Shown here: one piece after another, positions 1 through 40,354 of the stretch
Numbering within the stretch: position 1 is the first letter of the stretch
How the letters are laid out: every line of letters begins with the position of its first letter
Origin: Candidatus Blautia avicola
Lineage (GTDB): Bacteria > Bacillota > Clostridia > Lachnospirales > Lachnospiraceae
Assembly: GCA_019120515.1 (NCBI GenBank)
Contig: DWUY01000090.1
Coordinates: 1 to 40,354, forward strand
Length of the DNA: 40,354 bases
Reading direction: 5' to 3'
Made by a program: the position numbers and the translations under genes
The notes under the pieces: generated by a model
What the model was told of the DNA's origin: nothing
The model's database searches: none
The model's input: the letters and a program-made list of their open reading frames with translations, nothing else

Positions 1-40
1 AATTCATTAGGAAAGTATCAGATTCAGAGCAGACATAAAA

Positions 41-71
41 AGAGCAGTTCTAGGTAAAGTTGAACTGCTCT
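41..71 (-). terminator. Rho-independent terminator-like hairpin (minus strand)
   Basis: AGAGCAGTTC (41-50) / GAACTGCTCT (62-71) with A-run at 37-40, i.e. T-run on the minus strand. Confidence 0.5.
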
Positions 72-281
72 GAATGTGATTCTTTCCAATTGTACCAAGT
101 TGCGGACGATCAGCCGGTAAACTTATGGGGATTGTATCTTTTTCAGGAGCCGAAAAAGGTCATATTTCCCATAAAAATCTGGCATATCAGGCACTTTTTT
201 ACTGCCTGACAGATTTCCGGGCATGCTGCGCAGACCTTCCAGAGGGAGGTCTTAAAAAATCGGTATGGGGAAATCCGTGTT

Positions 282-1439
282 TTATGGGAAGGGAGCATAA
301 CTCCTCCCCAGCTGTCTCATAGAGGCACAGCCGCATTCCGGACAGATGGACAGGTCAACACCCCATACTGCTTTGAGCAGTTCTGCTATAGATAAGCCCA
401 TGTAACGCTGACGAAAACGCTGGCCTCCCTGGATCCGGAAGATCGTTTTCAGATTTCTGGACTTCATCCGGTTATTGAGGAATCCGTAGTACCGGATCTT
501 CTGGAAACCAGAGGGGAGTACATGCATCAGGAAGCGGCGGATAAACTCTCCGCAGCTGAGGGTGACCTGTCGTTTTGGGTCACCGGGTTTCTTTCCCCTT
601 GCAGAGAAAATCACTTCTGTTTTTGTAACCGAGAGGATCCGATTGTTTGAAATGGCGACCCGGTGGGTGTAACGGCCAAGGTACTCAATGGCATTGCCAA
701 ATCCATGAAAAGTCTTTTTGATATAAGGGCACCAGTCTTTCCTATAAAGACCGTCTTTGAAAGCCTTCCATTCCCAGGGAAGCTGCAATGCTTCACAGGA
801 AGCAGAGAAAACAAGTTTTCCCTGCTGGTACAGAGTATCCAGAAGAGAAAGATATTTCCCTTTGAACTTATTTCGAAGGACTCTGACCGGGATAAAAAAC
901 TTTGCAGAGGATTTCCGGATCCTGTGGTCAGGAGTCAGCCCTCCGCCAGAGAGGATGCAGTGCATATGAACATGGTAATCCAGTTCCTGGTTCCAGGTAT
1001 GGAGGACCTGGATGATCCCGGGCTTGGCGCCAAGATATTTCTGATCTGCGCTCAGTTCCAGAAGTGTTTCTGCGCAGCACTTATGGAGCAGGCCGTAAAG
1101 GAGCCTTTGATTGCAATAGATCAGGGGATTGAGTTCATGGGGAAGAGTAAACACTACATGGAAGTAAGGGGAATCTATGACTTCCGCCCTGCGCTTATCG
1201 ACCCAGATTTCTTTAAGGACAGCCTGGCAGTTGGGACAGTTCCGGTTCCGGCAGGAATTCTTGTGGAATTCCATGTGCCCGCATTCCCCGCACGTGCTGA
1301 TATTGACACCAAGTCTTCCGGATTTGCAGGCAAGGATTGCATGGGAAGCTTTCTTCTGTTCTTCTGACTGGAAATGTCCGGACTGACTGTAATCCTGATA
1401 AGAATGCTGCCAGATCTTCTGGATCTTGAGGTTACCCAT
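282..1439 (-). CDS. IS91 family transposase (zinc-ribbon N-terminus, Y2 HUH)
   Basis: CGECGHMEFHKNSCRNRNCPNCQ zinc-binding segment; HUH motif YHVHMHCIL; paired tyrosines in EYLGRYTHRVAISNNR (Y-x3-Y). Confidence 0.93.
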   Translation of the reverse strand: MGNLKIQKIWQHSYQDYSQSGHFQSEEQKKASHAILACKSGRLGVNISTCGECGHMEFHKNSCRNRNCPNCQAVLKEIWVDKRRAEVIDSPYFHVVFTLPHELNPLIYCNQRLLYGLLHKCCAETLLELSADQKYLGAKPGIIQVLHTWNQELDYHVHMHCILSGGGLTPDHRIRKSSAKFFIPVRVLRNKFKGKYLSLLDTLYQQGKLVFSASCEALQLPWEWKAFKDGLYRKDWCPYIKKTFHGFGNAIEYLGRYTHRVAISNNRILSVTKTEVIFSARGKKPGDPKRQVTLSCGEFIRRFLMHVLPSGFQKIRYYGFLNNRMKSRNLKTIFRIQGGQRFRQRYMGLSIAELLKAVWGVDLSICPECGCASMRQLGRSYAPFP

Positions 1440-2295
1440 GGAAATCACCTCCGGTCCGGTCAAAAGGGGATATTACATTTCTGGACGGATAAGAAGCCAG
1501 GTGGATATAGAGCAAGGTAGAATTCAGGGATCTGTGCCCCATAAGGTTTTTGATAGTCAGAAGGTCAGCCCCGTTTTCATAGAGATGGGTGCCAAAGGCA
1601 TGGCGGAAGGAATGGCAGGTGAGCCGGTGTTCCCAGCCAAGGGAATCTTCATGGGCCCGCATATGACGGCAGATATAAAAAGTATCAATGGGACGGGAAG
1701 GATCTGTCTGTTTCGGGAAAAGCCACCCGGTTGGTCGATTGTATGCAAACCAGTATTCGGTAAGGATATCAAGAGCGTTCCGTGAAAGGATGGCATAACG
1801 GTCAGAACGATTCTTGGAATGCGCGACATGGATCCGCATATTTTTCCGTTCAATATCACAGTAACGCAGGTTACAGACTTCGCCGACCCTGAGGCCGGCA
1901 GAGTACAGGAGGGAGACCATGGCTTTTGGCTTCAGGTCAGGAAGAGTAGAGATAAAGAACTCTGCTTCCTCCTGAGTTGGGACAAAAGGGAGATAGGAAT
2001 CAAACTTCCGCATAGGAAGCTGAGTAGGATCCCATGGTTTATGGAGAACATACATGGTAAAGAAACGCAGTTGGGAGATACAGGTGTTTATGGTACGGTC
2101 GGAGAGTGAACGGTTCTTCTGTAGCCAACGGATATACTCCCGGAGTTCCTCCCAGGAGACATCCTCGGGCTGTTTGAAGAGAATGGCCTGCAGGTAATCC
2201 AGATAAGAACGGATGTAAGTAGAATAAGATTTTACAGTGTGGGCAGTAAGCCCACGGAGGGAGATCATCTCCCGATAAACTTTTAAATAGTCCAT
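1432..2295 (-). CDS. Tyrosine recombinase/integrase associated with the IS91-like element
   Basis: SAM-like N-terminal domain; catalytic pattern R..HSFRHAFGTHL..GHRSLNSTLLYIH; overlaps the transposase start. Confidence 0.92.
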   Translation of the reverse strand: MDYLKVYREMISLRGLTAHTVKSYSTYIRSYLDYLQAILFKQPEDVSWEELREYIRWLQKNRSLSDRTINTCISQLRFFTMYVLHKPWDPTQLPMRKFDSYLPFVPTQEEAEFFISTLPDLKPKAMVSLLYSAGLRVGEVCNLRYCDIERKNMRIHVAHSKNRSDRYAILSRNALDILTEYWFAYNRPTGWLFPKQTDPSRPIDTFYICRHMRAHEDSLGWEHRLTCHSFRHAFGTHLYENGADLLTIKNLMGHRSLNSTLLYIHLASYPSRNVISPFDRTGGDFHG

Positions 2296-2541
2296 AACAG
2301 AACCTCCTTGAAAAGATACAGTAATTGATTGTCAGGTTACAGATTTTTCAAGGCGGCGGTCTTGGAAAAAGATCAGATATGTAGTTGTTGAATTTAAGAA
2401 TCCATGTTAAACTAAGCATAGCAGTTGGCGATGTTATGTGATTGTGAATTAGGGGTAATTCAACAATACAACATATATTCAAAAACTGCTACTTTTTTTG
2501 AAAAAAGTGGCGGAAACACGTACCTGGGGCTAGCCGTCGCG

Positions 2542-3819
2542 CTAGCGACTTGGTACAATTGCAGACAAAATCCTCGCAATTACCGTACTCCACCAGATCA
2601 TCACCTGCCCGCCGAACAGAGGCGGCAAAAGCAGCATAAGCAAAAGCATGAGAACCGGCTCTATAAATGTCAGCAAATAGGATAGCGCGCTTTTTTCCGA
2701 GGCGTAAAAGCTGGCTGTCGTGACGCGAGTAACTGCTACAAACGGGACGGAAATAAGAAAAATCGGAATGATTTTCGCCACTTCCACATTTACATCATTG
2801 GAGGTACCGAACAAAAGTCCCAGACTTCCTCTTGTGAGATACATAACAACGCAGCCGATTACAGCCAGAAGCATGGCAAAGGCATACGCCAACCTCCGAA
2901 TATTTTTCAGCCGTGCAAAGTCCCCTTCTCCGTAACACCGGCTAATGAGAGGCTGGCTGCCATCGCCCACGCCTTGAAAGATCAGGTAGATAATACAAAT
3001 CATATATGCAATGCAAGCGTATACTGCGATCGCCGATTCCCCTCCGTAAGAAGCGGAAAATCGGTTGATGATAATCAAAGAGATATTTGGGGACATGGCA
3101 AGGCCAAAAGGGGCAATCCCGATTTTCAGGACATACATTACCACCCTGCCCATTTTTGAAAACGGAATTTTTAAGGTAAACTGCTTCTTTTGGATAATGT
3201 AGACTAAAGCGATCAACATCGTGACGCCTTGCCCAATTACGGTAGCAATGGCAGCCCCGGCTACGCCTTGCTCCCATACCCATACAAAAAGATAGTCCAG
3301 AATGATATTGCTGATAAATCCCGCCATCATGGCGATCATAGCATAAAAGGAACCGCCGAGGTTACGGATCAAGGGGACAAGCCCCGTGCCGAAAACTTGC
3401 AGGATCGTACCAAAGGTAACGACCACAATATATTCTTCGGCCAAAGACAGCATCTTGCCGCTGGCCCCCAAAAGCCGCAGCAGTGGATTGTACCAGCATA
3501 AAACCCCAACGGTTAAAATGACGCTGAAGGCAATCATCAACCAGTTTGCTCCCGCTGTAAACATGCGGGCTTCTTTTTCCTTTTTCTCCGCTTTATTGAT
3601 TGAATAGTAAATTGCGCCGCCCATACCGATCCCCGTCCCAACAGCCTGGATAAAAGCGACGATAGGATATGCAATATTTACGGCAGAAAGTCCAACGTCC
3701 CCCAGACTGTTCCCCACGAAAAAGCCGTCTACAATCGCATAAACGCCGGACAGGGCAAAGGACAAGATGGACGGAAAAACATATTTGAAAAACAATTTCG
3801 TATCACGCGTTTGTATCAT
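2542..3819 (-). CDS. MATE family efflux transporter, C-terminus apparently cut by the IS end
   Basis: Multi-TM MATE protein; last residues AIVPSR* are encoded by the IS terminal repeat (ATTGTACCAAGTCGCTAG). Confidence 0.85.
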   Translation of the reverse strand: MIQTRDTKLFFKYVFPSILSFALSGVYAIVDGFFVGNSLGDVGLSAVNIAYPIVAFIQAVGTGIGMGGAIYYSINKAEKKEKEARMFTAGANWLMIAFSVILTVGVLCWYNPLLRLLGASGKMLSLAEEYIVVVTFGTILQVFGTGLVPLIRNLGGSFYAMIAMMAGFISNIILDYLFVWVWEQGVAGAAIATVIGQGVTMLIALVYIIQKKQFTLKIPFSKMGRVVMYVLKIGIAPFGLAMSPNISLIIINRFSASYGGESAIAVYACIAYMICIIYLIFQGVGDGSQPLISRCYGEGDFARLKNIRRLAYAFAMLLAVIGCVVMYLTRGSLGLLFGTSNDVNVEVAKIIPIFLISVPFVAVTRVTTASFYASEKSALSYLLTFIEPVLMLLLMLLLPPLFGGQVMIWWSTVIARILSAIVPSR

Positions 3820-4270
3820 TAGTATTCTTACCTCCGGCTTCCTGAAAAAGTTTTATAAACAGCGCGCCATCTTCGCTCAATCTGTGCATACGTTCGAGCC
3901 CCATTTTTTGAATGGCAGCCAATTCCGCTTTTCGCAATGCGGGCAAAATCGTGTCGGCGTATTCTCTCCCTGCCGCGGTGAATTGAATGCGTTTATTTCT
4001 TTTATCTCCCTGCATAGGGAATAATTCAACTAATTTTTTGTTTTCAAAGTCTTTCAAAATCATATTGACGGTTTGCTTGGGGATCAGCCATCGCTGGCTG
4101 ATTTTCTTTTGCGTACAATCCTCGCCTCCCTCGTCAATGGCCGTAAGGGCCAATAGGCAACTCACCGATATGCCATGGGTTTTGGCCCACTCTGTATATA
4201 CATAGTTTGTTTCCTGCCACACCGTGTAGTAGCGGTTTAATTCCTCGATCAATGCAGCTTTATTCTCCAT
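3803..4270 (-). CDS. MarR family transcriptional regulator
   Basis: wHTH segment ISQRWLIPKQTVNMILKDFENKKLVELFPMQGDKRNKRIQFTAAG; overlaps the MATE start. Confidence 0.88.
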   Translation of the reverse strand: MENKAALIEELNRYYTVWQETNYVYTEWAKTHGISVSCLLALTAIDEGGEDCTQKKISQRWLIPKQTVNMILKDFENKKLVELFPMQGDKRNKRIQFTAAGREYADTILPALRKAELAAIQKMGLERMHRLSEDGALFIKLFQEAGGKNTNDTNA

Positions 4271-4285
4271 CGTGCTCCTCCTTTA

Positions 4286-4311
4286 AAATTAGTACAGTTA
4301 TGTACTAATTT
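4286..4311. promoter_or_regulatory. Palindromic operator upstream of the marR-type gene
   Basis: Perfect 11-bp arms AAATTAGTACA-gtta-TGTACTAATTT just upstream of the MarR start. Confidence 0.7.
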
Positions 4312-4631
4312 AGTATAGTCCATATCCGTACTAATTGTCAAGTAGGAAGAAAAGTATTACTTTACGGCACATGAACATTTGCTCAAGGCACATATTTCCC
4401 CACATACAACAAGCGACGATACTCTTTTTTAAGAATATCGCCGCTTTGCTGTATCGTTTATGAAACCCGTCACATCAAGGCACTTTCAAAAATGGTGTGG
4501 CAAGCGCCTTTCTACTTTATAAATCCATTGATTTTGCTGGCTTTTTCAGAGATTTTCACGCTGCTGCCGTGGCATACGAAAAGTCCTCGTACATTTTAAA
4601 GCCCTCCTAATTTTCTAAAATTTGCCCTGTT

Positions 4632-4763
4632 TTACCGCGATTTGCCGGGTATGTAATTTCCGCCGAGATTATTAAAACATTCACAAAATAAGCAACGCAT
4701 GGTAAAATGCGGTATATCCGAGCCATCGAGAGTATTAAGAACATAGTAAAGATCCGTATGCAT
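4632..4763 (-). CDS. Possible small ORF/gene remnant with CLFCEC motif
   Basis: MHTDLYYVLNTLDGSDIPHFTMRCLFCECFNNLGGNYIPGKSR*; open frame extends upstream without ATG into the 3' end of the 4786-5727 ORF. Confidence 0.3.
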   Translation of the reverse strand: MHTDLYYVLNTLDGSDIPHFTMRCLFCECFNNLGGNYIPGKSR

Positions 4764-4785
4764 TCTATTTAGCTCTTTAATTTTA

Positions 4786-5727
4786 TCAATCAACCGGTAA
4801 TCGAAGTTGCTCCCATTTTTGAGATGACTCTACGTTGCATTCACCCACTTTCACCTTAAATCCGCCTCTACTCCACAGCCACAGAGGAGTATGAATATCT
4901 ATTGGACATCTCTGCGTGTCTCTAAATACTTCTTCCCATAGAGAGCTTACTTTCTCTCGTATATTAGGTTTTTCAGCTTCATCATGTGTGATCAATCCCA
5001 ATTTTTCACTTGCCTGTATAACATGGGTGTCTGGCGCAACCGTAATATACTGCCTGTCTTCCAGCTTTGCATCTGTATATTGGATCATCACATATAGCCA
5101 ATAATTCAAAATCTTTGTACCAGATAAATATGGGAACCCCTTTTTGTTTTTTAGAATATACTCTTTGATCTTTTTTACGGAATTATCATTATCCCAAAAC
5201 AGCTTTCTGACGTCACCCTGAAATTTATCCATAAATGTGTTGCACAGCCGTCCCCATATCTCTATATGTTTATTAGGCTGAAGGGCCACTTTATACCTTA
5301 ACAGTTTAGTGCGCAGCTCCTCTTGTTTCATTTTTACAACGTATTCTGGCGAAAATATGTCTCGGGTTTCAGTGTCAAGATATGCAGCTTTTGCTGCCTC
5401 CCACAGCTTATATGAATTTCTTTGGTAATTTAATGCCATAGGCAAAGTAAAATATAAATAGTTTTCCTTCGTACCTTTCCCTAACCCGGGATTTGCATCC
5501 TCTGGCATAATTTCTCCTCCAAGGCTTCCGTCATGATAAAGTTGCAAGAGATCTTCTACGTTCTTCAGAATGTTTTGTTTTTTTCGAGACTCAGTGTTAT
5601 TTCTTCCATTTTTTAGTATTCCTTTTTTAAATATCACTATTATAATACTCAAGTCATCAATCGACTTATTAGCTTTTTCTACTGTCTTGATTTTTGCAAG
5701 TAGTATCTCAGCATCTCTTAATTCCAC
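4786..5727 (-). CDS. Uncharacterised protein with possible HhH-GPD (DNA glycosylase-like) C-terminal fold
   Basis: FPYLSGTKILNYWL (HhH-like with Lys) followed by ITVAPDTHVIQASEKLGL (endonuclease III-like VDTHV Asp segment) and CPIDIHTPLWLWSR. Confidence 0.55.
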   Translation of the reverse strand: MELRDAEILLAKIKTVEKANKSIDDLSIIIVIFKKGILKNGRNNTESRKKQNILKNVEDLLQLYHDGSLGGEIMPEDANPGLGKGTKENYLYFTLPMALNYQRNSYKLWEAAKAAYLDTETRDIFSPEYVVKMKQEELRTKLLRYKVALQPNKHIEIWGRLCNTFMDKFQGDVRKLFWDNDNSVKKIKEYILKNKKGFPYLSGTKILNYWLYVMIQYTDAKLEDRQYITVAPDTHVIQASEKLGLITHDEAEKPNIREKVSSLWEEVFRDTQRCPIDIHTPLWLWSRGGFKVKVGECNVESSQKWEQLRLPVD

Positions 5728-6001
5728 ACTACATAGCTAAAATGATCATTCCAATTATAACATAGTTTATAGAATAAATTATACTATTTTCAGCGTCGAA
5801 CTTATCCAAGTCCTCCTGGGTTGCCACCCTTCTATATTTCACGCCATCATTTGCCTGGGAGTTTGACCCCACGTCCGTTCTCCTGCTGCTTCACCGTAGA
5901 AATTTCCTCTGTCCCTACCTATAAACTTCTTATAATAATAGGTTGAATTTCTCCTATTTTTGGATATAATAAAAGTAAAGACAGCAAAAGGAGGTTTCGT
6001 T

Positions 6002-6244
6002 ATGAATATCAACACTAAAAACCTGGTTTCTATCACCGAGGCTAATCAAAATTTCTCTAAGGTAGCGCGCCTCGTAGATGAGAACGGTTCTGCCATCATA
6101 TTGAAGAACAATGTTCCCCGATATCTGGTCATGGAATTCAGCGCCGCTGAACAAGAGCAGCTTGCTGCTGATGAAGATGTAATGGCTATTTCCAAACGTC
6201 TCATCGAAAAGAACCGACAGGCTTACGAGGTACTTGCCAAATGA
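6002..6244 (+). CDS. Phd/YefM family antitoxin
   Basis: MNINTKNLVSITEANQNFSKVARLVDENGSAIILKNNVPRYLVM; RBS AGGAGG upstream; overlaps doc by ATGA. Confidence 0.88.
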   Translation: MNINTKNLVSITEANQNFSKVARLVDENGSAIILKNNVPRYLVMEFSAAEQEQLAADEDVMAISKRLIEKNRQAYEVLAK

Positions 6245-6618
6245 TCCGATTATCCAAACCGCAGATATTTCTGCTGCACGAACAACTCATTGCAGAGACC
6301 GGAGGTTCATCCGGCCTGCGTGATGAAGGGATGCTGGACTCTGCGCTGAATGCTCCTTTCCAGACCTTTGGCGGGGAAGATGTCTATCCATCTCTCCAGC
6401 AGAAGGCAGCCCGGCTTTGCTTTGGTCTAGTAAAAAACCACCCCTTTGTAGACGGAAACAAACGTATCGGCGCACACGTTATGCTAGTGTTTCTTGCTTT
6501 AAATGGGATTGAATTGCAACATACGCAAACAGAATTATCCGATGTTATCCTGCAATTAGCAGCAGGCACCATTCAGTCTTCTGATTTACTGAGCTGGATA
6601 CTCGCACATCAGGTCTAA
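6241..6618 (+). CDS. doc: Doc (death-on-curing) family toxin, Fic fold
   Basis: Fic motif HPFVDGNKRIG; 125 aa; coupled to antitoxin. Confidence 0.92.
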   Translation: MIRLSKPQIFLLHEQLIAETGGSSGLRDEGMLDSALNAPFQTFGGEDVYPSLQQKAARLCFGLVKNHPFVDGNKRIGAHVMLVFLALNGIELQHTQTELSDVILQLAAGTIQSSDLLSWILAHQV

Positions 6619-6646
6619 AAAGCCGTTCTCCTAGGGATGGCTTTTT
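6617..6646 (+). terminator. Terminator downstream of doc
   Basis: AAAAAGCC (6617-6624) / GGCTTTTT (6639-6646). Confidence 0.6.
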
Positions 6647-6755
6647 CCATGCCACCGGCCACCACATTTTGCATGAATTCTGGCACGACATTCTCTGCAC
6701 AGAGGAATCATAAAAGGCAAAGGATTTTGATGAGTTTGATATTCCGCTCCTCCTA

Positions 6756-7574
6756 TCATTTTCTGCCCACTAACATCTTTGACTCGCCAAGCATCATCAT
6801 TGCCGCCCGGCGGTGAGAGCCAAATACCTCCTTTGCCGTGTCGATCAGGCGTACCTCCTCATATCCCATATCCCGGAGGTTTTGTGCAAACTCCTCCATA
6901 TCTCCATACATCCTTGGTTTCATTTCATCATTCAGTGCAAAGACGCCGCCCTTTTTCAGCACCCGCAGTGTCTCCAGCAGCAGTTTCTGTTTATCAGCCC
7001 CGGTAATATTATGATAAACATAATTACTCACCACAGCGTCAAAAGATTCATCTGGGAAATCCAGCTTGTTGGCGTCCCCGTGTTGAAAGATGCAACGGCT
7101 CCCTGCTCCTTCACTGGCGGCGTTTTTCTCACAAAGAGCCTGACTGTAGCTGTAAACTGCAGCCCAATAGTCGATCCCCATAACCTTTGCCTCCTGCCAT
7201 GTCAATGCAGCCCGGATGGATAATGCTCCGGAGCCGCAGCCTACGTCCAGCAGTGTTCCTTTGCCGTCATAATCCATATAGGACAGGATGGTCTGATGTA
7301 CCTGCTCCATGATCCTGCCTCCGTCAAAGGCATACTGCCGCCGGATCCATGTGATCCAGCCAAGAAGTGCCAGAAGCCCCACTACGGCGGTCACAAACAG
7401 GAGGCAAAGTACAGGAATATGGAGCACAGCAAACGACAGTACCGCCAGCAAAGCTGCCAGAGCTGTCAGCCCACACACCATATAAAACACCGGATCTGAC
7501 ATCCAGTTTCCGTAATCCTCGCCGTGAGTGCCAAGGCGGATCACTTTTTGAGATTTTTCATTCCGATCAGACAT
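6756..7574 (-). CDS. Class I SAM-dependent methyltransferase with N-terminal transmembrane segments
   Basis: Motif I LLDVGCGSGALSIRAA, motif II GDANKLDFPDESFDAVVSNYV; hydrophobic N-terminus. Confidence 0.88.
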   Translation of the reverse strand: MSDRNEKSQKVIRLGTHGEDYGNWMSDPVFYMVCGLTALAALLAVLSFAVLHIPVLCLLFVTAVVGLLALLGWITWIRRQYAFDGGRIMEQVHQTILSYMDYDGKGTLLDVGCGSGALSIRAALTWQEAKVMGIDYWAAVYSYSQALCEKNAASEGAGSRCIFQHGDANKLDFPDESFDAVVSNYVYHNITGADKQKLLLETLRVLKKGGVFALNDEMKPRMYGDMEEFAQNLRDMGYEEVRLIDTAKEVFGSHRRAAMMMLGESKMLVGRK

Positions 7575-7737
7575 AAGTTCCCTTCTTTCTTTTACATAAT
7601 TTAATCCTTGTGATCAGCATTTCTCTAAAACCATGTGAATCCGTTCACTGTAACTTCTCCCTGTGCAATATCTTTTTCATTGTATCTCCCATCGGATATA
7701 GTAAAATATAAATGGATATTTCTATAATTTTATTATA

Positions 7738-7753
7738 GTTAGTTTTAACTAAC
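7738..7753. promoter_or_regulatory. Operator-like palindrome upstream of methyltransferase
   Basis: GTTAGTT-TT-AACTAAC; near-copy at 11509-11524. Confidence 0.55.
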
Positions 7754-7807
7754 ATGTCAATAAATCTCTTTTCCTTCATCTCTTTTAAACTGCACTGTTA
7801 CACAAGA

Positions 7808-7915
7808 TTATCTTCCCTGATTTTGCGCTTTCTCCAAAATGGCAGCAAATAATCGAACAACTTCATTGATAAATTCGTTCAATTTAAGTATATCGGTTTT
7901 TAAATCAACGATAAT
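7808..7915 (-). pseudogene. Possible gene fragment (35-residue open frame, no ATG)
   Basis: IIVDLKTDILKLNEFINEVVRLFAAILEKAQNQGR*; bounded upstream by TAG. Confidence 0.2.
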
Positions 7916-7940
7916 CTAAATATATTCTTTCTAAAGGATT

Positions 7941-9686
7941 CTATGATTCCAGTCTCCACCCGGCGCTTTGCTGCTGAAGCTCTACCATACGGCAAAACAG
8001 ACCGCCCCGGGCCATCAGTTCCGCCGGAGAGCCTTCCTCAGCCACCCGGCCCTCTGCCAGGACCACGATCTTATCTGCGGCCTCCACCGTACGCATCCGG
8101 TGGGCAATGACCAGTACGGTCTTGCCTGCCAGCAGATGGGACAGGGCTTCCTGCACCTTGGTCTCGTTTTCTACATCCAGGCTGGCGGTAGCCTCGTCAA
8201 GAAGTATGATAGGAGCGTCCTTCAGCAGAGCCCTGGCAATAGAGATCCGCTGCCGCTCCCCGCCGGAAAGCCGGGCTCCGTTTTCCCCGATAGGCGTATC
8301 GTAACCCTCAGGCAGTCTCCTGATAAATTCTTCGCAGTTTGCGGCTTTTGCCGCTGCCCGTACCTCTTCATTTGTAGCCCCATGTCTGCCAAGGCGGATA
8401 TTTTCCATCACTGTGTCATCAAATAGTACAACGTCCTGAAAGACCATGGAGTAATCTCTCAGAAGCACCTCCGGATCTACTGTGGAAATATCCACTCCTC
8501 CTACTTTGACTGCACCTTTATCAATATCCCAAAGCCTTGCGGCCAGCCGGGCACAGGTACTTTTTCCTGAACCGGAAGGACCTACCAGCGCCGTAACCTC
8601 TCCTTCTTTTGCCGTAAAGCTCACATCATGAAGGACTTCCTTTTCATCATAGGCAAAGCCCACATGTTCAAATACAATGTCATGGTCTTTGGGTGCAAAT
8701 GTTCCGGAGCCTTCTGCCACAGGTGTTTCATAAATTTCCATCATGCGGTCAGCGGACACCTGGGAGATAAACATCTCCGCAATAAGGGCCAGGCTCTGGT
8801 CAAAGGGAGCATAGATCCTTGTAATGACCAGCAGGAAAAGAAAAAGCAGCATAAAATCAATGGAACCGGACAGGATCAGATCAGCTCCAACAAGGATGGT
8901 GGTGGCTACCCCCATGCGCATGATCACACTGGCAGCATTGACAAAAAGGCCGGTGCCCAGTTCCCCGCGGATCATCACCCGCTCATGTTCATCGATCTTC
9001 TGGTTCAGGCCTTCCAGATACCGCTCTTCCTGATTTGTGGCACGGATCTCCCGGATATTTTCCAATGCCTCCTGAATACCGTCTGATACACGGACAGCGG
9101 CCTTTTTTGTCCGCTGGGCGCTGCGGGCAGCGGTTTTCCGGCTTCCAAACAGCAGGCCAAAAGCTGCCGGCACGCCCCACAGGCAGGCGATGGCCAGCCG
9201 CCAGTCGTACAGGAGAAGGCAGATTGCAATGACTCCAGTGGAGATATAAGCGCCGTACAGGTATCCCAGCACATGGGACCACACATGTTCCATCCGATTT
9301 ACATCTCCCATGATGGTCTCCGTAAGATCCGCCAGATCCCGTTTTCCGAAATATCCCAGAGGAAGCTTCCGAAGCCGTTCCGCCAGGCTAAGACGTGTGG
9401 TCTTCACTTCATTATATACCAGTCCGTAGGTTGCTTTATACTGCTGCAGATGGGTCACAAAGGAAAGAAGGACAAAAAGCAGTACCAGTCCCACAGCTGG
9501 AACTATCCCGGGCAGAGGCGCTCCCTTGGTCAGGGTTTCCATAAAACCGGACATCAGCAGGTACAGGATACCCACGCCTCCCATAACCACCAGATTAACG
9601 ATCACTGTCCAGAATGCGCCTTTTTTCGTATTTTCCACACCCTGGTCAGTAAGAGCATATTTTCGCTGAAATTTTTTACTGAACAT
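7941..9686 (-). CDS. ABC exporter, fused permease/ATPase (half-transporter)
   Basis: Walker A GPSGSGKST, signature LSGGERQR, Walker B IILLDEATASLD, N-terminal TM domain. Confidence 0.95.
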   Translation of the reverse strand: MFSKKFQRKYALTDQGVENTKKGAFWTVIVNLVVMGGVGILYLLMSGFMETLTKGAPLPGIVPAVGLVLLFVLLSFVTHLQQYKATYGLVYNEVKTTRLSLAERLRKLPLGYFGKRDLADLTETIMGDVNRMEHVWSHVLGYLYGAYISTGVIAICLLLYDWRLAIACLWGVPAAFGLLFGSRKTAARSAQRTKKAAVRVSDGIQEALENIREIRATNQEERYLEGLNQKIDEHERVMIRGELGTGLFVNAASVIMRMGVATTILVGADLILSGSIDFMLLFLFLLVITRIYAPFDQSLALIAEMFISQVSADRMMEIYETPVAEGSGTFAPKDHDIVFEHVGFAYDEKEVLHDVSFTAKEGEVTALVGPSGSGKSTCARLAARLWDIDKGAVKVGGVDISTVDPEVLLRDYSMVFQDVVLFDDTVMENIRLGRHGATNEEVRAAAKAANCEEFIRRLPEGYDTPIGENGARLSGGERQRISIARALLKDAPIILLDEATASLDVENETKVQEALSHLLAGKTVLVIAHRMRTVEAADKIVVLAEGRVAEEGSPAELMARGGLFCRMVELQQQSAGWRLES

Positions 9687-11489
9687 TTACTTTCCCTCTC
9701 TTTCACTGGTAATCTTCCACCGGACTGCCTGATTATAGTCCGCCCACATCCTGGAGTAGAGTCCTCCTGCTGCGGCAAGCTCATCATGAGAGCCCTGTTC
9801 CACTACCTGCCCTTTCTCCAGGACAATGGTCTTATCTGCCCCGACGACTGTAGAAAGACGGTGGGCGATCATGATAACGGTCCGCCCCTTTGTCAGTGTG
9901 GCAAAGGCTTTCTGGATCAGCACTTCGTTCTCGGGATCGGCAAATGCCGTGGCCTCATCCAGCACCACGATAGGCGCGTCCTTTAAAATAGCCCGCGCCA
10001 GAGCGATACGCTGCTGCTCCCCGCCGGAGAGGTAGGTTCCCTCTGTACCGATCTGAGTGTCCAGACCCTCGGGAAGTTTTTCCAGGATATCTTTGCACTG
10101 AGCTGCCATGAGCGCTTCCATTACCTGTTCCCTTGTAGCTTCCGGCCTGGCAGCCCGGACATTTTCCAGAATGGATGCCTTAAACAGGCGGTTATTCTGG
10201 AATACAAAAGCCACCTGGTCCATAAGTACATGGGGATGGATCTGGGTCACGTCTACGCCTCCTACCTTCACAACTCCGGAAGCTGCGTCCCAGAACCTTG
10301 GTATCAGGCTGGCCGCCGTAGTCTTGCCTCCTCCTGAGGGTCCTACTAGTGCCACTGTCTGTCCCGGCTCTGCGGTAAAGGAAACATGAGACAGGGCCGG
10401 GCTCTCTCCGCCCTCATAGGTAAAGCTCACATCATTGAATTCTACCCGGTTATCCCTGGGCGTCTGGGGATTCACAGGCGCTTCCTGGACAGGAGCCTCC
10501 ATTACCTGATCGATACGTCCCAGAGCAGTAGCTGCCAGCATCATACCGGAAGCCGCAAACATGATCTTCGCCAGCGCAGTGGATATAATAGCGGAAAACA
10601 CTGCATAAAAAGCAAAATTTGCGACAAATGCGGAAAAGTTTCCGCTGTCCAGAGCTTCCGGGGCCAGAAACAGAGCCGCCGGGACTAAAAATACAAAGGC
10701 GCCCTCGGTAAAAGTAAGGTTCATGGCCTGGGGAACCCGGCACACATCTGACTGGTAATGCTCAGCCTTTGTACTGTAATCCTCAATAGCCTGCTGAAAA
10801 GCTCTGAAAGAATAGACGGTCTGCTGAAAGATCTTGACTACAGGGATCCCCCGGACGTATTCCGTACCCGCCTTGGTCATCCGGTCCTGAGCCGCCTGAT
10901 ATTCTGCCATAAGGCCGGCGTTTTTGCCTCCCATCATGGAGAACATGGCGATCACAGAGATCACTGCCGCCAGCAGGCAGGCTGCCCCCATTCTCCAGTC
11001 AAAAACAAACATCAGCACCAGCATAGACAAAAACAGCACCACAGTACCTACGATATCCGCCAGGTTGTGGGCCAGGAGAGTCTCTGTATCTGCCGCTGCC
11101 GCATCCAGTCTGCTCCGGATCAGACCGGAAGCATTGGAGTCAAAAAATCCCAGGGGAGCTTTCATCACATGGGCCACCCCCTGCTTCCGGATGTTTTCCG
11201 CAGTGCGGAAAGCCGCCAGATGGGTACACATCAGTCCTGCAAAATACAGAACAATACCTCCCACTGCAAAAGCGAACGCCATCCATCCGTACCGGGTAAC
11301 ACTTTGGGCCTGTGTCCATTCCGGCGCCACAGCGATCAGGTCCCGGGCAGCCAGCCAAATGCAGATATAGGGCGCCATACTCAGCAGCATAGATACTGCC
11401 GATAAGGTCAGTCCCAGAAAGGTCAGACACTTATAGCTGCCGGCATAATCCAGCAAAACCCCTAGCTCACTCTTTTTCTTTCTTTTCAT
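9687..11489 (-). CDS. ABC exporter, fused permease/ATPase (partner half-transporter)
   Basis: Walker A GPSGGGKTT, signature LSGGEQQR, Walker B IVVLDEATAF; adjacent to 7941-9686. Confidence 0.95.
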   Translation of the reverse strand: MKRKKKSELGVLLDYAGSYKCLTFLGLTLSAVSMLLSMAPYICIWLAARDLIAVAPEWTQAQSVTRYGWMAFAFAVGGIVLYFAGLMCTHLAAFRTAENIRKQGVAHVMKAPLGFFDSNASGLIRSRLDAAAADTETLLAHNLADIVGTVVLFLSMLVLMFVFDWRMGAACLLAAVISVIAMFSMMGGKNAGLMAEYQAAQDRMTKAGTEYVRGIPVVKIFQQTVYSFRAFQQAIEDYSTKAEHYQSDVCRVPQAMNLTFTEGAFVFLVPAALFLAPEALDSGNFSAFVANFAFYAVFSAIISTALAKIMFAASGMMLAATALGRIDQVMEAPVQEAPVNPQTPRDNRVEFNDVSFTYEGGESPALSHVSFTAEPGQTVALVGPSGGGKTTAASLIPRFWDAASGVVKVGGVDVTQIHPHVLMDQVAFVFQNNRLFKASILENVRAARPEATREQVMEALMAAQCKDILEKLPEGLDTQIGTEGTYLSGGEQQRIALARAILKDAPIVVLDEATAFADPENEVLIQKAFATLTKGRTVIMIAHRLSTVVGADKTIVLEKGQVVEQGSHDELAAAGGLYSRMWADYNQAVRWKITSEREGK

Positions 11490-11508
11490 GATGTACCTCC
11501 TATATAAA

Positions 11509-11524
11509 GTTAGTTTTCGCTAAC
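11509..11524. promoter_or_regulatory. Operator-like palindrome upstream of ABC exporter pair
   Basis: GTTAGTTTTCGCTAAC, 14/16 identical to 7738-7753. Confidence 0.55.
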
Positions 11525-11654
11525 CAGCGAACAAAAAAAATATATTCCTCAGGAACTGTGGCGCTGATCAAAAGAGAGGATATTTATAGATTTTATTCCT
11601 GGCATATGATTAATACCACAGTTCCGGCCCCTGCCTGAGATACTCTTATGGCAG

Positions 11655-12284
11655 TTAAGGCTCTATCAGTTTCATCCAGCCGGCCGTATAGAAGGACCGG
11701 AGTTTCTCCACGTCCCGCATGGCCTGTTCCCGGGGAATATCGTGGATCACGATCTCGAAAATACCGTTAAACATGCCGCTGGCGATAATATGACACAGAG
11801 ACCGGTCCAGTTCGGGAATAGTGTGTCCCAGCCGCCGGAGTACTTCCATATATTGCAAAGTAGATTCCACTTCCACCTCCACCATATCGTGGACAAAATG
11901 CTCATAGCTGGTGCCTTCTGCTCCGCACAGCAGCAGTTTTACAGGCTCCCGGTGCTGACAGATGTAGTCCACCATCCAATGGACACAGGATCCGGATTCC
12001 ACCCCCATATGTTCCGGCTGCTCTTCTTCCGGAAGCTGGGCAAAGGAAATCTGGGCTTCCATAAACTTTCCCATCAGGGCCGCGGCATGAGGTTCTACGA
12101 TAGAGGCAAACAGCGCCGCCTTGCTGGAAAAATAACCGTAAAAAGCCCCTGTGGTTACTCCTGCGTGTTTCACGATCTGCCGCAGGGACGCTCCCTGGAA
12201 TCCTTTTTCAGAAAATTCCTCCAAAGCAGCCTGCTGGATTTTTTCCAATGTATCTGATAAATTTTCCTGCATAACAGCCTCCAT
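11655..12284 (-). CDS. TetR/AcrR family transcriptional regulator
   Basis: N-terminal HTH IQQAALEEFSEKGFQGASLRQIVKHAGVTTGAFYGYFSSKAALF. Confidence 0.93.
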   Translation of the reverse strand: MEAVMQENLSDTLEKIQQAALEEFSEKGFQGASLRQIVKHAGVTTGAFYGYFSSKAALFASIVEPHAAALMGKFMEAQISFAQLPEEEQPEHMGVESGSCVHWMVDYICQHREPVKLLLCGAEGTSYEHFVHDMVEVEVESTLQYMEVLRRLGHTIPELDRSLCHIIASGMFNGIFEIVIHDIPREQAMRDVEKLRSFYTAGWMKLIEP

Positions 12285-12290
12285 GTAACA

Positions 12291-12315
12291 GTGCTATATA
12301 ACAATGTTATAGTAC
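12291..12315. promoter_or_regulatory. Palindromic operator upstream of the tetR-type gene
   Basis: GTGCTATATAACAATGTTATAGTAC containing ATAACA-A-TGTTAT (12298-12310). Confidence 0.5.
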
Positions 12316-12507
12316 ACCTGCCAGATACTCCTGTCAAGGAAAATATTCGGAACCTGTTTTTATCTTTGGAAACCGGATTTCGATTTGACAATCCCTGTGC
12401 TGACTGCTAATATTTTTCTGATAAAATTACTTAAAGACGCTGTCACATGGACCATACTCCAGGTATCTTTTGACTAAGGAGGCAGCGCCGGGAAAGGATC
12501 TGTTTTC

Positions 12508-13752
12508 ATGAACTCTTTAAGAAAAATATACTGCAGGGGTTTTCAGACAGTTTTCAAAGCTGCCCTTCCCTTTCTGCCCTACCGGAAACCAAAGATCGTC
12601 AACAGTGTGAAAGCCCTGCCGGAAGTCATGCAAAAGAAGAAATGTACCAAAGTCCTGATCATCACAGATGCCGGCATAAGGAAGCTTGGATTGACCGGAC
12701 GTCTGGAAAAAGCCCTGGCAGATGCAGGGATCCCTTATTGTATCTATGACAAAACTGTAGCTAATCCTACCACTGATAATGTATCGGAAGCCATGACTCT
12801 GTATCTGGAGGAGGGCTGCGACTGTATCATCGGCTTCGGCGGCGGCTCCAGTATGGACTGTGCCAAGGCAACCGGAGCCCGCATTGCTAAGCCAAAACAA
12901 TCTCTGGCCAAAATGAAGGGGATCTTAAAGGTCCATAAAAAACTGCCGCTTCTCATGGCAGTTCCCACTACAGCCGGAACCGGAAGTGAAACTACCCTGG
13001 CCGCAGTGATCACCGACGCCCAGACCCGGCATAAATATCCTATTAACGATTTCTGTCTGATCCCCAGGTATGCAGTCCTGGATCCCAAGGTCACTTTAAG
13101 CCTGCCTCCCTTTATCACTGCCACTACCGGCATGGATGCTCTTACCCATGCAGTAGAAGCATATATTGGAAATTCTACTACCTATGGAACCCGGAAAGAC
13201 GCTTTACTGGCAGTGCAGTTGATCTTTGAAAATATCTATACTGCATATGAAGAGGGAGGCAGCGTGGAAACCCGCCGTAACATGCCCCATGCTTCTTTTT
13301 ATGCAGGCTGTGCCTTCACCAAGTCCTATGTGGGGTACGTCCACGCCATCGCCCATTCGCTGGGAGGAGAATATAATGTTCCCCATGGATTTGCCAATGC
13401 AGTGATCCTGCCTATGATGCTGGAGGCTTACGGAGAGAAGATCCACAAAAAACTGGCCCGGCTGGCAGCTGCCGCAGGTCTGGCAGATCCGGATACCCCG
13501 GACTATGATGCCGCCAAAAGGTTTATACAAGCCATCAAAGATATGAAAAAGCACTTTGGCATTGGCGACCGGATCCCCCAGATCCGGGAAACGGATATTC
13601 CCAAGCTGGCGCACTACGCCGACAAAGAGGCCAATCCCCTCTATCCCGTGCCTGTACTTATGAATGCTGCCGAGCTGGAGCCATTCTATTACCGGCTGAT
13701 GGATACCGGAGAAAATGATGAGGATAAAGAGGTTCAGGAAAGGAGAGATTGA
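12508..13752 (+). CDS. Iron-containing alcohol dehydrogenase
   Basis: GFGGGSSMDCAKA, PTTAGTGSETT, AHSLGGEYNVPHGFANAVILP (metal-binding His). Confidence 0.94.
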   Translation: MNSLRKIYCRGFQTVFKAALPFLPYRKPKIVNSVKALPEVMQKKKCTKVLIITDAGIRKLGLTGRLEKALADAGIPYCIYDKTVANPTTDNVSEAMTLYLEEGCDCIIGFGGGSSMDCAKATGARIAKPKQSLAKMKGILKVHKKLPLLMAVPTTAGTGSETTLAAVITDAQTRHKYPINDFCLIPRYAVLDPKVTLSLPPFITATTGMDALTHAVEAYIGNSTTYGTRKDALLAVQLIFENIYTAYEEGGSVETRRNMPHASFYAGCAFTKSYVGYVHAIAHSLGGEYNVPHGFANAVILPMMLEAYGEKIHKKLARLAAAAGLADPDTPDYDAAKRFIQAIKDMKKHFGIGDRIPQIRETDIPKLAHYADKEANPLYPVPVLMNAAELEPFYYRLMDTGENDEDKEVQERRD

Positions 13753-13753
13753 A

Positions 13754-15133
13754 ATGACGGAAAAAGAAATAAATGATATCGTTGTGAGACAGAGAAACTA
13801 TTTTCAGACCGGAGCCACTCTTCCTGTGGACATGCGGATAGCCGGCCTGCGCCGCCTTTACGCAGCTGTTTCCCAGAATGAAAAAGAAATCCAGGATGCG
13901 CTTAAAAAGGATCTGGGCAAAAGCGGATTTGAAAGTTATATGTGCGAAACCGGTCTGGTATTAGAAGAGATCAGTTATATGCTGAAGCATATCCGCAGCT
14001 TTTCCAGAGAAAAAAGAAGACGGACGCCACTGGCCCAGTTTCATTCCCGAAGCTACCAGAAACCATCTCCCTACGGCGTTGCACTGATCATGAGTCCCTG
14101 GAATTATCCCTTTATGCTCACCCTTTCTCCTTTGGTGGATGCCCTGGCTGCGGGAAACACTGCTGTAGTGAAGCCCAGCGCCTATTCCCCACACACCAGC
14201 CGTGTGATCCTGGATATCCTTTCCCAGTGCTTTGATCCCCGGTATGTGGCTGTGGTCACTGGCGGAAGAGCCGAAAATACCTGTCTTCTCCAGGAACACT
14301 TCGACTATATCTTTTTCACCGGCAGCCAGTCTGTGGGAAAAGAGGTTATGCGGAAAGCTGCGGAACATCTGACGCCTATTACCCTGGAACTTGGGGGAAA
14401 AAGTCCCTGTATCGTGGATAAGACCGCTGATCTGAAGCTTGCCGCCAGACGGATTGTTTTCGGGAAATATCTAAACTGCGGCCAGACCTGTGTGGCCCCT
14501 GATTACGTTTACTGCCACCGTTCCATAAAAGACCGGCTGATCAAAGAAGTGCAGGAACAGATCCGGAAACAGTATGGCAGCCGGCCTCTGGACAATCCGG
14601 ATTACGGAAAGATCATCAACGAAAAACACTTTGACCGGATCCTTGGGCTGATCGATAAAAAGAAAGTGGTCCAGGGAGGTAACTCTGACCGGAAGACACT
14701 GCGTATTGAGCCTACGGTCCTTGACAACGTAAGTTTTTCCGATCCGGTGATGCAGGAAGAGATCTTCGGCCCTCTCATGCCTGTTCTGGTATTTGACAGT
14801 CTGGAAGAAGTGATCTCCAGAGTCAACTCCATGCCTCATCCTCTGGCTCTTTATCTCTTTACCTCTGACAAAGCAGCGGCAAAAGAAATCACCGCCCGCT
14901 GCGGATTCGGCGGCGGATGTATCAATGACACCATCATCCACCTGGCTACCACGGAAATGGGCTTCGGAGGATTTGGGGAAAGCGGCATGGGAGCTTATCA
15001 CGGAAAGACCGGCTTCGACACCTTCACCCATTATAAGAGCATTGTAGATAAAAAAACCTGGCTGGACCTGCCCATGCGCTATCAGCCCTACCGGCAGCTC
15101 CACGAAAAAATGGTGCGTTTTTTCTTAAAATAA
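13754..15133 (+). CDS. Aldehyde dehydrogenase family protein
   Basis: SPWNYPFMLTLSPLVDALAAGNTAVVKPS, ELGGKSPCIV, catalytic NCGQTCVAPDY; RBS AGGAGAG before ATG at 13754. Confidence 0.94.
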   Translation: MTEKEINDIVVRQRNYFQTGATLPVDMRIAGLRRLYAAVSQNEKEIQDALKKDLGKSGFESYMCETGLVLEEISYMLKHIRSFSREKRRRTPLAQFHSRSYQKPSPYGVALIMSPWNYPFMLTLSPLVDALAAGNTAVVKPSAYSPHTSRVILDILSQCFDPRYVAVVTGGRAENTCLLQEHFDYIFFTGSQSVGKEVMRKAAEHLTPITLELGGKSPCIVDKTADLKLAARRIVFGKYLNCGQTCVAPDYVYCHRSIKDRLIKEVQEQIRKQYGSRPLDNPDYGKIINEKHFDRILGLIDKKKVVQGGNSDRKTLRIEPTVLDNVSFSDPVMQEEIFGPLMPVLVFDSLEEVISRVNSMPHPLALYLFTSDKAAAKEITARCGFGGGCINDTIIHLATTEMGFGGFGESGMGAYHGKTGFDTFTHYKSIVDKKTWLDLPMRYQPYRQLHEKMVRFFLK

Positions 15134-15137
15134 AAGA

Positions 15138-15351
15138 CAGCCCCGGAAAACATGTGTCGAGATATCGTGCTGCCGCATTAAGCGTATTTCAGGAATATTT
15201 ATATATTTTATGCGAATTTGTCGAGCATAGCTTTGAGACCATAGGCTCAAAGCGGCACAGACTGAGCAAGAAAATATATAAATATTCTCAATTTTGCTTA
15301 TTGCGGCAGCGCCATATCCTGAACTTCTGTTTTCCGGGGCTGCCTTTTTTT
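15138..15351 (+). terminator. Terminator-like inverted repeat whose loop is occupied by the dispersed palindromic element
   Basis: CAGCCCCGGAAAACA (15138-15152) pairs with TGTTTTCCGGGGCTG (15328-15342) followed by a T-run (15345-15351). Confidence 0.7.
15169..15310 (+). repeat. Dispersed ~140-bp palindromic element, copy 1
   Basis: About 90% identical to 19870-20011; outer stem, 17-bp inner stem, central hairpin GCTTTGAG/CTCAAAGC; compensatory changes between copies. Confidence 0.9.
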
Positions 15352-15366
15352 ATTCCATGATCTGTT

Positions 15367-16212
15367 TTATTTTACTTCTACCAGTTCAATGCGGAAGTTC
15401 AGTTCCTTGCCGGCCATTTCGTGGTTGGCGTCAAAAGTGATGGTAGTCTCGTCCTTTTCGGTTACGGTAACAGGGAAAGGCTGTCCATACTGATTGGAGA
15501 GATATACCCGCTGTCCTGCCTGAAGGTCCTCAGAACCTGGAAGCTGTGCGATCTCAAGGGTAAAGACGGCATTAGGATCCGGCATGCCGTAGGCTTCTTC
15601 CGGCATCAGATGAACGTCTACCACCTGGCCCACTTCCATATCTGCCACTGCCGCGTCAAATCCTCGGATCATCTGGCCTGCGCCGCAGATAAATTCCAGA
15701 GGTTCTCCCCGGTCATAAGAAGAATCAAACTGAGTCCCGTCATTAAAGGTCCCTCTGTAATGGGTACAGCAGGTCTTTCCTACGTTGCGCCCTGTAAGAG
15801 CAGGGCCCGCGCCGCAGGAGCCCCCGCAGTTTCCGCAGGTATGGCCTTCTTCATGATGGCCGCAGCTGTGGCCTTCCTCATGATGATGGTCACAATTTGC
15901 TCCGGTGGATACCAGTTCTCCTTTCAGATAGGCTTCCACTGCCTGATCTGCGTCTCCCTGGGCTCCGGCGCACAGTTCCACTCCGGCTTCTTCAAGGGCA
16001 GCCTGAGCGCCGCCGCCGATACCTCCGCAGATCAGCACATCTACATCCTGATCTGCCAGCAGCCCTGCAAGAGCGCCGTGGCCGGTTCCATTGGATCCGA
16101 TCACTTCACTGGAGATCACTTTGTTATCTTCAACTTCATACACCTTAAAAAATTCTGTTTTTCCAAAATGCTGGAAGATATTTCCATTGTCGTAAGTTAC
16201 AGCTATCTTCAT
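15367..16212 (-). CDS. Fusion protein: NifX/NifB-type dinitrogenase Fe-Mo cofactor domain + His/Cys-rich linker + FKBP-type PPIase (SlyD-like)
   Basis: N-term MKIAVTYDNGNIFQHFGKTEFFKVYEVEDNKV...VLICGGIGGGAQAALEEAGV; linker CDHHHEEGHSCGHHEEGHTCGNCGGSCG; C-term YRGTFNDGTQFDSSYDRGEPLEFICGAGQMIRGFDAAVADMEVGQ. Confidence 0.88.
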   Translation of the reverse strand: MKIAVTYDNGNIFQHFGKTEFFKVYEVEDNKVISSEVIGSNGTGHGALAGLLADQDVDVLICGGIGGGAQAALEEAGVELCAGAQGDADQAVEAYLKGELVSTGANCDHHHEEGHSCGHHEEGHTCGNCGGSCGAGPALTGRNVGKTCCTHYRGTFNDGTQFDSSYDRGEPLEFICGAGQMIRGFDAAVADMEVGQVVDVHLMPEEAYGMPDPNAVFTLEIAQLPGSEDLQAGQRVYLSNQYGQPFPVTVTEKDETTITFDANHEMAGKELNFRIELVEVK

Positions 16213-16352
16213 GTTCTTTCCTCATCTTTCTTCTTGGTTCCTGCCAGCCATAGTCGCCAAAGGGCGCTGTCACAAACTCGCAGCCTCTTCTACCATTATC
16301 CCTATTCCCGGCGTAATGTCAATACTCTAAAAAAGATTTAAAAAAATTCTTC

Positions 16353-16634
16353 CTACAGTCCGTTCCTGTAAATATCATTGATCACTGCCTGGGCATGTTC
16401 CAGTTCTTTTTTCTCCATGATCTGCTGCCGGTCGCTTAAGATAGCCAGCATTTCATCCACCACATCCTCGATCCTGGGATCTGTGACCCGGTACAGGTAT
16501 CCCAGCATTCTTGTAGACGTATAGTCTGTATTCATATACTTGTAAGCAATTTCCTTGCAGAATTTTTCCGGGTATCCTTTGTCCAGCAAAGCTTTATACA
16601 CTTCATCCGTTCTCTCTGTTCCCATCTTTCTCAC
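16353..16634 (-). CDS. Small conserved hypothetical protein
   Basis: 93-aa ORF, translationally coupled (ATGA-type overlap) to 16631-17086. Confidence 0.7.
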   Translation of the reverse strand: MRKMGTERTDEVYKALLDKGYPEKFCKEIAYKYMNTDYTSTRMLGYLYRVTDPRIEDVVDEMLAILSDRQQIMEKKELEHAQAVINDIYRNGL

Positions 16635-17086
16635 CCCTGGACTTTCTCAAACCGGTATTTCTGACGGATATCCGGATATTTTTCTTTGTCTACCTCGCTC
16701 ATAAACATGGCGTAAGGTCTGGCAGAAATTTTAAAGGGCGCGTAAAGTCCCTGATAGACCACCAGCATTTCCCCGGTTTCCGTATGCTGGGCAAAGGCAA
16801 GGACTTTATAGAGATATTCCGAGGTCTCCTGGGAAACCCACTCTCTCTTAAAATGCCGGACAATATCCCCCGGCCGTATATCTCTTTGCATTTCTTCCGG
16901 TACAGGTTCCGGCTCCGGTTCTGTATCCAGTTCCATATATTCTTCCCTGTCAAGAGAAATAGGTACTCCGGTTTTCCCTGTAATGTGGACGCCCCCGTAC
17001 CAGGTGCCTTCCACTTCGAAAATGTCTCCGATATCATATTCCGATGTGTATTCATCATTCTTCTTGATGATCCTGATCCTGCTCAT
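16631..17086 (-). CDS. DUF1653-containing protein
   Basis: C-terminal VLAFAQHTETGEMLVVYQGLYAPFKISARPYAMFMSEVD resembles DUF1653. Confidence 0.72.
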   Translation of the reverse strand: MSRIRIIKKNDEYTSEYDIGDIFEVEGTWYGGVHITGKTGVPISLDREEYMELDTEPEPEPVPEEMQRDIRPGDIVRHFKREWVSQETSEYLYKVLAFAQHTETGEMLVVYQGLYAPFKISARPYAMFMSEVDKEKYPDIRQKYRFEKVQG

Positions 17087-17104
17087 TCAAACTTCCTCCA
17101 GATT

Positions 17105-17530
17105 TTATCCTGATATTTTTTCCAATAATGCTATGGTTTTCTGATCTCTTCTCCCGCCATAGTATTTTTCTATTACTTTGGTAAAGACCCCGCCTTTTCC
17201 TTCTGCCGCCTCAAACAAGGTCATAGAGGAAAGCAGCTTCAGATCATCGGGACTGCCCAATACCTGGTGAGGGTCATCTGTATCCAGTTCCAGCAGGGCC
17301 TGGCAGATAGTCCTCAAATTTTCTCCCAGGTAAGGATCCTTCAGAAAATCTTCCGCCTCTTTCAGATCCTGAATGCCATAATAAGCCGACATACTGCTGA
17401 ACCCCAGTCCCCGGATCTGGGGAAAGATATACCACATCCAGTGGCTTCTCTTGCGGCCCCTGCGGATCTCTTCCAGGGCCAGGTCAAAATCCTGTTTCTG
17501 CGCCTCTATAAAGCGCTGCAGATCGCTCAT
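17105..17530 (-). CDS. DUF1810 family protein
   Basis: RFIEAQKQDFDLALEEIRRGRKRSHWMWYIFPQIRGLGFSSMSAYYGI. Confidence 0.88.
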   Translation of the reverse strand: MSDLQRFIEAQKQDFDLALEEIRRGRKRSHWMWYIFPQIRGLGFSSMSAYYGIQDLKEAEDFLKDPYLGENLRTICQALLELDTDDPHQVLGSPDDLKLLSSMTLFEAAEGKGGVFTKVIEKYYGGRRDQKTIALLEKISG

Positions 17531-17732
17531 ATTCCTGTTCTCCTTTCCTGTTTCTGGTACAAAGATTCCTTTCTCCTGATGTTGGAGGCAAAAGGTCCTG
17601 GTATCTTTTCATTGTATCTCACAGCTTCCGGTTTGTCATTATTTTTCATTTACCACCTTGCTATTTTCTCCGGTTACCCATAGAATAATAGTACTAACCT
17701 AAAATATTCTCCCTGAGAAAGGAGGCATTTCT

Positions 17733-18677
17733 ATGTGCACTTGTATCACTTACGAAAACGGTGATTTTTATTTTGGACGGAATCTGGATCTGGACGTTTC
17801 TTTCGGAGAGGCGGTTACCATCACTCCCAGAAATTTTCTTCTGGACTTTTCCAGAGCCGGAAAGATGGAGCGGCACTATGCAATGATCGGCATGGCTTCC
17901 GCAAATGAAACCTTTCCTTTGTACGCAGAAGCAGTAAATGAAAAAGGACTGGCCATGGCAGGCCTGAATTTCCCGGGCAATGCCTTTTACCAGGAGCCTG
18001 ACGGAAAAGGGCTGGAACTTGCGTCTTTTGAGATCATTGCCTGGATATTGGGAAAATGTGCTTCCGTAGAAGAGGCAGGAGCATACCTTACAGACATGAA
18101 GATCGTAAACCTTTCTTTCGCGCCCCAGATGCCTGCGGCTCCTCTTCACTGGATGCTGGCTGACCGGCATAAATGCCTGGTCCTGGAAGCTGTGGAAGAA
18201 GGACTGAAAGTATATGAAAATCCTTTCGGAGTACTGACCAACAATCCGCCTTTCCCCTTCCATCAGATGAATATGGGAAATTATCTGAATCTTACTTCCA
18301 GGAGTCCCGAAAACCGTTTTTCGGACAGGCTGGATCTGAAGCCCTGTTCCCAGGGAATGGGGGCTCTGGGCCTTCCGGGAGACGCTTCCTCGGCCTCCCG
18401 CTTTGTCCGGGCTGCCTTTTTTAAATGGAATTCTGTGTCAGAACCTTCAGAGCAGGCAGATGTTTCCCAGTTTTTTCATATCCTGGACGGAGTCGCCATG
18501 ATCCGGGGATCGGTGATAACCGGGCAGGGAACCTGTGATATCACCCTATATTCCAGCTGTATAAATACCCGGACCGGCGTTTATTATTATAAGACCTATG
18601 AAGACAGCCGTCTGCGCAGGATCGATATGCATCAGGCGGATCTGGAAGAAAAAAGACTGATAACCGTAACCGGCTGA
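17733..18677 (+). CDS. Linear amide C-N hydrolase (choloylglycine hydrolase / penicillin V acylase family)
   Basis: MCTCITYENGDFYFGRNLDLDVSFGEAVTITPRN; FGVLTNNPPFPFHQMNMGNY; Cys2 nucleophile. Confidence 0.9.
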   Translation: MCTCITYENGDFYFGRNLDLDVSFGEAVTITPRNFLLDFSRAGKMERHYAMIGMASANETFPLYAEAVNEKGLAMAGLNFPGNAFYQEPDGKGLELASFEIIAWILGKCASVEEAGAYLTDMKIVNLSFAPQMPAAPLHWMLADRHKCLVLEAVEEGLKVYENPFGVLTNNPPFPFHQMNMGNYLNLTSRSPENRFSDRLDLKPCSQGMGALGLPGDASSASRFVRAAFFKWNSVSEPSEQADVSQFFHILDGVAMIRGSVITGQGTCDITLYSSCINTRTGVYYYKTYEDSRLRRIDMHQADLEEKRLITVTG

Positions 18678-18739
18678 CAAAAGCTGGCCTATGTTTCAGG
18701 CAGCCGTTTCAGGTTTATCAAAACAACAAGGAGAATTTC

Positions 18740-19882
18740 ATGAAAAAAAAGAGATTTATATATTTTATCATTTTGCTTGCCCTGCTGATCCTCTGTATAA
18801 AATACAGCGACAGCATACTTGGATTTGCCGGATTTTTATGGAGCCTGGTCACGCCTCTTATCCTGGGCTGTGTGATCGCCTATATCCTGAATATCCTGGT
18901 CACCCGGATAGAAAGTCTTCCCTGTTTTACCAGGGAAGGCACTCTGCTTCGGAAAGTCCGCCGTCCCGTCAGTATCCTGGGATCCCTGGCAGTAATCCTT
19001 GCTATTGGAGTCCTGGTGATCCTCATTGTGATCCCCCAGCTGATACAGGCTATCGGGGTTATCGCAAAAGAAATCCCGACGGTAGTCTCTGAGATCAATG
19101 TCTGGCTGTCTTCTTTTGATAAAGACTGGCCCCAGCTCCAGAAATTCCTGGAATCCCTGAATGTAAACTGGCCTCAGATCCTGCAAAAAGCCGCTTCCTA
19201 TCTGACCAACGGACTGAGCAGCGTCTTTTCCTCTACCATGTATATCGTAAGCACTATCAGTTCCATAGCCGTTACCGCAGTTGTGGCCCTGATCTTTTCC
19301 ATTTACATACTTTCCGGAAGGGAAAAGCTTTTTTGCCAGTTCCAGACACTGGCCAGCACCTACCTGAATGAAAAATTTTACAAAGGAATGTGTGTGGTAC
19401 TAAAAACCGCTCACGATACTTTTACAAAATTTATCATAGGCCAGTGTACAGAAGCCGTGATCCTTGGCACTCTGTGTACCATCGGCATGCTGCTCTTCCG
19501 GTTTCCTTACGCCACCATGGTAGGCACCCTTATCGGAGCCACCGCCCTGCTGCCGGTAGTCGGCGCCTATCTGGGCGCCGCTGTAGGCGCTTTTATGATC
19601 TTTACCATTGATCCCTTAAAAGCCCTGGGCTTCCTGATCTTCATCGCCATCCTCCAACAGCTGGAAGGAAATCTCATCTATCCCAGGGTAGTAGGCTCCT
19701 CTGTAGGTCTGCCCGGTATCTGGGTCCTGGCGGCGGTTACCGTAGGCGGCGGTCTTGGCGGGATCATCGGTATGCTCCTGGCAGTTCCCGTGACAGCTAC
19801 CCTTTATAAGCTGCTTCAAAAAGATGTACAAAAAAGAAAGGCTGCCCTGCAGCCGAAAAAAGAAGAGGGACTGTCGCATTAG
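18740..19882 (+). CDS. AI-2E family transporter (YdiK/PerM-like permease)
   Basis: Eight-TM pattern; YPRVVGSSVGLPGIWVLAAVTVGGGLGGIIGMLLAVPVTATLYKLL. Confidence 0.92.
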   Translation: MKKKRFIYFIILLALLILCIKYSDSILGFAGFLWSLVTPLILGCVIAYILNILVTRIESLPCFTREGTLLRKVRRPVSILGSLAVILAIGVLVILIVIPQLIQAIGVIAKEIPTVVSEINVWLSSFDKDWPQLQKFLESLNVNWPQILQKAASYLTNGLSSVFSSTMYIVSTISSIAVTAVVALIFSIYILSGREKLFCQFQTLASTYLNEKFYKGMCVVLKTAHDTFTKFIIGQCTEAVILGTLCTIGMLLFRFPYATMVGTLIGATALLPVVGAYLGAAVGAFMIFTIDPLKALGFLIFIAILQQLEGNLIYPRVVGSSVGLPGIWVLAAVTVGGGLGGIIGMLLAVPVTATLYKLLQKDVQKRKAALQPKKEEGLSH

Positions 19883-20011
19883 TCACATGTCAGGAATATT
19901 TATACATTTTATGCGAATTTGTCGAGCATAGCTTTGAGACTATAGGCTCAAAGCGGCACAGACTGAGCAATAAAATGTATAAATATTCTCGATTTTGATT
20001 AATGCGGCAGT
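19870..20011 (+). repeat. Dispersed ~140-bp palindromic element, copy 2
   Basis: Homologous to 15169-15310; supplies the stop codon of the AI-2E gene. Confidence 0.9.
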
Positions 20012-20084
20012 TTCCTTCTCTTTTCTCCTCTCAGGTAATTCCCGGAAGGCTATGCCCCATGCTATCCAGGATCTGCTCCCGGGA

Positions 20085-21173
20085 TCAGTTTTCCGACCCT
20101 TCCGAAGATTCTGTTACAGAACGGTATTTTTCTTTCAGCTTTCTATAACCTTCCTCTTTCCGGAGAAAATCACATCTTTCCTCCTTCTCTATGGAGGTCA
20201 GAAGAACTTTGATCATCTGTTTTCCCGTATCTGATCCATCTGTTTCTGCGTTCTTTTTCTTCTGATGGGCAAAAAGAATGGAATCCTTCATCGCCCAGGG
20301 ATTCTCCAGGGCCTTCAGCATCTCTCCCAGGATTTCCACGCACCGTTTTCCGTCTCTCTCCTCCAATGCCACATCAAAGGCCGCCGTCAGTCCGCTGTAA
20401 CTCCATTTGAAGATCTCCATTACCTTCTGGCTGTACCTGGCCAGCTCCCAGGCTCTCTTATTCTCGCCTTCCCGTACAGATACCGTAGCAAGCTGATCAA
20501 GCATGAGAAAGACTTCCTGGATCAGACCGTTTAACTTTCTTTCCAGAAGTTCTGCCGCCTCCTGGTTTTTCCCTTCCTTCATATACATCATGATCTGAAG
20601 CTGTCTTTTATCTGTAGACTGATACTGGGGAAGCTGCTCAATAAGCTCTTCAGCTTTCTCATAGGCTTCCTCCTGGATGTACATAGCCGCCAGGGCATAC
20701 CTGGACAGATCTGCGGCATTTTTATCCTCACATTCCATAGCCCGCTCTAAAAGGGAAACCGCCAGAGCCTGAACTTCCTCTACCTTTTCCTCCGGATAGG
20801 AAAACAGGATCCGGATCCCCCGAAGCAGCGTGGCCATCTGATACAACAAAGCTCCGCACCGGGGATATTCTTTTATCCGCTTTTTTACCAGTTCCATAGT
20901 CTTTTCCAGATCTCCCTGCCGGGCAGTTTCCGCCACCTCATTCCCATAGGCCGCTATCTCTTCTTTTGAAAGATTTTCGTGAAAGCAGAGCAATGTATTG
21001 GGATCTGTGCCAAGAAGCCGGGCAAGAGCCGGAAGGATGGCCAGATCCGGACAGGTGGTCCCGCTTTCCCACTTGTTCACCGCCGGAGCAGACACTCCCA
21101 GATAGTCCGCCATCTGTTCCTGGGTAAAGCCCATGGCTCTCCTTTTTTCACGGATCACATCTTTCATTTCCAT
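20085..21173 (-). CDS. XRE-family HTH regulator with TPR-like C-terminal region
   Basis: IREKRRAMGFTQEQMADYLGVSAPAVNKWESGTTCPDLAILPALARLLGT; helical repeats downstream. Confidence 0.9.
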   Translation of the reverse strand: MEMKDVIREKRRAMGFTQEQMADYLGVSAPAVNKWESGTTCPDLAILPALARLLGTDPNTLLCFHENLSKEEIAAYGNEVAETARQGDLEKTMELVKKRIKEYPRCGALLYQMATLLRGIRILFSYPEEKVEEVQALAVSLLERAMECEDKNAADLSRYALAAMYIQEEAYEKAEELIEQLPQYQSTDKRQLQIMMYMKEGKNQEAAELLERKLNGLIQEVFLMLDQLATVSVREGENKRAWELARYSQKVMEIFKWSYSGLTAAFDVALEERDGKRCVEILGEMLKALENPWAMKDSILFAHQKKKNAETDGSDTGKQMIKVLLTSIEKEERCDFLRKEEGYRKLKEKYRSVTESSEGSEN

Positions 21174-21282
21174 ATAAGTTTCCTCCTGTTTTATACTATA
21201 CTTGGAAGGCCTTCCTGGTCTTATTGTAGCAGAGAGGATCCCGGCTGTATATTGAGAGCTTTTTAATCTTCAGGCAGTTTTT

Positions 21283-21756
21283 TTAACTATAGGTTAAAGG
21301 ATTTTCCCTTGGGGCATCCCCTGGCTTCTCTGCTCCCTGATGATAAGTTTCGATCATAGAAGCCAAAGAGATCCCCTCCATGGTCTTTTTTATAGATTCT
21401 TCGATTTTCTGATAGGGATCCTGAAGAACCCGGCGGATATTCCTGGCTATGGGGCATTTGCTTCCCGCGCAGGAATGAATGCCGATAAGGGAGGAAAGTC
21501 CCTCCGGCTCCAGGGCGCTGTATATCTCATATAGAGTAATTTCTTCAGGGTCTTTTTCCAGCCGCGCCCCGCCCTTTCCTCTCTCTACACTGATCAGCCC
21601 CGCTTTTTTCAAGGCGCTTAAGGTATACCGGATCACCACTGGATTACAGCTTGTACTCTGGGCAAGGAGAGTACTGGTCACCCTGGCTTTTTCCCGGGCT
21701 TCATAGATAAAAATAAGGCAGTGGACCGCAATGGAACATTTCATACTGATCTGCAT
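21283..21756 (-). CDS. Rrf2 family transcriptional regulator
   Basis: SIAVHCLIFIYE...STLLAQSTSCNPVVIRYTLSALKKAGLISVERGKGGARLEKDPEEITLYEIYSALE; SCAGSKC. Confidence 0.92.
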   Translation of the reverse strand: MQISMKCSIAVHCLIFIYEAREKARVTSTLLAQSTSCNPVVIRYTLSALKKAGLISVERGKGGARLEKDPEEITLYEIYSALEPEGLSSLIGIHSCAGSKCPIARNIRRVLQDPYQKIEESIKKTMEGISLASMIETYHQGAEKPGDAPRENPLTYS

Positions 21757-21782
21757 AGCAACTCCTCTTTCTTAAAGGTTTA

Positions 21783-21803
21783 ATGTAAATCTTGACTTTA
21801 CAT
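21783..21803. promoter_or_regulatory. Putative Rrf2 operator 1
   Basis: ATGTAAAT-cttga-CTTTACAT, overlaps a -35 (TTGACT 21792-21797). Confidence 0.65.
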
Positions 21804-21820
21804 CAACCCAATGCTACACT
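21792..21820 (+). promoter_or_regulatory. Sigma-70-type promoter for EFR1 gene
   Basis: TTGACT (21792-21797), 17-bp spacer, TACACT (21815-21820). Confidence 0.6.
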
Positions 21821-21828
21821 GTTTACAG

Positions 21829-21849
21829 ATGTAAATTCATGATTTACAT
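21829..21849. promoter_or_regulatory. Putative Rrf2 operator 2
   Basis: Perfect ATGTAAAT-tcatg-ATTTACAT just downstream of the -10. Confidence 0.7.
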
Positions 21850-21893
21850 ATTATTTTACATTTTTCTCGGAAAATGACAAGGAGGTATTTAGA

Positions 21894-22655
21894 ATGAAAT
21901 TTTATGAAATCTGTTTCAGCCCTACAGGGGGCACCAAAAAAGCCGCAGATATGCTGGCGGAAAAGCTGGCAGAAGAAATCCAGTCTGTAGATCTTACCGA
22001 TTACAAAACTGACTTTTCAGGAATTTCCCTGGAAGAAGATGATGAAGCTATTATCGCCGTTCCTTCCTATGGCGGCCGTGTGCCGGAAACAGCGGTAAAA
22101 CGTCTTTCCCTGATCAAAGGAAACCAGGCAAAGGCTATCCTTGTCTGTGTCTATGGCAACCGGGCCTATGAAGACACTCTTGTGGAACTGGAAGATACGG
22201 CTAAAGCTGCTGGATTCCGGATCACAGCCGCAGTTGCCGCTGTGGCCGAACATTCCATTGCCCGCCAGATCGCAGCCGGACGTCCCGATCCTCAGGATCA
22301 GGCACAGCTTACAGACTTTGCAGAAAAGATCCGGGAAAAACTCTCTTCAGGAAGCACCGCAGAACCTGCTATTCCCGGCAATCGTCCGTATAAAAAAGCC
22401 GGTGGCGCCGGTATGGTTCCAAAACCAACCAGAGACTGTGTAAAATGCGGCATATGCGCCGAGAAATGTCCGGTTCAGGCTATTGATAGAGAGGATCCTC
22501 ACAAAACAGACAGCAATAAATGCATTTCCTGTATGCGGTGTATTTCCGTCTGTCCTCACTCTGCCAGAAAAGTAAACAGTGTCATGCTGGCAGCAGTGAA
22601 TACCATGCTGAAAAAAGCATGCGCCCAGAGGAAAGACTGCGAACTCTATCTGTAA
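21894..22655 (+). CDS. EFR1 family ferrodoxin (flavodoxin-like domain + two 4Fe-4S motifs)
   Basis: FSPTGGTKKAADML flavodoxin-like start; CVKCGICAEKCPVQAI and CISCMRCISVCPHSAR. Confidence 0.92.
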   Translation: MKFYEICFSPTGGTKKAADMLAEKLAEEIQSVDLTDYKTDFSGISLEEDDEAIIAVPSYGGRVPETAVKRLSLIKGNQAKAILVCVYGNRAYEDTLVELEDTAKAAGFRITAAVAAVAEHSIARQIAAGRPDPQDQAQLTDFAEKIREKLSSGSTAEPAIPGNRPYKKAGGAGMVPKPTRDCVKCGICAEKCPVQAIDREDPHKTDSNKCISCMRCISVCPHSARKVNSVMLAAVNTMLKKACAQRKDCELYL

Positions 22656-22672
22656 AAAACATATCCGGATAT

Positions 22673-23413
22673 TTATGGAAGCACCATAGCCGGCCGGAAA
22701 TTCAGATAATCTCCGGAAACCAGCATATATTCTATACCATGAAACTTTCCCCGTATGCTGTCTCCGAATCTGGATTCTCCATGGCAGTGGGAGTAGACCA
22801 CCGCAGAGACCTTATATTTCTCTGCGATCTCTGTAAAAGGTGATGTTTTTTCTAAAATATTGGTTGGAGGATAATGAAGGAACATGATAAACTTCTGATA
22901 CCCTTCTTTCTCTGCCAGGCGGAAAGACTCCTGAAGTCTCTCCATTTCTCTTTTCACCAGTTTGTCGTCCTGCTCCTTTCGTGCTTCGTCCCAGCCCAGG
23001 ATCTGCCCCCGGCGGTTCAGATAAAAAGGACCTTCAAAGGTAAATCCCTTAGTCCCTACCAGCGCATAGTCCTGATAAACAGCAAAATTGTTCTGAAGGA
23101 AAAACAGCCGGTCCTTATATTCTTCATTTAGCTTTTCCGTTTTCTTCACGTCCCAGAACATATCATGGTTTCCCCGCAGGAGGATCTTTCTTCCCGGCAG
23201 TCTTTCGATAAAAGCCAGGTCCTCCCGGCACTGGGGCAGCTTTCTCCCCCAGGAATGGTCTCCCGTAAGCACCAGCGTATCCTCTGGTTTTACCATCCGG
23301 TTCACATACTTTTCAATCTTCTTCTCATGATTCTTCCACACTTTTCCAAAAGAATCCATTGGCTTATCTGCCTGAAAACTTAAATGCAGGTCTCCCAGGG
23401 CATACAATGCCAT
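22673..23413 (-). CDS. Metallophosphoesterase
   Basis: ALGDLHLS, LTGDHSWG, LLRGNHDMFW, FLHYPP, YSHCHG. Confidence 0.93.
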   Translation of the reverse strand: MALYALGDLHLSFQADKPMDSFGKVWKNHEKKIEKYVNRMVKPEDTLVLTGDHSWGRKLPQCREDLAFIERLPGRKILLRGNHDMFWDVKKTEKLNEEYKDRLFFLQNNFAVYQDYALVGTKGFTFEGPFYLNRRGQILGWDEARKEQDDKLVKREMERLQESFRLAEKEGYQKFIMFLHYPPTNILEKTSPFTEIAEKYKVSAVVYSHCHGESRFGDSIRGKFHGIEYMLVSGDYLNFRPAMVLP

Positions 23414-23534
23414 ATCTGCTCATCTCCTTTACCTCCCTTAGCAAACAAGGGTATTTTTGTTGTATCTCTATATTGTTCTTTTCTCCGACCCGTCGTATAA
23501 TCAGATTTACAGTCAAAATCTGAGAGGTAACCTA

Positions 23535-24287
23535 ATGAAATCAAAAAAGAAAAGAAAATTATGGAAAAAACTACTGGCGATCCTGGCAGGGGTGATCCTT
23601 GTGTCCGGGATCGGTTTGGGCATTTACGTTCAGGATTATTACCACGCCAGTGATCTGGCCCTGGAAGCTGCTGCCCAGCCTCAGCAGGACATAACGGTAA
23701 CCACATCATCAAAGGGCCGGATCATTTTCACCCCTGAAGATCCCCGGGTAGGCCTGATCTTCTATCCCGGAGGAAAAGTCCAGTATGAGGCCTACGCTCC
23801 ATTAATGGAGGCCTGCGCCAAAGAAGGGATCCTCTGCGTACTTCTTCATATGCCCGGGAACCTGGCTGTGCTGGATATCAATGCTGCAAAAGGCATCCCG
23901 GAAGAATACCCGGACATTGAAAACTGGTATATGGCAGGCCATTCTCTGGGCGGCTCTATGGCAGCTTCTTACATCAGCAGCCATGAAGAAGATTTTAAAG
24001 GTCTCATACTCCTTGCCGCCTATTCCACCGCAGATCTGAAAGAAACAGGTCTGAGAGTCCTGTCCCTCTACGGTTCCGAAGACGGCGTACTGAAAATGGA
24101 TTCCTATGAAAAATACCGGGATAATCTTCCCGAAGATTTCACAGAAATGGTGATTCCAGGAGGATGTCACGCCTATTTTGGCAGCTACGGCCCCCAGAAA
24201 GGTGACGGGACTCCCCAGATCTCCAATGAAGAACAGATACGCTTTACAGCCGACGCCATTGGGGATTTTATAGAAGATCTAAATTAA
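23535..24287 (+). CDS. Membrane-anchored alpha/beta hydrolase
   Basis: N-terminal signal/TM; YMAGHSLGGSMAASYI nucleophile elbow; C-terminal PGGCHAYFG. Confidence 0.9.
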   Translation: MKSKKKRKLWKKLLAILAGVILVSGIGLGIYVQDYYHASDLALEAAAQPQQDITVTTSSKGRIIFTPEDPRVGLIFYPGGKVQYEAYAPLMEACAKEGILCVLLHMPGNLAVLDINAAKGIPEEYPDIENWYMAGHSLGGSMAASYISSHEEDFKGLILLAAYSTADLKETGLRVLSLYGSEDGVLKMDSYEKYRDNLPEDFTEMVIPGGCHAYFGSYGPQKGDGTPQISNEEQIRFTADAIGDFIEDLN

Positions 24288-24645
24288 AAAAGTTCTTTGT
24301 ATACTACTTTCCCGTTTTTCATCTCTGATTTCATAAGAGATACTTTATCCGCGGTCATCTCTGCCTTTGGCAGCCGTACCTGATAAGGTTTCCTGGCAGA
24401 TGTCTTCCTTATCAGAAATTGCCTTTTTCAGAAAGGCTCAGCCTGCACTGGGGGAGTGGAACTTTCTCCATCACTTTCTTCACTTTATCCGGATCCTTGT
24501 ATTCCCCGATAAATGCTAAAGTCATATGCAGGTTCTGGGCAGGGACATAGTTCCCTTCCACTCCCTGTTTCTTCAGGTCATGCATACACTGTACCAGGGC
24601 TGTGCGCATTTCATCGGAAAGCCGGATGGCTATAAACAGTCTCAT
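24284..24645 (-). pseudogene. 2'-5' RNA ligase / RNA 2',3'-cyclic phosphodiesterase remnant with internal deletion
   Basis: Intact N-term MRLFIAIRLSDEMRTAL...NLHMTLAFIGEY to LSEKGNF*, then the C-term LIRKTSARKPYQVRLPKAEMTADKVSLMKSEMKNGKVVYKELF* in another frame; middle missing. Confidence 0.8.
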
Positions 24646-24663
24646 CTTTTTATACCTCCATTT

Positions 24664-25533
24664 TTAGCAGTTCCCTGTATAAACATATTTCAGATATTTC
24701 TCCGCGCACTCTTTCAGCCGGTACACCTTTTCCACTTCCGTTGCCTGCCGGTCTTCCATTTTATATCTTGGAAAGAACCTGGTCACATGAAGGGGAATAT
24801 CCGGACCTACAGAGGCGATCCATCTGGCCTCCTCTTCCATTTCTTTCTCCGAATCATTCTCTCCCGGAACGATCAGGGTGGTCAGTTCCACATGACAGGC
24901 CTCTGCACTTCTTCGTATAAATCTTTTCACCGTCTCCAGGTCACCGCCCAGCTTCCGGTAATATGCCTCTGTGAATCCTTTCAGATCAATGTTCATAGCA
25001 TCTATATAGGGAAGGAGCTCCTCCAGGATTTCCAGCTCTGCCGAACCGTTTGTGACCAGCACATTTTTCATGCCAAACGCTCTCACAAGCTTTGCCGTGT
25101 CCCGTACAAACTCATACCCCACCAACGGCTCATTGTAGGTAAAGGCAAGACCGATATTTCCATATTTTTTGTATTCCCGTGCAAGTCCCGCCAATTCTTC
25201 GGAGGAGAGTTCTTTATATTCCGCCTCCGGTTCCCCAGTCATGGAAATTTCATAGTTCTGGCAGAAAGGACAGGCCAGGTTGCAGCCAAAACTTCCCACA
25301 GACAGGATCCTGCTGCCTGGACAGAAGCGTCTTAAAGGCTTCTTTTCAATAGGATCCAGCATAAGCCCGGTAATCTTTCCATAATTGATACTGGTGATTT
25401 TTCCCTTGATATTTTTCCTTGCCCTGCAGTATCCATACTGTCCTTGGGCAAGACGGCAGTGATGCATGCATACCGGACATATGACTCTGGTTTCCCGCTT
25501 TTCTTCTGCCATGTGTTCACCTCTTTTTCTCAA
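24664..25533 (-). CDS. amrS: AmmeMemoRadiSam system radical SAM enzyme
   Basis: SVGSFGCNLACPFCQNYEIS radical SAM CxxxCxxC-type motif; AFTYNEPLVGYEFV; LVTNGSAE; coupled to AMMECR1/Memo-like gene. Confidence 0.92.
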   Translation of the reverse strand: MRKRGEHMAEEKRETRVICPVCMHHCRLAQGQYGYCRARKNIKGKITSINYGKITGLMLDPIEKKPLRRFCPGSRILSVGSFGCNLACPFCQNYEISMTGEPEAEYKELSSEELAGLAREYKKYGNIGLAFTYNEPLVGYEFVRDTAKLVRAFGMKNVLVTNGSAELEILEELLPYIDAMNIDLKGFTEAYYRKLGGDLETVKRFIRRSAEACHVELTTLIVPGENDSEKEMEEEARWIASVGPDIPLHVTRFFPRYKMEDRQATEVEKVYRLKECAEKYLKYVYTGNC

Positions 25534-26918
25534 AAATGCCGCACTACCTCAAAGCGTTCCAGACGGATATCTTCCGCCTCCTCAGGAATACCTGCTTTCC
25601 TTTTTGCAATATCGATCTGCTGCCGGACCGTGTCCACGCCTTCCAGATTTGGAAGGAGCAGGCCTCTTTTATATCCTCTGGATACAATGACTCCATATCG
25701 CTTTACATCCAGTTCCTGTTCAGAAGAAATTTCTTCCGCTTCACTGAGAACATCTACACTGTATACAAGGCGATCCAGTTCTTCCGGCTGTACCGGCGGG
25801 AATCTGGGATCCCGGGCGGCAGCGCTGACAGCATTTTCCAGGATCTCTTTTCCAATACATTCCTGCACCGGGGAAATTGTGCCGATACACCCCCGGAGCT
25901 TTCCTTCCTCCTTCAGAGACACGAAAACCCCGGCCTTCCGGCGATACATTTCCTCTGGAAGATCTGTGGGAAGGGAAATCATCTCTCCTGTCCGTACATA
26001 GGTCTCTATGGTTTTACGGGCAAGGCCCGCATAGGCGTCCTCTCTTTTCCTTTTCTCCTTTGCCTGTTTCTTTATCTTTTCCTCATACTGTTTCAGAAAC
26101 TCTCTTAGCGGAGATGTTTCTTTCACCTCAAAAGTACACACTCCATATCCAACTCCAAAGGTTCCCTCATGGGAAAGTTTTTCCGCTTGTACTTCCAGGC
26201 CGTCCAGGGCTCCGGCCATGATCACAAAGGATCTGTGTCCGCATTCTGCCGCCTTTTCACAGAACTCTTCGGTGAAATCAAAGAGCTGTCCAAAGTCTCC
26301 CTGACCCATAACATCCATGATCCGCTGATCATATTCCGGTCCTTCTTTCTGGAAACCGTAAGGGCCCTCCGCTTTCAGCTTATGGGACAGATCTCCGCTG
26401 CCGATCACAGCGATCTTCCTGCCGCAGAGCCCGGCTGTTTTCTGAATACACTGGCCCAGGATATAATGGCTGGAAAAAGTCTGTCCGGAAAGACCGATCC
26501 GCACAACTTTATAATCTGTATAATAATGGTTCAAAAACCACAAAGGTATCATAGTCCCATGATCAAGCTGCGGGGCTCTCTCCCCCAGAGTTCCTGCCGG
26601 GATCTTTCTATCCTGGGCCTCCCGGGACAAAAGCTCCACAAACTCTGTATCATAGGAAACCTTGATCTTTACCTGGGGCGCGCCAAACTGTCCGAAATCT
26701 CCTTCCGCCTCTGTTCCCGGTGAAATATGAAAATAATCCATATACATTACCGAATGAGGAGACAAGACTACCACTGTATCCGGCTGCCAGGAAGCCAGTT
26801 TTCTGGCAGCACTGTGATAAGCGTCAATCGTTGTCTGTATTTCCCTTTCTCTGCCTCTTCCCACCTCCGGTATGATCAGCGGAGGATGGGGAACCATGAT
26901 CCCGCCTTTTACCGACAT
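25530..26918 (-). CDS. AmmeMemoRadiSam system fusion protein (LigB/Memo-like dioxygenase domain + AMMECR1 domain)
   Basis: N-term GGIMVPHPPLIIPEVGRG; C-term GVFVSLKEEGKLRGCIGTISPVQE and RDPRFPPVQPEELDRLVYSVDVLSE (AMMECR1). Confidence 0.92.
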   Translation of the reverse strand: MSVKGGIMVPHPPLIIPEVGRGREREIQTTIDAYHSAARKLASWQPDTVVVLSPHSVMYMDYFHISPGTEAEGDFGQFGAPQVKIKVSYDTEFVELLSREAQDRKIPAGTLGERAPQLDHGTMIPLWFLNHYYTDYKVVRIGLSGQTFSSHYILGQCIQKTAGLCGRKIAVIGSGDLSHKLKAEGPYGFQKEGPEYDQRIMDVMGQGDFGQLFDFTEEFCEKAAECGHRSFVIMAGALDGLEVQAEKLSHEGTFGVGYGVCTFEVKETSPLREFLKQYEEKIKKQAKEKRKREDAYAGLARKTIETYVRTGEMISLPTDLPEEMYRRKAGVFVSLKEEGKLRGCIGTISPVQECIGKEILENAVSAAARDPRFPPVQPEELDRLVYSVDVLSEAEEISSEQELDVKRYGVIVSRGYKRGLLLPNLEGVDTVRQQIDIAKRKAGIPEEAEDIRLERFEVVRHF

Positions 26919-26951
26919 AACGATCCCTCCTGTTCCTGAAAATATATTTCC

Positions 26952-27002
26952 GCAAGCAGCGGACCAAGGAGCATGCCTGTACGCGCATCGGCAGCTGCTT
27001 GC
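26952..27002. other. Stem-loop upstream of the amr pair
   Basis: GCAAGCAGC (26952-26960) / GCTGCTTGC (26994-27002). Confidence 0.5.
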
Positions 27003-27175
27003 TGGAATGTTATTGATTTGTGATTAAATTGTACACCCTGGCAGAATTTCTTTCCATACTCAACTCCATTTCTTTACAAAGGTAAAAAATTATGGCTATA
27101 TATTTATAGATTTGTTGAATAGAAGGTGTTTTCAGGAGCAGGATTTCATAAATGGGGCCCGGAGAGGAGGCTGCT

Positions 27176-27823
27176 ATGGCAAGAAACAAATACCCGGAAG
27201 TAACGGTAGAAAAAATCCTGGAAGTATCCCAGCGGCTGTTTCTGGAAAAAGGGTATGACAATACTACGATCCAGGATATCGTAGATGAGCTGGGGGGACT
27301 GACCAAAGGGGCTATCTACCATCATTTTAAATCTAAAGAAGAGATCATGGACGCCCTGAGTGAAAAAATGTTTACCAGCAACAACCCTTTTGAGGCAGTG
27401 AAAAAAAGAACGGATTTAAATGCCCTGGAAAAAATGCGGCTGGCGATCAAGCTGAACCAGGCAGATGAAAAGCAGGTAGAGTTGACCCGCCAGGCCATTC
27501 CTCTTCTGAAAAATCCAAAAGTACTGGCAAGCATGCTGGAATCTAATCGTAAATTTCTCTGCCCTTACTGGCAGGAACTGATCGAAGAAGGACAAAAAGA
27601 CGGCTCTATCCAGACTCAGTATCCCAAAGAATTAGCTGAATTTCTGATTCTTATGGATCTTTGGCTGCTTCCTACTGTCTTTCCCGCAGATGAAGAAGGG
27701 ATCCATAACCGGCACAAATTTATTTTTCAGCTCCTGGAAAAGCTCGGACTGCCCCTTTACGATCAGGAGATCGGCAGTCTGCTGGAATCTCTTCCTTATT
27801 TTTCCACCGATCAGGGAGACTGA
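27176..27823 (+). CDS. TetR/AcrR family transcriptional regulator
   Basis: VEKILEVSQRLFLEKGYDNTTIQDIVDELGGLTKGAIYHHFKSKEEIM. Confidence 0.93.
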   Translation: MARNKYPEVTVEKILEVSQRLFLEKGYDNTTIQDIVDELGGLTKGAIYHHFKSKEEIMDALSEKMFTSNNPFEAVKKRTDLNALEKMRLAIKLNQADEKQVELTRQAIPLLKNPKVLASMLESNRKFLCPYWQELIEEGQKDGSIQTQYPKELAEFLILMDLWLLPTVFPADEEGIHNRHKFIFQLLEKLGLPLYDQEIGSLLESLPYFSTDQGD

Positions 27824-27853
27824 CTGCCGCCCACTTCCACAATCTGCTATCCT

Positions 27854-27879
27854 AAAATTGCCTGAAACCAGGCAATTTT
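27854..27879 (+). terminator. Terminator downstream of tetR-type gene
   Basis: Perfect AAAATTGCCTG-AAAC-CAGGCAATTTT. Confidence 0.75.
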
Positions 27880-27936
27880 ATATTTCCCATATACATTCAT
27901 ACGGTTGGTATTAAAATAAAACGGAGGTATACACGC

Positions 27937-28379
27937 ATGTCAAAACCCACTCTTTCCATTACCGTGTCCGGTATTAAAAAGACATATGCAGACAGGCCGG
28001 TTCTGGAAAATCTGACTTTTACCGTGCCTAAAGGAAGTATCTACACCTTATTAGGATCCAATGGAGCGGGAAAAACTACCACGATCCGCATACTTACCAC
28101 CCAGATCCCGGCAGACAAAGGGGAAGTGGAGATTGAAGGATACTCGGTGTCAAAGAAGCTGCCGCTTCTTTGCTGAAAGACTATAAAACATCTTTTGTTC
28201 CGGAAGAATATAAGTTGACCGTTTTTACAGACGGAAAGGGAGATACTCTTGCGGGGATCTGTTCCATGCTATACCAGAATCACATAAAGATCCAAGATTT
28301 TACCCCGCTCACACCCAGGCTGGAAGATGTGTTCTTATCTATGATCGATGGAAAGGAGAAGGATCGAAATGAAGTCTGA
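27937..28379 (+). pseudogene. ABC transporter ATP-binding protein with large internal deletion and frameshift
   Basis: Frame 1 has Walker A LLGSNGAGKTTTIRILTTQ and stops at 28176; another frame resumes with ABC C-terminal region FTPLTPRLEDVFLSMIDGKEK; signature motif and Walker B absent. Confidence 0.85.
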
Positions 28380-29142
28380 AACTAAAAGATACCAGGATTC
28401 TCTCACCATGATGAAGCGCTGTCTGCTGCTGTCTAAGAGAAATCCTGATACCTTCCTGACAAGTATTATCATGCCATTCCTGATGATGGTGCTTTTTGTG
28501 TCTCTTTTCGGGAAACTGATACACCCGGAAAATATCAGCTATGTCAATTATATCATCCCCGGCGTACTGCTCCAGTGTTTCGGCCAATGTGCCTCTGTCA
28601 CTGCCGTTTCTGTAAACCGGGATATCACTGGAGGAATGATCAGCCGTTTCTCCACTCTCCCCATCAAAAGGATTTCTGTTCTGGGCGGTCATGTACTGGA
28701 ATCCACTGTGCGGAATTTTCTCACTGCCGCCGTAGTCCTGATTGCCGCAGTGTTCCTGGGATTCCGGCCCAGTGCAGGTCCCGGAAAATGGCTGTTGATC
28801 CTGGTACTGCTGCTTGAAGTGATCCTTACCTTTTCCTGGCTGTCTGTCTTTATAGGAGTCACTTCCAATAGCCCGGAAGGCGCCAGCAGCTTATTTACTC
28901 TGGTGATCGCCCTGCCCTATTTAAGCTCCGGATTTGTGCCTCTGGACGCCATGCCGGGACCTCTGGCGGCTTTTGCCCGGTATCAGCCTATGACACCTGT
29001 GATCGAGACCATGCGCAGCGCATTTCTGGGTATGCCCCTGGATATAGAAACTGCCATGATCTCCCTGCTCTGGTGCATAGGACTTACCGCTGTTTTCTGT
29101 TTCTGCTCTCTTATGTTTTTCCGGAAACGGATCAGCCAATAA
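28369..29142 (+). CDS. ABC-2 type transporter permease
   Basis: ABC-2 membrane protein: NPDTFLTSIIMPFLMMVLFVSLFG; SGFVPLDAMPGPLAAFARYQPMTPVIETMR. Confidence 0.92.
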   Translation: MKSETKRYQDSLTMMKRCLLLSKRNPDTFLTSIIMPFLMMVLFVSLFGKLIHPENISYVNYIIPGVLLQCFGQCASVTAVSVNRDITGGMISRFSTLPIKRISVLGGHVLESTVRNFLTAAVVLIAAVFLGFRPSAGPGKWLLILVLLLEVILTFSWLSVFIGVTSNSPEGASSLFTLVIALPYLSSGFVPLDAMPGPLAAFARYQPMTPVIETMRSAFLGMPLDIETAMISLLWCIGLTAVFCFCSLMFFRKRISQ

Positions 29143-29256
29143 TTGAGTTTCTGAAATCTTGGTAAAAAAACGGGGAGCTGAGGTATGGAAACATATCGCT
29201 TTCAACCCCCAGCTCCCTCTCTAAATATTGCAGAGAATTTTACAGGACATACTATC

Positions 29257-29883
29257 TTATTTCCCCCGCAGTTTTTTCTCTTCCAAAAGATCTTCCGGGT
29301 CGATCTCCCGGTCCTTATAATAATATTTCCTATCTCTTTCATTAATGCTTCGGATTACTTTGCAGGGATTCCCTGCTGCAACTGAATTTTCCGGCACATC
29401 ATGAAGAACCAGGCTTCCTGCGCCGATAATGCTGTTCTCTCCTATGGTGACTCCCGGACAGATGGTCACATTAGCGCCGATCCAGCAATTCTTTCCGATC
29501 TTCACCGGATCTGTATACATATATTCCCGAAGCTCTGGATTTACAGGATGTCCTACTGTGGCGATGGTCACGCCAGGTCCGAACATGACCTTTTCCCCGA
29601 TCTCAATGATCCCGTTATCGATAAAATTACAGTTCATATTTATATAGCAACCCTCTCCCAAGGTAATATGAGTTCCATAGCAGAAGTAAAAGGGCGGCTC
29701 GATCCAGGCTTTCGTTTCTTTTCCAAAGATTTCATTCATAAGCTCCGTCCGCTTTTCCGGTTCATCCGGAGCAGAATCATTAAATGCTTTCATACGTTTC
29801 TTAGCTGCCAGCCGCTCCTGGGGAAGGCCCTCACATTCATCTGTAAAAAGCTTTCCCTGGAGGATCCGCTCTCTCATAGTCAT
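29257..29883 (-). CDS. Sugar O-acetyltransferase (LbH hexapeptide family, maltose acetyltransferase-like)
   Basis: MTMRERILQGKLFTDECEGLPQERLAAKKRMKAFN; GKNCWIGANVTICPGVTIGENSIIGAGSLVLHDVPENSVAAGNPCKVIR. Confidence 0.94.
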   Translation of the reverse strand: MTMRERILQGKLFTDECEGLPQERLAAKKRMKAFNDSAPDEPEKRTELMNEIFGKETKAWIEPPFYFCYGTHITLGEGCYINMNCNFIDNGIIEIGEKVMFGPGVTIATVGHPVNPELREYMYTDPVKIGKNCWIGANVTICPGVTIGENSIIGAGSLVLHDVPENSVAAGNPCKVIRSINERDRKYYYKDREIDPEDLLEEKKLRGK

Positions 29884-31241
29884 GATTTTTCTCTCCCTTC
29901 TTCTCTTACAGTCAGATCCTTCAGCCATTTATATTTTCCATAATGGAGATAGACTGCAGGAAGTTTTACGATCTCATCAGAATTTACAATAAAATACACT
30001 GCCAGCACCGGCCACTTCAGCACAAATGCAGCCAGAAGGCCTGCCGGGACTGTAAAGCACCAGAGGGTCACTGCATCGCAGAGGAATCCGAATCTGGAAT
30101 CTCCTCCTGCACAGAAAATTCCTCCGATGGTAGTTCCATTTACATATTTTCCCACCATATACACAGCGCACATTACCAGCATCCACTTCAGATAACCTTC
30201 TGCCTGGGAAGACAGGTCCGTAACCTGAAGTACCAGAGGACTGATCAGCAACAGGAAGATTCCGGACAGGATACCGCTTACAACTGCAATATGGCACAGT
30301 TTTTTCCCGTAGACTTTCCCCATTTCCAGACGTCCGGCTCCCAGTTCATTGCCTACCATTATGCTTCCGCCGTTTCCGATCCCTGCCGCCAGACTGGCGA
30401 TGAGATTCTTTACAATATTGGCAATGGAGTTAGCCGCCACCGCATCGGTCCCCAAGTGTCCCATGATCACCGAATACATAGTAAAACCGCCGCCCCATAC
30501 CAGCTCATTTCCCAGAACCGGCAAAGTATAATGCCAGAAGTCTTTTTTCAGTCTCTGATCCGGCTTGCGTATGTAGAGGATACGGATCTTAACCCTTCCT
30601 TTTTTTCTCAATTCCCAGAATACCCAGAGAAGTTCCACTACTCTGGCAATAGCCGTAGCTGCAGCCGCCCCGGCGGTTTCCATTCTGGGGGCTCCGAAAA
30701 GGCCGTAGATCAGTACTGCATTGAGAAGGATGTTCAGCGCTGCCGCAGAGGAACTGATGATCATACTCATAGAGGCCAGATCACTGTTTTTCATAATACA
30801 CAGATAGATCTGGGAAATCCCGCAAAGAAGATAGGTCACCCCTACGATCTGCAGATACTGGATCCCATAGTGGATCAGTCCAGGATCAGAGGTAAAGATC
30901 CTCATAAGCAGTCCCGGCAGAAATGTGGCCCCGATGAAGAAGACCAAAGAAACAGACAAGGAGCTTCTCAGAACGATCCCCAGGATACGCTCTACAGAAT
31001 CTCTGTCTCCCTTGCCCCAGTACTGGGCAGCAAACATACTGGTGCCGATGATCATAGCCGCCAGAAACAGGTTATACACAAAAGTGATCTGACCTGCCAG
31101 GGATACTGCTGATAGGAGATCCTGGCCGATCACTCCCACCATCAGTGCATCCGATGCGCTGACCACTGCCAGTATAAACTGCTGAAAAGTAATGGGCAGC
31201 ACCAGAGAAGTCAGTTTTCTTCTGAATTCTTTTTTATCCAT
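29880..31241 (-). CDS. MATE family efflux transporter
   Basis: SDALMVGVIGQDLLSAVSLAGQITFVYNLF; AAQYWGKGD; 12-TM pattern; overlaps both neighbouring acetyltransferase genes. Confidence 0.93.
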   Translation of the reverse strand: MDKKEFRRKLTSLVLPITFQQFILAVVSASDALMVGVIGQDLLSAVSLAGQITFVYNLFLAAMIIGTSMFAAQYWGKGDRDSVERILGIVLRSSLSVSLVFFIGATFLPGLLMRIFTSDPGLIHYGIQYLQIVGVTYLLCGISQIYLCIMKNSDLASMSMIISSSAAALNILLNAVLIYGLFGAPRMETAGAAAATAIARVVELLWVFWELRKKGRVKIRILYIRKPDQRLKKDFWHYTLPVLGNELVWGGGFTMYSVIMGHLGTDAVAANSIANIVKNLIASLAAGIGNGGSIMVGNELGAGRLEMGKVYGKKLCHIAVVSGILSGIFLLLISPLVLQVTDLSSQAEGYLKWMLVMCAVYMVGKYVNGTTIGGIFCAGGDSRFGFLCDAVTLWCFTVPAGLLAAFVLKWPVLAVYFIVNSDEIVKLPAVYLHYGKYKWLKDLTVREEGREKS

Positions 31242-31854
31242 TGATCTTTTTCCAGATCTCTTCATCAAAGCGCTGCTTTTTGTAGTAATAAGGCCGGTCT
31301 TCCTCTGTGATCTCACGGATCACTTTACAGGGGTTCCCTGCGGCACATACATTGTCCGGGATATCCTTTGTCACTACACTACCCGCACCGATCACCGCAT
31401 TATTTCCAATCTTTACTCCCGGCAGGATCACGCAGCTTCCCCCGATCCATACATTATCTCCGATGGTAACAGGGATCCCGTATTCATAACCGGAATTCCG
31501 GCTGTCCGGGTGAATGGGATGTCCTGCGGTATAAATGGCTACGTTGGGTCCGAAAAGCACATTTTTCCCAATGGTGATCTTTCCTACATCCAGCATAATG
31601 CAGCCTGCATTGGCATAAAAATTTTCTCCCAGTGTGATATGCCTGCCGTATTCACAGTGAAAAGGGGGCTCAAAATACACGCTTTCCCCATGGACCATGC
31701 CTGTTTTGTTCAGGCATTCCATACCCTTTTCCGGCTCAAAAGGCATTACCTGGTTGTACTCTCTGATAAGCTTCTTTGTTACCATCTGCTCTGCCATAAC
31801 GCTTTCATCTGAAAAATAGGCCATTCCATGATCTCTCCGGTATCTATTATCCAT
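31234..31854 (-). CDS. Sugar O-acetyltransferase (LbH hexapeptide family)
   Basis: HITLGENFYANAGCIMLD; GDNVWIGGSCVILPGVKIGNNAVIGAGSVVTKDIPDNVCAAGNPCKVIREI. Confidence 0.94.
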   Translation of the reverse strand: MDNRYRRDHGMAYFSDESVMAEQMVTKKLIREYNQVMPFEPEKGMECLNKTGMVHGESVYFEPPFHCEYGRHITLGENFYANAGCIMLDVGKITIGKNVLFGPNVAIYTAGHPIHPDSRNSGYEYGIPVTIGDNVWIGGSCVILPGVKIGNNAVIGAGSVVTKDIPDNVCAAGNPCKVIREITEEDRPYYYKKQRFDEEIWKKING

Positions 31855-32047
31855 ATGTATTCTCCTTTTTCTTATTTTTCTGATTTTTCATCCGGCCGGA
31901 TTGGCACTCTTCCTGCTCCCGGCACTGGTGTTTTTACCGCCGGAAGCTTGACCAGCTCCATCACCTGAATTATAATTATAGGATTCAATTTTCAATATTT
32001 CTATCGTTTATCTGCGAAAAACCATAACAATCCTGCGAGGTGATCCT

Positions 32048-32941
32048 ATGCCTATCATTATGGAGTTAGATGAAAATTATTCAGAAAAAATCTGCTATGA
32101 TATTCCTTCGTATCCTGCCTATATCCGCAGGGGCCTTCTCTCCCAGTATCCCAATTACAGCGCCCCAAATCACTGGCATGATGATATAGAGCTGATCGCC
32201 GTGCTTTCCGGAGAAATGGAGTACAGCGTCAACGGAGAACTGCTGAAACTGAAAAAAGGACAGGGCCTTCTGGTAAATGCAGGACAGATGCATTTCGGCT
32301 TTTCCCATCAGAAAAAGGAATGCGACTTTATCTGCGTCCTCCTCCATCCTGTACTGTTGTGTCCTCTTCCATCTTATGAACGGGATTTCGTAAATCCGGT
32401 GATCCACAACAAAGGACTTCCCTATTTTCTTCTGAAACCGGAAATCCCCTGGGAAAAGGATATATACGACAAGATCCTCTACTTATACGATATCCGCAAA
32501 GAAAAAACAGCCCCCTTAAAGATCCTGGCCGCCTTTGCCCGGATCTGGGAACTGCTTTGTGAAAATATTTCCGCTGACAAAAATCCAGCAGAAAAAAAGA
32601 TACAGGAAAACCGAGATCTGCTCATCGTAAAAAATATGGCCCGGTTCATCCAGAAAAATTATATGGAAAAGATTTCTCTGGCAGATATCGCCGCTGCCGG
32701 GGCAGTGGGACAGAGTAAGTGCTGCAAGCTTTTTGCACGGTTCTTTTTCCAGAGTCCCACCATGTATCTGACCCAGCACCGGCTGACGAAAAGTATGGAA
32801 CTCCTTTTAAATACCGATCTTCCCATTATCGAAATCGCCCTTTCTACAGGTTTTAACAGTGCCAGTTACTATACAGAGACCTTCCGGAAATGGATGGGGA
32901 AAACTCCTACCCAATTAAGGAAAGCTAAAGCTTCTCCCTGA
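32048..32941 (+). CDS. AraC family transcriptional regulator (cupin + HTH)
   Basis: HWHDDIELIAVLSGEMEYSVNGE cupin; ISLADIAAAGAVGQSKCCKLFARFFFQSPTMYLTQHRL...IALSTGFNSASYYTETFRKWMGKTPTQLRK. Confidence 0.95.
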   Translation: MPIIMELDENYSEKICYDIPSYPAYIRRGLLSQYPNYSAPNHWHDDIELIAVLSGEMEYSVNGELLKLKKGQGLLVNAGQMHFGFSHQKKECDFICVLLHPVLLCPLPSYERDFVNPVIHNKGLPYFLLKPEIPWEKDIYDKILYLYDIRKEKTAPLKILAAFARIWELLCENISADKNPAEKKIQENRDLLIVKNMARFIQKNYMEKISLADIAAAGAVGQSKCCKLFARFFFQSPTMYLTQHRLTKSMELLLNTDLPIIEIALSTGFNSASYYTETFRKWMGKTPTQLRKAKASP

Positions 32942-32952
32942 TCTTACCCATT

Positions 32953-35613
32953 TTACTCCATGCGCAGCCGCTCCACTACCGTATATTTCTCCGACACCCG
33001 GCTGGTAAGGATGGGGATACCTGCCCCCAGCAGGGCGAACAGGGGAACCACCAGCAGGAAAGGCGTCAGATTCAACCGATAGGTAAAGAACCAGAACAAC
33101 CCTTCAACAGCCCTGAATGCCACCGGACCCAAAACAAGGGCCAGGATCAGAGCCAATCCCGCGGCTCCCAGAGCGTACAGCAGTCCTTCCCACATCAGCA
33201 TGGCCCTCAGCTGCCGTCCCGTCATACCCACAGCCTTAAGTACTGCCAGCTCACGCCGGCGGGCGATGATGCCGGTAAGGATCGCATTGAAAAAGTTCAA
33301 TACCCCCACCAGTCCCACAATAAAGCTGAGTACCCCTCCCAGCAACAGAAACATGGACCGCATACTCTCAAACTCCCCGGCATAGGTAGCCTTGCTCTCA
33401 TAATCCAGAGTCGGATCTACATTCTCCGTGTAGTCTGCCAGGAAAGTCTCCATGTCTCCATTGGCCTCCTCTGTAGTATCAAAGGCATAGTACATAATAG
33501 AATCTGTACCGGTGTCTTCCACAAAGGTCTGATCGTTGAGAATAAACTCATCATTGCCGTAATAACGGTAACTCAAAGCGGAAGGCACTATCACCAGAGC
33601 CGTTACCTTGTAGTCCACATCCCGGTATTTTGTAGGCCGTTCCACCCAGTTGGCTCCATTAGGGATATCATCCAGGGATGCCCAGACCTGGCCGGTATCC
33701 GGGTCGTAATATTGGGATTCCTCAACATAACGGATCGTCACAGTATCTCCCAGCCGGGCCCAGTGAGAGTCCATATCGGCGTCTCCATAGTCGTCCTCAC
33801 TGTATACGGCAGCAATCCCCCGGCTGTCCGGCTCATAGAGTGCAGACAGGTCTCCCTCCAATACAGTCAGGTGGTCCAGAGCAAAGGCGCTCATACCCGA
33901 AAGCTGTGCAGAAGCGGCAAGGTTTCCCGCTTCATTTCTGTCTGTCAGGCGGATCAGATTATCCAGCTGCTCCGGCGTGTAAAAATGACTGTTTAACTGC
34001 CGGAACCAGTCCTCAGAGATATACTCCAGCATGGGGGAGGTCTGGCCATACACCAGGCCGCTGTCCGTAATCCCGCCCTGGGCATTGATGTGATCTATGG
34101 CCGACTGAGGTACACTCATGTCCTCAGAAAAGTCCGCGGCGGAATTCTGGAACTTCTCCGCACTGGCAACGATAAAGTCGCTGGCAGTGAAGCTTGATAC
34201 ATACTTATCCATATCAAAGCCGCCGACAACATTTACCGTTACTGTAAGCAGCACGACTGCCAGGGACAGGGAAAGCACAGTCACAGCCGTTTTTCCCCTG
34301 CTGCGGCCCAGATTTGCCCAGGCCATAGTGAAAGGACTGACCTTTCGTGCTTTCCTGGCTCTGCCGTGGATTTTAGCGCTGCTTCCCTCGGTATAGCGCG
34401 CCGCCTCCACCGGAGAAACCCTGGCAGCCATCCGGCCGGGTTTGCGGCAGGAGATCCGTACGGTAAACAGGGCAAACAACGCCGCAATAACAAAAATCCA
34501 TGGGCTCACAGAAGTCACAGTTTCCACACCATTGAGCTGCTTTACGATCACCGGAGTCAGCTGTCCCCCGATAAGCCAGCCGATCATAAGACCTATGGGA
34601 ATGCCAACGGCAGAAAGGGTCAGCGCCTGAAAACGGATGATCTGCCTTAGCTGCCGGGGCGTGGTGCCGATAGTTTTCAGCAGCCCGTAAAACCGGATAT
34701 CTCCGGCCACGGAAATCTGAAATACATTGTAGATGATCAAGTAGCCGGTAAAAATGATCAGCAGAGCCACCACAGCGATGGCAGCCACTGCCATGGGATC
34801 TACATTCTCTGACAGGCGGGTGCCAGTATAGCCCCAGTTAACGCCGGTATCGATATAGTCGTCCCCCTGCCGCTCATTCTGAAAACCATGGTCAGCCAGA
34901 ATCTGATCCAGGTCTTTCTCAATGTGCCGTGAACCGCTTTTCAGCATCACATCCATGTTCCAGGTACCGGTCATACCATCGGCGGAGGCGTTGGGATCCA
35001 CACCGCATTCTGAAAGGATTTCGTCTACCCGGCTCTCGGGGATCAGGATATGGTTGGCCACAATGGCCTCGTCATACTCCCACCAGCCGCAGAGCGTAAA
35101 ACTTTGTGTAGTCTCCTGTCCGTCCACCTCAAAAGTAACGGTGAATTCTGCTCCCAGTTCCGGCTCTACCCCCAGTAATTCCAATACCCGGGTATCTGTG
35201 GCAGCCTCCCTGGTGCCTTCTTTAGGCAGACGGCCCTCCACCGGGTCGCAGTACATCCAATGAGCCTCGTTGGCATCGGCGTAGCTTATCTCCACATGAG
35301 ACTTGTTAAAGGATACATCCACAGGCATCCCGAGGAAGCGCCGCTTTCCCCACTGGTCAATAAGGGGATCATCCTTTAATTCCTCAAACTGCTGCTCTGT
35401 CAGGTCTTTGAATCCGCCGTGGGAGAAACCGCCTACCTGACGGAAATTGGACTGCTGCAAACCCTCGTTGATGGACAGGGCGATGGTAAACAAACTGGTG
35501 AACAGCACTGCCGTCAAAGCGATAGCCATGATGGCAATCAGATTCCGGGTGCGGCTGGCCTGTAAGCTTTTCCATGCCAGATGACGGATACATTGTCTAT
35601 TGGAGACTTTCAT
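32953..35613 (-). CDS. FtsX-family ABC transporter permease (large extracellular domain)
   Basis: RTRNLIAIMAIALTAVLFTSLFTIA N-terminus; two FtsX modules; LLGGVLSFIVGLVGVLNFFNAILTGIIARRRELAVLKAVGMTGRQL. Confidence 0.93.
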   Translation of the reverse strand: MKVSNRQCIRHLAWKSLQASRTRNLIAIMAIALTAVLFTSLFTIALSINEGLQQSNFRQVGGFSHGGFKDLTEQQFEELKDDPLIDQWGKRRFLGMPVDVSFNKSHVEISYADANEAHWMYCDPVEGRLPKEGTREAATDTRVLELLGVEPELGAEFTVTFEVDGQETTQSFTLCGWWEYDEAIVANHILIPESRVDEILSECGVDPNASADGMTGTWNMDVMLKSGSRHIEKDLDQILADHGFQNERQGDDYIDTGVNWGYTGTRLSENVDPMAVAAIAVVALLIIFTGYLIIYNVFQISVAGDIRFYGLLKTIGTTPRQLRQIIRFQALTLSAVGIPIGLMIGWLIGGQLTPVIVKQLNGVETVTSVSPWIFVIAALFALFTVRISCRKPGRMAARVSPVEAARYTEGSSAKIHGRARKARKVSPFTMAWANLGRSRGKTAVTVLSLSLAVVLLTVTVNVVGGFDMDKYVSSFTASDFIVASAEKFQNSAADFSEDMSVPQSAIDHINAQGGITDSGLVYGQTSPMLEYISEDWFRQLNSHFYTPEQLDNLIRLTDRNEAGNLAASAQLSGMSAFALDHLTVLEGDLSALYEPDSRGIAAVYSEDDYGDADMDSHWARLGDTVTIRYVEESQYYDPDTGQVWASLDDIPNGANWVERPTKYRDVDYKVTALVIVPSALSYRYYGNDEFILNDQTFVEDTGTDSIMYYAFDTTEEANGDMETFLADYTENVDPTLDYESKATYAGEFESMRSMFLLLGGVLSFIVGLVGVLNFFNAILTGIIARRRELAVLKAVGMTGRQLRAMLMWEGLLYALGAAGLALILALVLGPVAFRAVEGLFWFFTYRLNLTPFLLVVPLFALLGAGIPILTSRVSEKYTVVERLRME

Positions 35614-35626
35614 GACGGCCACCTCC

Positions 35627-36295
35627 TTACCGCATCGCGATCCGGCCGTCCTCAATACGGACGATCCGGTCGGAAAGCTGGGCAATTTCCTCGTTGTGGG
35701 TGATCATTACCATAGTCTGGGCGAATTTTCTTCCTGTCACTTTCATAAGACTCAGCACGTCCTGACTGGTACGGCTGTCCAGATTGCCGGTAGGCTCGTC
35801 GGCCAGAAGGATGGCAGGCTTGGCAGCCAGGGCCCGGGCAATGGCCACCCGCTGCTGCTGTCCGCCGGATAGCTGGCTGGGCAGGCTGTTCAGTTTCTTT
35901 TCCAGTCCCAGAGCGGAAACTACCTGGCTGACATAATCTTCATCCACTTTTCCCCCATCCAGTTGGATAGGAAGGACAATATTTTCCCGCACCGTCAACA
36001 CCGGCACCAGATTGTAACTCTGAAACACAAAGCCGATCTTCCTCCGGCGAAAAATAGTCAGCGCCTCGTCCTTCAGGGAAAAAATGTCCTTGCCGTCTAC
36101 AATGACAGTGCCGCTGGTAGGCCGGTCCAGACCGCCCAGCATATGCAGCAGGGTAGATTTGCCGGAACCGGAAGTCCCCACGATCGCCACAAACTCTCCG
36201 TCCTCCACAGTGAGATCCACTCCGTCCAGAGCCTTTACCATAGTGTCGTCTTTCCCATAATATTTTTTTAACTCTTTTGTTTCCAAAATCGTCAT
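35627..36295 (-). CDS. ABC transporter ATP-binding protein (MacB/LolD-type)
   Basis: [38 protein letters not shown]. Confidence 0.96.
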
Positions 36296-36308
36296 CGTGC
36301 ATCCCTCC

Positions 36309-36344
36309 AAAAAAGTCTGTATTGTCTTTCGACAATACAGACTT
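36309..36344 (-). terminator. Perfect GAAA-loop hairpin with T-run abutting the ABC gene RBS (terminator/attenuator)
   Basis: Minus strand AAGTCTGTATTGTC-GAAA-GACAATACAGACTT followed by TTTT and GGAGGG. Confidence 0.75.
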
Positions 36345-36405
36345 TACCACAACATTCTTTCCTGAGCCTTTCTCAAATATAACAGAATTGAAAGATTTCA
36401 CAGTT

Positions 36406-37320
36406 TCATACCTTATGCAGCTGACGGGGCAGATACAGAGAAAGGGTGCTCCCCTTCCCGACCCTGGAAGATACTTTGATATAGCCTCCCTGACAGGTCA
36501 GGATCTCCCGGGCCAGGTAGAGTCCAAGACCCAGGCCTTCTGCAGTGCGGGTTCCGGCTCCACGGTAGAAACGGTTGAAAATCTCGCTTATCTCTTTCTC
36601 TGGAATGCCGGGACCGTTATCCGTCACATCTACCCGGCAAAAATCTCCCAGCATCTGGGCAGAAATCGTCACCGTTCCTCCGGCAGGCGTGTACTTTATC
36701 CCGTTATTTACCACATTGCCAAGAGCTTCGCTTGTCCATCGGGGATCAAAGGCGGCGGAGCCTTCAAAGGGGATCACCCGGAGTGTGATCTCTTTTTCCC
36801 GCCCAGCATGTTCTTCCTGCTCAGCCGCCCCTTCCAGCAGCTCTCCCACCGAATTTAAAGAAGGGACCGGCACTACGATACCTGTTTCCAGCCTGGAAGC
36901 TTTTACCAGTGTCTGGATCAAAAAAGACAATTTTTCTCCCTGTACTACCAGCGCACGGGCCTGTTCCTGCTGCCGCGGCGGCAGGTCACTTTCTGACAGC
37001 AGGGACGCATATAAAAGCAGGTTTGCAATAGGCGTACGCGTTTGATGAGAAATATCAGCGATCAGGGCCTTTACTGCCGCCTGTTCTCCTGCGATTATTT
37101 TTTGTGTATGTGCAGAGCCCCGGAGGAATCGGGCAAATTTCGTCTCCAGAGCAGAGAGCTCCGTCTCATCAAACCGCTCCTCGGCAAAGCCGCCGGCGAT
37201 AGCCTGATCCAGCATATCGTTCAGCCGCCGGAAAGTACACCGCCTAGCTTCCCGCTGCCACAGTCCAAACCCGATCCCTCCCAGGGCCAAGGCCAGAAGG
37301 CACCAGGTCAAGGCGGTCAT
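36406..37320 (-). CDS. Sensor histidine kinase (one predicted TM)
   Basis: ADISHQTRTPIANLLLYASLL H-box; NNGIKYTPAGG N-box; DNGPGIPEKE; GLGLGLYLA. Confidence 0.95.
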   Translation of the reverse strand: MTALTWCLLALALGGIGFGLWQREARRCTFRRLNDMLDQAIAGGFAEERFDETELSALETKFARFLRGSAHTQKIIAGEQAAVKALIADISHQTRTPIANLLLYASLLSESDLPPRQQEQARALVVQGEKLSFLIQTLVKASRLETGIVVPVPSLNSVGELLEGAAEQEEHAGREKEITLRVIPFEGSAAFDPRWTSEALGNVVNNGIKYTPAGGTVTISAQMLGDFCRVDVTDNGPGIPEKEISEIFNRFYRGAGTRTAEGLGLGLYLAREILTCQGGYIKVSSRVGKGSTLSLYLPRQLHKV

Positions 37321-38012
37321 CTCCCCACCTCCCAGGTATATCCTACTCCATAGACGGTCTTAATGGGAGCGTCCCCAAGCTTGGCGCGCAGCCGCCTGAC
37401 AGCAACCGACAGCGCGTTCTCATCTACGAACTCACCGCCGTCCCACACCTGTTCCAACAGCCGCTCCCGGGGCAGGACGCGGCCTCGGTTCTCCACCAGA
37501 AGGCGCAGCAGCCGCTGTTCTGTCTTAGACAAGTCTATGGGATCACCATCTCTGGCATATTCCATACGGGAAAAGTCAAAAGTAAAGCCATTGAGCTCTA
37601 TCTGTTCTGTATTTACAGCTGCGCAACGCCGCAGCTGGACATTGACTCTTGCCCGCAGTACCGCCAGAGAGAAAGGTTTCGTAATATAATCATCCGCCCC
37701 GGCTTCCAGGCCGTTGACTTCATCCAGCTCCAGATCATTTGCCGTAAGCAGGATCCCAGGGGTAAGGTCGCCGTCTTGCCGCAATGTCCGCAACAGCTCC
37801 AGTCCGCTGCCGTCTGGCAGGTTAATGTCAAATATCAGCAGATCAAAAACCCCTCTTTGCAAAATTTCTGCAGCCTGGAGCCGTGTACCGCAATGTGTGA
37901 CTGCGCAGTCTGACGTCTCAAGAGCCATGCAGATCCCCCGCCCCAGAGCTTCATCATCTTCTAAAAGTAAAATCCGGTTCAACTTCTGGCCCTCCCTTGC
38001 TTTGTTCTTCAA
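37317..38012 (-). CDS. OmpR-family response regulator
   Basis: LLLEDDEALGRGI, LLIFDINLPDGSGLELL receiver; C-terminal winged helix KTEQRLLRLLVENRGRVLPRERLLEQVW. Confidence 0.96.
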   Translation of the reverse strand: MKNKAREGQKLNRILLLEDDEALGRGICMALETSDCAVTHCGTRLQAAEILQRGVFDLLIFDINLPDGSGLELLRTLRQDGDLTPGILLTANDLELDEVNGLEAGADDYITKPFSLAVLRARVNVQLRRCAAVNTEQIELNGFTFDFSRMEYARDGDPIDLSKTEQRLLRLLVENRGRVLPRERLLEQVWDGGEFVDENALSVAVRRLRAKLGDAPIKTVYGVGYTWEVGR

Positions 38013-38048
38013 AATCGTCTCCCATTATACTGCCGAATAAATCCTATG

Positions 38049-38621
38049 TCAAAATATCCATTTCTCTGCTGCCGCCGCTGCCAGCTTCATAACGCCCGCC
38101 AGCACCATGACCAGGATGGGATTCCATTTCAGTTTCTGCAAAAGCACTACACAGACCATAAAAATAACCACCAGGAGCCAGTCCGTATCTGCCAGCCGGA
38201 TCACTCCCCCGCTGCCCCAGAAAGCAGTGATCAGGATAGAGATCCCCGCGGAAGCGATCAGGGCCACAACCGCAGGGCGAAGGGAATTCAGGACACTTTG
38301 CAGTACATCCAGTTTCTGATATTTCAGATACAGTTTTGCCAGCAGCGTCACAATAATGCAGGAAGGCAGGATACAGCCCAAAGTAGCCACCAGCGCTCCC
38401 GGGATCCCTCCGATCCGGATCCCCACAAAGGTAGCGGAGTTTATGGCGATAGGTCCGGGAGTCATCTGAGAAATGGTGATCAGATCTGTAAACTGATCCA
38501 TATCCAGCCATCCGTGGATATTTACGATCTGTTCCTGGATCAGGGGCATGGCCGCATAGCCGCCTCCGAAGCTGAAAAGACCGATCTGAAGAAAGCTGAG
38601 AAATAACTGAAACCAGATCAT
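38049..38621 (-). CDS. Chromate transporter family protein (second half)
   Basis: FLQIGLFSFGGGYAAMPLIQEQI...ISQMTPGPIAINSATFVGIRIGG. Confidence 0.95.
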   Translation of the reverse strand: MIWFQLFLSFLQIGLFSFGGGYAAMPLIQEQIVNIHGWLDMDQFTDLITISQMTPGPIAINSATFVGIRIGGIPGALVATLGCILPSCIIVTLLAKLYLKYQKLDVLQSVLNSLRPAVVALIASAGISILITAFWGSGGVIRLADTDWLLVVIFMVCVVLLQKLKWNPILVMVLAGVMKLAAAAAEKWIF

Positions 38622-39184
38622 TTTCTCCCCTCCCTTCTTGCTGCCAGGGTCCGGACTACACCGATCAGGCCGCAGATCAGGATCACAAAGACAACGTTCA
38701 CACCGAAAAAGCAGGTGGCGGCAAAGGCGCCTGCCATGATCAGAATAGAAACCGGGCTCTTTCCCTGGATGATCCCTCCTGCCATCTCATAAACCACAGC
38801 AGCGATCACCGCCCCCACACCGGCCTGCATACCCTCCAGCAGCTGACTGATAAGAAAACTGCTGCGGAATGCATTATAAAATACAGAGATCAGGGATATG
38901 ATCAGAAAAGGGGGGATAATGGTGGCAATAATAGCTGTAACTGCCCCGGTCATCCCCGCCAGTTTGTACCCTACCACAATGGCCCCGTTTACAGCAATAG
39001 CCCCCGGTGAAGACTGGGCGATAGCCACCAGATCCAGCATTTCATCTTCCTGGATCCAGTGATATTCGTCCACAAATTTTTTCTTCATCAGGGTCACGAT
39101 CACATAGCCGCCTCCAAAAGTAAAGGCACTTAAATATAATGTAGAAATAAACAGTTTTAACAGAACTTCTCTTTTACTCTTCAT
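38618..39184 (-). CDS. Chromate transporter family protein (first half)
   Basis: YLSAFTFGGGYVIVTLMKKKFV...IAQSSPGAIAVNGAIVVGYKLAG. Confidence 0.95.
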   Translation of the reverse strand: MKSKREVLLKLFISTLYLSAFTFGGGYVIVTLMKKKFVDEYHWIQEDEMLDLVAIAQSSPGAIAVNGAIVVGYKLAGMTGAVTAIIATIIPPFLIISLISVFYNAFRSSFLISQLLEGMQAGVGAVIAAVVYEMAGGIIQGKSPVSILIMAGAFAATCFFGVNVVFVILICGLIGVVRTLAARREGRK

Positions 39185-39245
39185 ATCATTTTCCTCCTCC
39201 CTGCCAGTATATCCTTTCTTGACTCATAGGTAAAATAGTATTATT

Positions 39246-39260
39246 TTATGATTATCATAA
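39246..39260. promoter_or_regulatory. Fur/PerR-type 7-1-7 box upstream of chromate transporter pair
   Basis: TTATGAT-T-ATCATAA, close to PerR consensus TTATAATNATTATAA; upstream of minus-strand TTTACC-17-TATACT. Confidence 0.6.
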
Positions 39261-39445
39261 TAAATTTATTATATATCTTCTTATGAGAGAAAAAGGAAGC
39301 GCCGGAAGAGAGATCCTGGAAGCCAGCTTTGCTCTTCAGCATCTTTTCATCCAGACAAAAACCGTCTCTGACTGTCGAAAAAAACTCTTTTCAGTTATAA
39401 CTTGTTAAAATATTATCAGTTTTTAAAAATTTTAAAGGATTTTTA

Positions 39446-39473
39446 TTGATTTAATTTGCTAAATATGTATAAT
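39446..39473 (+). promoter_or_regulatory. Promoter of pckA
   Basis: TTGATT (39446-39451), 16-bp spacer, TATAAT (39468-39473). Confidence 0.6.
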
Positions 39474-39586
39474 TAAGGGTATGGGAAGTGGGCGCTGCCC
39501 TCTTCTTCGGAAATACTGCAGGAGTCCGCAGGTAAGATTCCTGTAAGTTTTACTTTATATTATAAGAAAAGAGAGGTTAGTGTAAG

Positions 39587-40354
39587 ATGGCAGAGATCAA
39601 TTTAAGTAAGTATGGCATTACCGGAACTACAGAAATTGTTTACAATCCTTCTTATGAGCAGTTATTTGAAGAAGAGACCAAACCAGGTCTGGAAGGCTTC
39701 GAAAAAGGTCAGGTAACTGAGCTGGGCGCAGTAAACGTTATGACTGGCGTATATACAGGACGTTCTCCTAAAGATAAGTTCATCGTTATGGACGAAAACT
39801 CTAAAGACACTGTATGGTGGACATCTGACGAGTACAAAAACGATAACCATCCTGCAACAGAAGAAGCATGGGCTGCTGTAAAGGATATCGCTATCAACGA
39901 GCTGTCCAACAAGAGACTGTTCGTAGTTGACGCATTCTGCGGAGCCAACAAAGACACACGTATGGCTATCCGTTTCATCATGGAAGTAGCTTGGCAGGCA
40001 CACTTTGTTACAAATATGTTTATCCAGCCTACAGAAGAAGAGCTGAAAGACTTCGAGCCAGACTTCGTTGTTTACAATGCTTCCAAAGCAAAAGTTGAAA
40101 ACTACAAAGAATTAGGCCTGAATTCCGAGACAGCTGTTGTATTCAACATCACAAGCCGCGAGCAGGTTATCTTAAACACATGGTACGGCGGAGAGATGAA
40201 AAAAGGTATGTTCTCCATGATGAACTACTATCTGCCTCTGAAGGGCATCGCTTCTATGCACTGCTCTGCAAACACAGATATGAACGGCGAGAACACCGCT
40301 ATCTTCTTCGGTCTTTCCGGAACAGGTAAGACAACTCTTTCCACAGACCCGAAA
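39587..40354 (+). CDS. pckA: Phosphoenolpyruvate carboxykinase (ATP), 5' part; runs off the window
   Basis: [30 protein letters not shown]...[14 protein letters not shown]...[41 protein letters not shown]. Confidence 0.97.

Follow-up and report, generated by a model that had tools for sequence, protein, structure and literature searches.

A mobile terminator-like hairpin repeat of Blautia that probably spreads by replacing native hairpins

Introduction

Small interspersed repeats in bacteria are usually taken as MITE- or REP-like leftovers of known transposases. In a contig of Candidatus Blautia avicola (DWUY01000090.1, assembly GCA_019120515.1; its 40,354 nucleotides are referred to here as the window), two long palindromes raise the question of what kind of element they are, and of how such an element could move. 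The element is real, abundant and mobile. The best explanation, to which we assign a probability of roughly 0.6, is that it is a mobile terminator-like hairpin repeat, akin to the pneumococcal SPRITE, that spreads by hairpin-for-hairpin replacement. It is present in multiple copies, occupies the position of terminators and has covarying arms that bear a conserved core; at several loci its place is exactly that of an unrelated native hairpin in relatives. What is new is the replacement of one hairpin by another: the states before and after can be seen in several close genomes, and the step that separates them is a hairpin swap and not an insertion.

The copies in the window

The two copies (15169-15310 and 19870-20011) align in BLAST without gaps and with 91% identity, in agreement with the gapless match of about 90% claimed in a first-pass annotation of the window. 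The compensatory pairs listed there were read directly in both copies, i.e., T15204-A15276 becomes C19905-G19977, G15169-C15310 becomes A19870-T20011, and G15182-C15297 becomes T19883-A19998. The proposed fold was likewise recovered in both copies; the element has a folding energy of -72 kcal/mol versus -34.4 (sd 3.6) for shuffled sequences (z = -10.6; 0/200 shuffles), and the opposite strand is nearly as foldable (z = -8.8). The central 60 nt or so, singled out by the same annotation, are indeed conserved; however, they are the tip of a single continuous hairpin and not a separate unit (Table 1).

What had been overlooked is that copies sit in intrinsic terminators, the clearest case being copy 1, which lies between GCCCCGGAAAACA and TGTTTTCCGGGGC-TTTTTTT. 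Copy 2 is flanked by the A-rich GAAAAAAGAAGAGG on the left and by CCTTCTCTTTTC on the right, and has an orthologue (L045) in the relative G014. A third copy, with an ABC transporter gene on one side and a TetR-family regulator gene on the other, was recognised because it is orthologous to two full copies (L191 and L115).

Table 1. Positions of the element copies and their parts in the window
Feature	Position	Strand	Remarks
Third, decayed copy	~11521..11624	-	outer stem retained, core gone; orthologues L191 and L115 retain the core
Enclosing intrinsic terminator, left arm GCCCCGGAAAACA	15140..15152	+	read from the sequence
Copy 1 (bounds of the first-pass annotation)	15169..15310	.	convergent neighbours: aldehyde dehydrogenase (+), FKBP/Nitro_FeMo-Co domain protein (-)
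Copy 1 outer stem, left arm GCTGCCGCATTAAGC	15169..15183	+	partner 15296-15310
Copy 1 inner arm GGAATATTTATATATTTT	15192..15209	+	partner 15271-15288; covariation strongest in this helix
Copy 1 conserved core	15209..15270	+	internal loops and apical hairpin 15230-15253, GCTTTGAG..CTCAAAGC
Copy 1 inner arm, other side AAAATATATAAATATTCT	15271..15288	+	
Copy 1 outer stem, right arm GCTTATTGCGGCAGC	15296..15310	+	
Enclosing terminator, right arm TGTTTTCCGGGGC then T-tract	15328..15351	+	read from the sequence; arm 15328-15340, T-tract 15345-15351 (TTTTTTT); copy 1 in its loop
Copy 2	19870..20011	.	convergent neighbours: AI-2E transporter (+), HTH/TPR protein (-)
Copy 2 conserved core	19910..19971	+	

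Copy number and distribution

A search of the host and its relatives, as suggested in the first-pass annotation, gave many further copies, and the outcome in which no others exist did not occur. The host draft (3.09 Mb) contains 53 BLAST matches on both strands, which correspond to about 41 separate places; with a covariance model the number of matches rises to 71, part of them being reverse-strand hits to palindromes already counted. Within the genus, covariance-model matches were found in 15 of 20 genomes, with a single weak one each in G002 and G003 and about 13 clear carriers, i.e., the element is present in most Blautia genomes searched, not all. The named assemblies with the core are B. 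pullistercoris, B. merdipullorum, B. stercorigallinarum, Blautia sp. An81 and Marseille-P3201, and the names of the Blautia assemblies that carry it point mostly to the chicken gut. Identical 138-bp stretches lie at three unrelated loci of An81; therefore, movement has been recent.

Matches among the relatives of the window are confined to one genus, and the core pattern occurred only in the host among 391 genomes of the class. Among 397 genomes of the family, the core was present only in Blautia and in a second Lachnospiraceae genus (g118; genomes G136 and G427), where it is near-invariant and found at three loci per genome, on arms of 25-45 bp that are unrelated and that covary between species. 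The core of the Blautia element is thus common to another genus on unrelated arms. In G136 (L286/L298) a half-core, GGGTCTGCGCTCGGTTTGAG, lies within a separate hairpin (CTCCTCCCC/GGGGGAGG) that adjoins the full core hairpin.

No match to the element was found in phages, plasmids or viral contigs, and an origin in a phage or plasmid was rejected on this ground. Rfam recognised no family in the window, the only matches being chance ones to miRNA-type long hairpins, far under the cutoff; and no description of the Blautia repeat was found in the open-access literature. Solo forms of about 55 bp that consist of the outer stem only are common (L160, L101, L178, L203, L196 and others), and look like derivatives in which the tip was lost between AATATT repeats.

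Architecture, covariation and the RNA reading

The element is non-coding, about 148 bp long, and ends in GGRGCTGTCGC and GCGACAGCTCC. From the outside inward it consists of an A-tract, GGR, an outer stem (GCTGYCGCATTA...), a loosely paired stretch, the inner arm and the core, followed by the mirror image; the core itself is formed by GCGAATTTGTCGAGCA, the apical hairpin GCTTTGAG...CTCAAAGC, and GCRCAGACTGAGC. In 29 diverse members, standard pairs make up 93.6% of pair cells and double-sided changes occur in 25 of 36 pairs. Double-changed cells number 103, versus 26.9 in shuffled alignments (0/500 shuffles) and 14-46 in slid controls. The covariation check on many copies was therefore answered well above both kinds of control, and the description of a dispersed, structured, mobile-looking element with many covarying copies, which coding features do not explain, was borne out.

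Other members are single-copy, and their arms are unrelated yet complementary. They lie upstream of metG (L039), tyrS (L027/L037) and an aspS-like gene (L040), and a tandem pair of this type follows an ABC-transporter gene (L038), these gene names having been assigned by eye from translations. At metG (L039 1472-1572) and tyrS (L037/L027), and also at L137 6328-6428, the member is placed in the 5' leader between a T-box and the start codon; the T-box was matched by RF00230 at tyrS and recognised by eye at metG. Compensated arm changes are found at orthologous loci (e.g., L039 and L137). At metG there is, in addition, a second, degenerate core downstream.

These features could suggest a structured RNA of the host, i.e., a cis-acting RNA-processing site, a stabiliser or a regulated terminator, with incidental amplification and with a core that a protein binds in its RNA form. 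We consider this unlikely, although several observations agree with it: the strong covariation, the members located upstream of tyrS, metG and the aspS-like gene, and a core conserved at orthologous sites as well as at the three long-armed loci of the second genus. In 26 orthologous pairs, core divergence was 0.055 versus 0.107 for the adjacent intergenic flank (core lower in 23 of 26, p = 9e-5), with 0.053 for the arms and 0.137 for the outer stem; compared by locus, the difference between core and outer stem was not significant (16:8, p = 0.15), and gene conversion among copies could add to the low divergence. Likewise, on the query strand the core has more G-T than A-C pairs (158:36), a hint that this is the strand that folds in single-stranded form; however, the excess comes from about six high-frequency columns, and rare variants are balanced (approx. 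20:20). In codirectional copies the sense strand is more often the other one (46:26), Rfam holds no matching family, and identical copies at unrelated loci would still need a mechanism of spreading.

Orientation is not kept either. The whole element is flipped in eight orthologous pairs, at about three loci, with flanks up to 99% identical, which shows that these palindromes are dynamic as DNA. When L178/L139 are compared with L101/L160/L049, the flipped elements are different copies, with 139-140 matches within a group and about 125-130 to other copies.

Template switching in quasi-palindromic DNA creates and repairs RNA stems (PMC8794818). Because it yields the same signal, compensatory changes alone are no proof of selection on RNA or of RNA function; selection for the hairpin and template switching within quasi-palindromes are both possible causes of the covariation. 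A repeat family may therefore show heavy covariation without being a functional RNA. For the unique arms of the single-copy members, the best reading is that they are the stem of a hairpin that had its tip exchanged, or else that selection or template switching has maintained their complementarity.

Position with respect to genes and terminators

Copies are intergenic, and most lie 0-50 bp from a stop codon or gene 3' end. Among 137 distinct copies, 56 have convergent neighbours, 72 codirectional and 9 divergent; in G007/G013 the convergent arrangement accounts for 23 of 29. The flanks, A-tract-GGR on the left and YCC-T-tract on the right, resemble those of bidirectional intrinsic terminators. 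A-tract and T-tract are located at approximately positions 4-12 on both sides, each with a frequency of about 50% versus about 30% further out, and the left and right flanks of the same copy are more complementary to each other (-9.2 kcal/mol) than partner-shuffled flanks (-7.3, sd 0.36). The copies hold the position and the shape of terminators, but the T-tract is not richer on the side needed by the upstream gene than on the other side. An unusual codirectional site is found within an operon, where the copy (L029 1501-1600) lies between two V-type ATPase subunit genes.

A motif of chromosome orientation was rejected, since a hand count of core strands in the complete genome G007 revealed no replichore bias.

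Sites with and without the element

The best comparison is the L065 site. In Blautia sp. An81 it carries a consensus copy, and its flanks are 98-100% identical to those of the element-free sites L325 (G001) and L326 (G011). The element-free site reads GACTGGAT[ACGCAGTTACAGAGCTTGATTCTGTAGCTGCGT]ATTTTACG and the filled one GACTGGAT[GGGGCTGTC...GACAGCTCC]ATTTTACG; that is, a 33-nt hairpin, ACGCAGTTACAGAGCTTGATTCTGTAGCTGCGT, stands in the element's place. In other element-free genomes, the place of the element is taken at L054 by the terminator AGYCTCCGAAAAGAGTC..CTCTTTTCAGAGRCT, at L007 by GGAGRCAGC hairpins (three genomes), at L011 by CCTCTGCCAATGCAGGGGC, and at L108 by TGCGGACCTTGGAACCGCA in several genomes and by GCAGATTTTCATAATCTGC in two others. 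At L147/L162 the whole element stands for the apical hairpin of another copy. The lost segments fold as hairpins (z from -1.5 to -7.1; 9 of 11 below 1% of shuffles), and the ends of the element are nearly the same across the replacement cases. A hairpin is also present in more diverged element-free sites (the window versus L115, and L155 versus L333); at L179 versus L133, where the flanks have diverged, there is none in the element-free genome.

As read from these alignments, six independent loci show the apparent exchange, at its base, of a native hairpin, usually a terminator, for the ~148-bp element. The case for replacement rests on these six loci, one of them excellent. They lie elsewhere in the genus, and a clean orthologous site without the element is lacking for both window copies; L115 was rejected as the empty site of copy 1, its flanks being too diverged and a different terminator lying between them. 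We infer the polarity of the exchange, which could have run in the reverse direction; in favour of filling, the filled copies of An81 resemble the consensus, and of the genomes compared at L108 An81 alone carries the element.

How the replacement might occur

In the proposed mechanism, a native hairpin, mostly an intrinsic terminator, would be removed at its base and the hairpin of the element would take its place, probably by way of single-stranded or cruciform DNA at replication forks. Because the A-tract and the T-tract are kept, the new hairpin should still terminate transcription in both directions, and because termination should persist, the swap would cost the host next to nothing. The putative recognition site of a trans-acting factor would be the core, which at orthologous sites diverges less than the flank and which a second genus shares on unrelated arms. 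A more specific proposal, which is possible and which we advance tentatively, is a dedicated form of DNA mobility in which a machinery that recognises the core excises the native hairpin at its base and substitutes either its own hairpin or the tip alone, with the native stem kept as arms; in this way the element would spread through terminators while these remain functional. If the process is directed, it would be a new way of DNA movement and a reason why terminators can pass between genes.

The host genome (a draft, 89% complete) contains 46 matches to the element ends. Of those outside full copies, 18 places were examined; they proved to be other repeats or short forms left by deletion, and in no case did the sequence read lead into a transposase gene. 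No gene that could mobilise the element, whether a transposase or another, was identified.

A rival reading is the classical MITE, in which the element would be non-autonomous, derive from a DDE insertion sequence and have GGRGCTGTCGCATTA as its terminal inverted repeats; it would target terminator loops or stems, the old stem decaying later. The element is short (approx. 148 bp), non-coding, intergenic and has inverted ends; it occupies about 41 places in the host, includes identical copies, and is nested in other repeats and in another copy. Outer terminator arms are retained in some copies (copy 1 of the window, and the GGACTCTT/AAGAGTCC site of L049/L178). However, no target-site duplication was seen in the six comparisons of filled and element-free sites, where the target hairpin was lost; at L065 the old stem left no trace in spite of flanks that are 98-100% identical; the 18 stray end matches examined led to no transposase gene in the sequence read; and the outer stems are strongly diversified in G007/G013, unlike ends defined by an enzyme. 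We regard a classical MITE as improbable. From the earlier description, "MITE-like or RNA-structured", the mobile repeat stands; a MITE is not shown, and selection on RNA is not proven.

A general turnover of terminators, in which 3'-end hairpins are swapped by template switching, as replication errors that use short A-tract/T-tract homology, and the element is simply the commonest donor, is less probable still: template switching does create and repair stems (PMC8794818), similar positions are occupied by a second palindromic repeat family, and the hairpins at the L108 site differ among element-free genomes, but new copies share their ends, which random switching would not be expected to produce, the core is more conserved than a mere donor would need, and the left flank of L065 has no A/T tracts.

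Relation to known repeats

The nearest described kind is the SPRITE-type terminator-like repeat (PMC3049150). SPRITE is a small interspersed terminator-like hairpin; its copies, about 30, are enriched where genes converge and close to 3' ends, and are confined to one species and its near relatives (PMC3049150); the Blautia element shows the same enrichment and a hairpin followed by a T-rich tract. SPRITE differs in its AT-rich sequence, its AAAA/TTTT ends and its 18-bp duplex, and for SPRITE no empty site of a comparable kind was found (PMC3049150). In a comparison by features, not by sequence, the Blautia element is longer and fully folded; its core is conserved, its arms covary, and its element-free sites show replacement. 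BOX and RUP are also short, non-coding, folded and multi-copy, with inverted ends and nested insertions. Just as some Blautia members adjoin T-box leaders, a large BOX element makes up a composite RNA together with T-boxes; however, BOX and RUP insertions make target-site duplications (PMC10969869, PMC3049150).

REP/REPIN sequences share with the element the condition of extragenic palindromes near 3' ends with many copies, but REPs measure 20-40 bp and belong mostly to GTAG/CGTC-tagged families (PMC3733652, PMC12306157). By inspection, no such tag was seen at the foot of the Blautia hairpin. A REP/RAYT system was rejected, because the Y1 transposase (PF01797) does not track the presence of the element, being absent from G011, G013 and G014, which carry dozens of copies. 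Fungal mitochondrial double-hairpin elements are mobile-looking non-coding hairpins in intergenic regions. The sponge mitochondrial RHE are similar in that they appear as mobile, non-coding hairpins that invade intergenic regions; their stems are conserved and their loops variable, the reverse of the Blautia element, and the part of that account considered here does not describe hairpin replacement (PMC2800124).

Another palindromic repeat, CCCCGATGCTTGCATCGGGG ... GTCCGCTTGGCTCGTTGCCCGC, is abundant as well and is met beside the element, inside it or instead of it (L002, L006, L009, L030, L033, L034, L206 and L213, and many other places); in G014, for example, it adjoins the terminator of the L007 site.
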